Assembly: GCF_001294535.1 (NCBI RefSeq)
Contig: NZ_LGIC01000065.1
Location: forward strand, 186,001-250,000
Source: Cypionkella psychrotolerans
GTDB taxonomy: Bacteria > Pseudomonadota > Alphaproteobacteria > Rhodobacterales > Rhodobacteraceae
DNA length: 64,000 bases
Reading direction: 5' to 3'
Shown here: positions 1-64,000 of the stretch, piece by piece
Layout of the letters: the number at the start of each line of letters is the position of its first letter
Position numbering within the stretch: the stretch's first letter is position 1
The notes under the pieces: model-generated
Database searches by the model: none
Told to the model about the DNA's origin: nothing
The model's input: only the letters and a program-made list of their open reading frames with translations
Program-made: the position numbers and the translations under genes

Positions 1-796
1 TGAAGCCGTCGCGGTCGGACGTGGTTTCCGGAGTGAGCGTGGCTTGCGGCAGGGTTTGGATGATCTTGGCGGCGAGGTGGATGGCGTTGACGAGTTTATC
101 CTTGGCCAAACCGGGGTGGATCGAGACGCCTTTGATGGTGACGACGGCGCTGTCGGCTGAGAAGCTTTCGTATTCGATTTCGCCGACAGCACCGCCGTCA
201 AAGGTGTAGGCGAAATCGGCTTTCAGGTCCGCAGGCAGGTTGGAATGGACGCCGCGACCGATTTCCTCATCCGGGGTGAAGGCGAGGCGCAGGGTGGGAT
301 GCAGGATCCCGGGGTTGGTCAGCAGGTGGCGGGCGGCGGTCATCAGGATCGCGACGCCGGCTTTATCGTCGGCCCCGAGCAGGGTCGTGCCGGAGGCGGT
401 GATGATGTCGTGGCCTTGTTTGGTGCCGAGGTAGGGGTTGTGCTCGGGCGTAAGGGTCAGGGTGGGGTTGTCGGGAAAGCTGATCGCGCCGCCGTTGTAG
501 CCCCGGATCACCCGGGGTTTGACGCCCGCGGCGTTGAATTGCGGGGCGGTGTCGATATGGGCGAGCAGGCCGACAGTCGGGCCGGGTGCGGTGCCGGGGA
601 TGGTGGCGAGGACCGTGCCGTAGGGGGTGAGTTGCACGTCGGTTGCGCCGATGTCTTTCAGTTCGGTCTCCAGCAGGCGCAGGATGTTCAGCTGGATTTC
701 GGTGGAGGGCGAGGTGGCGGAGCTGTCGTTGGATTGGCTGTCAATGCTGGCGTAGCGGATCAGGCGGGTTTCAAGCTCGACGTGGAAATCGGTCAT
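1..796 (-). CDS. pepT: Peptidase T (tripeptide aminopeptidase), C-terminus beyond the window
   Basis: The visible N-terminal 265 residues match the M20B metallopeptidase PepT, a cytosolic di-zinc enzyme that removes the N-terminal residue of tripeptides. Metal and catalytic residues lie where the family has them: His80-x-Asp82 in LLAHIDTAP, the bridging Asp near 143 in GADDKAG, and the Glu pair 177-178 in TPDEEIGRG. The start is the ATG at 796, preceded by a GGAGG-type ribosome binding site. The gene runs off the left edge; the family is about 410 residues, so roughly 145 residues are missing. The upstream spacer holds a GGTCCC hairpin element. Family assignment is confident; exact peptide specificity is inferred. 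Confidence 0.9.
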   Translation of the reverse strand, partial: MTDFHVELETRLIRYASIDSQSNDSSATSPSTEIQLNILRLLETELKDIGATDVQLTPYGTVLATIPGTAPGPTVGLLAHIDTAPQFNAAGVKPRVIRGYNGGAISFPDNPTLTLTPEHNPYLGTKQGHDIITASGTTLLGADDKAGVAILMTAARHLLTNPGILHPTLRLAFTPDEEIGRGVHSNLPADLKADFAYTFDGGAVGEIEYESFSADSAVVTIKGVSIHPGLAKDKLVNAIHLAAKIIQTLPQATLTPETTSDRDGF

Positions 797-868
797 CTTG
801 GCCTCCGGAGGTTTGGGCGGAGTTGGGCGGAGGCAGAGGGGGGTGTCAAGGGGGGATGCGGGGAGGAA

Positions 869-955
869 TTGGGGTGGTCCCAACTCGGGACCATTTTAGT
901 GTGTTTAGAATCAATGGGTTGGGGTGGTGATTTTAAGGATTTGTTTAGGATTGCA
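869..955. repeat. GGTCCC-hairpin intergenic element, copy A
   Basis: A stem TGGTCCC (875-881), loop AACTC and GGGACCA (887-893) is followed by TTTT, then by CAATGGGTTGG and TTTTAAGGATTTG. The same arrangement recurs at 46391-46475 and, more diverged, at 2080-2165. It may serve as a terminator between the start of pepT and the glycosyltransferase gene, although both neighbours begin here rather than end, which argues for a mobile or dispersed element. Confidence 0.6.
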
Positions 956-1038
956 GCCGGGGGCTGGCGGCGCGGAGTGGACAGGATCGGGATACCCGCC
1001 TAAGCTTGCCCGGCGGACTAGAGGGAGGCTCGGGCCGG

Positions 1039-2076
1039 TTGCGATGGAGTGTTGTTGCCACAGTCAGTGAGCCTGCGCCGCTAATCATCAGCTTTGTCGC
1101 GGCCAGTTTTGCGCGGGGTGCGGCAGAGGTACATCTTTATCTCGACACGCCGCAGCCAGCGCTAGAGGCCGTATTAGCGCGGGTGCCGGGTTGTGTGCTG
1201 ATCCGCTGCGACGCGGCCTATTGGCGCGCAGCCCCGGAAGGGCGGCCTTGGGCGCCGTCGGACCGGCAGCGCTATAATTTGCAGCGCGCCTACGATGCGA
1301 GTGCGGTGGGTTGGCTGCTGCATATCGACAGCGACGAGTTTTTGTCGGCCAGCGGCGATGTCGCTTTGGCATTGGCGGCTTTGCCTACCAGTTGTCTGGT
1401 GGCGCAGGTGGCGGTGGCGGAGCGGGTGTATCTGGCGGCACCCGACCCGGAGAATATCTTTGACGGGGTGTTTCGGCGGCCCAACCCGCCACGGCTACAG
1501 GCGCAGGTGGATGCGATTGACGGTGCTGTGGCGCAGTTTCTGCGGCAGGGCATGACCAGCTATCCGTCGAGCAAGGCGTTCTTTCGCACCGGGCGGGGCT
1601 TGCAGGAGGATGTGCATTCGGCGCGCAATGTCAGCGTGGCAGAGGTCGGCACCTTGCAGGGCTGGCGGCTGTTTCATTTCGACGGGTTGACGATGCAAAG
1701 CTGGATCAGCAAGAAACAGCGGACGCTGGCGCAGCAGCCGGGGTGGCAGGCTTTTGCCCCAGCCCGGCGGGCGCAGCTGGCGGCGATTGCGGCGGCGGAT
1801 GCGACGCAGGGCGGGCTTGAGGCGCTGTATCTGTCGATCAAGCAGTTGAGCCCGGAGCGGGCGGCGGCTTTGCGGGCGCTCGATTTGATCACGCCGGGGG
1901 ATTTGGATTTGCGCGGCGATCTGGCGCGGGTGTTTCCGGGACTGGCGGTGGATCTGAGCGTGGCGGGGTATGACGGCCATGCGGTCAGCTATGTGGCGCG
2001 GCGGGCTGAGGGCTGGTTGGGTCGGATTGGCGCGGGGCTGCGGCGGCGGATCAGGCGGCTGCGGCGCGGGGTTTAG
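1039..2076 (+). CDS. Family 2-like glycosyltransferase (Glyco_tranf_2_4 type)
   Basis: A cytosolic protein of about 345 residues resembling the family 2-like glycosyltransferases common in Rhodobacterales, which begin with a W.VVATV..PA.LI stretch and carry an HIDSDEF motif (here about residues 95-101). The DxD-like acidic cluster is expected to bind nucleotide-sugar and metal. No ATG fits the frame. The TTG at 1039, ten bases after GGGAGG, starts the protein right before the conserved WSVVATV; an earlier TTG at 1006 would add 11 Gly-rich residues of no obvious family similarity. Acceptor and donor cannot be read from sequence, and no other polysaccharide genes are nearby. The C-terminus is very Arg-rich. 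Confidence 0.7.
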   Translation: MRWSVVATVSEPAPLIISFVAASFARGAAEVHLYLDTPQPALEAVLARVPGCVLIRCDAAYWRAAPEGRPWAPSDRQRYNLQRAYDASAVGWLLHIDSDEFLSASGDVALALAALPTSCLVAQVAVAERVYLAAPDPENIFDGVFRRPNPPRLQAQVDAIDGAVAQFLRQGMTSYPSSKAFFRTGRGLQEDVHSARNVSVAEVGTLQGWRLFHFDGLTMQSWISKKQRTLAQQPGWQAFAPARRAQLAAIAAADATQGGLEALYLSIKQLSPERAAALRALDLITPGDLDLRGDLARVFPGLAVDLSVAGYDGHAVSYVARRAEGWLGRIGAGLRRRIRRLRRGV

Positions 2077-2079
2077 GGG

Positions 2080-2165
2080 GAAGGTCCCGGATTGGGACTT
2101 TTGAAATGTGTTTTTGGTCAAGGGGGTGGGGAGGGGCGTTAGGGGTTTGTTAGGGATTTGAGACA
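2080..2165. repeat. GGTCCC-hairpin intergenic element, copy C (diverged)
   Basis: Immediately after the glycosyltransferase stop, GTCCC (2084-2088), loop GGATT and GGGAC (2094-2098) precede TTTTG, then GTCAAGGGGGTGG and GTTAGGGGTTTGTTAGGG. The order matches copies A and B, with TTAG-N7-TTAG where copy B has TTAA-N7-TTAA. Position and T-run suit a terminator for the upstream gene. Confidence 0.5.
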
Positions 2166-2171
2166 GAGAAG

Positions 2172-2257
2172 GTGGGGGTTTCACACCCCCAGGCTCTTGG
2201 CGAAGGGCCAAGAGCCTCCCCCGTGGGATACTTGAGCCAAGATGAAAGCGGGGGAAG
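2172..2257. repeat. Cluster of two hairpins plus one GGGATA.TTGAGCCAA repeat
   Basis: GGGGG (2174-2178) pairs with CCCCC (2186-2190). GGCTCTTGGC (2192-2201) pairs perfectly with GCCAAGAGCC (2207-2216) over a five-base loop. Directly after, 2225-2247 reads GGGATACTTGAGCCAAGATGAAA-like and belongs to the repeat family also found at 28108, 28141, 30626, 30695, 30759 and 46502. The spacer up to the next gene at 2319 shows nothing else recognised. Confidence 0.6.
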
Positions 2258-2318
2258 TGAATTGAGGTTGACCCAAACTTGGGTGTTATGATGGGTTGGT
2301 GATCTTGGTTGGCACTGA

Positions 2319-3044
2319 ATGGGGGCTGTTTTGCAAGATCGCTACGCCGGTGACGTTGGGGACTTTGCAAAGGTTGCTTTGCTGAGGAGTCTTGGGGACG
2401 GCAAAAAGCTGGGAGTGGCTTGGTATCTATACCCAGATGAGGCGCACAATTCTGACGGACGGCATACGCAATATCTCAGAGACCCTGAAAAATGGAGACA
2501 CTTAGACTCAGAGGCTTTTGATGCCCTAAGTGCTACGGCGCATGATGCTACCCTTGGACGGACAGTCGAAGGAATCGAACGCGCTGGTTTTTTACAGGGA
2601 ACTTTTTTCAATGAGCGGCTGCTAACTGCGAGTTTGCCTCATGGGCAACGATCAGAATGGCGGAAGAATTGGTTTGAAAGGCTTCAAATCAAACTCGCGG
2701 ACTCAGATTTGGTTTTTGCGGATCCTGACAATGGTTTGATTGATGATACGGCAAAGCGGCGATCACAAAAAACGTTTGGCAAGCAAATGCCGTTGCTGGA
2801 AGCTAAGGCACTCGCGGTGAACAGAACGGCAGTGCTCTATCATCACAACACACGCAGAGCCGGGGGGCATTCAGCAGAGGTGCAGCATTGGATCGAGCAA
2901 CTGGGCGAAGGCACGGTTGCGGTTCGTGCTAACGCCTATAGCTGTCGTACTTTCTTTATTGTGAATGCGGATGGAGACATGAAAGAAAAGGCCCGAGCAT
3001 TTTGCCAGCGCTGGAGTAAGCACGCGGTCAAATTTCAGGAATAA
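2319..3044 (+). CDS. Conserved hypothetical protein with FADPDNG motif
   Basis: A soluble protein of 241 residues that I do not recognise functionally. It has the look of a widespread uncharacterised bacterial family: an opening YAGDVGDFAK.ALLR stretch (about residues 9-22), a GVAWYLYPDEAH segment (about 32-43) and a hydrophobic strand ending in VFADPDNGL (about 137-145), then VLYHHNTR. The acidic D-x-D-N-G end of a strand suggests a nucleotide- or metal-binding fold, which is inference. Base composition and codon use are clearly more A/T-rich than in neighbours, and it sits between a repeat cluster and an insertion sequence, so it was probably acquired by transfer. No signal peptide or membrane segment. 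The start has no strong ribosome binding site. Confidence 0.6.
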   Translation: MGAVLQDRYAGDVGDFAKVALLRSLGDGKKLGVAWYLYPDEAHNSDGRHTQYLRDPEKWRHLDSEAFDALSATAHDATLGRTVEGIERAGFLQGTFFNERLLTASLPHGQRSEWRKNWFERLQIKLADSDLVFADPDNGLIDDTAKRRSQKTFGKQMPLLEAKALAVNRTAVLYHHNTRRAGGHSAEVQHWIEQLGEGTVAVRANAYSCRTFFIVNADGDMKEKARAFCQRWSKHAVKFQE

Positions 3045-3129
3045 TAGGGTTGTTGGCTCATTTGGTGTATCATTGGGTAAGTTGGTCCAGCCACCCTACG
3101 CCGTGACTAGGGTCCAGACTCATTGATCG

Positions 3130-3543
3130 TCAAAGCCAGAAGATGACAGTTGCGGCGAGGGCGACGGCGGAGAGGAAGGTCTTTGCGCATCGGTCGTAAC
3201 GGGTTGCAACGCGGCGCCAGTCTTTCAATCGGCCGAACATGATCTCGATCCGGTTGCGGCGCCGGTAACGTCGTTTGTCGTAGCGGACTGTCTTGCCGCG
3301 CGACTTCCGGCCGGGGATGCAGGGGCGTATCCCCTTGTCTTTCAACGCATCCCGGAACCAGTCGGCGTCATAGCCTCGGTCGGCGAGCATCCATTCCGCA
3401 GCGGGCAAACTGCCCAGCAGGGCTGCGGCTCCGGTGTAGTCGCTGACTTGGCCTGCGGTCATGAAGAACCTCAGCGGCCGCCCCCTCGCATCGGTGACGG
3501 CATGCAACTTGGTGTTCAACCCACCCTTGGTGCGACCGATCAA
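3130..3543 (-). CDS. IS5/IS427 transposase, frame B (catalytic DDE part)
   Basis: This frame supplies the rest of the DDE catalytic core: TKGGLNTKLHAV, the second Asp in LADRGYDAD and the Glu in RNRIEIMFGRLKDWRR, ending ATVIFWL, all characteristic of IS427-group transposases. It has no convincing start of its own (the listed 5' end is a TTG); the frame is open back to the slippery run at 3565-3575, so it is made as the second half of a frameshifted protein joined to frame A. The stop lies 19 bases inside the left end of the element. Confidence 0.85.
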   Translation of the reverse strand: MIGRTKGGLNTKLHAVTDARGRPLRFFMTAGQVSDYTGAAALLGSLPAAEWMLADRGYDADWFRDALKDKGIRPCIPGRKSRGKTVRYDKRRYRRRNRIEIMFGRLKDWRRVATRYDRCAKTFLSAVALAATVIFWL

Positions 3544-3905
3544 GCGCCCCCGCTGGTCGTCAGGCCCCCCTTTTTCGCCCGCAGGCTCGAAGCCGTGCGA
3601 TGCGCCTTCAGATAGGTCGCGTCGATTATGATGGTCTTCTGCTCGGTGCCTTTTGAGGCCAGCCCCTCCATCATCCTGGCGAAGACCCCCATGTCACCCC
3701 ACCGCTTCCATCGGTTGTAGAGCGTCTTCGGCGGGCCATATTCCTTGGGCGCATCGCACCACCTCAAGCCATTGCGATTGATGAAGATTATGCCGCTCAA
3801 AACCCGCCGATCATCGACGCGCGGCTTCCCATGGCTCTTCGGAAAGAACGGTCTCAGCCGCTCCACCTGCTCGTCCGTCAGCCAGAATAGATTGCTCATG
3901 ATCAC
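3540..3905 (-). CDS. IS5/IS427 transposase, frame A
   Basis: Encodes 121 residues with the N-terminal DUF4096-type DNA-binding region of IS5-family transposases (LFWLTDEQVERLRPFFP, then GLRWCDAP and TLYNRWKRW) and the first catalytic Asp in IIIDATYLKAH near residue 95. Alone it would end in an out-of-frame tail after RAKKGG. The sequence G.GGG.GGC on the coding strand (3570-3564, preceded by five A) is a slippery heptamer; slipping back one base continues as KKGGPDDQRGR into frame B, restoring the family's usual single polypeptide. Start ATG choice is between two close in-frame ATGs (MIM). Confidence 0.85.
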   Translation of the reverse strand: MIMSNLFWLTDEQVERLRPFFPKSHGKPRVDDRRVLSGIIFINRNGLRWCDAPKEYGPPKTLYNRWKRWGDMGVFARMMEGLASKGTEQKTIIIDATYLKAHRTASSLRAKKGGLTTSGGA

Positions 3906-4009
3906 CCCCGTAGCTCAGGGGCCTTGAATCACGCAGCGGCGGCAGCCTCAAGCAGATCAATGGGTCCTGACCCTAGCCAGTTTAGACACGAACCTAAGTA
4001 GAAAAACGC

Positions 4010-4039
4010 AAAATGCGTGCCCTCGCGAGCACGCATTTT
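4010..4039 (-). terminator. Rho-independent terminator of mdh
   Basis: AAAATGCGTGC (4010-4020) and GCACGCATTTT (4029-4039) form an 11-bp stem with an 8-base loop. On the minus strand it lies about 50 bases after the mdh stop and is followed by a T-rich run, so it should end mdh transcription. Confidence 0.75.
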
Positions 4040-4045
4040 AAAGTT

Positions 4046-4070
4046 GGTGCGTGAAATCACGCACCCTACC
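4046..4070. repeat. REP-like palindrome with CCTAC tail
   Basis: GGTGCGTGA and TCACGCACC form a 9-bp inverted repeat followed by CTACC. The same design with different stem bases (GGTGGGT/ACCCACC then CTACG) is at 7897-7918, and a degenerate copy ending CCACCCTACG is at 3086-3100. Paired changes in the stem indicate a REP-like family. Confidence 0.55.
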
Positions 4071-4087
4071 CGGTTGCCAACCGCGAC

Positions 4088-5161
<1,074 letters not shown>

Positions 5162-5271
5162 CTAAACGGGCGCTGGCAGCTTTGGGCTTCGGCGATAAGC
5201 TTGCGATTCAGGGGCCGCCGGGATCGGCAACGCGGTGATCATGGGTGATTCCGCAGGCAGGGGAAAGAGCC

Positions 5272-6027
5272 ATGATGGATGGATTCGCGTTTTGGGCGCT
5301 GGCGGTGCTGGCCTCGGTGTTTGTCGGCATGGGCAAGGGCGGTTTGCCGGTGGTGGGGATGCTGGGGGTGCCGGTGTTGGCACTGGTGCCGGGGATCCAT
5401 GCGGTGACGGCGGCGGGGCTGCTTTTGCCGCTGTATGTGGTGTCGGACATGTTCGGGCTCTACGCCTATCGGCGGGAGTTTGACCGTCGGGTGTTGGCGA
5501 TCTTGCTGCCAGCGGCGACTTTGGGAATTGCGATTGGCTATTTCACCGCGACTCTGGTGTCAGAGGCTTGGGTGACGGTGCTGATCGGTGTGATCGGTGT
5601 GGTGTTCGCGCTGAACCTGTTGATCAAGCGGCGGGTGGTGGTGGAGCGAAAGCAGGCTGAAGTGGCACCGGGGGTGTTCTGGGGGGCGGTGACGGGGTTT
5701 ACCAGTTTTGTCAGCCATTCTGGCGGGCCACCTTATCAGGTCTACACCATGCCTTTGGGTCTGAGCAAAGCGGTGTTTGCGGGCACCTCGACGATTGCCT
5801 TTGCCTATATCAATGCGGTGAAGCTGATCCCGTATTACCTGCTGGGGCAGATCAATTTGGCCAGCCTTGAGAAGGTCTTGGTGCTGATGCCGATTGCCGC
5901 AGCCTCGGTGTTTCTGGGGGTGCGGCTGGTGAAATGGCTGCCAGAGAAGCTGTTCTTTCAGCTGGTGACTTGGGCGCTGCTGTTGGTGTCGATCAAGCTG
6001 ATGTGGGATGGGTATAAGGCGATCTGA
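5272..6027 (+). CDS. TauE/SafE (TSUP) family membrane permease
   Basis: A hydrophobic protein of 251 residues with seven to eight predicted membrane segments and the two-half arrangement of the TSUP family: GMGKGGLPVVGMLGVP near the N-terminus (about 20-35) and the second-half signature SFVSHSGGPPYQVYTMP (about 145-160). Members export or import sulfite, sulfoacetate or other small organosulfur anions; substrate cannot be deduced. Two adjacent ATGs at 5272 and 5275 follow GGGGAAAG; an upstream ATG at 5245 lacks a site. It is alone on its strand, with no sulfur genes next to it. Confidence 0.85.
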   Translation: MMDGFAFWALAVLASVFVGMGKGGLPVVGMLGVPVLALVPGIHAVTAAGLLLPLYVVSDMFGLYAYRREFDRRVLAILLPAATLGIAIGYFTATLVSEAWVTVLIGVIGVVFALNLLIKRRVVVERKQAEVAPGVFWGAVTGFTSFVSHSGGPPYQVYTMPLGLSKAVFAGTSTIAFAYINAVKLIPYYLLGQINLASLEKVLVLMPIAAASVFLGVRLVKWLPEKLFFQLVTWALLLVSIKLMWDGYKAI

Positions 6028-6107
6028 ACGGGGGCGGCTTCGGCTGCGTGAACGGCGAGGATCAGGCCTGCGAAGCCGAGTGACAAAGCGAAGAAGGTCT
6101 TTTCCAT
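5958..6107 (-). pseudogene. Small signal-peptide ORF, probably truncated gene remnant
   Basis: An ATG at 6107 with a good ribosome binding site (GGAG six bases before) opens a 49-residue frame starting MEKTFFALSLGFAGLILA and continuing AVHAAEAAPVQ, a convincing Sec signal peptide with an Ala-x-Ala cleavage site. After cleavage only about 25 residues remain, and these are read antisense to the 3' end of the TauE/SafE gene. The simplest reading is the 5' part of a secreted-protein gene whose remainder was lost when the neighbouring gene was brought in; a genuine tiny secreted peptide is possible. Confidence 0.4.
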
Positions 6108-6261
6108 TGCAGTCTCCGGTTGGGGTTTGAGCTGAGGCTGCGCGGAAGATGCGAGGATAGTGTTAAGGCTGCGCACGGTTTTTCTGCGCTGCGGCATTTC
6201 TAGGCTTGCTGAAAGTGGCAAAATGGGGTCGGTTGGCGCAATATTGTTGCTGGAGAGAATC

Positions 6262-7122
6262 ATGACCTCTATCGCGTCGGGCCGCCCCTTCCGTTCTGTG
6301 CTGTATATTCCGGGCTCGAAAGAGCGGGCGCTGGAGAAGGCGCGCAGCCTTGCGGCGGATGCGATCATCTTCGATCTGGAGGATGCGGTGGCCCCTGAGG
6401 AAAAGGCGGCAGCGCGCGAGGTTTTGGCGCAGGCTTTGGCCGAGGGTGGCTTTGGTCATCGGGCGCGGATTGTGCGGATCAACGGGTTGGATAGCCCATG
6501 GGGGGCCGAAGATCTGGCGGTGTTTGGGGCGCATCCGGGGGTGGAGGCTGTGCTGATCCCCAAGGTAAACCGGGCTGCGGATCTGGATGCGGTGGCGGCT
6601 GTGTCGGCTAAACCCTTGTGGGCGATGATGGAAACCGCGCTGGGCATGTTGAACGCGGTGGAAATTGCCGCGCATCCCAGCCTGCAAGGCATGGTGATGG
6701 GCACCAATGATCTGGGCAAGGAATTGGGCGCTCGGCACCGGGCGGATCGGTTGCCGCTGCAGGCGGGGTTGGGCTTGTGTCTGCTGGCGGCTAAGGCCTA
6801 TGGCCGGGTAATCGTCGATGGCGTCTATAATGCGTTCAAGGATGATGCGGGGCTGCTGGCGGAATGTGTGCAGGGCCGCGACATGGGGTTTGACGGCAAA
6901 ACCTTGATCCATCCGGCACAGTTGGAGATCGCCAATGCGGCCTTTGCGCCGTCGGTGGCGGAGTTAGACCTCGCCCGGCGGCAGATCGCGGCTTTCAACC
7001 AAGCACAGGCGGCGGGGCAGGGCGTGGCGGTTGTGGATGGAAAGATCGTCGAAAACCTGCATATCGTCACCGCACAGGCGGTTCTAGGGAAGGCCCAGAT
7101 GATAGCCGCGCTGTCTGAATAG
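6262..7122 (+). CDS. mcl2: (3S)-malyl-CoA thioesterase / malyl-CoA lyase-like (HpcH/HpaI family)
   Basis: A 286-residue CitE/HpcH-type protein. It starts RSVLYIPGSKERAL and carries the Mg2+/CoA motifs IIFDLEDAVAPEEK, MMETALGMLN, MGTNDLGKELG and GKTLIHPAQLEIAN. These features and the spacing fit Mcl2, which in Rhodobacter sphaeroides hydrolyses (3S)-malyl-CoA to malate and CoA as the last step of the ethylmalonyl-CoA pathway, better than the longer lyase Mcl1. The ATG at 6262 follows GGAGAG; frames extending further upstream lack a site. It heads a tight group with an NnrU-like gene, a DUF1737 gene and mch, which supports the pathway role. Lyase activity cannot be excluded from sequence. Confidence 0.82.
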   Translation: MTSIASGRPFRSVLYIPGSKERALEKARSLAADAIIFDLEDAVAPEEKAAAREVLAQALAEGGFGHRARIVRINGLDSPWGAEDLAVFGAHPGVEAVLIPKVNRAADLDAVAAVSAKPLWAMMETALGMLNAVEIAAHPSLQGMVMGTNDLGKELGARHRADRLPLQAGLGLCLLAAKAYGRVIVDGVYNAFKDDAGLLAECVQGRDMGFDGKTLIHPAQLEIANAAFAPSVAELDLARRQIAAFNQAQAAGQGVAVVDGKIVENLHIVTAQAVLGKAQMIAALSE

Positions 7123-7131
7123 GATTTTGCG

Positions 7132-7689
7132 ATGATCTGGCTGATTTTGGGACTGGCACTTTGGGTGGGCGCGCATTTCTTCAAACGTGTGGCACCGGAT
7201 ATGCGGGCTGGCATGGGCGACAAGGGCAAGCTGGTGGTGACAGGGCTCTTGCTGTTGGCGGTGGTGCTGATGGTGGTGGGCTATCGCGCGGCGGACTGGG
7301 TTTCGGTTTACACGCCGCTTCCGGGGATGGGGCATCTGAATAACACCTTGATGTTGGTGTCTTTATTCCTGTTCGGGGTGGGCGGTACCAAGGGCATTTT
7401 GTATCCGAAGATGCGGCATCCAATGTTGTGGGGTGCTGTGGTCTGGGCGGTGGCGCATTTGCTGGTGAATGGCGATCAGGCGTCTTTGGTGCTGTTTGGC
7501 GGTATCGGGATTTGGGCCTTGGTCGAGATGCTGCTGATCAACCGGGCTGAGGTTTGGGTGGCCCCGACCAATGGGCGCGGCATCAAGGGCGATGCGATGA
7601 ACCTTGTGGGGACGGTGGTGCTGCTGGGGGTGATTGCGATGATCCATCAGTGGTTGGGCCATCCGGTGTTTTTGGGGACGTATTCCTGA
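7132..7689 (+). CDS. NnrU family integral membrane protein
   Basis: A 185-residue membrane protein with five or six hydrophobic segments and the NnrU-domain pattern: GLALWVGAHFFKRVAPDMR at the start, conserved His and Arg in membrane stretches, KMRHPMLWG and WAVAHLLVNGD in the middle. NnrU was named from denitrification gene clusters, and related domains occur in isoprenoid-modifying enzymes; the function here is unknown. It begins nine bases after mcl2 and its stop shares a base with the start of the next gene (TGATG), so these genes are probably co-transcribed and translationally coupled. Confidence 0.8.
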   Translation: MIWLILGLALWVGAHFFKRVAPDMRAGMGDKGKLVVTGLLLLAVVLMVVGYRAADWVSVYTPLPGMGHLNNTLMLVSLFLFGVGGTKGILYPKMRHPMLWGAVVWAVAHLLVNGDQASLVLFGGIGIWALVEMLLINRAEVWVAPTNGRGIKGDAMNLVGTVVLLGVIAMIHQWLGHPVFLGTYS

Positions 7690-7892
7690 TGCAGCTGTAT
7701 CGGTTTTTGTCGGACGACGACACGTCTGCGTTTTGCCACAAGGTGAGTTTGGCACTGAGCAAGGGCTGGGTGCTGCATGGCGGGCCGACCTATGGCTTTG
7801 ATGCGGCGCGCGGCGTGATGCGCTGCGGGCAGGCGGTGGTGAAGGATGTGCCGGGGACATATGACCCGGAGATGAAGCTGGGCGAGGCATAG
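7689..7892 (+). CDS. DUF1737 domain protein
   Basis: A 67-residue protein that is almost entirely one DUF1737 domain: LYRFLSDDDTSAFCHKV, ALSKGWVLHGGPTYGFD and GQAVVKDVPG match the usual order in this small family of unknown function, often found as a short stand-alone protein. The start overlaps the stop of the NnrU-like gene by one base. The next gene begins 36 bases later, after a REP-like palindrome. Confidence 0.75.
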   Translation: MQLYRFLSDDDTSAFCHKVSLALSKGWVLHGGPTYGFDAARGVMRCGQAVVKDVPGTYDPEMKLGEA

Positions 7893-7896
7893 CAGT

Positions 7897-7918
7897 GGTG
7901 GGTTTCACCCACCCTACG
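7897..7918. repeat. REP-like palindrome between DUF1737 and mch
   Basis: GGTGGGT (7897-7903), TTC, ACCCACC (7907-7913), then CTACGG. It is the same type as 4046-4070 with compensating stem changes. It lies inside an otherwise tight gene string and ends about ten bases before the mch start, close to its ribosome binding site, so a stem in the mRNA could affect mch translation. Confidence 0.55.
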
Positions 7919-7927
7919 GAGGGTGAG

Positions 7928-8962
7928 ATGGCAGCGGTCAAGACCAATGCGGGGCGGTTTTTTGAGGATTACCGGGTGGGTGAGGTGATCACCCATGCGG
8001 TGCCGCGCACGGTTTCGGGCGGGGAACGCGCGCTGTATCATGCGCTGTATCCGGCGCGTCATGCGTTGTATTCCAGCGATGTGTTTGCCCAAGATTGCGG
8101 GCTGCCGTTCAGCCCTTTCGATGGTCTGGCAGCCTTTCATGTGGTGTTCGGCAAGACCGTGCCGGACGTTTCGCTGAACGCGGTGGCGAATTTGGGCTAT
8201 GGCGAGGGGCGCTGGCTGCGGCCTGTGTGGCCGGGCGATACTCTGCGGTCTGAAAGCACGGTGATCGGGGTTAAGGAAAATTCGAATGGGCAGTCGGGCG
8301 TGGTTTATGTCCGCACGGTTGGGCTGAACCAGCATGAGGAAGCGGTGCTGGAGTATGTCCGTTGGGTGATGGTGAAGAAGCGCGATTTTGGCGCGGCCGC
8401 CCCGGTGGCGGTGGTGCCGGAACTGGCTAAGGTGGTGGAGCCTTCCGCGCTGGTGATCCCGCTGGGGCTTGATTTCTCGCGCTATAATTTCGCACTGGCC
8501 GGCGAGCCGCACCGGATGCGGGATTATGCGGTGGGTGAGGTGATTGACCATGTCGATGGTGTGACCATTGAGGAAGCCGAGCATATGCTGGCGACCCGGC
8601 TGTGGCAGAACACCGCCAAGGTGCATTTTGATGCCACGCAAAGGCCGGATGGCAAGCGGTTGATTTACGGTGGGCATGTGATCTCGCTGGCGCGGGCTTT
8701 GAGCTTTAACGGTCTGGCCAATGCGCAAATGCTGGTGGCGCTGAACGCAGGCGCCCATGCCAATCCGTGCTTTGCGGGGGATACGGTGCGGGCGTGGTCG
8801 GAAGTGCTGGATATGGTCGAGACGGATGCCAAGGGCGTGGGTGCGATCCGGCTGCGGTTGGTGGCGACTCGCGGCGCTGCGGGGGCGCTACGGGCGGCGG
8901 ATGGCAAATATCTGCCCGAGGTGCTGCTCGATCTGGATGTTTGGGCGTTGATGCCGGTTTAA
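7928..8962 (+). CDS. mch: Mesaconyl-CoA hydratase (beta-methylmalyl-CoA dehydratase)
   Basis: A 344-residue protein with two hot-dog (MaoC-like) halves, the layout of mesaconyl-CoA C1-C4 hydratase, which interconverts mesaconyl-CoA and erythro-beta-methylmalyl-CoA in the ethylmalonyl-CoA pathway. Family segments include FFEDYRVGEVI.HA.PRT, HVVFGKTVPDVSLNAVANLG, GVKENSNGQSGVVYVRT, IDHVDGVTIEEAEHM, LWQNTAKVHF and YGGHVISLARALSFNGLAN. The ATG at 7928 follows GGAGGGTGAG; a GTG at 7895 in frame lies within the REP palindrome and is not the likely start. Co-location with mcl2 and, in the same window, ccr and ecm makes the assignment firm. Confidence 0.93.
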   Translation: MAAVKTNAGRFFEDYRVGEVITHAVPRTVSGGERALYHALYPARHALYSSDVFAQDCGLPFSPFDGLAAFHVVFGKTVPDVSLNAVANLGYGEGRWLRPVWPGDTLRSESTVIGVKENSNGQSGVVYVRTVGLNQHEEAVLEYVRWVMVKKRDFGAAAPVAVVPELAKVVEPSALVIPLGLDFSRYNFALAGEPHRMRDYAVGEVIDHVDGVTIEEAEHMLATRLWQNTAKVHFDATQRPDGKRLIYGGHVISLARALSFNGLANAQMLVALNAGAHANPCFAGDTVRAWSEVLDMVETDAKGVGAIRLRLVATRGAAGALRAADGKYLPEVLLDLDVWALMPV

Positions 8963-9028
8963 CATTTGCGCGCTAAGCGTTGTCTGGTTTGGCTCGCCGT
9001 GGCAGGTTGGCCGAAACTTGGGGGGATC

Positions 9029-9790
9029 ATGCGGCAATTTCTATGGCTGGCGCTTTGGGGCGCGATGGCGACGGGTGCGGCGGCCCAGACGGTGTTTCAG
9101 TTTCCCGAGGATGAGGAAGAATCCGCTTTCATTGCCAATGAGGTGATCGCGACCTTCTATCACGAGGTCGGTCACGCGATGATCGACGTGCTGCAACTGC
9201 CGGTGTTGGGCAAAGAAGAAGACGCGGCGGATCATCTGTCGGTGATCCTGATGAATGACATCTGGGAAGAAGAAGCTGCGGCGAACATCCTTGCCAGCGA
9301 CGCCACTGCCTATGCTTTGCAGTCCGATCAGCGCGAAGCGGGCGGGGAGGAGCCGTCCTATTCCGACGAGCATAGCATGGACATGCAGCGTTATTATTCC
9401 GTCGTCTGTCTGTTCTACGGTGCCAACCCCGAGGCGCGGCAGGGGATGGCTGATGAATTGGGCCTGCCAGCGGCGCGTGCCGAGCGCTGCCCTGCGGAAT
9501 GGCAGGCGGCGGCAGGGTCTTGGGATGCGGTTCTGGCGGATGCGACTCCGGGCGGGGATAATGTCGGGCTGGTGATGCAGACGGGGCAGGAAGGCCAGCC
9601 GCTTGCCGATCTGATCGCCGAGGAAGTTGTGGCCATCAATGAGCGCTATGGCCTTCCGCTGGAGGTCAGCGTGGTGGTCGCCGATTGTGGTGAGGCGAAC
9701 GCCTATTACAGCCCCAGTCAACAAACTATTACGATTTGCAACGAATATGCCCAGAACCTGCAAGCGATGTGGGAAGCCTCGCCAGATTGA
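9029..9790 (+). CDS. Secreted DUF4344 putative metallopeptidase
   Basis: A protein of 253 residues with a Sec signal peptide (MRQFLWLALWGAMATGAAAQ, cleavage near residue 20). The zinc motif HEVGH (in FYHEVGHAMIDVLQLP, about residues 48-52) is typical of the DUF4344 putative metallopeptidases, as are a distal EEEAAANILASD segment with candidate third ligands and the C-terminal YSPSQQTITICNEY. It should act in the periplasm; substrates are unknown. The ATG at 9029 follows GGGGGG; an earlier in-frame start would place the signal peptide internally. A hairpin follows the stop. Confidence 0.8.
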   Translation: MRQFLWLALWGAMATGAAAQTVFQFPEDEEESAFIANEVIATFYHEVGHAMIDVLQLPVLGKEEDAADHLSVILMNDIWEEEAAANILASDATAYALQSDQREAGGEEPSYSDEHSMDMQRYYSVVCLFYGANPEARQGMADELGLPAARAERCPAEWQAAAGSWDAVLADATPGGDNVGLVMQTGQEGQPLADLIAEEVVAINERYGLPLEVSVVVADCGEANAYYSPSQQTITICNEYAQNLQAMWEASPD

Positions 9791-9795
9791 TGGAT

Positions 9796-9830
9796 TTTGT
9801 GATCACGCGATTTTTCCATGTGATCACAAA
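9796..9830. terminator. Perfect 11-bp inverted repeat after the metallopeptidase gene
   Basis: TTTGTGATCAC (9796-9806) and GTGATCACAAA (9820-9830) flank a 13-base loop that includes TTTTT. It lies six bases after the stop and 180 bases before sdhC. It could act as a terminator, though there is no T-run after the stem, or as a protein-binding palindrome (TGATCA arms). The rest of the spacer up to 10010 presumably holds the sdh promoter; no -35/-10 pair was convincing. Confidence 0.45.
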
Positions 9831-10010
9831 GGCGAAAAACTGTGGCTGATAGCGAAAACATTGTGCAGTTGCGGCGTGGTTTGGGGTGACATGCGTGATA
9901 TAAGCGCTATTGAGGAATAAAGCCGCGCAGTCGTCAGGCGATATCTTGGCGGGGCGTGCGTTGGATCAGACCCGGATCAAGAGGCCCGGACCAAGAGGAG
10001 GGGACAAGTT

Positions 10011-10394
10011 ATGGCCGAAGTGAAGCGTGTAGAGCGCCCCCTGTCGCCACATTTGCAAATCTATCGCCCGCAACTGACCTCGATCACCTCGATCCTGACC
10101 CGGATCACCGGCAACGGGCTGATTGTCGGCGTGATGCTGGCGGTGTGGTGGTTGTTTGCGGCGGCGGTGTCGCCCGAATATTTCGCGGTGGCCAATGCGG
10201 TGGCGACAAGCTGGTTCGGCGATCTGGTGTTCACCTGTTCGGCCTGGGCGGTGTGGTATCACTATCTGTCGGGGCTGCGGCATCTCTATTTCGATGCGGG
10301 CCATGGGCTGGAGATTGCCACTGCCGAAAAGCTGGGCTGGGGCATCATCGCGGGGTCGTTCCTGTTCACCGCACTCACCATTCTGATCGTGTAA
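10011..10394 (+). CDS. sdhC: Succinate dehydrogenase cytochrome b556 subunit
   Basis: A 127-residue membrane anchor of complex II with three transmembrane helices. The SdhC signature RPLSPHLQIYRPQLTSITSI is near the N-terminus, and SGLRHLYFDAGHGLE carries the heme b ligand His and a quinone-site neighbour. It inserts in the inner membrane, binds heme b with SdhD and passes electrons from SdhB to ubiquinone. First gene of the sdh operon; GAGGGG before the ATG serves as ribosome binding site. sdhD follows after ten bases. Confidence 0.94.
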   Translation: MAEVKRVERPLSPHLQIYRPQLTSITSILTRITGNGLIVGVMLAVWWLFAAAVSPEYFAVANAVATSWFGDLVFTCSAWAVWYHYLSGLRHLYFDAGHGLEIATAEKLGWGIIAGSFLFTALTILIV

Positions 10395-10404
10395 GGGGCT
10401 GAAT

Positions 10405-10776
10405 ATGCGTTATCTTACCGCGCGCAAACGGGCTGTGGGCAAGGGTGCCTCGCACACTGGCACGGCGCATCACTGGTCGATGACTTTGTCGGCTGTGGCG
10501 CTGGCCTTCATGGTGCCGACTTGGGTTTACATCGTCGGCCACGCTTTGGGACAGGATTATGAGGCGGTACGGGCGACCTTTGCGCGCCCCTTCCCCTCAA
10601 TCCTGACCGCCTTGGTGCTGGTGATCGGGATGCGGCATTTCGCGATGGGGGCCACGATGATGATCGAAGATTACGCGCAGGGCACCACGCGCAAGATGCT
10701 GATCATGTTTGTGATCTCGCTTTCCACCGTGATTGCGGCGACGGGGCTGTATGCGCTTGTTCGCATTGCACTTTAA
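10405..10776 (+). CDS. sdhD: Succinate dehydrogenase membrane anchor subunit
   Basis: A 123-residue protein with three transmembrane segments, matching SdhD of alphaproteobacteria: MRYLTARKRAVGKGASHTGT at the start, HHWSMTLSAVALAFMVPTW around helix 1 and IGMRHFAMGATMMIEDY around helix 2, with the His used for heme/quinone contact. Partner of SdhC in anchoring the catalytic SdhAB dimer. Short intergenic gaps (10 bases before, 9 after) indicate one transcript with sdhC and sdhA. Confidence 0.93.
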   Translation: MRYLTARKRAVGKGASHTGTAHHWSMTLSAVALAFMVPTWVYIVGHALGQDYEAVRATFARPFPSILTALVLVIGMRHFAMGATMMIEDYAQGTTRKMLIMFVISLSTVIAATGLYALVRIAL

Positions 10777-10785
10777 GGGGCTGAT

Positions 10786-12588
10786 ATGACTGCTTATCCG
10801 TATGAAGTGCACGACTATGATGTGGTCGTGGTGGGTGCTGGCGGCGCTGGGTTGCGCGCGACCTTGGGCATGGCGGAGCAGGGTCTGCGCACGGCTTGCG
10901 TGACCAAAGTGTTCCCGACGCGGTCGCATACTGTCGCGGCGCAGGGCGGCATTGCTGCCTCGCTTGGCAACATGGGGCCGGATTCTTGGCAGTGGCATAT
11001 GTATGACACGGTGAAGGGCTCGGATTGGCTGGGCGACACCGACGCGATGGAATATCTGGCGCGCGAGGCCCCGAAGGCGGTCTATGAGCTGGAGCATTAC
11101 GGCGTGCCGTTTTCGCGCACCGAAGAGGGCAAGATCTATCAGCGCCCGTTTGGCGGCCATACCACCGAATATGGCGAAGGCCCGCCAGTGCAGCGGACTT
11201 GTGCTGCGGCTGACCGCACCGGCCATGCGATTTTGCATACTCTGTATGGGCAGAGCCTGAAGAATAATGCCGAGTTCTTTATCGAATACTTCGCGATTGA
11301 CCTGATCATGACCGATGGCCGCTGCACCGGTGTGGTGGCGTGGAAGCTCGACGATGGCACGATCCATGTGTTCAACGCCAAGATGACCGTGCTGGCGACA
11401 GGCGGTTACGGGCGAGCCTATTTCAGCGCGACTTCGGCGCATACTTGCACCGGCGATGGTGGTGGTATGGTGGCCCGCGCTGGGCTGCCGTTGCAGGATA
11501 TGGAGTTTGTGCAGTTTCACCCAACCGGGATTTACGGCTCGGGCTGTTTGATCACTGAAGGCGCGCGGGGGGAAGGTGGATACCTGACCAACTCCAACGG
11601 GGAGCGGTTTATGGAGCGGTATGCGCCGCACTATAAGGACCTCGCGCCACGGGATTATGTGTCGCGCTGCATGACGATTGAAATTCGTGAGGGGCGTGGC
11701 GTGGGGCCGAACAAGGACCACATCCATTTGCACCTGAACCACCTGCCGCCGGAAACTCTGGCGCTGCGCTTGCCGGGGATTTCGGAAAGTGCGCGGATAT
11801 TTGCGGGGGTTGATCTGCACAAAGAGCCGATCCCGGTGCTGCCGACGGTGCATTACAACATGGGCGGGATTCCAACCAACTACTTCGGCGAGGTGCTGAA
11901 CCCGACGCATGCGAACCCCGATGCCACCGTGCCGGGGCTGATGGCGGTGGGCGAGGCGGGCTGTGCTTCGGTACATGGTGCGAACCGTTTGGGGTCCAAT
12001 AGCCTGATTGATTTGGTGGTTTTTGGCCGGGCGGCGGCGATCCGGGCGGGGGAAATTGTGAACCCGAAGGAGCGGGCTGCGGATGTGAACCGGGCGGAAG
12101 TCGATAAGGCTTTGGGGCGGTTTGATGCGACGCGGCAAGCCAATGGCGCGATCCCGACCGCCGATCTGCGGCTGGAGATGCAAAAGACCATGCAGGCCGA
12201 TGCGGCGGTGTTCCGCACCGACAAGACCCTTGGCGAAGGTGTCACCAAGATGACCGCGATTGCAGGCAAGATGGGTGACATCAAGGTGACGGATCGGTCC
12301 TTGGTATGGAACTCGGATCTGATGGAAACGCTGGAACTTCAGAACCTTATGCCGAACGCGCTGGCGACGATTGTGGGCGCTCATGCCCGCACCGAAAGCC
12401 GGGGTGCGCATGCGCATGAAGATTACGCCACGCGCAATGACGCCGATTGGCGCAAGCACACGCTGGCTTGGGTTGACGGAAATTCGGTCAAGCTGGACTA
12501 TCGCCCGGTGCATACAGCACCCCTGACCTCGGAAGCCGATGGCGGGATTTCACTGAAGAAGATCGCACCGGCTGAAAGGAAGTTCTGA
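10786..12588 (+). CDS. sdhA: Succinate dehydrogenase flavoprotein subunit
   Basis: A 600-residue flavoprotein that oxidises succinate to fumarate. FAD-binding [10 protein letters not shown] lies near residues 18-27; SHTVAAQGG contains the His that carries covalent [12 protein letters not shown], the catalytic RGEGGYL region, [10 protein letters not shown] and [12 protein letters not shown] are all present, and the C-terminal [10 protein letters not shown] motif is intact. Full family length. The stop shares a base with the start of the next gene (TGATG), so a lipoprotein gene is translationally coupled to it. Confidence 0.97.
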
Positions 12589-12992
12589 TGCGTGGCGTCG
12601 CCCTGCTGCTGCTGGCTTTGACGGCCTGCGTCGACAGTGGCGCGGCCTCGCAACCTTCGGTGACGGTGGTTGAGCAATGCAGCGCTGAGTCAGGATTTAC
12701 CGCGCGGGCGGCGGCGGCGCATGCATCCGGGGTGCAGGGCGACATTCCCGGCACGCCCAAGGAACTGGCGGCGATCAATGCTTGCGTGAAAGCGAAAGCC
12801 TCGATGGCTCCAAGTATGGCGGGCCGAAGGACGGTCGTGGAAACCCAAGGTAGCAGCGGCACGATGACCGTTGAAACCTACACCTCGGGCGCATCTGCGC
12901 CGAAACCTGCGGCCCCGCCTGCGCGGCCGGTCCGCCAAGCCTGCCGCAATACGTTTACCGGAGGAGATGGCTATGCCTGTTTGCCGATTTAG
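12588..12992 (+). CDS. Small predicted lipoprotein within the sdh operon (1)
   Basis: A 134-residue protein with a short signal peptide ending in a lipobox ([14 protein letters not shown], Cys14), so probably a lipid-anchored periplasmic protein. The rest is low in hydrophobics, with an Ala/Pro-rich stretch (KPAAPPARPVRQAC) and Cys residues that might form a disulphide. No known domain is recognised. It starts on the sdhA stop and overlaps the next gene by 20 bases in another frame. Its place between sdhA and sdhB implies co-expression with complex II, but a role in assembly is only a suggestion. Confidence 0.65.
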   Translation: MRGVALLLLALTACVDSGAASQPSVTVVEQCSAESGFTARAAAAHASGVQGDIPGTPKELAAINACVKAKASMAPSMAGRRTVVETQGSSGTMTVETYTSGASAPKPAAPPARPVRQACRNTFTGGDGYACLPI

Positions 12993-13305
12993 GGCGCTGA
13001 GCGCGCTGGTAGCGTTTGGCCTGCTTGCCGCTTGTGATCCGCAGGTTCTCGCGGATAAAGCGATGCGGCGGACGGCGGAAACCGTGGTGCGTCCGGTTTT
13101 GGCGCGCGAACTGCCAGGCAATGTCGCCGAGGCTGCGACGCAATGCGTGCTGGATGCGGCAGGGTCTGATGAAATCCGGGCCTTGGCGCGGGATGTCGGC
13201 GTTGAGGCGGGCACGTTGACGGTGCAGAATATCCGCAACCTTGCCACAAGGCCCAGTGCCACGGCCTGCTTTGCACGCAATGGCGTGCCGCCGTTGAAAG
13301 GGTAG
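12973..13305 (+). CDS. Small predicted lipoprotein within the sdh operon (2)
   Basis: A 110-residue protein beginning MPVCRFRALSALVAFGLLAAC, with lipobox LLAAC (Cys21), hence a predicted lipoprotein. The mature part (DPQVLADKAMRRTAETVV..., about 90 residues) looks helical with two further Cys. The ATG at 12973 lies six bases after GGAGGAG; an ATG at 12967 is too close to that site. It overlaps the preceding gene and precedes the third lipoprotein gene by three bases. No family recognised. Confidence 0.65.
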   Translation: MPVCRFRALSALVAFGLLAACDPQVLADKAMRRTAETVVRPVLARELPGNVAEAATQCVLDAAGSDEIRALARDVGVEAGTLTVQNIRNLATRPSATACFARNGVPPLKG

Positions 13306-13308
13306 CCG

Positions 13309-13605
13309 ATGCGTCCAACCCTTGCCTTGCTTGCGTTGTTGCCGCTGATCGCCTGTGGGCCGATCCCGCGCGCGCAGGCCGAGCGCGAGTGCTTTGAGCG
13401 CGCCCGTCTGGCCGAGCATCCACGCGGCGAGGTTGGGGTTGGCATCGGCTCGAACGGGCGTAAAACCACGTTTGGCGAGATCACCTTCAGCTCGGATTAT
13501 CTTCAGGGCAAAGACCCTGACCAAGTTTACCAAAATTGCGTCTATCACCGCTCGGGTGAGATGCCGACGCGTCCCTATAGCAGCATTCCCGCCAAGCGAT
13601 ACTGA
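13309..13605 (+). CDS. Small predicted lipoprotein within the sdh operon (3)
   Basis: A 98-residue protein with signal peptide and lipobox (MRPTLALLALLPLIAC, Cys16). The mature part contains RAQAERECFERARLAEHPRG, a Gly-rich VGVGIGSNG and a short beta-rich region ending YQNCVYHRSG, giving two Cys that could pair. Similar small lipoproteins without known function occur near sdh genes in related bacteria, to my recollection. It is followed after 27 bases by sdhB, so the three-gene insert is fully within the operon. Confidence 0.65.
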   Translation: MRPTLALLALLPLIACGPIPRAQAERECFERARLAEHPRGEVGVGIGSNGRKTTFGEITFSSDYLQGKDPDQVYQNCVYHRSGEMPTRPYSSIPAKRY

Positions 13606-13632
13606 CGCGGAAAAGAACAAAAGGTCTGAGAC

Positions 13633-14409
13633 ATGGTTCAGTTCACCCTGCCGAAAAACTCGAAAATCCGCACTGGCAAGACCTGGCCGAAGCCTGCGGG
13701 CGCGAATGTGCGCAAGTTCCAGATTTACCGCTGGACCCCGGATGACGGCGAAAACCCACGGGTGGACACCTATTTCGTTGATATGGACAGCTGCGGCCCG
13801 ATGATTTTGGACGCGCTGATCAAGATCAAGAATGAGATCGACCCGACGCTGACCTTCCGCCGCTCTTGCCGGGAAGGGATTTGTGGATCCTGTGCGATGA
13901 ACATCGACGGCATCAACACCCTGGCCTGTATCTACGGTTTGGATGAGGTGAAGGGCGATGTGAAAATCTATCCGCTGCCGCATATGCCGGTGGTGAAGGA
14001 TTTGATCCCCGACCTCACGCATTTCTACGCCCAGCACGCCAGCATCATGCCGTGGTTGGAGACCAAGACCAACAAGCCTGCGAAAGAATGGCGGCAGTCG
14101 ATTGAGGATCGCTCCAAACTCGATGGGCTGTATGAATGCGTGATGTGCGCCTGTTGTAGCACGTCTTGCCCGTCATACTGGTGGAATGGCGATAAATACC
14201 TGGGGCCAGCGGCTTTGCTGCACGCTTACCGCTGGATCATCGACAGCCGGGATGAGGCGACGGGTGCGCGGCTTGATGATCTGGAAGACCCGTTCAAGCT
14301 CTATCGCTGCCATACCATTATGAACTGCACCAAGACCTGCCCGAAGGGGCTGAACCCGGCTAAAGCGATTGCCGAGATCAAGAAGATGATGGTCGAGCGG
14401 GTGGTGTAA
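13633..14409 (+). CDS. sdhB: Succinate dehydrogenase iron-sulfur subunit
   Basis: A 258-residue subunit carrying the three Fe-S clusters of complex II. The [2Fe-2S] ligands are in [17 protein letters not shown] with a further Cys in NTLAC; the [4Fe-4S] and [3Fe-4S] ligands are in [16 protein letters not shown] and [17 protein letters not shown]. It passes electrons from SdhA to the quinone site in SdhCD. Full length. The operon ends here: a strong terminator starts about 30 bases after the stop. Confidence 0.97.
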
Positions 14410-14435
14410 CGGCTTTGTCAGCGCTTGAAAATTAC

Positions 14436-14465
14436 AAAAGGCGTGCCCGGATGGCACGCCTTTTT
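14436..14465 (+). terminator. Rho-independent terminator of the sdh operon
   Basis: GGCGTGCC (14440-14447), loop CGGAT and GGCACGCC (14453-14460), followed by TTTTT and preceded by AAAA. A textbook intrinsic terminator 30 bases after sdhB. The downstream reading frame runs through it. Confidence 0.85.
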
Positions 14466-15002
14466 GCGATGGTGCTGGCCTGCGGTTTGGGCCTGATCAT
14501 TGGCCTGCCGCTGCTGCGCGAACTCGCGCGCGCCTTCCCCTGCATCTGGACGCCGGGGCAGTGCCACGACACGGGGGCCTATGCGCAGGATTTCTTCGCG
14601 GATCTGACGCCGATTGCGGCGCCCTTGGCCAGCCGACGGTTCTCGGAAGGCGTGGTGCAGAGCAATCTGAACGGCTTTGATTGCACCTATGCCATCGTGG
14701 CGCTGGATCAGCGCGCGCCCGTCATTCCGCCCGCGCGACGCAAGACTGGCACGCCAGATATGGATTGGGGCGGTGGTTGGCGGGCGGTGACGGTGCTGAC
14801 TGAAAAAGAGAATCAAGACCTGCGCAGTTTGCTGGCTGTTTGTGGCGGCTATTGGCCAGTTGCACTGCAAAAGCAACTGGCCGAGGCGCTGGCGAACCGT
14901 CGGATGCTGATCTCGGGACGGGCCCCCTATCGGCAGGTTAATCTTTACCTGCCACCCGAAGCTGGGGTGGGCTTGGCGGCGCGGATTCGCTTTGGCGACT
15001 AG
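14451..15002 (+). CDS. Hypothetical protein with one N-terminal membrane segment
   Basis: About 183 residues, not recognised. A hydrophobic helix (MVLACGLGLIIGLPLL) near the N-terminus suggests membrane anchoring with the rest in the periplasm, which contains several Cys (FPCIWTPGQCHD, NGFDCTYA, LLAVCGGYW). The start is uncertain: the ATG at 14451 lies in the loop of the sdh terminator, an ATG at 14469 follows it, and a TTG at 14415 precedes it; none has a clear ribosome binding site. If transcription stops at the terminator, the gene needs a separate promoter or relies on readthrough. Confidence 0.5.
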   Translation: MARLFAMVLACGLGLIIGLPLLRELARAFPCIWTPGQCHDTGAYAQDFFADLTPIAAPLASRRFSEGVVQSNLNGFDCTYAIVALDQRAPVIPPARRKTGTPDMDWGGGWRAVTVLTEKENQDLRSLLAVCGGYWPVALQKQLAEALANRRMLISGRAPYRQVNLYLPPEAGVGLAARIRFGD

Positions 15003-15008
15003 GCAGGT

Positions 15009-15497
15009 TTAACTGTCAGTCAGCGCCAGCAAAGCCGCTTGGGTTTCCGGCGAAAAGCTTTCAAGCCCTTCGGTCAGATCGTGCAGATCATCGACAATCT
15101 GGGCAATCTCGGCGCGCTCGGCGGCGGTGAACTCCGGCCCAGTTTTGGTCACGCCCGCGATGGTGCGCGAGGTTTGCGGCCCCACCGCATAGGTACAGCC
15201 GTTGTGCAGCCCATGCGCCAGCGCGTCACGGATGACGCCTTGCGGGTCTTGATCGGCGAGGTCCGCCCAGTTGACAGCACCTGTATGCGTCAGCCCCCAA
15301 TGCACGACCGGGTCGCTGAGCATGAACCCGCGCTCGCTGTAGTGCTCAATCCACGCCTGATCATAGGTTCTGTACAAGATCGAAGGGCGCGTGTAGCGGA
15401 TGTGGATCGCCAGAGCAAAGCCACTGTCGCAGAGCGCCCGCAGCCGGGCTAAGCGTTCTGCAACTGCAGCCACTTTCGTCATATCCTTCACGATCAC
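15009..15497 (-). CDS. LuxR-type autoinducer-binding domain protein without DNA-binding domain
   Basis: A 162-residue cytosolic protein that is only an autoinducer-binding (PF03472-type) domain. The pocket residues that define acyl-homoserine-lactone receptors are all present: W and Y in AWIEHY, D and P in LSDPVVHW, W in GAVNWADL and G in AHGLHNGCTYAVG. After the domain (about residue 150) the protein ends; no helix-turn-helix follows and the 3' sequence shows no decayed one. It lies divergently, 102 bases from luxR. By analogy with TrlR, a TraR lacking its DNA-binding part that blocks TraR as a heterodimer, it may titrate signal or receptor; this is inference. The GTG at 15497 and an ATG at 15482 are both possible starts. 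Confidence 0.75.
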   Translation of the reverse strand: MIVKDMTKVAAVAERLARLRALCDSGFALAIHIRYTRPSILYRTYDQAWIEHYSERGFMLSDPVVHWGLTHTGAVNWADLADQDPQGVIRDALAHGLHNGCTYAVGPQTSRTIAGVTKTGPEFTAAERAEIAQIVDDLHDLTEGLESFSPETQAALLALTDS

Positions 15498-15599
15498 TCA
15501 CCCTTTGGATGCTAGAGGTTGCGAATTACACTTTATCCGGGCAATATCTACGAGACGAGGCTATGACGTGGTAGAGCCCTCGGCAACTGTTTTGAGCAT

Positions 15600-16211
15600 A
15601 TGACACTTCTGCAGGCGATGAAAAATCAGATCGAACATATAGCCCCGGCGGGTTCTTATGTCGCTTTGCGGGTTGGGTTCTCATTTCCTGAGGAGGAGAT
15701 GAACAATCTGCCTGACATATGGGTGGAGTTTTACACAACCCATGGCTTAGTTGTGCAGGATCCGGCGATGCGCTGGGTGTATGGCAATGTCGGTGGCATC
15801 CGGTTCTCGGAAATGGCCGCGACCGATCCGCATCAGGTGCGCGCCCATGCCGCGGTGTTCGGCTTGGGTCATGGCGCTGCGGTGTCGGTGATGACGCCAC
15901 GGGACAAGGGCCGACGCAGCTACGGGCTGTTTTTCCGCGATGACCGCGACTTTGAAGATGCCGAGATGGAGGGGCTGCTGCGAATCATGCAGCAGCTGCA
16001 TGCAGGCCCGGAGGATGAGAAAAGCCTCACAAATGCCGAGGTTGAGGCGCTGAAACTACAATCTGAGGGCTTGCGGCTGAAACAAATTGCCGCGCGGCTT
16101 GGAATTTCGGAAAGTGCTGTGAAAGCCCGGCTTAACAACGTCAAGCGTAAATTGGGCGCGCGGACACAATCCCAAGCGGCTTCGATCGCTGCTGCGCGGC
16201 GGATTCTTTAA
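15600..16211 (+). CDS. LuxR-family quorum-sensing transcriptional regulator
   Basis: A 203-residue regulator with an N-terminal autoinducer-binding domain (about 1-135) and a C-terminal GerE helix-turn-helix (LTNAEVEALKL...ISESAVKARLNNVKRKLG, about 140-200). Of the six usual signal-pocket residues, W and Y (IWVEFY), D-P (VQDPAMRW) and G (FGLGHGAAV) are kept, but the second Trp is Phe (GGIRFSEM), so ligand preference may be altered. It is slightly shorter than typical LuxR proteins (about 235). It lies 129 bases before luxI and very likely acts at the two dyads there. The neighbouring domain-only gene is divergent. Confidence 0.88.
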   Translation: MTLLQAMKNQIEHIAPAGSYVALRVGFSFPEEEMNNLPDIWVEFYTTHGLVVQDPAMRWVYGNVGGIRFSEMAATDPHQVRAHAAVFGLGHGAAVSVMTPRDKGRRSYGLFFRDDRDFEDAEMEGLLRIMQQLHAGPEDEKSLTNAEVEALKLQSEGLRLKQIAARLGISESAVKARLNNVKRKLGARTQSQAASIAAARRIL

Positions 16212-16244
16212 GCGCCGCTGATAATCCAGCAAATTTTAACTATT

Positions 16245-16280
16245 GCGACAGTCGCGCTAAATTTGCGGACTGTCGGCAAA
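16245..16280 (+). promoter_or_regulatory. Tandem GACnGTC dyads (candidate lux boxes) before luxI
   Basis: Two dyads share the core GACnGTC: GCGACAGTCGC centred on 16250, and TTTGCGGACTGTCGGCAAA centred on 16271 (symmetric apart from two bases and the centre). Centres are 21 bp apart, two helix turns, so two dimers would sit on the same DNA face. The second dyad is 60 bases before the luxI start, suitable for an activator site at the -35 region. Confidence 0.55.
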
Positions 16281-16340
16281 TACAACTTCCGGGGTATTGT
16301 CGCTGTATCAGAAACGATTCAGCATGTTTAGGAGTATCCT

Positions 16341-17015
16341 ATGGACAATATCCGCTTCGATTTTTCCGATTTCCATCGTTACGGTTCGGCATTTTACGAC
16401 TTTTTGGCTTTGCGCAAGCAGGTGTTTGTCGACCAACTCGGCTGGGATGTGCCGCATAATGCCAAGGTCGAAATGGACCAATATGACACGCCAGTGGCGC
16501 ATTACTCGTTGGTTTTAAGACACGGTCAGGTTGTAGGCGGCGCGCGCGCCATGGCCACGACCGCAACCTGGGGAGAGCATACCTATATGCTGCGCGATGC
16601 CTATTCCGGCAAGTTGCCGCATATTCCGTCGCATGTGATGTCGGTCGAAATCGCCACGCCGCATGTCTGGGAATGTACGCGGTTGGTGATCTCGGATGCG
16701 CTGACGACGGCGGCAGAGCGCAGCGAATGTCTGACCTTGATTGTGGACGGTTTGGTCGAAATCACCCGCGCGCAGGGCGGTGAGGAGTTGATTTGTCTCT
16801 CGTCACTGACCCTGATGCGGGCTTTGCGCCAGATCGGCTATGAAGTGTCGCGGCTGGGAGACACTTACCGCAATGATGAAGACGGGCGGCAATATGCGGT
16901 GCTGCGGATGCCGGCCGAATTCTCGCGTGCGCGGCAGTTGCGGGTCGCCCCGATCCCGTTCCCAGCCCATCGGCTGCGGGCAGAGCCGAGCTTCTTGCAG
17001 GGGGCGACGGCTTAG
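16341..17015 (+). CDS. Acyl-homoserine-lactone synthase, LuxI family
   Basis: A 224-residue synthase that makes acyl-homoserine lactone from S-adenosylmethionine and acyl carrier protein. All hallmark residues are visible: R, F and W in LRKQVFVDQLGW, the two Asp in EMDQYDTPVAHY, Arg in GGARAMA, and Glu and Arg in WECTRLVI. The acyl chain length cannot be told from sequence. The ATG at 16341 follows TAGGAG. It pairs with the upstream luxR and its promoter region carries two dyads, so positive autoregulation is likely. Gene symbol left blank because naming varies between strains. Confidence 0.92.
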   Translation: MDNIRFDFSDFHRYGSAFYDFLALRKQVFVDQLGWDVPHNAKVEMDQYDTPVAHYSLVLRHGQVVGGARAMATTATWGEHTYMLRDAYSGKLPHIPSHVMSVEIATPHVWECTRLVISDALTTAAERSECLTLIVDGLVEITRAQGGEELICLSSLTLMRALRQIGYEVSRLGDTYRNDEDGRQYAVLRMPAEFSRARQLRVAPIPFPAHRLRAEPSFLQGATA

Positions 17016-17046
17016 GCCATGCTGGGGACGATGAAAAGGAAGCCCT

Positions 17047-17247
17047 ATGCCATTGTTATTGCTGGTTCTGCTGGTGTCGGTGTTTGTCTATGCTTGGCTG
17101 GCACGCCGCAACTCCACCCTGACGCGCAACTGCCGCTGGCGGTTGGATCGACGGGCGGGACCCAGCAGCTATCACTGCACCGCCTGTGGCGCGGTCTGTG
17201 ATCCGGGAGCGGGCCGCGCGCCAAGGCAATGTTTGCGCGCGGCTTGA
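17047..17247 (+). CDS. Small membrane protein with a four-Cys motif
   Basis: A 66-residue protein: one N-terminal transmembrane helix (LLLLVLLVSVFVYAWL), then a short cytosolic part with RNSTLTRNCRWR, CTACGA and RQCLR. The four Cys (C-x13-15-C-x2-C-x-n-C) look like a small zinc-binding knuckle. A similar small protein occurs in other Rhodobacterales as I remember it; function unknown. It begins 31 bases after luxI with AAGGAAG as ribosome binding site, so it may be co-transcribed with luxI. Confidence 0.6.
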   Translation: MPLLLLVLLVSVFVYAWLARRNSTLTRNCRWRLDRRAGPSSYHCTACGAVCDPGAGRAPRQCLRAA

Positions 17248-17289
17248 GGGGGAGGGATTGGGCGTGCTGTCACAATTTGGGAGAAAGCC

Positions 17290-18150
17290 ATGAAACCAGA
17301 CCAGCCAACTCATGCCGCCCCTGCTGACGCAGAGGCGCGCAAAGCTGTAAAATCGGTGATCTGTTATCCGGTCTCGGGCCTGCCGCGGCCGGATCTGGCA
17401 CCCTATCTGGCGGCACGGGCCGGGTGGAGCAGGGTGGCCGAAGTGCTGGTGCCGGCGCGCGAGGCGCGGTGTTTTGATGTGCCTAGCGGGCATTTCTTTC
17501 GCATCACCAGCGTTGAGGGGCCGCAGGTGGGCGATCTCAATCTGTGGAACGCAGCAGACCTGAATGAGCGGTTTTTCTCGGGCAAAACCCGTGCGTTGCA
17601 CGGCACGCATCTGTCAGCGGGCGATCGGATGTGGTCGGCGCTGCCTTATCTGCGCGAGATGGCTCTGATCACCGAGGATACGCTGGACTGGTACGGGTTC
17701 GATGCGTTTGGCGGCAGCGTACATGACGTGATCGGCACGCGTTGTGATCCCTACACCAGCAATCTGCTGTCGGGCGGGCAGTATCATCATTGCTGCCATT
17801 CCAACCTGACGCGGGCGCTAGCCGCGCGCATGGGTCTGCCGCTGTGGCAGGCTGAAGCACATGTGCATGACGTGCTGAACGTGTTCATGTGTACCGGATT
17901 CACCCGCGACACCGGTCAGTATTTCATGAAAGCCAGCCCAGTGCGGCCCGGTGATTACATCGAGTTTTTCGCCGCGATGGACCTGATCGGCGGCCTGTCT
18001 GCCTGTCCCGGTGGTGATTGCTCGTCAGAGCATTCCTCGGATCAGGCGGCCTGTTATCCTCTGTTGGTTGAGGTGTTTAAGCCGTCGTCTTTGCCCGCAG
18101 GATGGCATCCGGCGGTGGCAAACGGCTATGACCGCAGTCACGGAGTTTAG
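17290..18150 (+). CDS. DUF1989 / urea carboxylase-associated family protein
   Basis: A 286-residue soluble protein of the DUF1989 family. Conserved stretches include GHFFRITSVEGPQVGDLNLWNA, LHGTHLSAGDRMWSALPY, HDVIGTRCDPYTS, CCHSNLTRALA, HVHDVLNVFMCTGF and the Cys/His-rich C-terminal ACPGGDCSSEHSSD, the last likely a metal site. Family members sit near urea carboxylase or aminomethyltransferase genes and are thought to act in guanidine/urea-type nitrogen metabolism; no such genes are next to it here, so its role is open. Start ATG at 17290 follows GAGAAAG. Confidence 0.8.
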   Translation: MKPDQPTHAAPADAEARKAVKSVICYPVSGLPRPDLAPYLAARAGWSRVAEVLVPAREARCFDVPSGHFFRITSVEGPQVGDLNLWNAADLNERFFSGKTRALHGTHLSAGDRMWSALPYLREMALITEDTLDWYGFDAFGGSVHDVIGTRCDPYTSNLLSGGQYHHCCHSNLTRALAARMGLPLWQAEAHVHDVLNVFMCTGFTRDTGQYFMKASPVRPGDYIEFFAAMDLIGGLSACPGGDCSSEHSSDQAACYPLLVEVFKPSSLPAGWHPAVANGYDRSHGV

Positions 18151-18185
18151 GCGCTCTACAACCCGGCAGAGCGCCATTTCGATAC

Positions 18186-19160
18186 CTAGCAGTACCGCTC
18201 AATCGCCAGCAGTTGATGATCACCGTAACGGTCGCCGGCAGCGAAACCGGGGGGGAGGATGCGGTCAATTTCGGCGTGATCGTCAGGGGTGAAGACGATC
18301 TCGGTGGCCTGCGCCCATTGCTTGAGGTTTTCCGCCCTGCGGGTGCCGGGGATCGGGATCAGGTGATCGCCTTTCGCCAGAACCCACGCCAAAGCGGTGG
18401 CTGGCGTGGACCAGCCGCGCGCTGCACAAAACGCCCGGAACGCATTGATTGATTGGGTGTTTTCGCTGAAGTTTGGCTCCGTGAAGCGAGGGTTCTGCGC
18501 GCGAAACCCGTCGGTTGGCTTAGCCAGCGCCACGTCGCCCAACATGCCGCGTGCCAGCGGTGAGAACGGGATGAAGGCCACGCCAAGCGCTTTGCAGGCT
18601 TGGATCATGCCCAGTTCGGGCTGGCGGCTCCACAGCGAATACTCGTTTTGCACCGCCATGCAGGGACGGATTTTATGGGCGGCGCGCAATGTGTCGGGGG
18701 CGATTTCTGACATGCCGTAGCCGCCGATTTTGCCTTCCTCGATCAGGCGTGACAGGGAGCCTACCACCTCGGCCAAGGGGCGGCTGCGCTCGCGGCGGTG
18801 AATGTAGAACAGCTCGACATGGTCGCGGTTCAGCCGCTTCAGCGAGGCCTCCAACTCGGCGCGCAGATGGTGTTCCGAATTGTCGATGCGGCGCGGCGGG
18901 CCGGAGACAAAGCTGGCTTTGGTGGCGATGGTGACATTCGGGCGGCGGGTGGTGAGCCATTTGCCGATGATGGTTTCCGAAATCCCCATGCCGTAGATAT
19001 TGGCGGTGTCAATAAAATCTATACCTTGGTCTAGCATCGCATCCAGACAGCGCAGGCTTTCGGCCTCATTCGTATCGCCAAAGATGCCGCCGAAGGACAT
19101 AGCACCCAGGCCAATGGCGGATACATTTGGGCCGTTTTGGCCGAGTTTGCGGGTTTTCAT
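18186..19160 (-). CDS. Aldo/keto reductase
   Basis: A 324-residue cytosolic NADPH-dependent oxidoreductase with the (alpha/beta)8 aldo/keto reductase fold. Catalytic tetrad: Asp and Tyr in FIDTANIYG, Lys in VTIATKAS and His in FYIHRRE. The cofactor-binding IPIPGTRRAENL is near the C-terminus. It resembles the AKR13/AKR11-type reductases of broad aldehyde specificity. The ATG at 19160 follows AGGAGA; nine upstream residues in frame lack family similarity. It ends in Cys and is followed by the DUF1989 gene tail-to-tail. Natural substrate unknown. Confidence 0.88.
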   Translation of the reverse strand: MKTRKLGQNGPNVSAIGLGAMSFGGIFGDTNEAESLRCLDAMLDQGIDFIDTANIYGMGISETIIGKWLTTRRPNVTIATKASFVSGPPRRIDNSEHHLRAELEASLKRLNRDHVELFYIHRRERSRPLAEVVGSLSRLIEEGKIGGYGMSEIAPDTLRAAHKIRPCMAVQNEYSLWSRQPELGMIQACKALGVAFIPFSPLARGMLGDVALAKPTDGFRAQNPRFTEPNFSENTQSINAFRAFCAARGWSTPATALAWVLAKGDHLIPIPGTRRAENLKQWAQATEIVFTPDDHAEIDRILPPGFAAGDRYGDHQLLAIERYC

Positions 19161-19210
19161 GGGCGTCTCCTGCTGAGGGGATCGCAATAGACGCCCACGA
19201 ATCGGTTAGG

Positions 19211-20530
19211 TCAAGGGTGCATATAGTGCAGGCCTTGGAAGTTTTGCCGCAATGCGGCGGTACGGGGGGCGAGTGTTTCGGGCGCGTTCGAGCGCAGGCC
19301 TTCAGCGATCAACGCGGCGAGGGCAGGGGCGTGGTTCGGGGTGACTCCGCGGCGCACCAATTCGGGCGTACCAATGCGCAAGCCGTTGAGATCATTAGAG
19401 ACCTCCGCGATGGGCAGACCGATACCGCAGGCGAGGAAACCGGCTTTGCGCAGAGTTTTCGAGGCGGTCTGACCGCCGCCAAAGCCTGCCGCTTCAATCG
19501 CGAATTGATGGCTTTGGGTGCTGCCTTTGTCTGCGGCAAAGATCGGCAGGCCGAGCGCGCTGAGTTCTCGCGCCAAGGCCTGCGCCAGATCGACCATCGC
19601 CTGCGTATAGGCCGCGCCAAAGTCGCGCCAATCCAGCAGCGACAGCGCGAGGGCTGCGGATTTGGCGGCGTCAAAATTCGCGGTCATGCCGGGATAGGCG
19701 ATGTGATCGAGGCGCTCGGCAATCACGGCATCATTGGTGACGATCAGCCCGCCTGCCGGACCGCCAAGCGATTTATAGGTGCTCATCGTCATCAGATGCG
19801 CGCCTTGGCTCAGCGGGTTGGCCCAAAGCCCGCCCGCGATGATGCCGCATTGATGGGCGGCGTCAAACAGCACCTTTGCCCCAACCTCATCGGCAATGGC
19901 GCGGATTTCAGCGACTGGATGCGGGAACAGATTGAGGCTGCCGCCGACAGTGATCAGCCTGGGTTTAACCTGATGGGCGAGAGCGCGAAGCTGTTGCAGA
20001 TCAATGGTATAGCCGTCGGCATTGGCCGGGGCGGGATGGGTGATCAGCCCGTAAAGCCCGGCACATCCGGCGGCGTGATGGGTAACATGGCCGCCGATGG
20101 TCGCGGGTGGGGCGATGATCACATCGCCGGGTTTGGTTAGCGCCATGAAGCCATATAAGTTGGCCAAAGCACCAGAGCCGACGCGGATTTCGGCATATTT
20201 CGCTTGGAAAATCTCAGCGGCGAGTTCGGCGGCGATGACCTCAATCTCCTCGATCGCCTCCAGTCCCATTTCATATTTATCGCCCGGATAGCCCAAGGAG
20301 GGACGGCTGCCGAGGCCGCGCGACAGGGCGGCTTCGGCGCGGGGATTCATGATGTTGGTGGCGGGGTTGAGGTTGAAGCAATCGCGGTCGTGGATTTGTG
20401 CATTGGCTTGGATCAGCGCTTCAATCCGGTTTGCGACCTGTGCTGATGGCGCGGTGGCGTCACTGGCAAGGCGTTGGATCAGGGCTTCGCAAGCATCAGG
20501 AACCCAAGGGCGGCGGGAAAGATGGGGCAT
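19211..20530 (-). CDS. SHMT-like PLP enzyme with altered active site
   Basis: A 439-residue fold-type I PLP enzyme clearly related to serine hydroxymethyltransferase: GYPGDKYEMG, GSGALANLYGFMALTKPGD, GGHVTHHAAG, ITVGGSLNLF, FDAAHQCGIIAGG and the PLP-lysine segment STYKSLGGPAGGLI. Yet positions diagnostic of true SHMT differ: the N-terminal SEN(F/I) segment holding the catalytic Glu is LNPATN, KRYYGG is DKYEMG, and THKTLRGPRGG is STYKSLGGPAGG. So it is probably not folate-dependent GlyA but a relative such as an alpha-methylserine or beta-hydroxy amino acid aldolase. A divergent LysR gene and paired repeats lie upstream. Assignment to superfamily is firm, to reaction weak. Confidence 0.75.
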   Translation of the reverse strand: MPHLSRRPWVPDACEALIQRLASDATAPSAQVANRIEALIQANAQIHDRDCFNLNPATNIMNPRAEAALSRGLGSRPSLGYPGDKYEMGLEAIEEIEVIAAELAAEIFQAKYAEIRVGSGALANLYGFMALTKPGDVIIAPPATIGGHVTHHAAGCAGLYGLITHPAPANADGYTIDLQQLRALAHQVKPRLITVGGSLNLFPHPVAEIRAIADEVGAKVLFDAAHQCGIIAGGLWANPLSQGAHLMTMSTYKSLGGPAGGLIVTNDAVIAERLDHIAYPGMTANFDAAKSAALALSLLDWRDFGAAYTQAMVDLAQALARELSALGLPIFAADKGSTQSHQFAIEAAGFGGGQTASKTLRKAGFLACGIGLPIAEVSNDLNGLRIGTPELVRRGVTPNHAPALAALIAEGLRSNAPETLAPRTAALRQNFQGLHYMHP

Positions 20531-20591
20531 GGTGATCTCCTTTTATAGCAGCAGACCAGAGCGGGGGCTTGCGGGCAAATCAGAATTGCAG

Positions 20592-20642
20592 AAAACTAGG
20601 GTTAGAAAAATTATGGTGTGAAAAACTAAGCTTAGAAAAATT
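20592..20642. promoter_or_regulatory. Two direct repeats with 30-bp period between the SHMT-like and lysR genes
   Basis: Two 21-bp units at 20592-20612 and 20622-20642 share AAAACTA at the left and TTAGAAAAATT at the right, with one or two differing bases between; the second contains the palindrome CTAAGCTTAG. The 30-bp period and place between divergent genes suit a LysR binding region. The second unit ends nine bases before the lysR start, so autorepression is plausible. Confidence 0.5.
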
Positions 20643-20650
20643 GAGGTAAT

Positions 20651-21529
20651 ATGGCTGTTGCACCACCCCGCCCGAAAGACTTGGCCCTGTCGGCGTTGCG
20701 TGCCTTTGAGGCGGCGGCGCGGCTGGGCAGTTTTGCGCTGGCTGCGGCCGAGTTGGGGGTGACGGCGGGGGCGGTGACTGCGCATGTGAAAGCGCTGGAG
20801 GCTGCGTTGGGATCGCCGTTGTTTCAGCGTGCTGGGCGCGGCGTGGTGCTGACGGCGGCAGGGGCGCGGGCGTTGCCCGAGTTCACTTTGGCCTTCGATG
20901 CGCTGGGGGCGGCGGTGCAGGTTCTGCGCGCCGAAGCAGCGCCCCGCGTGGTGCATATCGCGACTTTGCCGTCGATTGCGCAACTGTGGCTGTCACCGCG
21001 CTTGCCTGCTTTGCGCGCTGCGGCCCCCGAGATTGAAATCTCGATCACCGCGATGGAGGCGCCGCCGAACCTGAAGCGATTGCCCTATGATCTGAGCCTG
21101 TTTTACGGCGAGGGCGATGAGATTATCGCGCCGGATGTAATTTTTCCTGTGTGTTCCCCGTCGCTTGCGGCAAAGTTGCAACGGCCCGAGGATTTGGCAC
21201 TAGTGACCTGCCTGACCGACGCGAGTTGGGCGCAGGATTGGCAAATCTGGGCAGAGGCCGCAATGCCGGGGGCAAATTTCACCCCGCGTGGACCGATGTT
21301 TTCGCTCTACGCGCTGGCGGTGGAGGAGGCCGCGGGCGGCGCCGGCGTGCTGATGGCGCATCAGGCCTTGGTCGCTTCGCATCTGGCGGCAGGGGCGTTG
21401 GTGGCCCCATTTCAACAGCGGGTGACGCTGCCGGGTGGCTTGCGATTGTGGTCGGCCCGGCCGATGCGGCCGGGCTCTGCGGTGCAGCGCGCCGCGCGGT
21501 TTTTGCAGGTGGCAGGCGCGCGGGTTTAG
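20651..21529 (+). CDS. LysR-family transcriptional regulator (GcvA-like)
   Basis: A 292-residue regulator: N-terminal winged helix-turn-helix ([38 protein letters not shown], about 14-50, then [15 protein letters not shown]) and a C-terminal periplasmic-binding-like effector domain from about residue 95 ([25 protein letters not shown]). The HTH and linker resemble the GcvA group. Divergent from the SHMT-like gene, it is the likely regulator of that gene. Its last four bases overlap the 3' end of deoD on the other strand. Confidence 0.88.
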
Positions 21530-22230
21530 GCGAAAGCGGCCTCCAAAGCCACTTCGACCATCGCGCCGAAGCTGGTTTCGCGCTGGTCGGCGGGCAGGGC
21601 TTCGTGGGTCAGGATATGGTCGGAAATCGTCAGCACGGCGAGGGCGCGCCGGTTGTAGCGGGCGGCAAGCATGTAAAGTTCAGCGGCCTCCATCTCAACG
21701 CAAAGCGTGCCGTGGCGTTGCAACTGATCCGACAGGTCGGGGCGTTCGTCATAGAAGGTATCGGACGAGAAAATCCCGCCGACATGCACCGGGGTGCCGA
21801 TTTTCAGTGCGGCTTTATGGGCGGCGGACAGCAGGCCAAAGTCGGCGCAGGGGGCGAAATTCAACTCGCGGAACAGACTTTGCGACGGGCTGCCGCAGGT
21901 GCTTGCGGTCTGCGCCAAAACCACATCGCGGACGTTGACATGAGTCTGCAAAGCCCCCGCCGAGCCGATGCGGATCAGGGTTTGTGCGCCATAATCTTTC
22001 ATCAATTCATTGGCATAGATCGACAGCGACGGCATCCCCATCCCGGAGCCATGGATGGTGACCCGGTGGCCGCGCCATGTGCCAGTATAGCCCAACATGC
22101 CGCGCACCTCGTTCACCAAAACCGGGTTTTCAAGGTATTTCTGCGCGGCCCAGCGGGCGCGGTAGGGGTCGCCCGGCAGCAGCACGGTTTCGGCAATCTC
22201 GCCGGGTTTGGCCCCGATATGGAAGGTCAT
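21526..22230 (-). CDS. deoD: Purine nucleoside phosphorylase, DeoD type
   Basis: A 234-residue trimeric/hexameric PNP that splits purine nucleosides with phosphate. Family motifs: LPGDPYRA (phosphate loop), [29 protein letters not shown], and [13 protein letters not shown] with the ribose-binding Glu pair, then TISDHI with the catalytic Asp. Start ATG at 22230 follows GGAGA; an upstream extension of 24 residues in frame is not like the family. Downstream on the other strand the lysR gene ends with a four-base overlap; DUF6455 lies upstream on the same strand. Confidence 0.94.
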
Positions 22231-22282
22231 TGCATTCTCCGTTTTCGGCGAAGCTATGACGTTTTGCGGGGCAGGGGAAGCC

Positions 22283-22633
22283 TTAGAGCAGACCCGCCGC
22301 AAAGCTGGTTTTGTTCAGGCAAAACTCGGCATCCGAGGGTTTGGCGAGCGCGCCGCGGTCCAGCACCTTGCCGCAGTTTTTGCGGTCTTTGCACTGGCCA
22401 CAGGTGTAAAGCAGTTCATGGTAGCGATCGTGGTCGGCGCGGACCTGCGCTTCGGTCAGCCCGAAAATCTGCGCCATGGCGATCACGCGATCGGGCACAT
22501 CTTGCGGCATCCGCGCGAAGGCTTCGACCTGATCGCGAGTCATACCCAGATCGTCCAAGTCGCGTTGGCTCAGCTGTGCGATCTCTTTCAGGTCTTGCCA
22601 GCGGTGTTTTAGGGTCTTGATCCGGTCAAACAT
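22283..22633 (-). CDS. DUF6455 family protein
   Basis: A 116-residue soluble protein of the DUF6455 type common in Rhodobacterales: [50 protein letters not shown] and a final [11 protein letters not shown]. The Cys set C-x2-C-x4-C plus a later Cys suggests a metal or Fe-S site, which is inference. Function unknown. Start ATG at 22633 has GAGGAG upstream. Same strand as deoD with a 52-base gap. Confidence 0.75.
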
Positions 22634-22723
22634 GTGTGTCTCCTCTGCTGTCCGAGGGGTGCCATGAATTGCCGGGGGCAGATTTGATCTAGCGCAAAGC
22701 TTGCGCGGATTGACGAAGTTTCG

Positions 22724-24685
22724 TCATTCTGCCGCAAGCGTGGTTTTGTCGACCAGACCGACGATATCGAGCATGATGCGGTTCAACTCGAAGTCTTTCG
22801 GGGTGTAGACGGCGGCGACGCCCATGGCGCGTAAGGCGCGTGCGTCATCTTCCGGGATGATGCCACCGACGACAAGCGGGACGCCCGACAACCCGGCCTC
22901 GCGCATTTTCTGCAAGGTGTCGCGGATCAGGGGAATGTGACTGCCGGAGAGGATCGACAGGCCGATGACATGGGCGTTTTGTTCGACAGCAGCGGCAACG
23001 ATTTCGACGGGAGTCAGGCGGATGCCTTCGTAATGGATGTCCATGCCGCAATCACGGGCGCGGGCGGCGATTTGCTCGGCGCCGTTGGAATGGCCGTCAA
23101 GCCCCGGTTTTCCCACGAGAAACTTCAACGGGCGGCCAAGTTTGGCAGAGAGGGTTTGCACCGCCTCGCGGATTGGCTCCAACCCTTCAGTGCGGTTGGA
23201 GGGGCTGCGGGACACGCCGGTCGGCGCGCGGTATTCGCCGAAAGCCGCGCGCACCATCAGGCCCCATTCGCCGGTGGTGGCTCCGGCTTTTGCGGCGGCA
23301 ATGGAGGCGGGCATGATGTTTGCGCCGGAGGCCGCAGCGGCTCGGAGGGCAGTGAGGGCGGCCTGCACGGCGGTCTCGTCACGGGTTTCGCGCCACGCGG
23401 TGAGGCGGGTGATCTGATCGGCCTCGGCCTTGGGATCAGACAGCATGATTGAGCCATCGCCAGCGGTCAGCGGGCTGGGCGTGGTTTCCACCCAAGCGTT
23501 GACACCAACCACCGTGGTTTCTTTCGATTCAATCTTGGCAATGCGTTCGGCATTCGCCTCCACCAAGCGGCCCTTCATATAGTCGATGGCAGCGACCGCG
23601 CCGCCCATTGCGTCAATCTGCGCCAGTTCGGCCCGCGCGCCTTCCTTCAAAGCCGTGACCTTGCGGTCAATCGCCGGGTTGCCGTCGAACAAGTCGTCAT
23701 ATTCCAGCAGATCGGTCTCGTAGGCGAGGATTTGCTGCATCCGCAAAGACCATTGCTGATCCCAGGGGCGCGGCAAACCCAAAGCCTCATTCCAAGCGGG
23801 CAGTTGCACGGCGCGGGCGCGGGCGTTTTTCGACAAAGTCACGGCCAGCATTTCGATCAGGATGCGGTAGACGTTGTTCTCGGGTTGCTGCTCGGTCAGG
23901 CCCAAAGAATTGACCTGCACACCGTAGCGGAAGCGGCGGTATTTCGCCTCGGTGATGCCGTAGCGGGTCAGGCAAATCTCATCCCAGAGGTCGACAAAGG
24001 CGCGCATCTTGCACAGCTCGGTGACGAAGCGGATGCCGGCATTGACAAAAAACGATATTCTGCCGACCATACTGGGGAAATCATGCGCAGAAACTTTACC
24101 TTTTAGATCATCTAGCACGGCACAGGCCGTGGCCAGCGCAAAGGCCAGCTCCTGCTCCGGCGTAGCACCCGCTTCCTGCAAATGGTAGGAACAGATGTTC
24201 ATCGGGTTCCACTTTGGCAGGTGTTTTTGGGTGTAGGCCGCGACATCGGTGATCATCCGCAGGCTGGGTTTCGGCGGCGCAATATAGGTGCCGCGCGAGA
24301 GGTATTCTTTGATGATGTCGTTCTGCACCGTGCCTTGCAGGGCGGCCACATCGGCACCCTGTTCTTCGGCGACGGCGATATACAGCGCCAGCAGCCAAGG
24401 CGCTGTGGCGTTGATCGTCATCGACGTATTCATTTGTTCCAAGGGGATATCCTTGAACAGGGCCCGCATGTCGCCCAGATGGTTTACCGGCACGCCAACC
24501 TTGCCGACCTCACCGCGCGCCAATTCGTGATCGGAATCGTAGCCGGTTTGGGTTGGCAGATCGAAGGCGACCGAAAGCCCGGTCTGCCCCTTGGCGAGAT
24601 TGCTGCGATAGAGCGCGTTCGAGGCGGCGGCGGTGGAATGGCCAGCATAGGTGCGGAACAACCACGGGGTTTCTTTGCGCGCCAT
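22724..24685 (-). CDS. ecm: Ethylmalonyl-CoA mutase (B12-dependent)
   Basis: A 653-residue acyl-CoA mutase that converts (2R)-ethylmalonyl-CoA to methylsuccinyl-CoA using adenosylcobalamin. The N-terminal two thirds is the substrate-binding TIM barrel (FRTYAGHSTAAASNALYR, SVAFDLPTQTGYDSDH, NTSMTINATAPWLL, GTVQNDIIKEYLSRGTYI). The C-terminal B12 domain (about 510-640) has the DGHSNG cobalt-binding motif and the GLSILSGSH and VVGGIIP segments. The start at MARKETPWLFRTYAGHST and overall sequence agree with Ecm rather than methylmalonyl-CoA mutase. ccr lies 2.1 kb away on the other strand. Confidence 0.95.
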   Translation of the reverse strand: MARKETPWLFRTYAGHSTAAASNALYRSNLAKGQTGLSVAFDLPTQTGYDSDHELARGEVGKVGVPVNHLGDMRALFKDIPLEQMNTSMTINATAPWLLALYIAVAEEQGADVAALQGTVQNDIIKEYLSRGTYIAPPKPSLRMITDVAAYTQKHLPKWNPMNICSYHLQEAGATPEQELAFALATACAVLDDLKGKVSAHDFPSMVGRISFFVNAGIRFVTELCKMRAFVDLWDEICLTRYGITEAKYRRFRYGVQVNSLGLTEQQPENNVYRILIEMLAVTLSKNARARAVQLPAWNEALGLPRPWDQQWSLRMQQILAYETDLLEYDDLFDGNPAIDRKVTALKEGARAELAQIDAMGGAVAAIDYMKGRLVEANAERIAKIESKETTVVGVNAWVETTPSPLTAGDGSIMLSDPKAEADQITRLTAWRETRDETAVQAALTALRAAAASGANIMPASIAAAKAGATTGEWGLMVRAAFGEYRAPTGVSRSPSNRTEGLEPIREAVQTLSAKLGRPLKFLVGKPGLDGHSNGAEQIAARARDCGMDIHYEGIRLTPVEIVAAAVEQNAHVIGLSILSGSHIPLIRDTLQKMREAGLSGVPLVVGGIIPEDDARALRAMGVAAVYTPKDFELNRIMLDIVGLVDKTTLAAE

Positions 24686-24716
24686 CTCGGCCTCCTGAAT
24701 CGCATCGGCAATATTC

Positions 24717-24742
24717 TTGCGTCAGTGCAGCACTAAGCGCAA
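24717..24742 (-). promoter_or_regulatory. Near-symmetric TTGCG...CGCAA site upstream of ecm
   Basis: TTGCG (24717-24721), a perfect AGTGC-A-GCACT core (24724-24734) and CGCAA (24738-24742) lie 32-57 bases upstream of the ecm start. TTGC/GCAA arms also frame a dyad upstream of ccr. Possible shared operator of ethylmalonyl-CoA pathway genes; low certainty. Confidence 0.3.
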
Positions 24743-24884
24743 TTTCACGCAAGTGTCAATTCGCTGCGTTGCGGCGAAGGCTTGGGAATTTCGCGTGACC
24801 AAGAACATGACAGCCCTTGTCATTGGAAAACGTCCCGCAGTTGCGGCACATCTAAGCCCAGCCAACCTGAACCCAGAGGATACC

Positions 24885-25217
24885 ATGCTGAACACCTCCC
24901 TGCGCCTGAGCCTTGCTGCCCTCGCCTTGACTGCCACCACCTTGCAAGCCGCCGCCTATGACCGGACGGTGCGGATTCACAACGACACCGGGCTGACGCT
25001 GGTGCGCTTTCAATCGACCAATTCGGGGGCCTCGCGCTGGGGCAGCGATGTGATGGGGTCTGCGACGCTGGCGAACGGGGCCTCGATGAAGCTGCATTTC
25101 GACAATGCGCAGGGCTATTGCGAGTTTGATTTCAAGGCGGTGTTTGCCGATGGCACCGTGCTGCAAAAGGCCCGCGTCAATGTCTGCGAGACCGGGGATT
25201 ACTATTACACCGAATGA
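24885..25217 (+). CDS. Small secreted protein of unknown function
   Basis: A 110-residue protein with a clear Sec signal peptide (MLNTSLRLSLAALALTATTL, cleavage after QAAA near residue 23). The mature ~87 residues appear all-beta, with RTVRIHNDTGLTLVRFQSTN, a GASMKLHFDN turn region, and two Cys (GYCEFDF and VNVCETG) likely forming a disulphide. Similar short periplasmic proteins occur in Rhodobacterales without known function. Start at 24885 follows AGAGGA. It lies between ecm and the acyltransferase gene. Confidence 0.6.
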   Translation: MLNTSLRLSLAALALTATTLQAAAYDRTVRIHNDTGLTLVRFQSTNSGASRWGSDVMGSATLANGASMKLHFDNAQGYCEFDFKAVFADGTVLQKARVNVCETGDYYYTE

Positions 25218-25304
25218 ATTTACCCGATCTGGCGGCATTTGAGCCAAATTTGACTTTGAAAGACGGCGCTTTTCAAGACGGCGACGGGCTGCCAGTATTG
25301 CGGC

Positions 25305-26654
25305 ATGACAGAACCCGTCGCCGTGCCTTTTTGGCTGCTGCTGCTGATCCTTGCTTTTGCGGCGATCACTTTTGCCTCGCATTTCCTGTTTCCCTCGGTG
25401 CGCTGGTTTTTTCGCAAACGCGCCGAGAAGGCGCTATCGCGGCTGAACCGCCGCTTGGACCGCCCGATTGAGTTTTTCAAACTGGCGCGCAGGCAGGACA
25501 TGATCGTGCGATTGTCCTATGATCCGCGTGTGCTAGAGGCTGTGGCCGATCATGCAGCGGAAACCGGGGTGCCGGGGTCGGTGGCGTTTGAAGAAGCCCG
25601 CCGTTACGCGCGCGAGATCGTGCCGGGGTTTTCGGCGACGCTGTATTTCGGTGTGGCGATCCGGCTGGCGCGTTGGCTGTCGCGGTTGGCGTATCGGGTG
25701 CGGATTGGCAAGGTGGACGCGGCTTTGGCGCATATCGACCCGAAGGCCACGGTGATTTTCGTGATGAATCATCGCTCTAACATGGATTATGTGCTGATCA
25801 CCTGGCTGGTGGCGAACCGCTCGGCGATTTCTTATGCGGTGGGGGAATGGGCGCGGATATGGCCTCTGAGCGCGCTGATCCGCTCGATGGGGGCGTATTT
25901 CATCCGGCGCGGCAGCCGCAACACGCTCTATCGCAGGGTGCTCGCGCGCTATGTGCAGATGGCGACGGCAGAGGGCACGACGCAGGCGATTTTCCCGGAG
26001 GGCGGGCTAAGCTTGGATGGTCGGGTGGGGGCGGCGAAGATGGGGCTGCTCAGCTACATCGTCTCGGCCTACGAGCCCGGCGGGCGTGACGTGGTGTTTG
26101 TGCCGGTGGGACTGGCCTATGATCGGGTGCTTGAGGATCGGATTTTGACCAGTGCGGCGGAGGCAGGCACACGCAGGTTTCGCGGCAAGCCCTTGGCGAT
26201 CATCGGGTTTTTGCTGCACAATCTGTGGCGCAAGTTCCGCGGTCGCTTCAAGGGGTTCGGCACCACAGCGGCTGGCTTTGGCCCGCCCGTGTCTCTGCGC
26301 GCCTTTCTGGCCGAGGCACCGAATCGGCCGACCGAGGAGTTGGGGGCCTACCTGATGTCGGAAATCACCAAGGTGGTGCCGGTGCTGCCGGTGCCTTTGG
26401 TGGCGGCGGCACTGTTGGGAAAACCTACAGATCGGGCGGCACTGAGCGCCGCAGTGACCGCGTTGCAGGCGCGGCTCTCAGCGCAAGGGGCTGTGCAAAA
26501 GCTGCCGCCGCAGGGGCTGGAGGCCAGCTTGAACGAGGGCCTCATGCCGCTGATCAACCGGGGTTTGATCGACGCCAATCTGCAAATCACCCAAGGCTCT
26601 GCCGCGCTGATCGCCTTTTACGCCGCCCCGGTGGTGCAGCGATTGGAGGCCTAA
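25305..26654 (+). CDS. PlsB-like glycerol-3-phosphate/lysophospholipid acyltransferase
   Basis: A 449-residue protein with an N-terminal membrane segment (FWLLLLILAFAAITFASHF) and an acyltransferase domain. Block I is NHRSNMDY (HxxxxD catalytic pair, about residues 150-155), block III is IFPEGGLSLDG and a block II-like IRRGSRNTLYRRV lies between. This resembles the PlsB-type acyltransferases that acylate glycerol 3-phosphate in phospholipid synthesis; the sequence is shorter than E. coli PlsB (807) and sits near ecm and ccr, a neighbourhood also seen in relatives as I recall. Inner-membrane location expected. Whether it is the main GPAT is inferred. Confidence 0.78.
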   Translation: MTEPVAVPFWLLLLILAFAAITFASHFLFPSVRWFFRKRAEKALSRLNRRLDRPIEFFKLARRQDMIVRLSYDPRVLEAVADHAAETGVPGSVAFEEARRYAREIVPGFSATLYFGVAIRLARWLSRLAYRVRIGKVDAALAHIDPKATVIFVMNHRSNMDYVLITWLVANRSAISYAVGEWARIWPLSALIRSMGAYFIRRGSRNTLYRRVLARYVQMATAEGTTQAIFPEGGLSLDGRVGAAKMGLLSYIVSAYEPGGRDVVFVPVGLAYDRVLEDRILTSAAEAGTRRFRGKPLAIIGFLLHNLWRKFRGRFKGFGTTAAGFGPPVSLRAFLAEAPNRPTEELGAYLMSEITKVVPVLPVPLVAAALLGKPTDRAALSAAVTALQARLSAQGAVQKLPPQGLEASLNEGLMPLINRGLIDANLQITQGSAALIAFYAAPVVQRLEA

Positions 26655-26709
26655 TCGTAGAATTGCCGCAACGCGGCGGACATAAAATTACAAAATATCC
26701 ATCAAGACT

Positions 26710-26727
26710 ATTGCAAAGTTGCGCAAT
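26710..26727 (+). promoter_or_regulatory. Dyad ATTGC..GCAAT upstream of ccr
   Basis: ATTGCAAAGTTGCGCAAT is symmetric at ATTGC-nn-A-nn-T-nn-GCAAT. It lies 63-80 bases before the ccr ATG, in the right place for an operator. The regulator is not encoded nearby. Confidence 0.4.
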
Positions 26728-26789
26728 GGCCCGCTATCAATGCCGCAACCCGCCCCGATTCTGCGGCGCGGCATTTGTTGGAGGCAAGC

Positions 26790-28082
26790 ATGGCGTTGGA
26801 TATCAGCACGGCAATCACCCCCTATGAGGCTCCGGTCAAGGATCTCTATGAGATTGGTGAAATGCCCCCTTTGGGTCATGTTCCGGCGAAAATGTATGCC
26901 TGGTCGATCCGGCAGGCGCGGCATGGCGAGCCGGATACCGCGATGCAGGTTGAGGTGGTCGACACTTGGAAGCTCGACAGCCAAGACGTGCTGGTCTTGG
27001 TGATGGCGGCGGGGGTCAATTACAACGGCGTTTGGGCGGCGTTGGGCGTGCCGATCAGCCCGTTCGATGGCCATAAACAGCCGTTCCACATCGCAGGCTC
27101 GGATGCTTCGGGCATCGTCTGGGCGGTGGGCGATAAGGTGAAACGCTGGAAGGTCGGCGATGAGGTCGTGGTGCATTGCAACCAAGACGACGGCGATGAC
27201 GAGGAATGCAACGGCGGCGATCCGATGTTCTCGCCCAGCCAGCGCATCTGGGGTTATGAGACGCCGGATGGGAGTTTTGCGCAGTTCACCCGGGTACAAG
27301 CGCAGCAGTTGATGCCACGTCCCAAGCATCTGACTTGGGAGGAATCGGCCTGCTACACCCTGACTTTGGCGACCGCCTACCGGATGTTGTTCGGGCATGA
27401 ACCGCATGATCTGAAACCGGGGCAGAATGTGCTGGTCTGGGGGGCTTCGGGCGGGCTTGGCTCTTACGCGATCCAACTGATCAACACGGCGGGCGCGAAT
27501 GCGATCGGGGTGATCTCGGAAGAAGACAAGCGCGCGTTTGTCATGGGGTTGGGCGCTAAGGGTGTGATCAACCGCAAGGATTTCAAATGCTGGGGGCAAC
27601 TGCCGACGGTCAATACGCCGGAATATAACGACTGGTTGAAGGAAGCCCGGCGTTTTGGCAAGGCGATCTGGGACATCACCGGCAAAGGTGTCAGCGTCGA
27701 TATGGTGTTTGAACATCCGGGCGAGGCGACCTTCCCGGTGTCCTCATTGGTGTGCAAAAAGGGTGGCATGGTGGTGATCTGCGCGGGAACCTCGGGTTTC
27801 AACTGCACCTTTGATGTCCGCTATATGTGGATGCATCAAAAGCGCCTGCAAGGTAGCCATTTTGCGCATCTGAAACAGGCGGCGGCGGCGAACAAGCTGA
27901 TGATTGAGCGGCGGCTTGACCCCTGCATGTCCGAGGTTTTCCCTTGGGCAGAAATCCCGGCGGCGCATATGCTGATGCGCACCAACAAGCACAAACCCGG
28001 CAACATGGCGGTGCTGGTGCAAGCGCCGCGCACGGGACTGCGGACCTTTGAAGACACGCTAGACGCCAGCCTGAATCGCTGA
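26790..28082 (+). CDS. ccr: Crotonyl-CoA carboxylase/reductase
   Basis: A 430-residue MDR-superfamily enzyme that reductively carboxylates crotonyl-CoA with NADPH and CO2 to (2S)-ethylmalonyl-CoA, the key step of the ethylmalonyl-CoA pathway. Characteristic stretches: YEIGEMPPLGHVPAKMYAW at the N-terminus, GVNYNGVWAALG, HIAGSDASGIVWAVG, VHCNQDDGDDEECNGGDPM, WGASGGLGSYAIQ (NADPH loop) and FDVRYMWMHQKRLQGSHFA. The ATG at 26790 follows GGAGG. It is transcribed away from ecm; together with mcl2 and mch in the window the pathway is well represented. Confidence 0.97.
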   Translation: MALDISTAITPYEAPVKDLYEIGEMPPLGHVPAKMYAWSIRQARHGEPDTAMQVEVVDTWKLDSQDVLVLVMAAGVNYNGVWAALGVPISPFDGHKQPFHIAGSDASGIVWAVGDKVKRWKVGDEVVVHCNQDDGDDEECNGGDPMFSPSQRIWGYETPDGSFAQFTRVQAQQLMPRPKHLTWEESACYTLTLATAYRMLFGHEPHDLKPGQNVLVWGASGGLGSYAIQLINTAGANAIGVISEEDKRAFVMGLGAKGVINRKDFKCWGQLPTVNTPEYNDWLKEARRFGKAIWDITGKGVSVDMVFEHPGEATFPVSSLVCKKGGMVVICAGTSGFNCTFDVRYMWMHQKRLQGSHFAHLKQAAAANKLMIERRLDPCMSEVFPWAEIPAAHMLMRTNKHKPGNMAVLVQAPRTGLRTFEDTLDASLNR

Positions 28083-28103
28083 AAGGGCTTTCCGCCGCAT
28101 CAC

Positions 28104-28171
28104 CCCCGAGGATATTTGAGCCAATGCGAACCTCTGACAATTTCACATTGGCCTAAATATTCCGGGGGGAG
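28104..28171. repeat. Inverted pair of GGATATTT.GCCAAT.GAA repeats
   Basis: Plus-oriented CCCCCGAGGATATTTGAGCC... (28104-28130) and a minus-oriented copy TTTCACATTGGCCTAAATATTCC-like (28141-28171) face each other over about ten bases, giving a long imperfect hairpin 22 bases after ccr. It could end ccr transcription. The rest of the spacer to 28326 is GC-rich with no recognised feature. Confidence 0.6.
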
Positions 28172-28326
28172 CGTCAGCTGGGGGGCTGGCCTCCCTCGCG
28201 ATCTCCGGTCGCGCTCGTTTGCAAAGCCCCTCCCCGGCAGCGCTGTTTTAAGGGGCTCGATGCCCCGCGAAACGGCCCTTGGGTTCAGGTCTGGCCCTTG
28301 CACGCAACCTCGCTTATGGTCGCGCC

Positions 28327-29865
28327 ATGACCGAACTTGCCCCCGTGAAGCTGACCTTTTCCGACGATCAGGCCGAAGCCTATGACCGCGTTTCGGCGGA
28401 ATTGTTCAGCATGGGCATTGATCTGGACAATGGTGGGCTAGAGCCTCGGCCAGAGGATAAGTCTTCCGTTCTAGCGGTGGTCGGCAAGGCGGGCTCGGGC
28501 AAGACCATGCTGCTCGCCAGTCTTTACAAGGCTTTGGTGGCGGCGGGGGTTGATCTGGTCTCGGGTGATTACGAGCCGAAAAAGCGCAAAGAACGCCGCA
28601 GCTTGGCGATTTTAGCGCCGACCAACAAGGCCGCGTCGGTGTTGCGGATGCGCGGCGTGCCTGCGACGACGATCCACCGGATTCTCTACACGCCGGTCTA
28701 TGATCCGCAGTATGAGAAAATCGCTGAATGGCTGACCGGGCAGGGCCCGCGCCCCGTTGTCGAAGGGCTGACCGAACTGGCGCTCGACCGCGCCCATGCG
28801 TTCTACCAGAATGTTGCCTCGATTCCCGGGGCGCTGGCGGCGGCGGGGTTGCGGGGTTCGGATTTTATCAAGGGCTGGAAGCGGCGCGAGGAACCCCTCG
28901 ACATCGGCTTCGTCGATGAATCCTCGATGCTGGATGAACGCGCGCTGGCCGATTTGCGCGAGATTTTCTCAACTTTGGTGCTGTTCGGCGATCCGGCGCA
29001 GTTGGCCCCGGTGGGGCTGTCGGGCGAGATGGTGTTTGACCGCCTGGGCGAGGGCCGCAAGCTGGTGCTTTCCCGCATCCACCGTCAGGCGCAGGACAAT
29101 CCGATTTTGGATTTGGCGCATGCTTTGGGCGACCCAAATCTGGGGTTCGATGAGTTTGAGCGGATGGTGGAGGCAGCCTCTAAGAAGGATGAGCGGGTGG
29201 TCTGGGCGGAACGGGTCGATGCCGACCTGATGGCGCGCAGCCCGGTTTTGGTCTGGCGCAATGCGACGCGAATACGGCTGATTACGGCGTTTCGGGCGGC
29301 GCATGGCGCGCCGGATGATCAGTTGTTGCCGGGGGAGCCGTTGATTTGTGATGGCATTGAACTTCCCTTGAAGCACCGCAAGAAGCGGATTGATCTGGAA
29401 GCGCGCGGGCTGATCAAGGGCGCGCAGGTGATCTATCTCGGGCCGGGGAACCGGCCGGGGTTTGCGAAGATCCATGTGGTGGGGGCGGAAGACCCGCAGG
29501 TCTCTGCCGCCTCAATCATCAAGATTGAGCGCCCGGATGAGGATGAGCCGTTCATCGCGTCCGCGGCGACGATGGGGGCGGCGTTTCTGCATGGGGCGGC
29601 GGTGACGATCCATAAGGCGCAAGGCAGCCAGTGGGAGACGGTGCAGGTGTTCGCGCCGGATTTGTATGCGGCGGCGGCGGCGGGGCGGTCGGAGGCGGGG
29701 GTGCCGCTGTGGAAACGGCTGGCTTATGTGGCGATCACACGGGCGCAGCATCGCTTAATGTGGGTGGTGCGCAACAGGCTGGCGCGGCCTTTGCAGGGGT
29801 TGACGGTCGAGGATTTGCGGCCTGCTTCGGTGCCGCTGACGCTGACCGGGCAGGGGGATGACTAG
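28327..29865 (+). CDS. RecD-like SF1B ATP-dependent helicase
   Basis: A 512-residue protein with the helicase motifs of RecD2/exonuclease V alpha-like SF1B enzymes in order: Walker A VVGKAGSGKT (about 52-60), motif Ia ILAPTNKAASVLR, Walker B IGFVDESSML, motif III LFGDPAQLAPVG, motif IV-like LSRIHRQA, motif V TIHKAQGSQW and motif VI YVAITRAQHRLMW near the C-terminus. No nuclease domain and no N-terminal RecD2 extension is seen, so it is a compact stand-alone helicase for DNA repair or recombination. ATG at 28327 chosen by family fit. An upstream AT-poor repeat region separates it from ccr. Confidence 0.85.
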   Translation: MTELAPVKLTFSDDQAEAYDRVSAELFSMGIDLDNGGLEPRPEDKSSVLAVVGKAGSGKTMLLASLYKALVAAGVDLVSGDYEPKKRKERRSLAILAPTNKAASVLRMRGVPATTIHRILYTPVYDPQYEKIAEWLTGQGPRPVVEGLTELALDRAHAFYQNVASIPGALAAAGLRGSDFIKGWKRREEPLDIGFVDESSMLDERALADLREIFSTLVLFGDPAQLAPVGLSGEMVFDRLGEGRKLVLSRIHRQAQDNPILDLAHALGDPNLGFDEFERMVEAASKKDERVVWAERVDADLMARSPVLVWRNATRIRLITAFRAAHGAPDDQLLPGEPLICDGIELPLKHRKKRIDLEARGLIKGAQVIYLGPGNRPGFAKIHVVGAEDPQVSAASIIKIERPDEDEPFIASAATMGAAFLHGAAVTIHKAQGSQWETVQVFAPDLYAAAAAGRSEAGVPLWKRLAYVAITRAQHRLMWVVRNRLARPLQGLTVEDLRPASVPLTLTGQGDD

Positions 29866-29912
29866 ACTCTGGCGGGGCTTTCGCGGAAGGTGGGGGAAAC
29901 TTGTGAGGCATC

Positions 29913-30149
29913 ATGATCTGCGTGTTCGTTCAATTTCGCTGCACCCCCGGGAAGACCTATGAGGTCGCCACCGCGATTTATGATCGCGAGGTGGTTTCTG
30001 AGTTATATTCCACCTCGGGCGAGTATGATTTGATCGCGAAAATCTATATCCCGGAGGATGCCGATGTTGGGCATTATCTGTCGGAAAAGCTTTTTGATAT
30101 TCCGGGGATTGTGCGGACTTTGACGACGATGACGTTTAAGGCGTTTTAG
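29913..30149 (+). CDS. Stand-alone Lrp/AsnC ligand-binding (RAM) domain protein
   Basis: A 78-residue protein consisting only of the AsnC-type effector domain (beta-alpha-beta-beta-alpha-beta): ICVFVQFRCTPGKTYEVATAI, VSELYSTSGEYDLIAKIYI and DIPGIVRTLTTMTFKAF. There is no helix-turn-helix. Such proteins form oligomers and are thought to sense amino acids or to modulate full-length Lrp-family regulators. It starts 47 bases after the helicase gene; the preceding spacer contains AAGGTGGGGG. Fairly sure of fold, unsure of role. Confidence 0.8.
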   Translation: MICVFVQFRCTPGKTYEVATAIYDREVVSELYSTSGEYDLIAKIYIPEDADVGHYLSEKLFDIPGIVRTLTTMTFKAF

Positions 30150-30230
30150 GCCGAAGCCGTTTGGCCACGCGTGGACACGGGTGCGATTTTAGCAAAATCA
30201 AAGGCTTGGCATAGCCTTGTTCATCTGGCG

Positions 30231-30617
30231 TTAACCTTCAAACATCACCGCGAGTTTGTTGCCAGAGGGGTCGCGCAGGTAGGCTGCATACCATGTTGGG
30301 CTGTAAATTTCGCGGATGCCGGGGGCGCCTTCGTCTTTTGCGCCAAGGGCGATGGCTGCGGCGTGGAAGGCATCGACCTCGGCGCGATTGCGGGCGGGCA
30401 GGCAGAGCATTTGGCCGTTGCCGGGGGTGGCGGGTTCACCGTTGAACGGCGGACAGACCCAGAATTTGAAGCCTTCGCCTTTGCCGCCTTCTGAGTAACA
30501 TTTCCAGCCACCGGGAAAATCGGCATGGGCGAACCAGCCGATGGTTTTCAGCACGGCATCGTAGAAGGCGTGCGATTGCGCGGGGTCATTTGCGCCAAGC
30601 GTGATGTAGGCGGGCAT
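30231..30617 (-). CDS. VOC (glyoxalase/dioxygenase-like) family protein
   Basis: A 128-residue protein of the vicinal oxygen chelate superfamily, with two beta-alpha-beta-beta-beta modules: MPAYITLGANDPAQSHAFYDAVLKTIGW and AFHAAAIALGAKDEGAPGIRE...YAAYLRDPSGNKLAVMFEG. The usual metal-binding His/Glu set is only partly kept, so it may be a binding protein or an enzyme of unknown substrate. The ATG at 30617 is chosen because the frame upstream runs through the repeat cluster at 30626-30790, which therefore also contains this gene's promoter region. Confidence 0.78.
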   Translation of the reverse strand: MPAYITLGANDPAQSHAFYDAVLKTIGWFAHADFPGGWKCYSEGGKGEGFKFWVCPPFNGEPATPGNGQMLCLPARNRAEVDAFHAAAIALGAKDEGAPGIREIYSPTWYAAYLRDPSGNKLAVMFEG

Positions 30618-30625
30618 GGGGGGAG

Positions 30626-30790
30626 CCTCCGGCGGGGATATTTGGGCCAATGTGAAATTGCTGGTGTTGGGAGTGGGTGAGACGGGGGAGCGCGCCGGGC
30701 GGGAGTATTTAGGCCAAGGTGAAATTACTGGCTTTGCGAGGGGTGGAGCTGTCGGAAGCCTCCGGCGGGAGTATTTCAGAAAGAGCAAAT
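30626..30790. repeat. Three tandem copies of the CTCCGGCGGGAGTATTT repeat
   Basis: Copies begin at 30626 (CCTCCGGCGGGGATATTTGG...), 30695 (CCGGGCGGGAGTATTTAGG...) and 30759 (CCTCCGGCGGGAGTATTTCAG...), spaced about 64-69 bases and all in the same direction. The first two continue GGCCAA then GTGAAATT. They fill the spacer between the VOC gene start and the trpF stop. Other copies lie at 2225, 28108, 28141 (inverted) and 46502. Confidence 0.7.
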
Positions 30791-30821
30791 GCTTTTGGGC
30801 TCGCGCCTTTTGAAAACGGTG

Positions 30822-31484
30822 CTAGCGCAGGATCGGGGGGCCGTCTTGAGTAGCGGCTTGGACGAAGGCGGTGATCTTGGTCGGGTCTTTGATGCCGTGG
30901 CTGGATTCCACGCCTGAGGAGACATCGACTTGGCGGGCGTTGGTCAACCGGATCGCCTCGGCGACGTTATCGGGGGTGAGACCGCCTGCCAGCATCCAGG
31001 GTTTCAGCCAGCGGCGTTGGGCGACCAGTCTCCAGTCGAAACTTAGGCCATTGCCGCCGGGGAGGGCGGAATTCTTGGGTGGTTTGGCATCGACCAGAAT
31101 TTGGTCGGCGGCGAGCGAGTATTCCAGCAGGACGGCGAGATCGCCCTCATCGGCAACGCCAATGGCTTTCATCACCGGCAGGCCGTAGCGAGCGCGGATT
31201 TCGGCGACACGTTCTGGGGACTCATGGCCGTGAAGTTGCAGCATATCCAAGGGCATCGCCTCGGTGATCGCATCGAGCAGGGCATCGTCGGCATTGACCA
31301 CAAGGGCGACTTTGGCCAGACCCACGGGGGCGGCGAGGGTGAGTTCTCGGGCTTGCGGGATGGTCAGGTGGCGCGGGCTTTTGGGGAAGAACACAAAGCC
31401 TGCGTAGGCGGCTTTGGTCGCGGCCACGGCGGCCACGTCGTCTAGGGTGCGCAGACCGCAGATTTTGACGCGAATGTCAGGCAT
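30822..31484 (-). CDS. trpF: Phosphoribosylanthranilate isomerase
   Basis: A 220-residue (alpha/beta)8 enzyme of tryptophan synthesis that isomerises N-(5-phosphoribosyl)anthranilate. Catalytic Cys in VKICGLR (Cys9) and catalytic Asp in ILVDAK are in place, with [20 protein letters not shown] and [15 protein letters not shown] phosphate-binding segments. Start ATG at 31484; upstream in-frame extension overlaps the lapA gene out of frame and is unlikely. It lies 16 bases after lapA on the same strand; in many relatives the order ihfB-lapA-trpF-trpB is kept, but no trpB follows here. Confidence 0.94.
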
Positions 31485-31500
31485 GGTGGACTTTGGGCAT

Positions 31501-31860
31501 TTACTTGGCCTTAGGGCGGTCGAGCAGAGCGATGATGTCGTCTTGCGGCAGCGAGGTGGCGTCGCGCATGGTGGCGAGTTCACGCTCGAGCCGGCTGACT
31601 TCGCGGGTTTTGGTCGAGGCGGTGGCGCGGTGCTTATGCTCGCGCGCCCATTCCCACAGGAAACCCACCAGCACACCAATCACGATGCCGCCGAACAGCA
31701 CCACGAACACCGGCAGTTCCATCTGCCATGTCAGACCGAGGAAGGCGGCAAAGTCATCGGGCATGGCTTTCAGCAAAACCGGGGTGCGGTTTGCCAAAGC
31801 CACGATCAGCAGGGCCAAGCCAACGGCCGCCAAAGTCAGATAGCGCAGGTAACGAAACAT
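31501..31860 (-). CDS. LapA domain membrane protein
   Basis: A 119-residue protein with two transmembrane helices ([18 protein letters not shown] and [20 protein letters not shown]) and a C-terminal cytosolic coiled-coil-like stretch ([15 protein letters not shown]), the layout of LapA/YciS proteins that help regulate lipopolysaccharide assembly. It is encoded between ihfB and trpF, a conserved neighbourhood (rpsA-ihfB-lapA also in enterobacteria), which supports the call. Confidence 0.8.
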
Positions 31861-31879
31861 CGGACCGCCTTTTCGCTGG

Positions 31880-31903
31880 TTCTGCCGCTATATTGCGGCA
31901 GAA
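31880..31903 (-). terminator. Hairpin between ihfB and lapA
   Basis: TTCTGCCGC (31880-31888) and GCGGCAGAA (31895-31903) form a perfect 9-bp stem with a six-base loop. No T-run follows on the minus strand, so it may be a processing or attenuation structure instead of a full terminator. Confidence 0.5.
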
Positions 31904-31923
31904 GCGCCGGGGTGCAATGCGGC

Positions 31924-32205
31924 TTATTTGGCGTTGAGCCGATCGCGCAGCAGTTTGCCGGTTTTGAAGAACGGAACCTTCTTATCCTCGACGCTGACAG
32001 CCTCACCGGTGCGGGGGTTGCGGCCAACGCGGGCATCGCGGGCCTTCACCGAGAACGCGCCGAAGCCGCGCAGTTCGACCCGGTCGCCTTTGGCGAGGGC
32101 TTCGATGATTTCCTCAAACACCGTGTTGACGATGCGTTCAACATGACGCTGCGTCAGGTGCGGATTTTCATCCGCGATTTTTTGGATCAGTTCAGACCGG
32201 ATCAT
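31924..32205 (-). CDS. ihfB: Integration host factor subunit beta
   Basis: A 93-residue DNA-bending protein of the HU/IHF family. [19 protein letters not shown] at the start and the arm VGRNPRTGE with the intercalating Pro identify the beta subunit. With IhfA it binds the minor groove and bends DNA for recombination and transcription. Downstream of rpsA on the same strand, as in many proteobacteria, with a terminator between. Confidence 0.95.
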
Positions 32206-32336
32206 CCGCGATATCCCCCTAGTGGTGCCGCGCCCCTTGATGGGATTCTCGGCCGTGCCAACCTGTTACGCATTGGACTATAGGCATAATTTCCAAAGGC
32301 ACAAACAAAATTGCAAGCTAAAGCTGCCAAAGCAAA

Positions 32337-32360
32337 GGACCCCGTGTTGCCACGGGGTCC
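32337..32360 (-). terminator. Rho-independent terminator of rpsA
   Basis: GGACCCCGTG (32337-32346) and CACGGGGTCC (32351-32360) form a perfect 10-bp stem with a TTGC loop. On the minus strand it begins 26 bases after the rpsA stop and is followed by CTTTGCTTTGG. Confidence 0.85.
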
Positions 32361-32385
32361 CTTTTCACCAACCGTTAAGGTCAGA

Positions 32386-34101
32386 TCAGTTCTTGTCGCC
32401 CTTCAGAGCGGCACCGAGGATGTCGCCCAAGCTGGCGCCCGAATCGGACGAACCATACTGCTCGACAGCTTCTTTCTCTTCAGCGATCTCACGCGCTTTG
32501 ATCGACAGACCCATGCGGCGGGTCTTCGGATCAATGTTGGTGACGCGCACGTCGATCTTGTCGCCAACGCTGAAACGCTCAGGGCGTTGGTCAGCGCGTT
32601 CCCGCGACAGGTCCGAACGGCGGATGAAGGATTTCGCGCCGTTGTATTCAACCTCAACGCCGCCTTCTTCAATCGCGGTCACCACGACGGTGATGATACC
32701 GCCACGTTTCACGCCATCAACCGCATCAGTGAAGGTGTCTTCGCCCAAGGCTTTGATCGAGAGCGAGATACGCTCTTTTTCAACGTCAACTTCGGTGACC
32801 GAAGCGGTGACGGTGTCGCCTTTACGGTAGTTCTGGATCGCGTCTTCGCCGCGCTGATCCCACGACAGGTCAGAGAGGTGAACCATACCGTCGATGTCGT
32901 TGTCGAGGCCAACGAACAGACCGAATTCGGTGATGTTCTTGACTTCGCCTTCGATGTTGGTGCCGATCGGATGGGTTTCGGCAAACACTTCCCACGGGTT
33001 GCGCTGGGTCTGCTTGAGGCCCAGGGAAACGCGGCGTTTGGTGCTGTCGATTTCCAGAACCATAACTTCCACTTCCTGCGAGGTCGAAACGATCTTGCCG
33101 GGGTGGACGTTTTTCTTGGTCCAGGACATTTCCGAGACATGGACGAGGCCTTCAACACCGGCTTCCAGCTCCACGAAGGCGCCGTAATCGGTGATGTTGG
33201 TGACGCGGCCTTTGTGCACGGTGCCGATGGCGTAGAGTTTCTCAACGGCATCCCACGGATCGGATTGCAGTTGCTTCATGCCAAGGCTGATGCGGTGGGT
33301 GTCTTTGTTGATCTTGATGACTTGCACCTTGATCGTCTCACCAATCGCCAGAATCTCCGACGGATGGTTGACACGACGCCAAGCCATGTCGGTGACGTGC
33401 AGCAGGCCGTCAACGCCGCCCAGATCGACGAATGCGCCATATTCGGTGATGTTTTTCACAACGCCGTCAATGGTTTGGCCTTCGGTCAGGTTGCCAATGA
33501 CTTCAGCACGCTGTTCTGCGCGCGACTCTTCGAGGATGGCGCGACGCGACACCACGATATTGCCACGACGGCGATCCATTTTCAGGATCTGGAACGGCTG
33601 CTTCATGCCCATCAGCGGGCCAGCATCGCGCACGGGGCGCACGTCAACTTGGCTGCCCGGCAGGAAGGCGACAGCGCCACCCAGATCCACGGTGAAGCCG
33701 CCTTTGACACGGCCAAAGATCGCGCCATCGACGCGGGTCTCGGTCGCATAGGCTTTTTCCAGACGATCCCAAGCTTCTTCGCGGCGGGCTTTCTCGCGCG
33801 AGATTTGGGCTTCGCCGCGGGCATTTTCCACGCGGTCGAGGTAGACTTCCACGGTGTCGCCGACGTTGATATTCGGAGCTTCGCCGGGATTCGCGAATTC
33901 TTTCAGATCGATGCGGCCTTCCATCTTGTAGCCGACGTCGATGATGGCCTGGCCCGCTTCGATAGCGATAACCTTGCCTTTGACAACCGTTCCCTCTTCG
34001 GGGGTGTCAATTTCGAAGCTTTCTTTCAAAAGTGCTTCAAATTCGTCCATAGCTTTGGAGTTCATGTAGTTTGGGTCCTTTTCGTATATGTCACTGGCCA
34101 T
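32386..34101 (-). CDS. rpsA: 30S ribosomal protein S1
   Basis: A 571-residue RNA-binding protein with six S1 (OB-fold) repeats, for example EEGTVVKGKVIAIEAGQAIIDVGY, VKNITEYGAFVDLGGVDGLLHVTDMAW, VTNITDYGAFVELEAGVEGLVHVSEMSW and VKNITEFGLFVGLDNDIDGMVHLSDLSW. It brings mRNA to the 30S subunit. The ATG at 34101 follows GGAG with eight bases spacing; an ATG at 34065 lacks such a site but would bring the length to 559, nearer to relatives, so the true start is somewhat open. Confidence 0.96.
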   Translation of the reverse strand: MASDIYEKDPNYMNSKAMDEFEALLKESFEIDTPEEGTVVKGKVIAIEAGQAIIDVGYKMEGRIDLKEFANPGEAPNINVGDTVEVYLDRVENARGEAQISREKARREEAWDRLEKAYATETRVDGAIFGRVKGGFTVDLGGAVAFLPGSQVDVRPVRDAGPLMGMKQPFQILKMDRRRGNIVVSRRAILEESRAEQRAEVIGNLTEGQTIDGVVKNITEYGAFVDLGGVDGLLHVTDMAWRRVNHPSEILAIGETIKVQVIKINKDTHRISLGMKQLQSDPWDAVEKLYAIGTVHKGRVTNITDYGAFVELEAGVEGLVHVSEMSWTKKNVHPGKIVSTSQEVEVMVLEIDSTKRRVSLGLKQTQRNPWEVFAETHPIGTNIEGEVKNITEFGLFVGLDNDIDGMVHLSDLSWDQRGEDAIQNYRKGDTVTASVTEVDVEKERISLSIKALGEDTFTDAVDGVKRGGIITVVVTAIEEGGVEVEYNGAKSFIRRSDLSRERADQRPERFSVGDKIDVRVTNIDPKTRRMGLSIKAREIAEEKEAVEQYGSSDSGASLGDILGAALKGDKN

Positions 34102-34270
34102 GCGGTTGGCTCCGCCGGTCTTGGCTGCAATAAGGACAGGGCCGTGGCTTGTGCCCGACCCTGCAATCGTTGGCGTCTTTAGGCGGAATGGCGGGATTCT
34201 GCAAGCATTATAGGGCGGCGCGCGCGCTGGACCGCCGATAAATCGTCGGATTGGCGCGCGGTGGGATGCC

Positions 34271-34690
34271 CTACTTCATCGTTGCCAGATAGGCCGCCAT
34301 ATCCTCGGCCCCGCTGGCCATTTTGAAGGCCATTTTGGCGCTCAAAGAAGCATCGCCGGATTCTTCTTTCACCCAAGCGGTCGGGTTGGTGATATAGGCG
34401 GCGAGTTTCGCTTCGTCCCAGACATCGCCTTTGGCATTCAGCGCCAGCAGGCCGGTGCCGTATTTGAAATCGGGGAAGCTGCCGATCGGTCGGCCAATCA
34501 CGCCAAACAGGTTGGGGCCGGTTTTGCCGCCCATTTGCAGCTTGGTGCCGTCCGCCGCGATGATTGAATGGCAGGCTTTGCAGCGGTTGAACAGTTTTTC
34601 GCCTTTGCCCGCGTCACCTTCGGCGAGGGCGGGGGTGGCGACCAGCAGGCTGAGAGCGAGAAGGGCTGATTTTGGTGCGGCGGCTTTCAT
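34271..34690 (-). CDS. Class I c-type cytochrome (c2/c552-like)
   Basis: A 139-residue periplasmic cytochrome. A signal peptide (MKAAAPKSALLALSLLVATPALA, cleavage near residue 23) is followed by NRCKACHSI with the CxxCH heme site. The expected distal Met ligand lies in LSAKMAFKM or nearby. Segments GPNLFGVIGRPIG and LAAYITNPTAWV are typical of mono-heme cytochrome c2. It shuttles electrons in the periplasm. The ATG at 34690 follows AAGGAG; the longer frame upstream is not likely. Confidence 0.9.
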   Translation of the reverse strand: MKAAAPKSALLALSLLVATPALAEGDAGKGEKLFNRCKACHSIIAADGTKLQMGGKTGPNLFGVIGRPIGSFPDFKYGTGLLALNAKGDVWDEAKLAAYITNPTAWVKEESGDASLSAKMAFKMASGAEDMAAYLATMK

Positions 34691-34712
34691 CGGGGCGGGC
34701 TCCTTTATAGGG

Positions 34713-34749
34713 CTGGCAAGCGGGGGCGGTGATTGCACCCGCTTGCCAG
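34713..34749 (-). terminator. Perfect 12-bp hairpin after dhaKL
   Basis: CTGGCAAGCGGG (34713-34724) and CCCGCTTGCCAG (34738-34749) pair over a 13-base loop. On the minus strand it starts 28 bases after the kinase stop and lies just before the cytochrome c gene; it probably ends the ABC-kinase operon, though the T-run after it is poor. Confidence 0.6.
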
Positions 34750-34777
34750 AACATAGTGCGCGCGGCGCTGATTCACA

Positions 34778-36400
34778 TCAACTTTTGCAGAGTGCTTCAA
34801 ACAGCCGCGCCACGGCCTCGGCGCCGGGGTCGATGTGGCCGCTGAGGTTGCCTGCGTTGATATAAGCGGCGCGGCCCGCTTTGGCGGTCAGCATGGTGGC
34901 GGTGTGGTTGGCCCCGGTGCGCGCGGCATCTGCGGCGGCTTGCAGGCCATCGTCCAGCGCATCAAGCGCGGGTTGCAGCGCGTCAATCATCGTGCGGTCG
35001 CCAAGTTTTGCGCCGCCGATTTGCTGCATCCGATCAAGCCCGGCACGCAGGGCGTCGCGCATGGTCAGGCCACTTGACGCGGCATCGCCCGCAGCGGCGA
35101 AGAAGATCGCCAGCAGCACGCCGGAGGAGCCACCCATGGTTTGGCTGAGTTCCAGACCGATGGCGCGGTAAAGTTGGGTGTGATCTGACAGCGGCAGCTG
35201 ATCGACAGCGTCGATAAGGGCGTGGGCGGCACCTGCAAGGGTCGATCCAGTGTCGCCGTCGCCGGATTTGGCATCCAGCGCGTTCAGGTCAGATTCCAGC
35301 GAAATCATGATCTGACAGCATTTGATCAGGAAATCCTTGGTGGGTTGATGGTGCGATGGAATCGGGCGGATCGGGGTGAGACCGTCCGGCAAAGCCCGTG
35401 TTTTGACGGCGGTGCAGCGGTGACAGCCGGGCCAGGCGGCGAGGGGCACATGGCAGGTCAGTGCCGCTTCGTCCTCGGGCGTCAGCGGGCACAGCGAGAT
35501 TGATACCCCGCGCATATCCAGCGAGGTCATCATCGCGGCAGGCCCGATGATGTATTTGATCTGCGCGGCCAGCGGTGCGCGCAAAATCTCGTAGGTCAGC
35601 ACAGACATTTCCAACACCGAAGCGCCGCCGAGGTTGTTCAACAGGGCGACATAGGGGCCGCTGCCTGCCGCAATCGACAGCTTGTCAATCATCGCGGCCA
35701 TCGCATGGGCGGCACTGTTGAAATCAACCTGTTCCACGCCCGGCTCGCCGTGGATGCCAAGACCAAGCTCGGCCATACCGGGGGCAATGCGGTTTTCCTT
35801 GTGCGAGCCGGGCACGGTGCAGGTATCCAGCGACATGCCGATGGATTTTGTCCCGGCGATCACCCGTTCTGCGGCTTCAGTGACGGCGGATAGGTCGTGA
35901 CCATGCTCGGCAAGGTGCCCCGCGATTTTATGCACGAACAGGGTGCCCGCAAGGCCGCGCGACTGCGGCAGGTTGGGGAGGGCGATGTCATCATCGACGA
36001 TCACCATGCTGACCTTCAGGCCAAAGGCGCGGGCGCGTTCGGCGGCGAGACCGAAGTTGAGGCGATCTCCGGTGTAGTTTTTGACGATCAGCAGGCAGCC
36101 CGCGGGGCCGGTGACGGCGAGGATGCCTGCCAGCACCGCATCAACCGAAGGGCTGGCGAACACATCGCCACAAACGGCGGCGGTCAGCATACCGGGGCCG
36201 ACGAAACCCGCGTGCGCAGGCTCGTGGCCGGACCCGCCGCCCGAAACGAGGGCGACGCGGGTTTTATCCCAATCGGCGCGCAGCACGACGCGGATATGCG
36301 GGTAGCCATCGAGCCGCAAAAGCCGCCCGCCCGAGGCCATCAGCAAGCCGTCAATCGCCTCGGTCACGATGTTTTCGCGTTTGTTCATGAATTGGGTCAT
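34778..36400 (-). CDS. DhaK-DhaL fusion kinase (dihydroxyacetone or related ketose)
   Basis: A 540-residue ATP-dependent kinase. The DhaK part (about 1-330) shows VSGGGSGHEPAHAGFVG, VKNYTGDRLNFGLA and LGIHGEPG, whose His forms a covalent hemiaminal with the ketose. The DhaL part (about 345-540) shows DAKSGDGDTGSTL with the Asp residues binding Mg-ATP, and TMGGSSGVLLAIFF. The family phosphorylates dihydroxyacetone; homologues act on erythrulose. The ATG at 36400 follows AAGGAG and lies ten bases after the upstream ABC gene, so the kinase probably acts on the transported substrate or its oxidation product. Confidence 0.88.
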   Translation of the reverse strand: MTQFMNKRENIVTEAIDGLLMASGGRLLRLDGYPHIRVVLRADWDKTRVALVSGGGSGHEPAHAGFVGPGMLTAAVCGDVFASPSVDAVLAGILAVTGPAGCLLIVKNYTGDRLNFGLAAERARAFGLKVSMVIVDDDIALPNLPQSRGLAGTLFVHKIAGHLAEHGHDLSAVTEAAERVIAGTKSIGMSLDTCTVPGSHKENRIAPGMAELGLGIHGEPGVEQVDFNSAAHAMAAMIDKLSIAAGSGPYVALLNNLGGASVLEMSVLTYEILRAPLAAQIKYIIGPAAMMTSLDMRGVSISLCPLTPEDEAALTCHVPLAAWPGCHRCTAVKTRALPDGLTPIRPIPSHHQPTKDFLIKCCQIMISLESDLNALDAKSGDGDTGSTLAGAAHALIDAVDQLPLSDHTQLYRAIGLELSQTMGGSSGVLLAIFFAAAGDAASSGLTMRDALRAGLDRMQQIGGAKLGDRTMIDALQPALDALDDGLQAAADAARTGANHTATMLTAKAGRAAYINAGNLSGHIDPGAEAVARLFEALCKS

Positions 36401-36410
36401 GGCGGGCTCC

Positions 36411-37415
36411 TTAAATGCGTGTGTCAATTCGAGCGCCTGTGGCGTCGAAATAGAACGGATTTTGCGGTTGGATTTTCAGGATATCACCGCTGCGCAGTTG
36501 GGTGTGGGCTTCGGTCACGGTGGTCAGGTCGTGGTTTTTGAACGACAGATGCAGGCGGGTTTGATCGCCCAAGTGCTCGATGCGTTTCACCAGCGCCTCC
36601 TGGCCGTCGCCTTGGTGGATGTGCTCGGGGCGCAGGCCGATATGGGTGGCGTTGGCGGGGGCAGGGCCGAAGATATCGGCGGGCAGGATGTTGATATGGG
36701 GTTGGCCGAGACGGCCTGCGGCGTAGATGCTGACGGGTAGTTCGTAGATTTCGCGCGGGGTGCCGAATTGCACGAGTTTGCCGTGATCCAGCACGCCAAC
36801 ATGGGTGGCCATCGTCATCGCTTCGATCTGGTCATGGGTGACATAGAGGAAGGTGGCGCCGAGGTTGGACTGGATATTCTTCAGTTCAACGCGAAGATCG
36901 GCGCGGAGTTTGGCGTCGAGGCTGCTGAGCGGTTCGTCCATCAGATAGACGGCGGGGTTTCTGACAAGGGCGCGACCGATGGAGACGCGCTGCATCTCGC
37001 CACCAGATAGGGCGGTCGCCTTGTTGTCGAGTTTGTGGGAGATTTGCAGGATCTCCGCGACTTCGGCGACTTTGCGGGTGATCTCGCTGCGCGGTGTGCG
37101 CAAAAGCGGCGATTTCAGCGGGAATTCCATGTTTTCGCGCACGGTCAGGTGCGGGTACAGCGAGTATTGTTGGAACACCATCGCCACATTGCGCTGGGCG
37201 GGGGTGAGGCCTTTGGTGGTCTGGCCGTTGATGAGGATGTCGCCAGAGGTCGGGGTGTCTAGGCCGGAGACGAGGCGCAGGGTGGTGGTTTTGCCTGCCC
37301 CGGTTGGGCCGAGGAGGACGACGAATGCGCCGTCGGGGATGGTCATGCTGACGCCGCTGAGGGCGGGCTGGGGGCCGTAGGATTTTGAGACGTTGTTCAG
37401 GATCACCTCAGCCAT
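36411..37415 (-). CDS. ABC transporter ATP-binding protein (carbohydrate/polyol, MalK/UgpC-like), second of two
   Basis: A 334-residue ATPase: Walker A GPTGAGKTTT (about 36-45), Q-loop VFQQYSLYPHLTV, signature LSGGEMQRVSIGRA, Walker B VYLMDEPLSSLDAK and a C-terminal TOBE/regulatory domain (IGLRPEHI onward). It energises the transporter formed by the two permease genes upstream. Two adjacent ATPase genes in one cassette recall the Rhizobium glycerol transporter GlpST; most CUT1 systems have one. It overlaps the neighbouring ATPase gene by eight bases. Confidence 0.92.
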   Translation of the reverse strand: MAEVILNNVSKSYGPQPALSGVSMTIPDGAFVVLLGPTGAGKTTTLRLVSGLDTPTSGDILINGQTTKGLTPAQRNVAMVFQQYSLYPHLTVRENMEFPLKSPLLRTPRSEITRKVAEVAEILQISHKLDNKATALSGGEMQRVSIGRALVRNPAVYLMDEPLSSLDAKLRADLRVELKNIQSNLGATFLYVTHDQIEAMTMATHVGVLDHGKLVQFGTPREIYELPVSIYAAGRLGQPHINILPADIFGPAPANATHIGLRPEHIHQGDGQEALVKRIEHLGDQTRLHLSFKNHDLTTVTEAHTQLRSGDILKIQPQNPFYFDATGARIDTRI

Positions 37416-38502
37416 GGGACAGAACCTTTTGATTAGCCTCAGAGATCAGCGCGTGGCCGGTGGGGTCGAACAGAGTGATCGAGCGCGCATCGAAAGCCAG
37501 ACCCGTGGTGTCGCCGATGGTGGCGGCTTGGGTTGAGGCGATGCGGGCTTTGACCGGGCCGTACGGGGTGTCGAGTGTGATGATCTGGGTGGTGCCGAGG
37601 TATTCGGCGGCGCGGATGCGGGCTTTGAGCGGGGCCGCGTCGTCTAGGCGGATGTGCTCGGGGCGCACGCCGAGGGTGAGGGGGCCGCTTGCGCCGCTGA
37701 TCATCGGCGGGATTTTTATGGCGGCGTCGGAGAGCGTGACTTGGGTGGAGCCGTTGCCGACCATGCCGTCGAAATTCAGCAGGTTCATCGCGGGCGAGCC
37801 GATGAAGCGGGCGACGAAGGTGGTGGCGGGCCAGTCGTAGATCTCCTGCGGGCGACCGAATTGCTCGACAACGCCGTGGTTCATCACCACGATTTTGTCG
37901 CCCATCTGCATGGCTTCGAGTTGGTCATGCGTGACGTAAACCGTGGTGGCGCGCATCCGGTCGTGCAGGGCACGGAGTTCAAGGGCCATGTGTTCGCGGA
38001 ATTCGGCGTCGAGTGCTCCGAGGGGTTCGTCCATCAGGAAGCAAGCCGGGTCGCGGACGATGGCGCGGCCAAGGGCGACGCGTTGGCGGTCGCCGCCCGA
38101 AAGGCCACCAACGGGTTTTTCGAGGATCGACGTGATGCCGAGGATTTCGGCGACTTCGTTGACTTTGGCGCGGACTTGGTCGCGCTTCATGCCTTGGCTG
38201 ACGAGGGGGTAAGAGATGTTTTTGCGCACGTTCATATGCGGATAGAGCGCGAACATCTGGAACACGAAGGCAATGTCGCGCTGGCTGACGGGCTTTTGGG
38301 ACACCTCTGCGCCGTCGATGAAAATCTCGCCTGCGGTGGGCAATTCCAACCCTGCAATCATCCGCAGGGTGGTGGTTTTGCCGCAACCCGAGGGGCCGAG
38401 CAGCATGAAAAATTCGCCGTCCTCGATGGTGAAGCTGGAGGATTGCACCGCCGTAAACGCACCGAATTCTTTGCGCAGGCTTTTGATGACGATCTGGGCC
38501 AT
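37408..38502 (-). CDS. ABC transporter ATP-binding protein (carbohydrate/polyol, MalK/UgpC-like), first of two
   Basis: A 364-residue ATPase with Walker A GPSGCGKTTT, Q-loop VFQMFALYPHMNV, signature LSGGDRQRVALGRA, Walker B CFLMDEPLGALDA, and a C-terminal TOBE-type domain (LGVRPEHIRLDD). It differs clearly from the second ATPase, so the pair probably works as a heterodimer. The start ATG lies three bases after the stop of a small membrane-protein gene. Confidence 0.92.
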   Translation of the reverse strand: MAQIVIKSLRKEFGAFTAVQSSSFTIEDGEFFMLLGPSGCGKTTTLRMIAGLELPTAGEIFIDGAEVSQKPVSQRDIAFVFQMFALYPHMNVRKNISYPLVSQGMKRDQVRAKVNEVAEILGITSILEKPVGGLSGGDRQRVALGRAIVRDPACFLMDEPLGALDAEFREHMALELRALHDRMRATTVYVTHDQLEAMQMGDKIVVMNHGVVEQFGRPQEIYDWPATTFVARFIGSPAMNLLNFDGMVGNGSTQVTLSDAAIKIPPMISGASGPLTLGVRPEHIRLDDAAPLKARIRAAEYLGTTQIITLDTPYGPVKARIASTQAATIGDTTGLAFDARSITLFDPTGHALISEANQKVLSHG

Positions 38503-38505
38503 CGG

Positions 38506-38694
38506 CTACTCCGGGAAATGGCTGGTGATGATGAACATCACCGTGCCGATAAGCGTCACCACGAAAGAATAGGTGAACAAGATCAAGGCGAAGGGCTGCA
38601 TCAGCATGAAGACGCCAAGGGCGATCAAGATGGTGGCGAGCATCTCCCACGGGCCACGGCGGAAGCGGGTCAGGCCATTGAGAAAGTTTTTCAT
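38506..38694 (-). CDS. Small membrane protein of the ABC cassette
   Basis: A 62-residue protein with two predicted transmembrane helices (MLATILIALGVFMLMQPF and LILFTYSFVVTLIGTVMFII) and a short basic N-terminus (KNFLNGLTRFRRG). It overlaps the permease gene stop by four bases and precedes the first ATPase gene, so it is translated as part of the cassette. Rhizobium-type glycerol cassettes also carry a small membrane protein (DUF2160), but I see no clear likeness. It may be an accessory subunit of the transporter; this is inference. Confidence 0.65.
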   Translation of the reverse strand: MKNFLNGLTRFRRGPWEMLATILIALGVFMLMQPFALILFTYSFVVTLIGTVMFIITSHFPE

Positions 38695-39629
38695 TTGCGT
38701 ACTGCCCCGAATGTAATCCCGCGCAGCAGGTGTTTGCGGAGCAGGATGGTGAAGACCATGATCGGCAGCAGGAACAGGGTGGCCCCTGCGGCGACGGCGG
38801 GCCAGTCTTTGCCGCCCGCGCCGATGATGGTGGGGATGAAGGGCGGCGCGGTTTGGGCGGTGCCGGAGGTCAAAAGGACCGCGAAGGCGTATTCGTTCCA
38901 GGCGAAGATCAGGCAGAAAATCGCGGTGGAGGCGATGCCGGTGGCGGCTTGTGGGAGGACCACTTTGTAGAAGGCTTGGAAGCGGGTGTAGCCGTCGATC
39001 AGCGCGGCCTCCTCGTATTCGATGGGGATTTCGTCGATGAAGCCTTTGAGCAGCCAGACCGAAAGCGACAGGTTGACCGCCGTGTAGAGCAGGATCATGC
39101 CGAGGTGGGTGTCGGACAGGCCAAGCTGGCGATACATCAGGAAAATCGGGATGGCGACAGCGATGGGGGGCATCATCCTTGTGGAGAGGATGAAGAACAG
39201 CAGGTCATCTTTCAGCGGTACCTTGAATCGGCTGAACGCGTAAGCTGCAATGGTGCCAAGGAAAACCGACAGGAAGGTGGAACCGAAACCGATGATGATC
39301 GAGTTCAGGAACCTCTCGCCGTAGCGCGAGGCACCCGTGATCACCATGCCGTATTGCCGCACGATGCTGTCATACCAAGTGGAAGGTGGGCCGAGGGCGG
39401 CGAGGTCTTCTGGCGTGACGCGGGAGCGCGAGGTGAACAGGTTGACGTAGCCTTCCAGCGACGGCGTGAACAGCACTTTCGGCGGATAAGCGATGGCGTC
39501 GGCGGGGGTTTTGAACCCGGTGGCGATGATCCATGCGAGGGGCAGCAGGGTGAGGATGGCGTAGGCTATGACTAAGCCACCGGCGATCCACTTTTGGCGG
39601 GATGACGGCTCGGTGATGGAATAGCTCAT
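38691..39629 (-). CDS. ABC transporter permease (MalG/UgpE type)
   Basis: A 312-residue inner-membrane permease with six predicted helices. The EAA loop facing the ATPase is EYEEAALIDGYTRFQAFYKVVLPQ (about residues 210-233), typical of MalG-type CUT1 permeases. The start at 39629 overlaps the stop of the partner permease by four bases (ATGA), a sign of translational coupling. Substrate likely a polyol or sugar given the DhaK-type kinase in the operon. Confidence 0.9.
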   Translation of the reverse strand: MSYSITEPSSRQKWIAGGLVIAYAILTLLPLAWIIATGFKTPADAIAYPPKVLFTPSLEGYVNLFTSRSRVTPEDLAALGPPSTWYDSIVRQYGMVITGASRYGERFLNSIIIGFGSTFLSVFLGTIAAYAFSRFKVPLKDDLLFFILSTRMMPPIAVAIPIFLMYRQLGLSDTHLGMILLYTAVNLSLSVWLLKGFIDEIPIEYEEAALIDGYTRFQAFYKVVLPQAATGIASTAIFCLIFAWNEYAFAVLLTSGTAQTAPPFIPTIIGAGGKDWPAVAAGATLFLLPIMVFTILLRKHLLRGITFGAVRK

Positions 39630-40570
39630 CTGTCTTTCACCTTGTTCAGGGCTTTGACGTAGATCGAGGCGAGGCCGAAGACGGTGACAAACAGGATCAC
39701 GGCATAGGCAGAGGCGTATCCGGTGCGCCATTTCTCGAAGGCTTCGCGCTTGAGGTCGATGGAGGTTAGCTGGGTTGTGGCACCGGGGCCGCCGCCTGTC
39801 AGTTGCACGACGAGATCGAACATTTTGAAGTTTTCGATGCCGCGGAACAGCACGGCGAGCATCAGGAAGGGCAGGGCCATCGGAAGGGTGATGGTCCAGA
39901 ATTGCCGCCATTTCGAGGCGCGGTCGCACTCGGCGGCTTCGTAGATGCTTGGCGGGATCGAACGGAGACCAGCGAGGCAGATCAGCATGACGAAGGGCGT
40001 CCACATCCAAGTGTCGACGATGATGATGGCCCAAGGTGCGAGGGCGACTTCACCGATCATCGAAAAGCTGGCGGGGTCGGCACCTGTCAGGAAAGCAATG
40101 AAATAGTTGAACAATCCGATTTGCGGCTGATAGAGGAAGGTCCAGAAATTGCCGACCACGGCGGGGGACAGCATCATCGGCAGCACGATCAAAGTGGTCC
40201 ACAGATCATTGCTGCGGAACTTTTTGTTGATCAGATAGGCGAGTGTAAAGCCGATCAGCACTTGCAGGGTGATGGTCCAGACGAGGAAATGCGCGGTGGC
40301 TTGCAGGGATGCCCAGGTGTCGGGGTTGGTCAGGATTTTGCGGTAGTTTTCGATGCCGACCCATTCCACCGCGTTGTTCGGGCGGTTGGTGCGGAAGTTG
40401 GTGAGCGACAGGCGGATGGTCCAGATCAGCGGGAAGATGTTGACGGCGAGTAGGAGGAAAATGGTGGGGGCGACGAACAGCCACGCGATTGTGCGGTCGG
40501 AGAGGCCGCGAATTTGGTGTGCAAGTTTGGGCGGCGTGGCGAGGGCGACGCGCTGGATTGGATCGGGCAT
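39626..40570 (-). CDS. ABC transporter permease (MalF/UgpA type)
   Basis: A 314-residue permease with six helices (first at IAWLFVAPTIFLLLAVNIF) and the EAA loop SIYEAAECDRASKWRQFWTITLP. It pairs with the MalG-type permease encoded immediately after it. The ATG at 40570 (MPDPIQRV) was preferred over upstream starts that would run into the hairpin between this gene and the binding-protein gene. Confidence 0.9.
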   Translation of the reverse strand: MPDPIQRVALATPPKLAHQIRGLSDRTIAWLFVAPTIFLLLAVNIFPLIWTIRLSLTNFRTNRPNNAVEWVGIENYRKILTNPDTWASLQATAHFLVWTITLQVLIGFTLAYLINKKFRSNDLWTTLIVLPMMLSPAVVGNFWTFLYQPQIGLFNYFIAFLTGADPASFSMIGEVALAPWAIIIVDTWMWTPFVMLICLAGLRSIPPSIYEAAECDRASKWRQFWTITLPMALPFLMLAVLFRGIENFKMFDLVVQLTGGGPGATTQLTSIDLKREAFEKWRTGYASAYAVILFVTVFGLASIYVKALNKVKDR

Positions 40571-40606
40571 GGGATGAGCTTTCCTGAGGGCCGCTTTAAG
40601 CATCAT

Positions 40607-40641
40607 GCGCGAGGCTCTGTTGGCCCTCAAGAGCCTCGCGC
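40607..40641 (-). terminator. Attenuating hairpin between binding-protein and permease genes
   Basis: GCGCGAGGCTC (40607-40617) and GAGCCTCGCGC (40631-40641) make a perfect 11-bp stem with a 13-base loop. It lies 26 bases after the binding-protein stop with no T-run, as expected for an mRNA-stabilising or partly terminating structure that keeps the binding protein in excess. Confidence 0.7.
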
Positions 40642-40666
40642 GGACCTGCCTTTCAGCAGGGTTGGC

Positions 40667-41983
40667 TTAGTATTTGCCTTCTTCCTCGAAGGTCGCGTGC
40701 CAATCGGCGACGAGCCCGTCGAGCGCTTCCTTAGCCGTGCCGTTTCCGGCGACCACATAGCCGTGGAACCACTTTTGCGACGATTGCATCAGGGTGGCGT
40801 AGCTGGGTTCGGCCCAGAAATCCTTCACGATTGCCATGCTATCAAGGAAGGTCTGCGCATAGGGCTGGCTGGTGGCGAAACCGGGGTCTTCGACCACGGC
40901 GCGGAGCGCAGAATAGCCGCCGAGTTTCCACCATTTCGCCTGCACCTCGGGCTGGGCGAACCATTTGATATAGGTGAGGGCGGCGTCTTGCTTGTCGGAA
41001 GCGGCCACCACCGAGATACCCTGACCGCCAAGCTGGGCGAATTTATCGCCGTTCGGGCCGGCTGGGTTGGCGAAATAGCCGGTCTTGTCGCCGCCGACAT
41101 TGGCATCGGTGTTAAAGCCGGGCCAGGTGAAGGCGAAGTTCATTTGCAGGGCGACTTGGCCGGATTTATAGGCATCGACGCCTTCGCCCATATAGCCGTT
41201 GGAAGACCCCGGCGGCACGCAGCAATCGTAGAGCGATTTGTAGAACTCCAGCCCCTTGACGGCGCTTTCCGAGTTCACAAAGCCTTCCATATCATAGGGT
41301 TTTTCCGGGTTGTCGTATTTGAAGCCAAAGGAATACAGCACATCCATCACGCCCATGGTGATGCCTTCGGACCCGCGCTCGGTGTAGATTGAGGCGCCGT
41401 AAACCTTTTTGCCGTCAACCTCGCGGTTCTGGAAGAATTCGGCGATCTGCTTCAGCTCGTCAAAGGTGGCGGGCGGGGCGAGGTCGTGGCCGTATTTCTC
41501 TTTGAACTCGGCTTGCAGTTCGGGCTTGGCGAACCAATCCTTGCGGTAGGTCCAGCCGACCACATCACCGAAAGCGGGTAGCGCCCAGTAGTTCGGCGTG
41601 CCTTTGGGCCATTCGGCATAGCCTGTGACGGTGGCGGGGATGAAATCATCCATCTTGATGCCATTGGCGTCGAAGAAATCGTTCAGCTTGATATATTGGC
41701 CGTTTTCAGCGGCACCACCGATCCATTGGCTGTCGCCGATCATCAGATCGCAGAGTTTGCCGCCTGAGTTCAGCTCATTCAGCATACGGTCGGCAAAGCT
41801 GGTCCACGGCACGAATTCAAAGTGCATGGTGTTGCCGGATTGGGCCTCATATTCCTTCGACAACTCGATCAGGGCGTTGGCGGGGTCCCATGCGGCCCAG
41901 CACAGGGTCAGGTCTTCGGCATGTGCGGCGCTCATGGCCATGATGGCGACGGACGCCGTGGAAAGCAGCAGCTTCGCGTTCAT
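40667..41983 (-). CDS. ABC transporter substrate-binding protein (family 1, carbohydrate/polyol)
   Basis: A 438-residue periplasmic binding protein with a Sec signal peptide (MNAKLLLSTASVAIMAMSAAHA, cleavage near residue 22). It has the extracellular solute-binding family 1 layout: MHFEFVPWTSFADRMLNELNSGG, DLMIGDSQWIGGAAE, NYWALPAFGDVVGWTYRKD and NFAFTWPGF. Family and operon suggest a polyol or sugar ligand. The ATG at 41983 follows GGGAGGAA. First gene of the operon, preceded by two identical operators. Confidence 0.92.
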   Translation of the reverse strand: MNAKLLLSTASVAIMAMSAAHAEDLTLCWAAWDPANALIELSKEYEAQSGNTMHFEFVPWTSFADRMLNELNSGGKLCDLMIGDSQWIGGAAENGQYIKLNDFFDANGIKMDDFIPATVTGYAEWPKGTPNYWALPAFGDVVGWTYRKDWFAKPELQAEFKEKYGHDLAPPATFDELKQIAEFFQNREVDGKKVYGASIYTERGSEGITMGVMDVLYSFGFKYDNPEKPYDMEGFVNSESAVKGLEFYKSLYDCCVPPGSSNGYMGEGVDAYKSGQVALQMNFAFTWPGFNTDANVGGDKTGYFANPAGPNGDKFAQLGGQGISVVAASDKQDAALTYIKWFAQPEVQAKWWKLGGYSALRAVVEDPGFATSQPYAQTFLDSMAIVKDFWAEPSYATLMQSSQKWFHGYVVAGNGTAKEALDGLVADWHATFEEEGKY

Positions 41984-42047
41984 TTTATTCCTCCCGGTTG
42001 CAGGCCACGGCCTCCTCGCCACGACTCTTTGCTGAGGGAAGGCTAAA

Positions 42048-42093
42048 TGAGGTGCGTGCCTCATGGCAAGTGTTTTTTGAGGTGCGTGCCTCA
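42048..42093. promoter_or_regulatory. Two identical LacI-type operators
   Basis: TGAGGTGCGTGCCTCA occurs at 42048-42063 and again, identically, at 42078-42093 (centres 30 bp apart, near three helix turns). Each is a dyad with a central CG, the standard form for LacI/GalR operators. They lie between the divergent binding-protein and lacI-type genes, so one regulator could repress both. Confidence 0.75.
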
Positions 42094-42153
42094 AATGCAT
42101 TGCAAGCTGCGGGGATTTCAGGGAAAACAAATGCAAGAGGGGATGAAATAACG

Positions 42154-43170
42154 ATGCGACCGACGACGAAAGATCTGGCGATTGCGGCGGGTGTCAGCCT
42201 TGCCACGGTGGATCGTGTGCTGAACGACCGTTCTGGCGTGCGCGAAGGCACGGTGAAGAAGGTCAATCAAGCCATTGAAAAGCTGGGGTTTATCCGCAAC
42301 ATGGTTGCGGCCAATCTGGCGCGGGGCAAGGATTATCGGTTTTTGTTTCTGTTGCCGCGCGGGGGTGATCAGTTTTTGGCCGAGGTGGTGGCACGAATCG
42401 AGGAAGCCAATCTGGCCTTTGCCGCCGAGATGATGCGGGCCGAGGTGCGCCACATCCATGACAGTGATCCGCATCAGATTGCCAACCTGCTCGGGGCGTT
42501 GGATGCCGATCAAGTGGATGGCGTGGCGATTATGGCCCCCGAATTTCCGCAGGTGCGCGATGCGATGGCGCGGCTGGCCGAGCGCAGCATTGCCACGGTC
42601 AGCTTTATCTCGGGCCAGATCGGCAGCGCGCCGGAGGATTTCGTTGGCATCGACAACCGGGCGGCGGGGGCGACGGCAGGGCGGTTGATGGGGCGGTTTG
42701 CACCCAGCGTTCCGGGGAAAATTCTGGTGGTGGCCGAAACCATGCACGCCCGCGACAGTCTGGAACGGCGTTTGGGCTTTGATGAGGTGATCCACGCCGA
42801 TTATCCACATCTGACGGTGCTGCCGTCCTTGGAAACCTACGGCGACCCCGAGCGTTCTGCGCGCATCATCCGCGCCAGTTTTGCCAGCCATGCGGGGATT
42901 TCGGGCGTCTATGTGCTGGGGCCGGAAGCGCGGGTGCCGTTGGAGATTGTGACGGCGCAGCCAACCCGCGCCACCATTATCGCGCATGAGCGCACGCCGT
43001 TCACCGAGGCTGCCCTGCTGTCGGGTGAAATCGATGCGCTGATCACGCAAGACCCCGGCCATCTGGTGCGCTCGGCGATGCGGATTTTGCGGGCGCGCTG
43101 TGATCGGCGCGAGATTTTGGCCTCGCAGGAAAAGATCAGGATTGAGATTTTCATTAAGGAGAACCTGTAA
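42154..43170 (+). CDS. LacI-family transcriptional regulator
   Basis: A 338-residue regulator. The N-terminal helix-turn-helix and hinge are TTKDLAIAAGVSLATVDRVLNDRSGVREGTVKKVNQAIEKLGF, followed by a periplasmic-binding-protein-like effector domain (YRFLFLLPRGGDQFLAEVV to the end, RbsB-like with VGIDNRAAGATAGRLM). Divergent from the polyol/sugar ABC-DhaKL operon, with two perfect operators in between, it most likely represses that operon until its ligand is taken up. The ATG at 42154 puts the HTH at the very N-terminus. Confidence 0.92.
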   Translation: MRPTTKDLAIAAGVSLATVDRVLNDRSGVREGTVKKVNQAIEKLGFIRNMVAANLARGKDYRFLFLLPRGGDQFLAEVVARIEEANLAFAAEMMRAEVRHIHDSDPHQIANLLGALDADQVDGVAIMAPEFPQVRDAMARLAERSIATVSFISGQIGSAPEDFVGIDNRAAGATAGRLMGRFAPSVPGKILVVAETMHARDSLERRLGFDEVIHADYPHLTVLPSLETYGDPERSARIIRASFASHAGISGVYVLGPEARVPLEIVTAQPTRATIIAHERTPFTEAALLSGEIDALITQDPGHLVRSAMRILRARCDRREILASQEKIRIEIFIKENL

Positions 43171-43236
43171 GCTGGGGCTTGGCAGGCGGCGTTAAAGAGC
43201 GCTTTGTCTGGAGCCGAGTCCGGGTTGGAGGGTCTG

Positions 43237-43707
43237 ATGCTTAAGCATGTATTGCAGATCGGGGGGATGCTGGCGCTGAGTGTCGCTTGGGGCTTGGCGT
43301 TTGGTGCGGCGACAGCGGAATCTGTGCCGGAGTGTGGAGAGCAGGGGGTTATCATGGTGAAGCAACAGGCCCCCGTCGGGCTGCAGTGTCAGTTTGAGGC
43401 TGCTCAACGCCTCGAAGTGCCGGGGTTTTGCGCGCGGCTGCGGGAGGATTTTGCCCGGCAGTCTGGCCGGGCGCTCAGCCCCGAGGCCGCAGCCCCAGAG
43501 GGCGCGCAGGTGCTGGTTGTCACCGTTGCGCCACGCGATGCGCATCGTGCCATGGTGACGCTGGCGGTCGGGCGGCAGGTGCAGGGGCAGTTCGTGGCCT
43601 TTGCGACGCAGCAAATGCGGTTGGGCAGCGTGGATGCGCCGCTGCAGGCCAGCTCGGCGGCGGCTTTGGTCTATCCGCTGGTCAGCCTGCTGGAAACACT
43701 GCGCTGA
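43237..43707 (+). CDS. Hypothetical secreted protein
   Basis: A 156-residue protein, not recognised. The N-terminus (MLKHVLQIGGMLALSVAWGLAFGAATA) is a likely signal peptide. The mature part has three Cys near its start (PECGEQG, LQCQFEAA, FCARL) and then a beta-strand-rich region (QVLVVTVAPRDAHRAMVTLAVGRQVQGQFVAF). A role in periplasm or cell surface is inferred from the signal only. The start was placed at ATG 43237; a TTG at 43204 is less likely. Confidence 0.55.
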   Translation: MLKHVLQIGGMLALSVAWGLAFGAATAESVPECGEQGVIMVKQQAPVGLQCQFEAAQRLEVPGFCARLREDFARQSGRALSPEAAAPEGAQVLVVTVAPRDAHRAMVTLAVGRQVQGQFVAFATQQMRLGSVDAPLQASSAAALVYPLVSLLETLR

Positions 43708-43885
43708 GTTTGTGCCGGATGGCGGCATAGACAGACTGTTTGCCGAATGTTAAAATTTCGAGAATGCCTAAGAAACCCCCGTTTGGGACCATGCTGCTGC
43801 TTGCAACCCAATCCAATCGACCGAGCATTCTGTTCACTGTCGCTCATTTTGCGGGACTTTTCGTGATTAAACGAAGGAGATTCAT

Positions 43886-46348
43886 ATGCCTGCCGCGTCC
43901 CCCCGTCCCTTTTCGATCAGAGATCTGACGACCGACGATGTGTCGATCCAAGCGCTGCCTTTACCGCTGGTGGATGTCGCTGGCAGCAGTGCGACAACCG
44001 CGCGCCTGACACTTGGCACCAGCACTTATGGCTCGGTGGATGCGGCGAATGATCATGACTGGTTTGCGATCACGCTGGTTGCGGGGCAAAGCTATGATTT
44101 CCGGCTGTTGGGGGTGGGGCGCACGCCGTTGCCGGATACCTTTCTGACGCTGCGCAATGCTGGCGGGGCGGCACTGGTGTCAAATGACGATGCCGGTGGC
44201 GAGTTGTCGCTGAACGCGCAGGTGACGTTTACTGCGACGACGACCGGGACGTATTATCTCGATGCCAGCGGTTTTGGCACGGGGTCAGGTGATTTCCTGA
44301 TCTCGGCCGTGCGCCATGAGGCGGCGGGCATGGTGCTGACGGCGGATGAGGTAGCTTGGCAACTGACCAACAATTTTGAGCGGTTTTTTGGTTCAGACTC
44401 GTCAGAGAACGTCACCGCCACCGCCTATGATTTGTCTGGTGGGCGCACGATCACCTATAATGTCACCCAGTTGACGGCGGCTGGCGCGGCATTGGCGGTG
44501 CAGGCTTTGCAGATGTGGTCGGATGTCAGCGGCATCACCTTCGCTGCGACGGCGGGTGCGGCGCAGATGACGTTTGACGATAGCGATGCGGACATTACTG
44601 CTTACAACAACAATGTGACTCTGGCCGATGGCACGATCACCAGCTCGTCGCTGATGATCACCACGGGCTGGCTGACCGAGTTTGGCACCACGCTGGACAG
44701 TTACGCCTTTGAGACCACCATTCACGAATTGGGCCACGCGCTGGGCTTGGGGCATGGCGGCAATTACAATGGCTCGGCCACCTTTGGCACCTCCAATTAC
44801 TATCTGAACGACTCGCAACATCTGTCGATCATGTCCTACATGCAGTCTGACCATGACGAGTTTGCCCGCGATTCGGTGGATTACAACACCTTCGTCAACG
44901 CGCAGTTCCGCTGGGTGCTGACGCCGATGATCGCGGATATTCTGGCGATCGGCAATCTTTATGGGCTGTCCACCACCACCCGCACCGGCAACACCACCTA
45001 TGGCTATAATTCCAACATCGGCAATGCGGCGCTGGATGCGGCGGTGAGTTTGAATGATCCGGCGAATGACAATTATGTCGCCTTCACCATCTTCGACAAT
45101 GGTGGCACCGATACCGTCGATATGTCGGGATTCGCCGACGCGCAGGTGATTGATCTGCGGCAGGGCGCTTCGTCAGACGTGCTAGGCGGGCGGCTGAATA
45201 TGGGCATCGCCTATGGCACGGTGGTGGAGCGGGCGTTTGGTGGCAGCGGCAATGATGCGATTGTGGGCAATGCCAGCAACAACCTGCTGCGCGGCAATAA
45301 TGGCAGCGATATATTGATCGGCGGCAGCGGCAATGACACGTTGGACGGCGGTGCGGGGGCGGATACGCTGAACGGTGGACTGGGCCGGGATGCGATGACG
45401 GGTGGCGCCGCCAACGACACCTATGTTGTCGACAATGCTTTGGACCGTATCAATGAGGTTGCTGGCGGCGGTACGGGCGATCGGGTGACCGCCTCGGTCA
45501 GCTTCAGCCTCGCTTTGGACGATGATATCGAGTTTCTCAGCACCACCAGCGCTGCCGGGACGCAGGCGCTGCATCTGACGGGCAATAATCTGGCGGGTTT
45601 GGGCGGAAATGATCATCTGTTCGGGCTTGGTGGGGCCGATCATCTCGACGGCGGTGCGGGCAATGATACGCTGAGCGGGGGGGCCGGAAACGACTGGTAT
45701 TTTGTCAACACCCAGCAAGACAGCATCATTGAAACCGCCGGGCAGGGCACGGCGGACCGGGTCTGGGCCTCGGCCAGCTTTGCCTTGGCAGTGGATGATG
45801 ACATCGAGATCCTCAGCACGGTCAACGCGGCGCTTTCCACGGTGATCCATCTGACCGGCAATGGTTTGGCGCAGACCATTATCGGCAATAAGGCGGCGAA
45901 CCAGCTGATCGGGCTGGGCGGCAAAGACACGCTGAATGGGATGGAGGGGGCCGATACGCTGAACGGCGGCACCGGCAATGATGTGCTGAACGGCGGGTTG
46001 GACAAGGATCTGTTGATTGGCGGGGCGGATTTTGACACGTTCATCTTTAGTGCCGCCGCGGGGGTTGCGAATTCTGATACGATCAGCGGCTATGTTTCGG
46101 CGCAGGATCGGATTCAGTTGGATGATGCGGTGTTTGGGGTGCTGTCGGTGGGGGCGCTGGCGGCGGTGAATTTCGCGGCGAACCTGACGGGGCTGGCAGT
46201 GCGGGCTTCGGATCGGATCATTTATGAGACCGATACGGGGAATGTGTTTTATGATGCCGATGGATTTGGCGGCGCTGTGGGGTTGGTGTTTGCCAATGTC
46301 GGTGCGAATGTGCTGGGCTTTGGGGTGGGCGAGTTTTCGATTATTTGA
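43886..46348 (+). CDS. RTX serralysin-like zinc metalloprotease
   Basis: An 820-residue secreted protease. After a short N-terminal region comes a pre-peptidase PPC-like beta domain (about 45-145: DWFAITLVAGQSYDFRLLG, GTYYLDASGFG). The metzincin zinc motif HELGHALGLGH lies at about 280-290, with the Met-turn SIMSYMQ about 35 residues on, placing it in the M10B serralysins. From about 450 to 740 there are blocks of GGxGxDxLxGG calcium-binding repeats, and the C-terminus ends in a short hydrophobic stretch as in type I secretion substrates. No signal peptide and no type I exporter genes are nearby. Start ATG at 43886 follows GAAGGAG. Confidence 0.9.
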   Translation: MPAASPRPFSIRDLTTDDVSIQALPLPLVDVAGSSATTARLTLGTSTYGSVDAANDHDWFAITLVAGQSYDFRLLGVGRTPLPDTFLTLRNAGGAALVSNDDAGGELSLNAQVTFTATTTGTYYLDASGFGTGSGDFLISAVRHEAAGMVLTADEVAWQLTNNFERFFGSDSSENVTATAYDLSGGRTITYNVTQLTAAGAALAVQALQMWSDVSGITFAATAGAAQMTFDDSDADITAYNNNVTLADGTITSSSLMITTGWLTEFGTTLDSYAFETTIHELGHALGLGHGGNYNGSATFGTSNYYLNDSQHLSIMSYMQSDHDEFARDSVDYNTFVNAQFRWVLTPMIADILAIGNLYGLSTTTRTGNTTYGYNSNIGNAALDAAVSLNDPANDNYVAFTIFDNGGTDTVDMSGFADAQVIDLRQGASSDVLGGRLNMGIAYGTVVERAFGGSGNDAIVGNASNNLLRGNNGSDILIGGSGNDTLDGGAGADTLNGGLGRDAMTGGAANDTYVVDNALDRINEVAGGGTGDRVTASVSFSLALDDDIEFLSTTSAAGTQALHLTGNNLAGLGGNDHLFGLGGADHLDGGAGNDTLSGGAGNDWYFVNTQQDSIIETAGQGTADRVWASASFALAVDDDIEILSTVNAALSTVIHLTGNGLAQTIIGNKAANQLIGLGGKDTLNGMEGADTLNGGTGNDVLNGGLDKDLLIGGADFDTFIFSAAAGVANSDTISGYVSAQDRIQLDDAVFGVLSVGALAAVNFAANLTGLAVRASDRIIYETDTGNVFYDADGFGGAVGLVFANVGANVLGFGVGEFSII

Positions 46349-46362
46349 TCGGGGTTTGAAGG

Positions 46363-46390
46363 GGGCTGGCCTTTGGGGTCGGCCCTTTTT
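46363..46390 (+). terminator. Terminator after the RTX protease gene
   Basis: GGGCTGGCC (46363-46371) pairs, with two G-T pairs, to GGTCGGCCC (46377-46385), followed by TTTTT. It begins 15 bases after the stop. Confidence 0.7.
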
Positions 46391-46475
46391 AGGTGGTCCC
46401 AACGCGGGACCATTTTTTTATTGAATTTTGTCAGTGGGTTGGAAGGCGGGTTTAAGGATTTCTTAATGTTTTGGC
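46391..46475 (+). repeat. GGTCCC-hairpin intergenic element, copy B (second terminator)
   Basis: TGGTCCC (46394-46400), AACGC, GGGACCA (46406-46412), then seven T: a second terminator right after the first. It continues like copy A with CAGTGGGTTGG and TTTAAGGATTTCTTAATG, which contains TTAA-N7-TTAA, the spacing of CtrA-type sites. Confidence 0.65.
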
Positions 46476-46501
46476 GCGGCGCGGGTGGCGGCTGCTGGAT
46501 G

Positions 46502-46530
46502 CTCCGCAGGGAGTATTTTGAAAAGAGTAA
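46502..46530 (+). repeat. GGGAGTATTT-type repeat
   Basis: GCTCCGCAGGGAGTATTTTG and the following AAAGAG match the repeat at 30759-30790. It lies 27 bases after the GGTCCC element; the same order of the two elements is seen at 2080-2257. Confidence 0.6.
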
Positions 46531-46571
46531 TTTGGGAGAGATGTCGCGGTCGGCTCGCGCTGGCTTTTGGG

Positions 46572-47963
46572 TCAACGCCAGAGATTGCCGAGCCAGTCCG
46601 TGAGCGGTTTGGCGTTGATGGGCTTTGTCGTGTCGACCTCGATGCGGGGGGCGAGGCCTGTGGGTTTGGCGCCTTGGGCGAGTGTGACCAGTTCGGGGAC
46701 ATAATCGCCGCCGGGATGACCTGCGGGGCGGCTGCCCAGACGGGCGGTGTAGCGCGCACCGATGGTCTCGGGCGGGGCGTGGCACCAGATCTCGGCGATC
46801 TCGGTGAGGCCTGCGCGTTGGATATGGGCTTGCAGAGTCTCGATGGGTTGGAAGCCGAACCACGCGTCGATGATTACGGTGGTGTTGGCGGGGGCGTCAG
46901 CGATCAGATCGAAGATGGCGGCGTAAGAGGCACGGCCCAGAGTGCGGTTGAACAGGCGATCGCCGGGCGGCAGGATGGTGAGGAACGGGTTCTTGACGGT
47001 GTCTAGCGCGAGGATTGGCCAGCCTGTGGCATCGGACAAAGCGCGGGCAACGCCGGATTTACCGGAAGCTGGAACGCCGTTGACGAAGACCGCGCGTTTG
47101 TGGGGGCGGTTTTTGAGCGCGGTGGTGGCCGCGCCGATCACGCCTGCATCGTCGCCTAAGCTGGCGGCGAGGACGGCGGCTTTGAACCATGAGTCGCGCG
47201 CCGGGAATTGCGCGAGGGCGGCGTGGGCGGGGGTCCCGGCACCGCCGCCGATCAACACGCAATCGGGGTTGAGGGTGGCGATGAGCGTGTCGATGGCGGC
47301 GCGCAGCGGTGCGGCCCAAGCGTGGATCACGGCGCGGGCGTTGGGGTCGGAGCGGGTGAGCAGATCTTCGGCGCGGGTGTCGGGTGGCAAGCCTGCTTCG
47401 GCCAGATGCACGCCGAAGGCGGTTCCGGAACTGGTGGTTTCCACGCAGCCGATCTTGCCGCAGACGCATTTGCGCCCTTGGGGATCAATGCCGATATGGC
47501 CGAGTTGGCCCGCCGCGCCGCGTCCGCGCAGAACTTGGCCTTGGTCGAGAATCGCGCCGCCGATGCCGGTGCCGATGGTCAGCATCACGACGTTTTGCTG
47601 GCCTTGCGCCGCGCCATAGGCGGCCTCACCGAGCAGGGCCATTGTGGCATCGTTTTCCAGCGCGACGGGCAGGGCAGTGGCGGATTCGATGTGGCCCACG
47701 AAGTCGAAACCCGAAAGGTCGACATAGCCGCCGGACAGCACGCGGCCAGTGGCGGCGTGGACTTGACCGGGGACGCCTATGCCGATGGCGGTGACGGCCT
47801 CGTTGCGCACCTTGGCCACCAACTCGAGTACGCGGGCGGTGACTTCAGCCGGGTCGCGGGCGCTGTCGGCGCTGGCGCGGGCCTCGATCACGCCGCCCGT
47901 CACACGGGCGGCGCGGAGGCGGGTGCCGCCAATGTCGATGCCAATGGCGGTTCCCGTTGTCAT
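46572..47963 (-). CDS. ROK-family kinase fused to a P-loop kinase domain
   Basis: A 463-residue two-domain protein. Residues 1 to about 295 form a ROK sugar kinase: GIDIGGTRLRAARV (ATP phosphate loop), GVPGQV, GTGIGGAIL, and the zinc site GHIGIDPQGRKCVCGKIGCVE. From about 300 to the end comes a second nucleotide-binding domain with Walker A VNGVPASGKSGVARAL, LALDTVKNPF and IDAWFGF, like gluconokinase/shikimate-kinase-type P-loop enzymes. The fusion is unusual; the two halves may phosphorylate sugar intermediates at two positions. It is two bases after the aldolase gene on the same strand. Substrates unknown. Confidence 0.82.
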   Translation of the reverse strand: MTTGTAIGIDIGGTRLRAARVTGGVIEARASADSARDPAEVTARVLELVAKVRNEAVTAIGIGVPGQVHAATGRVLSGGYVDLSGFDFVGHIESATALPVALENDATMALLGEAAYGAAQGQQNVVMLTIGTGIGGAILDQGQVLRGRGAAGQLGHIGIDPQGRKCVCGKIGCVETTSSGTAFGVHLAEAGLPPDTRAEDLLTRSDPNARAVIHAWAAPLRAAIDTLIATLNPDCVLIGGGAGTPAHAALAQFPARDSWFKAAVLAASLGDDAGVIGAATTALKNRPHKRAVFVNGVPASGKSGVARALSDATGWPILALDTVKNPFLTILPPGDRLFNRTLGRASYAAIFDLIADAPANTTVIIDAWFGFQPIETLQAHIQRAGLTEIAEIWCHAPPETIGARYTARLGSRPAGHPGGDYVPELVTLAQGAKPTGLAPRIEVDTTKPINAKPLTDWLGNLWR

Positions 47964-47965
47964 GT

Positions 47966-48877
47966 TTAGGCCTTGAAATGTTTCGCGATAACCGCTTGGA
48001 TTTCGCGCAGGCGGGGGACGGCGATGGTTTCCAACCGGGTCTTGGTGACGGCGCGGTCCAGCGAAATGCAGTCTTTCCACAGCGAGCGGCCAGCGATCAC
48101 GCCAGAGGCTCCGTTCGCCATCGAAATCTCGACTTGGCCGAGGAAGGTGGCGTGATCGACGCCTGCGGACAGCACGGCCCACGGCACAGTGCCGCACATT
48201 TTGGTGATGTTGGCGCAGGCTTCGGGGGTGCCCGGATAGGGGATTTTCAGTACTTTCGAGCCTGCATCAAGGCAGAGCTTTGAGCCGCCTTCGATCAGTT
48301 CGGGGATCTTGGCGGCGTAAGCCTCGGGCGATTCGCCGGGCAAAGCATAGGTCAGGAATTCGACCACCAACAGCAGGTCTTCGGCGGCGAAATCGGCGAT
48401 GGATTCGCGCAGGGTTGCCATGTTGGTGGTGTTCGCCGCAGGGGTATCCGAGCGCAGGTAGATCATGATTTTCGCGCCAGTGCCGCCGAATTCGCGGACC
48501 CGGCGGGCATTGATGCCTTCGACCATGTTGGAGATCCGGTAGCCCTCGGGGGTGAGATCAAACCCCGACGCGTCTAGGCCGATCAAGAGGCCTGTCGAGC
48601 GGTGGATGGCGCCTTCATCGACCATTGCGGGCACCGCGCAAAGCGGATCGACCAGCACGCAGCCAGCTTGGCGGGCAAGATAGGCGGTGATGTCCATCTT
48701 GGTTTCGCCCAAGGTGGCGTTGGAAATCGCAGCCTGTTCCTCGGCGGTTTTCGCCAAAAGCGTGCGCATGCCGCCGCGTTGATCGCAGGCGATCACCATC
48801 ATCGCGCCATCGTCGCCGCAGATTTGTTGATAGCCGCGGCGTTCGGCGGTTGTCATGCTAGACATCGGGGCAGCCAT
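47966..48877 (-). CDS. Class I aldolase, LacD/YihT family
   Basis: A 303-residue (alpha/beta)8 aldolase. VIACDQRGGMR near the N-terminus, the Schiff-base Lys in SKVLKIPYPG and the phosphate-binding end PWAVLSAGVDHATF with ASGVIAGRSLWKDC fit the tagatose-bisphosphate / sulfofructose-phosphate aldolase family (LacD, YihT). In this gene context cleavage of a ketose 1,6-bisphosphate into dihydroxyacetone phosphate and an aldehyde is most likely. Start at 48877 follows GGAGACT. Divergent from the SorC regulator; the ROK fusion gene follows. Confidence 0.82.
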   Translation of the reverse strand: MAAPMSSMTTAERRGYQQICGDDGAMMVIACDQRGGMRTLLAKTAEEQAAISNATLGETKMDITAYLARQAGCVLVDPLCAVPAMVDEGAIHRSTGLLIGLDASGFDLTPEGYRISNMVEGINARRVREFGGTGAKIMIYLRSDTPAANTTNMATLRESIADFAAEDLLLVVEFLTYALPGESPEAYAAKIPELIEGGSKLCLDAGSKVLKIPYPGTPEACANITKMCGTVPWAVLSAGVDHATFLGQVEISMANGASGVIAGRSLWKDCISLDRAVTKTRLETIAVPRLREIQAVIAKHFKA

Positions 48878-48975
48878 CGGGAGTCTCCAGATATTTGGCG
48901 CGGCGCGGCGGTGACGAAGATGCCAGTTGCCTGAACGCGGATATTGCGGGATAAGCTTGATCTGCGAAACGTGTA

Positions 48976-49004
48976 ACACCTTGCAGAAAGGAATTGCAAC
49001 CTGT
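48976..49004. promoter_or_regulatory. Dyad ACACCTTGCA-N9-TGCAACCTGT before the SorC gene
   Basis: ACACCTTGCA (48976-48985) and TGCAACCTGT (48995-49004) are inverted repeats matching at 8 of 10 positions. The half CTTGCAGAAA recurs as CTTGCAGCAA at 49998-50007 before the transporter operon. Candidate SorC operators. Confidence 0.4.
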
Positions 49005-49042
49005 CAATTTCCAGCGGAGCCGTCATCGGTGAAAACCGAGCC

Positions 49043-49951
49043 ATGCTGCACACCGTCGCCAAGCTGCATTACGAGGGGGATCTGAGCCAAGTTCAGATCG
49101 CCAAGCAGTTGGGGCTGTCGACGGCCACGATCTCGCGCCTGCTGCAACGGGCGCGGGCCGAGGGAATCGTGCGCATTGAGGTGCGGGATATTCACGCGCC
49201 GGATGCGTTGGGCGGGATGCTGGCGGAACGCTTGGGGTTGCGCGCCGTGGTGGCGGTGGATGCGCCGGTGGCGGCGGGGGTGCAGGCTTTGGCCGGGCCA
49301 TTGTCGCGGATGGTGGGAGCGCAGGGGCTGGGGCAAAGCTCGGTGCTGATGGTGGGCTGGGGGCGGACGGTCTCGGCGATCATCGACGGCGGGTTGCCCA
49401 GTTTGCCGGGGGTGGCGGTGGTGCCGTCGACAGGCGGGATGAGCCAGCACGCCCAGCATTTCCAGAGCAATGAGTTTTCGCGCCGGGCTGCCGAAGTGAC
49501 GGGTGGCGTGCCGCATTTTATCCATGCGCCGTATTTGCCTGCGCCTGAGGCGTTGGATTTTTTCCTCGCCGAGCCTGCGGTGCAGACTGCGGTGGCGCTG
49601 TGGGACCGGATTGACGTGGCAGTGGTGGGGGTTGGTCTGCCTTACGGCTTGGATCGACCGACGCAAGGGGCGACCGATGTGGGCGACCCGGATCTGGCCG
49701 AGGCGGCGGGCGATGTGGTGCGGCATTATTTTGATGCGCAGGGCAAGGTCATTCAGTGGCGCGGCGAGGGTGCGATGATCGCGGTGTCTTGTGCGCAGTT
49801 GCGCCGTGCGCCTTTGGTGATTGGCGTGGCTGTGGGCGAGGCGAAAGTGCCTTCTATCATTGGGGCGGCACGGGCGGGGCTGATCTCGGGCTTGCTGACC
49901 GATACCCGGACAGCGGAGGCGGTTCTGGATGCTTTGGCGCGGCGGGATTAG
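49043..49951 (+). CDS. SorC/DeoR-type sugar-binding transcriptional regulator
   Basis: A 302-residue SorC-family regulator. The N-terminal HTH is LHYEGDLSQVQIAKQLGLSTATISRLLQRARAEGIVRIEV, and the rest is the NagB-like effector domain (VGWGRTVSAIIDG, VVPSTGGM, FIHAPYLPAP, VGVGLP, GDVVRHYFDAQG). Such regulators bind phosphorylated sugars. The ATG at 49043 leaves only about seven residues before the HTH, shorter than usual, but no other in-frame start was found. It lies between the aldolase/ROK pair and the sugar transporter operon and likely controls both. Confidence 0.88.
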   Translation: MLHTVAKLHYEGDLSQVQIAKQLGLSTATISRLLQRARAEGIVRIEVRDIHAPDALGGMLAERLGLRAVVAVDAPVAAGVQALAGPLSRMVGAQGLGQSSVLMVGWGRTVSAIIDGGLPSLPGVAVVPSTGGMSQHAQHFQSNEFSRRAAEVTGGVPHFIHAPYLPAPEALDFFLAEPAVQTAVALWDRIDVAVVGVGLPYGLDRPTQGATDVGDPDLAEAAGDVVRHYFDAQGKVIQWRGEGAMIAVSCAQLRRAPLVIGVAVGEAKVPSIIGAARAGLISGLLTDTRTAEAVLDALARRD

Positions 49952-50017
49952 GGCCGCGATTCTGGGTTTGGCTGGAGTCGGTAAAGCAAAGAAAATACTT
50001 GCAGCAAAATATTTCTC

Positions 50018-50046
50018 TTGACGAAGCCGGATGAACGACGTGTTAT
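50018..50046 (+). promoter_or_regulatory. Predicted sigma-70 promoter of the sugar transporter operon
   Basis: TTGACG (50018-50023), a 17-bp spacer and TGTTAT (50041-50046). It lies about 90 bases before the binding-protein gene and just after the CTTGCAGCAA half-site at 49998, so regulator binding would cover it. Confidence 0.5.
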
Positions 50047-50138
50047 CCGGGGCATTGGCGGCGCTCGTGTTGCGTGAAACAGCCAACTGCTCTGCCACTT
50101 GAGGAGGTGGCCCGGCGGGTATTCAGGGAGGAATATGA

Positions 50139-51122
50139 ATGAAACGTCGTAGTTTTCTGGGCGCGGCTTCGGCATTGGCGCTGACATTTTCGATCGCCAG
50201 TTCGGCGGTTGCGGAAGATAAGAAATACACCATCGCGCTGGTTCCGGGTCTGACCACCGATGCGTTCTATATTACCATGCAAAAGGGTGCGCAGGCGGCG
50301 GCGGATGCTTTGGGCGTCGAGCTGGTGTTCCAGGGTGCTCCGGACTTCAACCCGGTGACGCAGGTTCCTGTGCTGGACGCGGTGATTGCGCGTGGCCCCG
50401 ATGCGATTCTGATCGCGCCGACCGACAAGGTGCAGCTGATTGAGCCGCTGAAAAAGGCCAATGACGCGGGGATTCCGGTGATCACGGTCGATACGTTCAT
50501 CGGCACTGGCATTTATCAGACCGGGGCGGGCGATGGCGATTTCCCGCTGTCTTACATTGCTTCGGATAACGTGCTGGGTGGCCGGATGGCGGCGCGGGCC
50601 TTGGCCAATGCGATTGGCGGCGAGGGCAAGGTGTTCGTCTCTAACGTCAAGCCGGGGATTTCCACCACCGATCAGCGTGAAGAAGGTTTCAAGGCCGAAA
50701 TGGCCGAGAATTTCCCGAAAGTCACCGTGCTGGAAACCCAGTTCAACGAGGATGACGCCAACAAAGCCGCCTCGCAGCTGCAAGGCGTGTTCGCGCGCGA
50801 TCCGGATCTGAAGGGCGTGTTCGGGGCCAACCTGTTCTCGGCTTTGGGCGCAGGCACCGGGGTTCAGCAAGCGGGCCAGACCGGCAATATCAAGGTCGTG
50901 GCGTTTGACGCACCGGGCTCGATTGTCGACAACATCAAGTCGGGTCTGGTGGACGTGGCCATCGCGCAGCATCCGGCAGAGATCGGCTATTACGGCGTGG
51001 TTTCGGCCTATGCCCATCTGACCGGCCATTCGATCCCGGTGTCGATTGGCACTGGTTTCACCATCATGGACAAGTCGAACATCGACGACCCGGAAGTGGC
51101 GAAATACATCTACTCTGAGTGA
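50139..51122 (+). CDS. Ribose-type sugar ABC substrate-binding protein
   Basis: A 327-residue periplasmic binding protein of the RbsB class (Peripla_BP_4). The signal peptide MKRRSFLGAASALALTFSIA has twin Arg followed by S-F-L, so export by the Tat route is possible, though Sec cannot be ruled out. Mature segments YTIALVPGLTTDAFYITMQKGAQAAA, DAILIAPTD and VITVDTFIG fit sugar binding, and FDAPGSIVDNIKSGLVDVAIAQHP is the usual C-terminal lobe. The ATG at 50139 follows GGGAGGAA. First gene of an eight-gene operon. Confidence 0.92.
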   Translation: MKRRSFLGAASALALTFSIASSAVAEDKKYTIALVPGLTTDAFYITMQKGAQAAADALGVELVFQGAPDFNPVTQVPVLDAVIARGPDAILIAPTDKVQLIEPLKKANDAGIPVITVDTFIGTGIYQTGAGDGDFPLSYIASDNVLGGRMAARALANAIGGEGKVFVSNVKPGISTTDQREEGFKAEMAENFPKVTVLETQFNEDDANKAASQLQGVFARDPDLKGVFGANLFSALGAGTGVQQAGQTGNIKVVAFDAPGSIVDNIKSGLVDVAIAQHPAEIGYYGVVSAYAHLTGHSIPVSIGTGFTIMDKSNIDDPEVAKYIYSE

Positions 51123-51129
51123 GCGATTT

Positions 51130-51158
51130 TGGGGGAGGGCAGAACCCTCCCCCATTTT
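51130..51158 (+). terminator. Attenuating hairpin after the binding-protein gene
   Basis: TGGGGGAGGG (51130-51139), CAGAA, CCCTCCCCCA (51145-51154), then TTTT: a partial terminator seven bases after the stop. As in the other ABC operon, it probably sets a high ratio of binding protein to permease. Confidence 0.75.
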
Positions 51159-51254
51159 ACCTGCCCAAGTTTACAGACCCAAGACGGCCCCTCAAGCTGG
51201 GTGCCTTGGTGTTGCGCGGGCCGCCATAGGTCTGCCCAAGTTTAGGAATTTCAC

Positions 51255-52307
51255 ATGACATCCCCCCCTGTTGCGGCACCGCATGTCGCCCCGCAAGCCG
51301 ATCATGCCGACAAGGCGCGCACCCTGTTGCAGCGCGTCGCCGATCTGCGGGCTTGGCTGTTTCTGGCCTTTCTGATTTTGGGCTTTGAGCTGTGGTCGCG
51401 GCTGGATTTTGGCGGCACCTTCCTGTTCAACCCGTTTAACATCCAGTCGATTGCGGTGTTCGCGGTGGCACCGTTGTTGCTGGCGACTGGGCAGACGTTT
51501 GTGATCATCTCGGGCGGGATTGATCTGTCGATGGGCTTTATCATGGGGCTGGCGGCGGTGGTCGCGGCGCATGTGATCAACTGGCTGACGCCGGGTTTGG
51601 GGTTTTGGCCTGCGGTGCTGCTGGGGTCTTTGGTGGCGGTGGCGATCTCGGCCATTCCGGGGTTTATCAACGGCTTGCTGGTGGCGTTGCTGAAAGTGCC
51701 GCCGTTTATCGGCACGTTGGGGATGTTCGGCGTGGCGCGCGGCGTGGCGTTTTTGCTGGCGGGTGGCACCACGGTTCCGGTGAAGAACGAGGTGTTTGCG
51801 GCCCTTGGCAACGGCAAGATTTACGGCGTGCCCTATATCATTCTGGTGACGGCGGTGTTCGTGCTGGTGATGCATTACCTGCTGGGCCAGACCAAGTTCG
51901 GCCAGCATAACTATGCGATTGGCGCCAATGCCCAAGCCGCACGGCGGGCGGGGATTAACATCAAATGGCACTTGCTGCGGCTCTATATCCTGTCGGGAAT
52001 GTGCGCGGGCTTGGCTGGGGTTTTGTATGCGGCGCGGTTCAGCGCGGGGGCGGCGCAGGCGGGCGAGCCTCTGTTGCTGGATTCGGTGGCGGCCGTGGTG
52101 ATCGGCGGGGCGAGCCTGTTTGGTGGATCGGGCACGATTTTGGGCACGGTTGCCGGGGCGTTCGTGATCGCGGTTATTCAATATGGGCTGGTGTTCATCA
52201 ATGTGGCGCCGTTCTGGCAGTTTATTTCGGTGGGCGTGGTGATCATCATTTCGGTGCTGATTGACCAAGCGCAACGGCGGTTCTCGGGAGGGCGGCAAAG
52301 TGAGTGA
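51255..52307 (+). CDS. Sugar ABC transporter permease (RbsC type)
   Basis: A 350-residue membrane protein with about nine to ten helices. GGIDLSMGFIMGLAAVV and GANAQAARRAGINIKWHLLRLYILSGMCAGLAGV are the RbsC/BPD_transp_2 signatures, including the cytosolic loop contacting the ATPase. It forms the homodimeric channel of a CUT2 transporter. It overlaps the ATPase gene by eight bases. Confidence 0.92.
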   Translation: MTSPPVAAPHVAPQADHADKARTLLQRVADLRAWLFLAFLILGFELWSRLDFGGTFLFNPFNIQSIAVFAVAPLLLATGQTFVIISGGIDLSMGFIMGLAAVVAAHVINWLTPGLGFWPAVLLGSLVAVAISAIPGFINGLLVALLKVPPFIGTLGMFGVARGVAFLLAGGTTVPVKNEVFAALGNGKIYGVPYIILVTAVFVLVMHYLLGQTKFGQHNYAIGANAQAARRAGINIKWHLLRLYILSGMCAGLAGVLYAARFSAGAAQAGEPLLLDSVAAVVIGGASLFGGSGTILGTVAGAFVIAVIQYGLVFINVAPFWQFISVGVVIIISVLIDQAQRRFSGGRQSE

Positions 52308-53073
52308 GATGACCCCAATCGGCCAAACCAAAATTGGCGAACCGCTGCTGGAAGTGCGCAACCTGTCGAAGAATTTCGGCCCGGTGCAGGCGCTGAATGA
52401 TCTGACGATGATGGTGCGGGCGGGCGAAGTTGTGGCGCTGGCTGGCGACAATGGCGCGGGCAAAACCACGCTGATCAAGGCGATTTCGGGGGTGTATCAG
52501 CCTTCGTCTGGGGAGATTTTGCTGAAGGGCAAGCCGGTGAGTTTTGCCTCGCCACAAGAGGCGCGCGATATTGGGATTGAGACGATTTATCAGGATTTGG
52601 CTTTGGCTGATAACCTGACCATCGGCGCGAATATCTTTCTGGGCCGCGAGCCGATGCGCAAGGCGTTTGGCTTCTTGCCCGTGCTGGACCGCGCGAAAAT
52701 GGCCGAGGCGGCGAAGTCCACCATGGCTTTGCTGGACTTTCATGTCTCGCGTCTGGATGCCCCGGTGTCGAATTTCTCGGGCGGGCAGCGGCAGGCAGTT
52801 GCGATTGGCCGCGCGGTGTATTGGAACGCGCAAATCCTGATCATGGACGAGCCGACGGCGGCTTTGGGCGTGCCAGAGCAGCGCAAGGTGATCCAGTTGA
52901 TCCACCAGTTGAAGGCGCAGGGTAGGGGCGTGATTTTTATCTCGCATAACCTGCAAGACATCTTCGCGGTGGCGGATCGGATCGTGGTGTTGCGCCGTGG
53001 CGTGCAGGCCGGGGAGCGCAAGATTTCCGAGACCACGCATGATGAGGTCGTCAAACTGATGGTTGGCGGCTGA
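52300..53073 (+). CDS. Sugar ABC transporter ATP-binding protein, single-domain
   Basis: A 257-residue ATPase with Walker A AGDNGAGKTTL, Q-loop TIYQDLALADNLTIGANIFLG, signature NFSGGQRQAVAIGRA and Walker B ILIMDEPTAALG. CUT2 transporters usually have a two-domain ATPase (RbsA, about 500 residues); this one is half-size, like FrcA of the rhizobial fructose system, and would work as a homodimer. GTG at 52300 has GGGAGG seven bases before it and is preferred to the ATG at 52309. Confidence 0.9.
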   Translation: MSEMTPIGQTKIGEPLLEVRNLSKNFGPVQALNDLTMMVRAGEVVALAGDNGAGKTTLIKAISGVYQPSSGEILLKGKPVSFASPQEARDIGIETIYQDLALADNLTIGANIFLGREPMRKAFGFLPVLDRAKMAEAAKSTMALLDFHVSRLDAPVSNFSGGQRQAVAIGRAVYWNAQILIMDEPTAALGVPEQRKVIQLIHQLKAQGRGVIFISHNLQDIFAVADRIVVLRRGVQAGERKISETTHDEVVKLMVGG

Positions 53074-53076
53074 GTT

Positions 53077-54042
53077 ATGGCTGCCCAGCGACGGCCCGTG
53101 GTGATCGGGTCCATCGGCGAGTTGCTGGTGGAATTTGTGTGTACGCAGAAGGACGGCCGCAACCTTGTGGCCGCCCCCTATGTCGGGCCGTTTCCGTCGG
53201 GGGCGCCGGGGATTTTCATTGACCAAGCGGCGCAGGTGGCGGCGGCTTTCGGCGGGCGGGCGGTGTTTGCCGGGGCGGTGGGGGATGATGCCTTTGGGCG
53301 GGTGATCTTGGATCGGCTGATGGCGGATGGCGTTGATCCGGGGCTGATCCGGGTTGTGCCGGGGGTGCCGACGGGTTCGGCCTTTGTCAGCTATAACTCC
53401 GATGGCAGCCGGGATTTCGTGTTCAACATCGCGCATTCGGCGGCTTCACATTTGCCGGGGTTGGAGGAGATTGCGGCGGGATTTTTGGCGGCAGGCATTT
53501 CGGTGCTGCATATCTCGGGCTCGATGCTTGGGGATGCTGCGATGCGGACGGTGGGGCTTTCGTTGTGTGAAAGGCTTGAGGATCAGGGGGTTGCGATCTC
53601 GATTGATCCGAATATCCGGGCGGAACTGATCTCGGATGCGGGGTATCTCGACGGCTTGCAGCGGATCATTGCGCTGGCGACTTATGTGCTGCCTTCGGAT
53701 GCGGATGCCGAGGTTTTGTATCCGGGGCAGGATTTTGACACCTGGTCGGGGCGGTTGTTGGCCGGGGCTGCGAAGGTCGTGGTGCTGAAACGCGGCGATC
53801 AGGGCTGTATTGGGCGCGATGCGGCGGGCAGTTTTGCGTTGCCTGCGCACCCCGTGACGGTGGTCGATCCGACCGGGGCAGGTGATTGCTTTTGTGCGAC
53901 CTTGGTGACTCTGCTGGCCGCTGGGCAGGATTTGCCGGGGGCTTTGGCGCGCGCCAATGCGGCTGGGGCACTGGCGGTGCAGAAACTGGGGCCGATGGAG
54001 GGGAATTCTTCCCTCGCTGAAATTGATGCTGTGAAAGGATAA
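53077..54042 (+). CDS. PfkB-family sugar kinase
   Basis: A 321-residue ribokinase-fold kinase. The substrate side shows GSIGELLVEFV and PSGAPGIFIDQAAQVAAAFGG; the ATP/anion-hole signature DPTGAGDCFCATLV contains the catalytic Asp. It resembles fructokinase/2-keto-3-deoxygluconokinase and tagatose-6-phosphate kinase members; with the LacD-type aldolase in the same island, phosphorylation of a ketose or ketose phosphate at C1 is plausible. Starts three bases after the ATPase stop. Confidence 0.88.
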   Translation: MAAQRRPVVIGSIGELLVEFVCTQKDGRNLVAAPYVGPFPSGAPGIFIDQAAQVAAAFGGRAVFAGAVGDDAFGRVILDRLMADGVDPGLIRVVPGVPTGSAFVSYNSDGSRDFVFNIAHSAASHLPGLEEIAAGFLAAGISVLHISGSMLGDAAMRTVGLSLCERLEDQGVAISIDPNIRAELISDAGYLDGLQRIIALATYVLPSDADAEVLYPGQDFDTWSGRLLAGAAKVVVLKRGDQGCIGRDAAGSFALPAHPVTVVDPTGAGDCFCATLVTLLAAGQDLPGALARANAAGALAVQKLGPMEGNSSLAEIDAVKG

Positions 54043-54045
54043 GCG

Positions 54046-55122
54046 ATGCCCACGAAACAGGATCGGTTGCTGCGGGTGGGTGTGCTGGGCTGTGGGCCGA
54101 TTGCGCAAGCCGCGCATTTTGAGAGCTGCACCAAGGCGCGCAATGCCGAGCTTTATGCGATTTGCGATGTGGCGGATGATTTGCGAGATCGAATGGCGGC
54201 GACCCATGCGCCGACCCGCAGCTATAATGATTATGCGGCAATGCTGGCCGATCCCGCGTTGGAGGCGGTGGTGATTGCGACCTCGGACGCGTTCCATGTG
54301 CCAGCGGCCTTGATGGCGTTGCAGGCGGGCAAGCATGTTTTATGCGAAAAGCCCTTGGCGGTGAGCATTGAGGAAGCCGAGAGTTTGCGTTCTGCGGTGG
54401 CGGCTTCGGGGCTTACGCTACAGGTCGGGCATATGAAGCGCTACGACGCCGGTTTGCAGGCGGCGAAGGGCTTCATTGACGGTGAAATGGGCCAGATGGT
54501 GGCGTTGAAGGCGTGGTATTGCGACAACACGCACCGCTATGCGATGACGGATGCGGTGCAGCCGTTGATGGTGACCTCGAAGAACGCCCGCAAGCCTGCT
54601 GAGAACCCGAAGGCCGATCTTGACCGCTATTACATGCTGGCGCATGGCAGCCATCTGGTTGATACGGCGCGCTATTTCGCGGGCGAGATCGTTGCGGTCG
54701 ATGCGCGGTTGTTGAACCGGGCGGGGATACGTTGCTGGTTTGTCGATGTGGAATTCGCCAGCGGGGTGCTGGGGCATCTGGATCTGACAGTGGCGGTGCG
54801 GATGGATTGGCACGAGGGGTTTCAGATCTACGGCGAACAAGGCTCGGTTTTGGGCAAGACCTATAACCCGTGGTATTATAAGTCGTCGGAGGTGGATATT
54901 TTCAAGGAATCAGATGGTGCGACGCATCGGGTTTTGGGCGCGGACGGCCATTTCTATCGCCGCCAGTTGGAGGGGTTTGCCGATACGATCCTGAATGGGG
55001 TGCCGCAATCGGGGGCTGATATTGAGGACGGTATTGCCTCGGTGCGCGCAATGGTGGCGATTGCGCAATCGGCGCGCGAGCGGCGTCCGGTGAAACTGGC
55101 GGATGTGGCGGGAGCGCTTTGA
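54046..55122 (+). CDS. Gfo/Idh/MocA-family NAD(P)-dependent oxidoreductase
   Basis: A 358-residue dehydrogenase. The N-terminal Rossmann fold has VGVLGCGPIAQAAH, and CEKPLA (about residues 100-105) provides the Lys of the EKP motif. The C-terminal alpha/beta domain includes GHMKRYDAGLQ and the LAHGSHLVDTARYF segment with the expected catalytic His. Such enzymes oxidise hydroxyl groups of sugars, inositols or their phosphates. Starts three bases after the kinase gene; its stop overlaps the next start by one base. Confidence 0.9.
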   Translation: MPTKQDRLLRVGVLGCGPIAQAAHFESCTKARNAELYAICDVADDLRDRMAATHAPTRSYNDYAAMLADPALEAVVIATSDAFHVPAALMALQAGKHVLCEKPLAVSIEEAESLRSAVAASGLTLQVGHMKRYDAGLQAAKGFIDGEMGQMVALKAWYCDNTHRYAMTDAVQPLMVTSKNARKPAENPKADLDRYYMLAHGSHLVDTARYFAGEIVAVDARLLNRAGIRCWFVDVEFASGVLGHLDLTVAVRMDWHEGFQIYGEQGSVLGKTYNPWYYKSSEVDIFKESDGATHRVLGADGHFYRRQLEGFADTILNGVPQSGADIEDGIASVRAMVAIAQSARERRPVKLADVAGAL

Positions 55123-55949
55123 TGCGGTTGGGGATTTTCGCCAAGACCTTTGCGGGGAGTGATCCGGGCACGGTGCTGGGCGCTTCAAAGGCAGCGGGCT
55201 TTGCTTGCGTGCAGTATAATATGGCCTGCTCGGGCTTGGCGGCGATGCCGGATGCGTTGAGCGCGCAGGATGTGGCGGCGGTTTCTGCGGCGAGCAGGGC
55301 TTCGGGCGTGGCGATTGCGGCGGTTTCTGGCACCTATAACATGATCCATCCTGACCCTGCAGTGCGGGCTAAAGGCTTGGCGCGGTTGGAGGTTTTGTTA
55401 CGCCATGCGGCGGCGATGGGGACCGGGATGGTGACGCTGTGCACGGGCACCCGCGATGCCGAGGATCAGTGGCGGCATCACCCGGAGAATGGCTCGGCAG
55501 AGGCTTGGCGGGATTTACTGGCGGAAATGGGCAAGGCTTGTGCGCTGGCGGAACCACTTGGGATCAAGCTAGGGATAGAGCCGGAGCTGGCGAATGTGGT
55601 GGATACTGCGGCGCGGGCACGGGCTTTGATTGACACGCTGCAGAGTCCGGCCTTGGGAATCGTGCTGGACCCGGCGAACCTGTTTGAGGTGGCGACGCTG
55701 GCGGAGCAACGCGATCTGCTGAGCCGTTCGGTGGATTTGCTGGCGGATCGGATTGCGATGGCGCATGCCAAGGACCGCGATGCTTTGGGCGGCTTTGCCA
55801 CGGCAGGCAAGGGCGTGGTGGATTTTCCGCATTTCCTTGGGGCGCTGAAAGCGGCGGGTTTTAATGGCGATCTGGTGACGCATGGCTTGGCGGCGAATGA
55901 GGCGGCGGGCGTGGCGCGCTATCTTTCCGGCGTGTTGGCGGGGCTGTGA
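55122..55949 (+). CDS. Sugar phosphate isomerase/epimerase family (AP endonuclease 2-like TIM barrel)
   Basis: A 275-residue TIM-barrel protein (IolE/xylose-isomerase-like). It begins MRLGIFAKTFAGSDPGTVLGAS and shows the metal-site residues of the family: Glu in LGIEPELANVV, Asp in VLDPANLFEV, His-Ala-Lys-Asp in MAHAKDRD and the closing Gly-rich GKGVVDFPHFLGALK. It likely isomerises, epimerises or dehydrates a keto-sugar made by the neighbouring oxidoreductase. One-base overlaps at both ends (TGATG) show translational coupling. Confidence 0.85.
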   Translation: MRLGIFAKTFAGSDPGTVLGASKAAGFACVQYNMACSGLAAMPDALSAQDVAAVSAASRASGVAIAAVSGTYNMIHPDPAVRAKGLARLEVLLRHAAAMGTGMVTLCTGTRDAEDQWRHHPENGSAEAWRDLLAEMGKACALAEPLGIKLGIEPELANVVDTAARARALIDTLQSPALGIVLDPANLFEVATLAEQRDLLSRSVDLLADRIAMAHAKDRDALGGFATAGKGVVDFPHFLGALKAAGFNGDLVTHGLAANEAAGVARYLSGVLAGL

Positions 55950-56767
55950 TGCAGATTTCGGCACTGCAGCGCGATGGCTTGGAACTGGCAGTTTATCGCG
56001 GTGGTGAGACGGGCCCGGCGCTGGTGTTTCAGCATGGGCTCTGCGGTGGGTCCGGGCAGATTGCTGAGGCGATGCAGGGGCTTGGCTTGCAGCGTTGGCA
56101 GGGGTTGGAGTGTCGCGGGCACGGGATGTCGCCGCTGGGGGATGAGGTTTCCATCGCCTGTTTCGCCGATGATGTGGCGGCGATGATTGAATCCATGTCG
56201 GGTCCGGTGGTCTTGGGTGGCATCTCAATGGGGGCGGCGATTGCCACACGGTTGGCGGTGACGCGGCCTGATCTGGTGCGGGCCTTGGTGCTGGTGCGAC
56301 CCGCTTGGGTGGTGGAGGACGCGCCGGAAAACATGGCGCCGAACGCCGAGGTCGGGATGTTGTTGGAGGTGTTGCCGCTGGATCAGGCGCGGGCGTTTTT
56401 CGCCGAAGGTGAGACGGCGCGACGGCTGGAGATCGAGGCACCGGATAACCTTGCGTCGTTGAAAGGCTTTTTCAGTCGTAGGCCACAGGTGGAAACTGCG
56501 CGGCTGTTGGCCACGATTTCCGCCGATGGGCCGGGGATTACGGCGGATGATCTGCGCAGCCTTCGTATTCCGGCTCTGGTCTGTGGCTGCGGCGAGGACG
56601 CTATTCATCCGATGGCCCATGCGCAGGCTTTGGCTGATCTGATCCCGCAGGCGCGGCTGGTGGAACTGCCTGCGAAGGCACGCGATAAAGCAGCGCATCT
56701 GGCGGCGCTTGCCGATGCGATGACAGAATTTTTGAAGGAGATTGATGATGCCCCGCCCGCACCCTGA
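55949..56767 (+). CDS. Alpha/beta hydrolase
   Basis: A 272-residue alpha/beta-hydrolase fold protein. The nucleophile elbow is GGISMGAA (GxSxG, Ser about residue 94), the oxyanion region is FQHGLCGGSGQ, the ECRGHGMS segment follows, and a late Asp (CGCGEDAIHP) and His (DKAAHLAAL) complete the triad. Substrate unknown; in a sugar island it could open a lactone or remove an ester from the substrate. It overlaps the epimerase gene by 20 bases. Confidence 0.82.
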   Translation: MQISALQRDGLELAVYRGGETGPALVFQHGLCGGSGQIAEAMQGLGLQRWQGLECRGHGMSPLGDEVSIACFADDVAAMIESMSGPVVLGGISMGAAIATRLAVTRPDLVRALVLVRPAWVVEDAPENMAPNAEVGMLLEVLPLDQARAFFAEGETARRLEIEAPDNLASLKGFFSRRPQVETARLLATISADGPGITADDLRSLRIPALVCGCGEDAIHPMAHAQALADLIPQARLVELPAKARDKAAHLAALADAMTEFLKEIDDAPPAP

Positions 56768-57440
56768 CTGGATTTCGGCGCTGCCACGTAGCCGATTGCT
56801 CGCGGAATATTCGATGTGGTCGGCCAATTTGATCCGGCTGGCGGATGATCTGGAGCGGATCACGCCGCACGCCGATATTTTGCATATCGACGTGGCGGAT
56901 GGGCATTTTGCCCCCGCTTTGCTGTTCTTTCCTGATCTTGTGGCGGGGCTGCGCGCGCTCACGGCGATCCCGATCCATGTGCATCTGATGGTGGATGCTG
57001 CGGTGCTGCTTTCGCAGATTGACCAGTTTGCCGAAGCCGGGGCCGATCTGATCTCGGTGCATGTCGAAAATGCCAATGCGGGCGACGGCTTGCAGCGGAT
57101 CGCGGCGCATGGACTGAAGGCGGGGATGGTTTTGCGGGTGGAAACTCCGGTGGCAAAAGCGGCGGAATGGATCAGCCGCTTGGATATGCTGACGCTTTTG
57201 GGCACTGCGATTGGGGTGAAGGGGCAGGGGCTTGATGCGACGGCGGGGGCGCGGTTGGGGGAGGCTGCGGCATTGATTGCCGGTGCGGGTCGCCGGGTGA
57301 TTTTGGCGGCGGATGGCGGGATCAGGGACACCACGGTGCCGCTGTTGCGCGGCGCGGGCGCAGAGACGGTGGTGATGGGCTCGCTGGCGTTTGGCGCGCC
57401 GGATTTGGCCGAGCGGATGCGCTGGCTGCATGGACTGTGA
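56748..57440 (+). CDS. Ribulose-phosphate 3-epimerase family protein
   Basis: A 230-residue TIM-barrel epimerase. SMWSANLIRLADDL, LHIDVADGHFAP (metal His-x-Asp), IHVHLMV, ISVHVEN and LAADGGI contain the metal and catalytic Asp residues of RPE/allulose-6-phosphate epimerase enzymes. Given the island, it may act on a hexulose phosphate (AlsE-like) rather than on ribulose 5-phosphate. ATG at 56748 is seven bases from AAGGAG and lies inside the hydrolase gene's 3' end. Last gene of the operon. Confidence 0.85.
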   Translation: MPRPHPDWISALPRSRLLAEYSMWSANLIRLADDLERITPHADILHIDVADGHFAPALLFFPDLVAGLRALTAIPIHVHLMVDAAVLLSQIDQFAEAGADLISVHVENANAGDGLQRIAAHGLKAGMVLRVETPVAKAAEWISRLDMLTLLGTAIGVKGQGLDATAGARLGEAAALIAGAGRRVILAADGGIRDTTVPLLRGAGAETVVMGSLAFGAPDLAERMRWLHGL

Positions 57441-57496
57441 CGAAAACCACGAGGCCTCGGCGCAGGGCCGGGGCGGCTTGGGGAATTGGATATGCG

Positions 57497-58387
57497 TTAG
57501 CTGAGATGGAAATCGGTTGGCTGTAGCGGTTTCGGGGCAGGCTCGCCCAGATGTGGCGCGAGGCTGATCTCGGCGGCGCGGCAGATTGCATCCAGCGGCA
57601 GGGCGTTCAGGGTGGTGCCGAAGGGATGGCTGAGTTCCTCGGTCACTTCCGCCAGCCCTAGGAAAACATAGGCTACGATGCCGACGAACAACGGTGTCAG
57701 CCAGCCGGAGGTGCCGATGAGGGCCATCGGCAGCAGCAGGCAAAACAGGTAGGTGGTGCGGTAGATCAACAGCGAATAGACGAAGGGCAGTGGGGTTCCG
57801 GCGATGCGCTCGCAGCCGGCTTGTTGCAGCGCGATGCTGCCCAAACGGGCGGTCAGAGTGCGCGCGCCGAAGCCGTCGATTTGGTTGTTCGCATAGGCTG
57901 CCGCGAGATCGGCATTGATCAGGTTCAGCGCCGAGCAGGGCGGATGTGGGTCGGCCAGCAGTTCGGGCGAGCGGGCTTGGGTTTCGGCATCATGTGTCAA
58001 CCGGCGCAGTTGCGCGCGGTGCAGGTGCAAAAAGGCCAAGGATTGCCGCAGGATACGGTGGCGCAGGGTTTGCTCGGGCAGGAAGACTTCCAACTCACGC
58101 GCAAGGCTGCGCAGATCAGCCAGAAGGCCACCCCAGAGCTTACGGGCCTCCCACCAGCGATCATAGGCGGCGTTGTTGCGAAAGCTGAGGAACAGCGACA
58201 ACGCGATGCCGAAGACGGTGAAGGGGATGCCCTCGATATGTGGCAGCACGCCGAATTGGTGGTCGAGCACCACCATAACGGCGGCGAGGGCGATCACGCC
58301 GAGCAGAGGTAGGGCGATATGCGGCAGCACGGAGCCGCGCATCGCAAAGGCCAGCTCCCAAGCGCGGGGTTTGTCGCGGATGATCAT
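57497..58387 (-). CDS. Bestrophin-like membrane protein (UPF0187)
   Basis: A 296-residue membrane protein. The N-terminal helices (LPHIALPLLGVIALAAVMVVL and IEGIPFTVFGIALSLFLSFRNNAAYDRWWEARKLWGG) carry the F.NN..Y.RWWE.R signature of bacterial bestrophins, pentameric anion/cation channels, and the C-terminal part has PLPFVYSLLIYRTTYLF. Ion choice is unknown. It is 12 bases after modC's end on the same strand only by position; it starts upstream, so it probably has no link to molybdate uptake. Confidence 0.88.
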   Translation of the reverse strand: MIIRDKPRAWELAFAMRGSVLPHIALPLLGVIALAAVMVVLDHQFGVLPHIEGIPFTVFGIALSLFLSFRNNAAYDRWWEARKLWGGLLADLRSLARELEVFLPEQTLRHRILRQSLAFLHLHRAQLRRLTHDAETQARSPELLADPHPPCSALNLINADLAAAYANNQIDGFGARTLTARLGSIALQQAGCERIAGTPLPFVYSLLIYRTTYLFCLLLPMALIGTSGWLTPLFVGIVAYVFLGLAEVTEELSHPFGTTLNALPLDAICRAAEISLAPHLGEPAPKPLQPTDFHLS

Positions 58388-58399
58388 TTGCAGCCTTCC

Positions 58400-59497
58400 T
58401 TATCGAGTGCCCACATCTGTTTGAGCCGCCGCGACGGATTTCACAATCGCAAACACGGTTTGGCCGGGGGAGAGCGCAAGCGCCTCGGCAGAGCGGCGGG
58501 TGATGCGGGCGAGCAGATGCTCGGGGCCAAGGCCAAGTTGGATCAGCGCGCCGTTGTCGGAGAGGCGGATTTCGGTGATCGTGGCTTGCAGGATGTTGAG
58601 GGCGGAGAGACCCTCAGGGCGCTGGCGCGACAGGATCACGTCTTGGGCGGCGATACGGATGCGCAGTTTGGTGCCGGGGGCGGCGGCGATTTTGGGCAGC
58701 CAGATCGGCCCGCCATGGGTGTGCAATTGTGTCAGGCCGTCGGGGTTTTGCGCGGTGATGGTGGCGGTGAGGACGGCACCAGCGTCGCGGATGCCCAAGC
58801 TGGGGGCGAGGTCGGGGTCAGCCAGCAGATCGGTGGCGGGGCCTGCACGCAGGGTGCGGCCTTGGTCAAGCACGACAATGGTGGTGGCGAGACGGGCGAC
58901 TTCGGCGAGGGCGTGGCTGACGTAGAGGATCGGGATCTGGGTCTGGTCGCGCAGGGCTTCGATATAGGGCAGCAGTTCGGCTTTGCGGGTCTCATCCAAG
59001 GCGGCGAAGGGTTCGTCCATCAACAGCAGGGCGGGGTTGGACAGCAACGCGCGCCCGATCGCCACGCGAGATTTCTCACCGCCAGAGAGCGCTGTGGGGC
59101 GGCGGTTGAGCAGGGCGTTCAGGCCCAAGAGGTCGATGATGTCGTCGAAATTGGGGCCGCCGTTTTTCAGATTGCGGGTTTTGCCGGCGAACCAGCGACC
59201 GTAGGCAAGGTTCTGGCGGACAGTCAGGTGCGGGAACAGGCGGGCGTCTTGGAAGACATAGCCGAGGCGGCGGCGGTGGGGGGGCAGGTTTATCGCCGCG
59301 CGGGTGTCCAGCAGGGTGGTGTTGTCTGCGGTGATGCGGCCTTGGTCCGGGTGCAAGAGGCCTGCCACCGCATTGATCACGCTGGTTTTTCCAGAGCCGG
59401 ACTTGCCGAACAAAGCGGTGAGGCCGGGCGGGGCGGTGAAATTCACCTCCAGCGTAAAGCCGGGAAACTGGTGGCTGAGGGCGACGGAGAGGCTCAT
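58400..59497 (-). CDS. modC: Molybdate ABC transporter ATP-binding protein
   Basis: A 365-residue ATPase: Walker A FGKSGSGKTSV, signature LSGGEKSRVAIGRA, Walker B LLLMDEPFAALDE. The C-terminal region (about 300-360: LSALNILQATITEIRLSDNGALIQLGLG) is a mop/TOBE domain that binds molybdate, which separates ModC from other ATPases. Its start overlaps the modB stop by four bases. It energises high-affinity molybdate uptake for molybdoenzymes. Confidence 0.95.
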   Translation of the reverse strand: MSLSVALSHQFPGFTLEVNFTAPPGLTALFGKSGSGKTSVINAVAGLLHPDQGRITADNTTLLDTRAAINLPPHRRRLGYVFQDARLFPHLTVRQNLAYGRWFAGKTRNLKNGGPNFDDIIDLLGLNALLNRRPTALSGGEKSRVAIGRALLSNPALLLMDEPFAALDETRKAELLPYIEALRDQTQIPILYVSHALAEVARLATTIVVLDQGRTLRAGPATDLLADPDLAPSLGIRDAGAVLTATITAQNPDGLTQLHTHGGPIWLPKIAAAPGTKLRIRIAAQDVILSRQRPEGLSALNILQATITEIRLSDNGALIQLGLGPEHLLARITRRSAEALALSPGQTVFAIVKSVAAAQTDVGTR

Positions 59498-60210
59498 GTG
59501 CCTTTGATCCGGCGGGCGACGGCGCGGCTGAGGAATTCGGACAGGATCAGCGCGAGCATGGCGACGGCGATGGAAATTAACACCAATCGAAAAGCTTGGC
59601 TGTCGCCGCCGGGGACTTGCAGGAAGGTGTAGATCGCTGAGGGCAGGGTTTGGGTCTGGCCGGGTATGTTGGAGACAAAGGTGATGGTAGCACCAAACTC
59701 GCCCATGGCTTTGGCGAAGGCCAGCACCGCGCCTGCGATGATGCCGGGCAGGATCAGCGGCAAAGTGACGGTCAGGAAAATCCAGAGCGGCGATGCGCCC
59801 AGCGTGCCTGCGGCTTGTTCCAGTTTCGGGTCCACCGCCTCAAACGCCAGGCGGATGGCGCGGACCATCAGGGGGAAGGCCATGACGGCAGCGGCGAGCA
59901 CCGCACCTGTCCATTTGAACGCCAGCACGAGGCCGAACCATTGGTCAAGGTATTGGCCGATAAAGCCTTTGCGCCCGAAGGCCAGCAGCAGCAGGTATCC
60001 GGTGACGACCGGGGGCAGGATCAACGGCAAATGCACGAGGCCATTCAGGATGTGCTTGCCCCAGAAATCGCGCCGCGCCAAGAGATGCGCGGTGTAGATG
60101 CCCAAGGGTAGGCTGAGCAAGGTTGCCCATACCGAAACACGCAGGGACAAAGCCACTGCGCGCCATTCATCGGGAGTGAACCAGTCGGCGGGGGTAAACC
60201 AGTCGGGCAT
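59494..60210 (-). CDS. modB: Molybdate ABC transporter permease
   Basis: A 238-residue inner-membrane permease with five to six helices. The ATPase-contact loop is EAVDPKLEQAAGTLGASPLWIFLTVTLP, followed by AFAKAMGEFGATITFVSNIPGQTQTLP, the usual ModB ending. The N-terminus contains the repeat WFTPADWFTPDEW, also seen as a duplication of 15-18 bases in DNA near 60170-60200. It lies six bases after modA. Confidence 0.95.
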   Translation of the reverse strand: MPDWFTPADWFTPDEWRAVALSLRVSVWATLLSLPLGIYTAHLLARRDFWGKHILNGLVHLPLILPPVVTGYLLLLAFGRKGFIGQYLDQWFGLVLAFKWTGAVLAAAVMAFPLMVRAIRLAFEAVDPKLEQAAGTLGASPLWIFLTVTLPLILPGIIAGAVLAFAKAMGEFGATITFVSNIPGQTQTLPSAIYTFLQVPGGDSQAFRLVLISIAVAMLALILSEFLSRAVARRIKGT

Positions 60211-60216
60211 CGGGCC

Positions 60217-60999
60217 TTATTTCAGAACGGTGAAGCCTTGGGCAGTGAACACGGCGGCGCTTGCATCGCTGGATAACGCCTCCAGAAAGCTCTGCGCTGC
60301 GGGCTTTGTGCTAGAGGCGAGAGTAGCGGCAGGGTAGACGATTGGTTTGTGGCTGTCGCTCGGGAAGGTGCCCACAACTGTCACCTTATCGCCGGATTCG
60401 TCGTCGGCGATGGCATCTGAGGCGTAGACGATGCCGTAGGGGGCTTCGCCTGCGGCGACCAGTGCGAGGGCGGCGCGGACGTTGTCGGATTGTGCGACAT
60501 TGGCTTCGATGGAGGACCACAGGCCGAGGCTTTCCAAGGCTTCCTTGCCGTATTGGCCAGCGGGAACGGAATCTACCGTGGCCATCGACAGCTTGCCGTC
60601 GCCCAGAAGTGCTTTCAGATCAAGGTCTTTGGAGATTTCGACCGGGGCGGCTTTGCTAGCGGCGACCAGCACAAGGGTGTTGCCAAGGATGTCTTTGCGG
60701 CTGTCTTTGTTGATCAGGTTTTCGTCCGAAAGCGTGTCCATCCACTTCTTCGAGGCGGAGATGAACAGATCAGCGGGCGCCCCTTGCTCGATCTGCTTCG
60801 CCAGCTTGGCGGTGCTTTCATAGGAAATCACCACGGTATTGCCGGTTTGTTTTTGCCAATCGGCGGCGATGGTATCGAGGGCGTTCTTCAGAGATGCTGC
60901 GGCAAAGACGGTGATTTCTTCGGCAGAGGCGCTGACGGGCCACGCAAGGCTGGCGAGGAGGGCGGCGGTGAGGACGCTGCGGCGGGTGAAAAGGGTCAT
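60217..60999 (-). CDS. modA: Molybdate-binding periplasmic protein
   Basis: A 260-residue binding protein with signal peptide (MTLFTRRSVLTAALLASLAWPVSASA, twin Arg present). FAAASLKNALDTIA, SYESTAKLAKQIEQGAPADLFISAS and VPAGQYGKEAL are the oxyanion-contact stretches of ModA. It delivers molybdate (or tungstate) to ModB. The ATG at 60999 follows CGGAGG. A palindrome for ModE lies 13-34 bases upstream. Confidence 0.95.
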   Translation of the reverse strand: MTLFTRRSVLTAALLASLAWPVSASAEEITVFAAASLKNALDTIAADWQKQTGNTVVISYESTAKLAKQIEQGAPADLFISASKKWMDTLSDENLINKDSRKDILGNTLVLVAASKAAPVEISKDLDLKALLGDGKLSMATVDSVPAGQYGKEALESLGLWSSIEANVAQSDNVRAALALVAAGEAPYGIVYASDAIADDESGDKVTVVGTFPSDSHKPIVYPAATLASSTKPAAQSFLEALSSDASAAVFTAQGFTVLK

Positions 61000-61011
61000 G
61001 AAGCCTCCGGT

Positions 61012-61033
61012 GATATGTTTCGACAAACATATC
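61012..61033 (-). promoter_or_regulatory. Palindromic ModE-type operator before modA
   Basis: GATATGTTT (61012-61020) and AAACATATC (61025-61033) form a perfect 9-bp inverted repeat around CGAC. Its AT-rich arms beginning with GAT/ATC and location just before modA match a molybdate-responsive ModE/MopAB operator in general form. Confidence 0.65.
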
Positions 61034-61056
61034 GCTGGGGCGGCGCGGTGCAAGCA

Positions 61057-61416
61057 TTATTTCCGTTCGGGAATATCGCGGAGCAGGCCCTGCAGGTCTT
61101 GCAGGTGCGGGGCGGTGGCCAGTGCTGTGGCGGCCTCCGCCGCACGGTAATGACTGATCACCGCCAGCCCCGTTGCGGTGACCTGCGCGCCGCCGCCCTT
61201 TGCCCCGCCCCGCGCGCTTGTCACCAGTGGATCGCTGAAGGCGGCGTTCATTTCTTCAACCAGCATCCAAGCGCGCTTGTAGCTCATCTCCATCGCGCGG
61301 CCCGCGGCGGAGATGGAACCGGTGTCGCGGATATGCTCCAGCAGCGTAATCTTGCCGGGACCGAGTTTGGTGCCGCCGAAGTAGAAGCGCAGCAGGGTGT
61401 GGGGCGTGGGTTTCAT
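61057..61416 (-). CDS. ModE-type regulator, DNA-binding domain only
   Basis: A 119-residue winged helix protein: GKITLLEHIRDTGSISAAGRAMEMSYKRAWMLVEEMN with GGAKGGGAQVT, the ModE N-terminal DNA-binding domain. E. coli ModE continues with two molybdate-binding mop domains (total 262); here they are absent, so molybdate sensing must occur in another way or by another protein. ATG at 61416 follows GGGAG. It lies directly upstream of modABC on the same strand with the operator in between. Short ModE forms are known in alphaproteobacteria. Confidence 0.85.
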   Translation of the reverse strand: MKPTPHTLLRFYFGGTKLGPGKITLLEHIRDTGSISAAGRAMEMSYKRAWMLVEEMNAAFSDPLVTSARGGAKGGGAQVTATGLAVISHYRAAEAATALATAPHLQDLQGLLRDIPERK

Positions 61417-61455
61417 CAGCGAAGACTCCCGCCAAACCGCGCGCAATGCAAGGGG

Positions 61456-63147
61456 CTATGGCGTGAGGGTCTGGCGGTTGGCGTGGGCAAGCTGGGCGGT
61501 GAGTTGGGCGATCTCCGTGCTGCGCCGCTCCGGCGACCAAGCTTTGGCGGTGGCGATGATGTCGGCGATTTGGGCGAGGTCGGCGGCGTTCAGCGCGCCG
61601 GTGACGGCGAGTGTGGTGCGGCGCAGCACGAGATCTGACAGGTGCTCGACGGCTTCGCTGCGGGCGATCCAGTCGATTTCGGCCGCGCTGTAGGCGGTTG
61701 CGTGCGGCAGGCGGTCCGCGTCGGCGTAGGGCGATTTGTGGGCGACAAGGCTGGTCAGGCTGGTGCCGTAGCGGGTGAATAGCTCTGCGGCGCGGGCAAG
61801 GGTAAGGCCCCCGGTGGCGGCCGCGCTGGCGATCAGGCGGGATTTGGCTGCGTTGTCAGCGGGATAGGCTTTGCCGCCGCCGATGCCAAGCGCGCGGGTG
61901 GAAATGCGGCGAGGGTGGTTCAGGCGGTTCAGGCAGGTGTCGGCGACCTCCTCGGCAAAGCCCCGGAAGGTGGTCCATTTGCCACCGACCAGCGAGATGA
62001 TCGGGTAGGGGCGCTCGGCGGTAGCTTCCAGCGCCGGTGCGGAATGGTCGCGGCTGATCAAGCCGGGGGTGGCTGCATCTGAGGCGGGCAGCGGCCGGAT
62101 ACCGGAATAGGCGTAGATGATATGCTCATGATCAAACGGCAGACCGGGCAGCAAAGCGCGCAGAGCGGTGAGGAAATAGGCGATCTCGTCATCCTCACAG
62201 CGGACGTTTTCGGGGTCGGCGGCTTTGATATCGGTCGATCCCACCAGCGCCTTACCGAGGTAATCATAGACCAAAAGGATGCGGCCATCGTCGGCCTCAA
62301 AATAGATCATTTGGCCGTTCAGCATTTTCAGAAGCTGCGGGTGGTCGAGCAGGATATGCGAACCTTTGGTGCCGCCGATCAGCTTGGTCTGCGCGCCCAA
62401 AGCGGCGTTGACGCGGTCAATCCACGGGCCTGCGGCATTGATCACCAGTTTCGGGCGGATGGTGAAGGCGGCGCCATCCTCGCGGGTGAAGGTGAGCGCG
62501 GAGCCGTTGTGGGCGCTGATCTGGGTATAGTTCAGGGCTAAAGCAGTTTGGTTGGCCGCCATGCCATCGGCGAGAAGCTCCCAAACCAGCCGCTCGGGAC
62601 CTGCGATTTTGGCGTCGTAATATAGACCCGAGGCGACGATGCGCGGGGTCATTTGCGGAAATTCGGCGAGGGTTTTGGCACGGGATTTCATCTTGTGGTG
62701 CGGCATGACGTTGGCGCGGCTGCCGTAGTAATCGTAGATCGTGAGGCCGACTTTCAGCAGTAGCGCGCCCCGGCTGCGGGCGGCGGTGGTCGATCCGAAC
62801 AGGGTGCGCAGTGCCGCCCAAACCCCTTTGGTCCAAGAGAAAATCGGGATCAGCGTCGGCAGCGGGGTGACGGCGTGGGGGGCGTTTTTGAGCAGCAGAT
62901 TGCGCTCTAGCGTGGATTGCGCGACGAGGCGGAACTCTCCGGTTTCCAGATATTTCAAACCACCGTGGATCATCCTTGAAGGGGCCGCAGAGGTGCCGCC
63001 GCCGAAATCACCCTTCTCGACGATCAGCACGCGCAGGCCTTGTTCGGCGAGGTCGCGAAACAGGCCCGCCCCATTGATACCTGCGCCGAGGATCAGCACA
63101 TCGGTGCCGTTTTCCGACAGGTCTTGCAGGCGGGTGTCGTATGTCAT
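61456..63147 (-). CDS. glpD: FAD-dependent glycerol-3-phosphate dehydrogenase family protein
   Basis: A 563-residue flavoprotein. FAD-binding VLILGAGINGAGLFRDLAEQG is followed by FGGGTSAAPSRMIHGGLKYL, both typical of GlpD, and GSTDIKAADPENVRCEDDEI and VGGKWTTFRGFAEEV toward the C-terminal domain. It oxidises glycerol 3-phosphate to dihydroxyacetone phosphate at the membrane and passes electrons to quinone. Related enzymes act on erythritol 4-phosphate in erythritol operons (EryB); the kinase end and DeoR gene upstream leave both options. It overlaps the deoR-type gene by four bases. Confidence 0.88.
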   Translation of the reverse strand: MTYDTRLQDLSENGTDVLILGAGINGAGLFRDLAEQGLRVLIVEKGDFGGGTSAAPSRMIHGGLKYLETGEFRLVAQSTLERNLLLKNAPHAVTPLPTLIPIFSWTKGVWAALRTLFGSTTAARSRGALLLKVGLTIYDYYGSRANVMPHHKMKSRAKTLAEFPQMTPRIVASGLYYDAKIAGPERLVWELLADGMAANQTALALNYTQISAHNGSALTFTREDGAAFTIRPKLVINAAGPWIDRVNAALGAQTKLIGGTKGSHILLDHPQLLKMLNGQMIYFEADDGRILLVYDYLGKALVGSTDIKAADPENVRCEDDEIAYFLTALRALLPGLPFDHEHIIYAYSGIRPLPASDAATPGLISRDHSAPALEATAERPYPIISLVGGKWTTFRGFAEEVADTCLNRLNHPRRISTRALGIGGGKAYPADNAAKSRLIASAAATGGLTLARAAELFTRYGTSLTSLVAHKSPYADADRLPHATAYSAAEIDWIARSEAVEHLSDLVLRRTTLAVTGALNAADLAQIADIIATAKAWSPERRSTEIAQLTAQLAHANRQTLTP

Positions 63148-63917
63148 GGGGTTTCCGTTTCGATCAGATGCAGCCGCACGCCGGCGGCTTTCAGGGCGCA
63201 GGCTTCAGCGGCAGGCAGGGCGGCGCCCGTCAGCACGGCGTCAAAGGCGGTGAGGGGGGCCAAGGCGTGTAGGGCGGAGCGGCCGAATTTCTCGTGGTTC
63301 AACAACAGGATACGGGCGTTGGCGGCGGCCATCATCGCTTGCTTTGCACGGGTGACTTGGGCGTCTTGGATGTAAGCCGTGCCGTTCTGCGCGGCCGAGG
63401 CCGAGCAGATCAGCACATTGGCGCGCAAGTTGGGCAAAGCGGTTTCGCAAAGATGGCCGATGAAGGCGTTGTAGGTGGCATGATACTGGCCGCCAAGGCA
63501 GATCAGGGTGATGTCGTCAGCCCCGGTCAGGGTCTGGATCGAGGCGACGCTGTTGGTGATTATCGTCAGCGGGACGATTTGCGGTAGTAACGGGGCGAGG
63601 GCGTGGCTGGTGCTGGAGTCGTCCAGCATCACCACTTGGCCGGGCGCGATATAGCGCAGCGCGGCACGGGCGAGGGCAGATTTCTCGGCGCTGGCGACGG
63701 TTTGGCGATAGCGGAACAGGCTTTCGTAGACGCCAGAGGGCAGGGCGCTGACAGCGCCATGCAGTTTGCGCAGCAGGCCCGCTTGCGCGAGTTGGTCGAT
63801 ATGGCGGTGGATGGTCATGCGCGAGACGCCAAAACGCTGCACCAGATCGTCGATTCGGGCCTCACCCTGTTGCAAGACATAGGCGGCGATTTCTTCGCGG
63901 CGGGTTTCGGGGGTCAT
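63144..63917 (-). CDS. DeoR-family transcriptional regulator
   Basis: A 257-residue regulator: N-terminal winged HTH (RREEIAAYVLQQGEARIDDLVQRFGVSRMTIHRHIDQL) and the DeoR sensor domain (LDDSSTSHALAPLLPQ, ITNSVASIQTL, CLGGQYHATYNAFIGHL). It probably senses a phosphorylated sugar or polyol and controls the operon in which it is embedded, between the kinase gene and glpD; both junctions are four-base ATGA overlaps. Confidence 0.9.
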   Translation of the reverse strand: MTPETRREEIAAYVLQQGEARIDDLVQRFGVSRMTIHRHIDQLAQAGLLRKLHGAVSALPSGVYESLFRYRQTVASAEKSALARAALRYIAPGQVVMLDDSSTSHALAPLLPQIVPLTIITNSVASIQTLTGADDITLICLGGQYHATYNAFIGHLCETALPNLRANVLICSASAAQNGTAYIQDAQVTRAKQAMMAAANARILLLNHEKFGRSALHALAPLTAFDAVLTGAALPAAEACALKAAGVRLHLIETETP

Positions 63918-64000
63918 GGCACGAGGGCTTCGATTTCGGGCCAGAGCGGGGCGATGGCGTCGGTGATTTTAGTGTAAAGCTGAAAGCGTTTTTCATACGC
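63914..64000 (-). CDS. C-terminus of a kinase, probably FGGY family (partial)
   Basis: The last 28 residues of a protein entering from the right edge, ending ...RFQLYTKITDAIAPLWPEIEALVP. The Y..RF.LY pattern near the end resembles the C-terminus of FGGY sugar/polyol kinases (erythritol or xylulose type) more than GlpK. Its stop overlaps the deoR-type start (ATGA). Little else can be said from so short a piece. Confidence 0.4.
   Translation of the reverse strand, partial: AYEKRFQLYTKITDAIAPLWPEIEALVP

Follow-up and report, generated by a model that had tools for sequence, protein, structure and literature searches.

The presence of a gene for an isolated LuxR autoinducer-binding domain (ABD) next to a luxR-luxI pair in Cypionkella psychrotolerans raises the question of whether the isolated domain restrains quorum sensing or takes part in sensing the signal. 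The locus lies in a 64,000-nucleotide stretch of contig NZ_LGIC01000065.1 (hereafter the window, to which all coordinates refer), from a genome of 5.08 Mb in 93 contigs. The initial annotation proposed that the ABD-only protein binds the LuxI product and either sequesters it or poisons LuxR dimers, acting as a quorum-sensing brake that sets a threshold.

Anatomy of the locus and the ABD-only protein

The ABD-only gene (15009–15497, minus strand) encodes 162 residues and is read from a GTG start, with an alternative start possible a few codons inside. Its sole Pfam match at E values up to 1 is Autoind_bind (PF03472; E 1.4e-14; 54 bits, the cut-off being 23), and it contains no helix-turn-helix (HTH) domain. 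An intergenic region of 102 bp (15498–15599) is common to this gene and the adjacent, divergent luxR gene (15600–16211, plus strand), whose 203-residue product carries both Autoind_bind (PF03472; E 4.1e-9) and GerE (PF00196; E 2.3e-11) domains. Downstream of luxR, the luxI gene (16341–17015, plus strand) encodes a LuxI-type AHL synthase of 224 residues (Autoind_synth, PF00765; E 4.4e-14). The ABD-only protein, which is of the CerN type described below, is referred to as N, and its full-length LuxR partner, of the CerM type, as M. A convergent neighbour ends 6 bp past the N stop codon, and sdhB and a gene for a 195-aa product lie on the far side of the locus. A DUF1989 protein gene (17290–18150; E 7e-49) follows luxI and occurs likewise in locus L035; phmmer gave no match to it in L036. 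Two more ABD proteins are encoded in the genome, one a LuxR beside a LuxI (contig 52) and the other the product of a LuxR-type gene (contig 37). Among named genomes two relatives were found, the closer one (87%) in a Cypionkella MAG.

The initial annotation described an ABD with all six hallmark pocket residues and no HTH, and Pfam and the alignment agree on this. The pocket is formed by W49, Y53, D62, P63, W77 and G100, the last of which we read from the alignment as the counterpart of TraR G113. When 49 homologues of N were aligned over 173 columns, seven columns were invariant; six of these are the pocket W, Y, D, P, W and G, which are complete in 49/49 sequences, the window included. The AlphaFold2 model of the window protein has a mean pLDDT of 96.4 and a pTM of 0.91. 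Foldseek placed LuxR-type receptors (RhlR and SdiA) as its best PDB matches, with a best E of 1.6e-7 and a TM-score of about 0.6, and QscR, CviR, TraR and LasR ranked lower. The confidence of the model and the receptor matches argue that the frame is not a chance one.

The profile alignment of N with M spans the ABD and enters the start of the HTH domain of M, and at that point the model of window N has a helix (residues 150–161). Together, the alignment and the helix indicate that the C-terminal tail (15009–15050, minus strand), also covered by a tail alignment, is probably a retained first HTH helix. A loose S-I-x-x-T-H pattern ends 27/49 N sequences, of which at least L035 fits by chance, and TH occurs within the last 15 residues in 19/49. 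Because the ending is limited to 27/49 and is missing from both CerN and window N, it was dropped as a family-wide C-terminal mark.

Family distribution and relationship to CerN and CerM

A first search of 295 genomes of the family (Rhodobacteraceae) gave matches in 190, many of them full-length LuxRs. The loci of the best matches and 100 more regions were fetched, and their frames were classed by profile models built from those loci. After duplicates were dropped, 49 loci contained an ABD-only gene divergent from a LuxR; 48 are in distinct genomes among the 295, and the remaining one is from the Cypionkella MAG. Two of the 49 (L036 and L119) were added by hand, and the L119 frame is an over-long reading. 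A match to the LuxI model follows M in 44/49 cassettes, in four of them behind a second LuxR of the CerR type, and some of the loci end too early to show whether a LuxI follows.

The same 295 genomes were searched with an M profile. Scores showed a gap between 257 and 237 bits, and the genes above it were counted: 58 M genes in 56 genomes. N adjoins 56 of the 58, in 54/295 genomes, and is divergent in 53/58. Forty-eight of these M genes were already in the initial loci. Of the ten fetched in addition, five show the divergent arrangement, two carry N on the same strand downstream of luxI, one carries it immediately after M and two have no N. The same-strand arrangements are LuxR-LuxI-ABD-only in L206 and L207, with the ABD-only gene directly behind LuxR in L208; the M genes without an N neighbour are in L205 and L210. 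One case of N without a LuxR neighbour was seen (L061/L213). No N was present in the fetched loci of 76 distinct other LuxR genes (0/76; 79 rows), which sets this third LuxR group apart from M. The third group probably includes the GtaR/GtaI and LuxR1/LuxI1 types, which like the N/M locus contain a LuxR-LuxI pair and come from the same bacterial family (PMC11655674).

In a wider draw of 385 genomes of the class, four matched at E ≤1e-10: the source genome of the window, another member of its family, and two genomes from other families that matched by short stretches. Among five plasmid matches that were opened, one from Qingshengfaniella (L216) has LuxR, LuxI and ABD genes on one strand and the only luxI; those from Limimaricola (L218) and Loktanella (L219) are divergent pairs with no luxI in view, and those from Yoonia (L214) and Limimaricola (L215) are lone genes whose products, at 207 and 205 aa, are of full LuxR length.

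Locus L047 was identified from its sequence as cerN-cerM of Cereibacter sphaeroides. This identification is based on gene order (ABD-only, divergent LuxR, second LuxR, LuxI), on the only W57F among the 49 M proteins, on a Gln at residue 189 of M, as in PMC11655674, provided that translation starts at the ATG of codon 29, and on 1492 bp of its genome identical to a plasmid derived from C. sphaeroides 2.4.1. A careful tree was built from 67 ABDs, 25 of them N sequences (of 49). These N sequences form one clade (96/96) that includes C. sphaeroides N and window N, and the LuxRs beside N form another (100/100) that includes the M of L047. The branches of C. sphaeroides and of the window are sisters in both clades. 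The remaining LuxRs of the LuxR-LuxI type form the third group, which is weakly supported (63/48); this tree gives no firm branching order for the three groups. In a quick tree of 131 rows, M fell on one side of a branch (99), as did the third group (74); gathering all 49 N sequences required two changes, and the CerR-type rows joined inside N next to the N of L062. Support for a single N clade is thus good, if not unanimous between the two trees. Window N and M share 36% and 45% identity with their L047 counterparts, and the window pair is most likely, as judged from these relationships, of the CerN/CerM type with its own luxI.

Both loci encode an ABD-only protein whose WYDPWG pocket is complete, with a full-length LuxR as its neighbour and a luxI downstream; in both, the first two genes diverge, the orientation in C. 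sphaeroides being read from L047. They differ in that cerR and a cerI of a distant type lie behind cerM, whereas the window luxI directly follows the cerM-type gene. Six loci (L047, L051, L053, L058, L060 and L027) form one clade in which a second, very different LuxR of the CerR type lies behind the CerM-type gene. In the four of these with a LuxI in view, that LuxI is of the distant type (161–177 bits, against at least 241 in other cassettes).

PMC11655674 compared C. sphaeroides with four other genomes and, in the text available, reported conserved synteny only for gtaR. A survey of luxRI topologies in 38 roseobacter genomes (PMC3824088) and a study of quorum sensing in a Phaeobacter prophage (PMC13345283) describe no ABD-only gene or protein in the portions available. 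LuxB (Dshi_4067) of Dinoroseobacter shibae resembles N in having no DNA-binding domain and in adjoining luxI3; it is unlike N in that the available text of PMC4046655 and PMC4886583 names no full-length LuxR beside it. Dinoroseobacter was sought in the plasmid records and was found neither in 39 records nor among the matches listed in a second search. A search for a printed report of a family-wide N/M pair turned up nothing but the paper on C. sphaeroides and a correction to it.

Proposed mode of action of the N/M pair

CerN of C. sphaeroides is an ABD with no HTH, and CerM carries W57F (PMC11655674, 2024). According to that study, pull-downs show a CerN-CerM interaction only when AHL is there. 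DNA binding by CerM does not require AHL and is weakened by CerN with AHL and, to a lesser degree in vitro, by AHL alone. CerN with AHL also relieves a CerM-repressed reporter. Deletion of cerN resembles deletion of the synthase: cerN and cerI mutants alike are severely impaired in swimming, and both recover it when cerM is deleted. The Discussion of the same paper adds GtaR of R. capsulatus as another regulator that is relieved by AHL.

Orthology leads us to expect the window pair to work like CerN/CerM, and we consider it likely that the locus encodes a split quorum-sensing receptor of this type with its own synthase. LuxI would make an AHL, and M would probably bind its operators without AHL and repress or activate there. 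N would bind AHL and then pair with M through the ABD; the resulting heterodimer would have a single DNA-binding domain in place of two and come off the DNA, and the M regulon would switch. N would in this way be a signal-sensing antagonist of an apo-active regulator. We infer this mechanism for the window, together with the geometry of the heterodimer, the AHL used and the target genes, from the one orthologous pair that has been studied, whose N is 36% and whose M is 45% identical to that of the window. The mechanism itself is already known from CerN/CerM, of which the window pair is an additional member.

The initial proposal of a brake is affected in two ways. Its idea of poisoned LuxR dimers fits the AHL-dependent CerN-CerM complex, as reported in PMC11655674. 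The role as a brake or threshold setter is not supported, since in the studied system CerM binds DNA without AHL, CerN with AHL removes it, and CerN carries the signal response, its loss resembling loss of the synthase. N would be a brake on M, not on quorum sensing, and more likely enables the response of the cell to its signal than restrains it.

The Phe that the initial annotation noted at the second pocket Trp of the window LuxR (GGIRFSEM) is present in the sequence, at the position equivalent to W85, and differs from the W57F of CerM. The WYDPWG pocket is complete in 41/49 M proteins. W85F/I accounts for six of the others, all in one clade (Phe in the window, L035, L036, L007 and L008; Ile in L011), and W57F and a Gly-to-Ala change occur once each; the pocket is canonical in 79/79 other LuxR rows and 6/6 CerR-type rows. 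The Phe-for-Trp change of the window is one event in a six-locus clade and not a general trait of partner LuxRs. Pocket loss as a general sign of lost sensing in M is weakened accordingly, being confined to 8/49 rows and about three events. The direction of these changes fits relaxed sensing in M, as far as about three events can indicate. Because 41/49 M proteins keep all six residues, M may sense AHL too.

Sensing by M is central to the strongest alternative, in which M needs AHL and N with AHL forms inactive heterodimers that raise the quorum threshold. The parts are the same, the canonical pocket in 41/49 M proteins leaves room for AHL binding, and in Agrobacterium TrlR, a LuxR-type protein without a DNA-binding domain, blocks full-length TraR in this manner through heterodimers (as told in PMC11655674 and PMC13043044). 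However, the characterised orthologous pair has the opposite sign: TraR needs AHL for DNA binding, and CerM does not. TrlR is also a recent copy of TraR, at 88% identity (PMC11655674), whereas N and M are partners of long standing that occur in many genera of a single family and share 21% identity in the window. This alternative is unlikely, and the parallel between TrlR and N is mechanistic only.

N could otherwise be a sink that sequesters or buffers AHL and leaves M untouched. In favour of this, conservation within N is highest in the pocket, which accounts for six of the seven invariant columns. A sink needs no LuxR partner of one type, yet N is tied to one LuxR subclass (56/58), and in C. 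sphaeroides CerN binds CerM (PMC11655674). N and M distances are also correlated (r 0.73; 49 pairs), and the partial r is 0.71 when another LuxR of the same genomes is the control (19 genomes; 0/999 permutations), a co-divergence that reflects linkage as well as interaction, since linkage alone can give part of it. We consider a simple sink improbable. More improbable still is a role for N mainly in keeping M folded or stable. Without cerN the level of CerM protein falls, and swimming is partly regained in the cerI cerN double mutant, both of which speak for stabilisation; against it, CerN with AHL weakens CerM-DNA complexes and relieves the CerM-repressed reporter (all PMC11655674).

That N is a fresh truncation or pseudogene of a LuxR has nothing in its favour beyond the absent HTH and is effectively refuted by 49 homologues of 141–170 aa after trimming, by the lack of any HTH remnant downstream of the N stop in the 49 loci (147 frames, ≤400 nt, HTH profile; best E 0.43), by dN/dS values of 0.10–0.16 among the three nearest N sequences and by the single N clade of the careful tree. 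The dN/dS values (NG86) were 0.157 for window-L035, 0.100 for window-L036 and 0.123 for L035-L036, with 0.224 for L036-L007; two other comparisons involving L007 had reached saturation. The initial annotation had named a remnant HTH among close relatives as evidence for decay, and its view that a preserved pocket argues against simple decay is borne out by these values and by the six residues kept in 49/49 sequences. Window N is also no recent truncated copy of its own LuxR, given 21% identity over the ABD and the separate N and M clades. By these sequence measures, N is old and preserved under purifying selection.

Extended to the family, the split-receptor reading leads to a more tentative proposal, which we rate slightly below an even chance. 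Rhodobacteraceae may possess a class of AHL system built on an obligate two-protein receptor, in which an ABD-only sensor with an invariant pocket acts on an apo-active LuxR that has given up the main sensing role and so can afford to lose residues of its pocket (W85F/I, W57F). The usual unit would be cerN-cerM-luxI, with a cerR-type gene added in C. sphaeroides and five related loci. If the CerN/CerM mode were family-wide, many small genes annotated only as ABDs would encode the part of a receptor that senses the signal, and a LuxR-LuxI pair of the CerM class could be neither understood nor used as a reporter without N. Deletion of N would be expected to abolish the quorum response, not to trigger a premature one. 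The 56 N/M pairs offer natural variation for mapping LuxR heterodimer specificity.

Intergenic regions

Between the divergent genes of the window, a promoter-like sequence, TTGCGA-17-CAATAT (15519–15547, plus strand), points towards luxR; it is a candidate by consensus match only and lies inside an AGTTG/GGTTG element. This element occurs towards luxR in 35/49 cassettes (shuffles: mean 11.4, highest 19) and in the opposite direction in 19/49 (mean 10.5, highest 16). Matches to a loosely defined promoter occur in 25/49 and 26/49 cassettes in the two directions, with shuffle means of about 10 and 9. The CerM motif TwTm(N6)GAC is absent from both intergenic regions of the window and from the cerN-cerM gap as well. 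A 21-bp dyad about 60 bp before luxI (16261–16281) was not taken as an operator, because 5/300 shuffles equalled it and it scores lower in L035, L036, L007 and L008. An inverted repeat, CTCTCC-n2..6-GGAGA, is absent from the window and occurs just before the luxI start in 9/44 cassettes (L028, L038, L041, L042, L049, L056, L077, L135 and L136), compared with 0/200 shuffled sets. The repeat includes the likely luxI Shine-Dalgarno sequence and could hide the luxI ribosome site.
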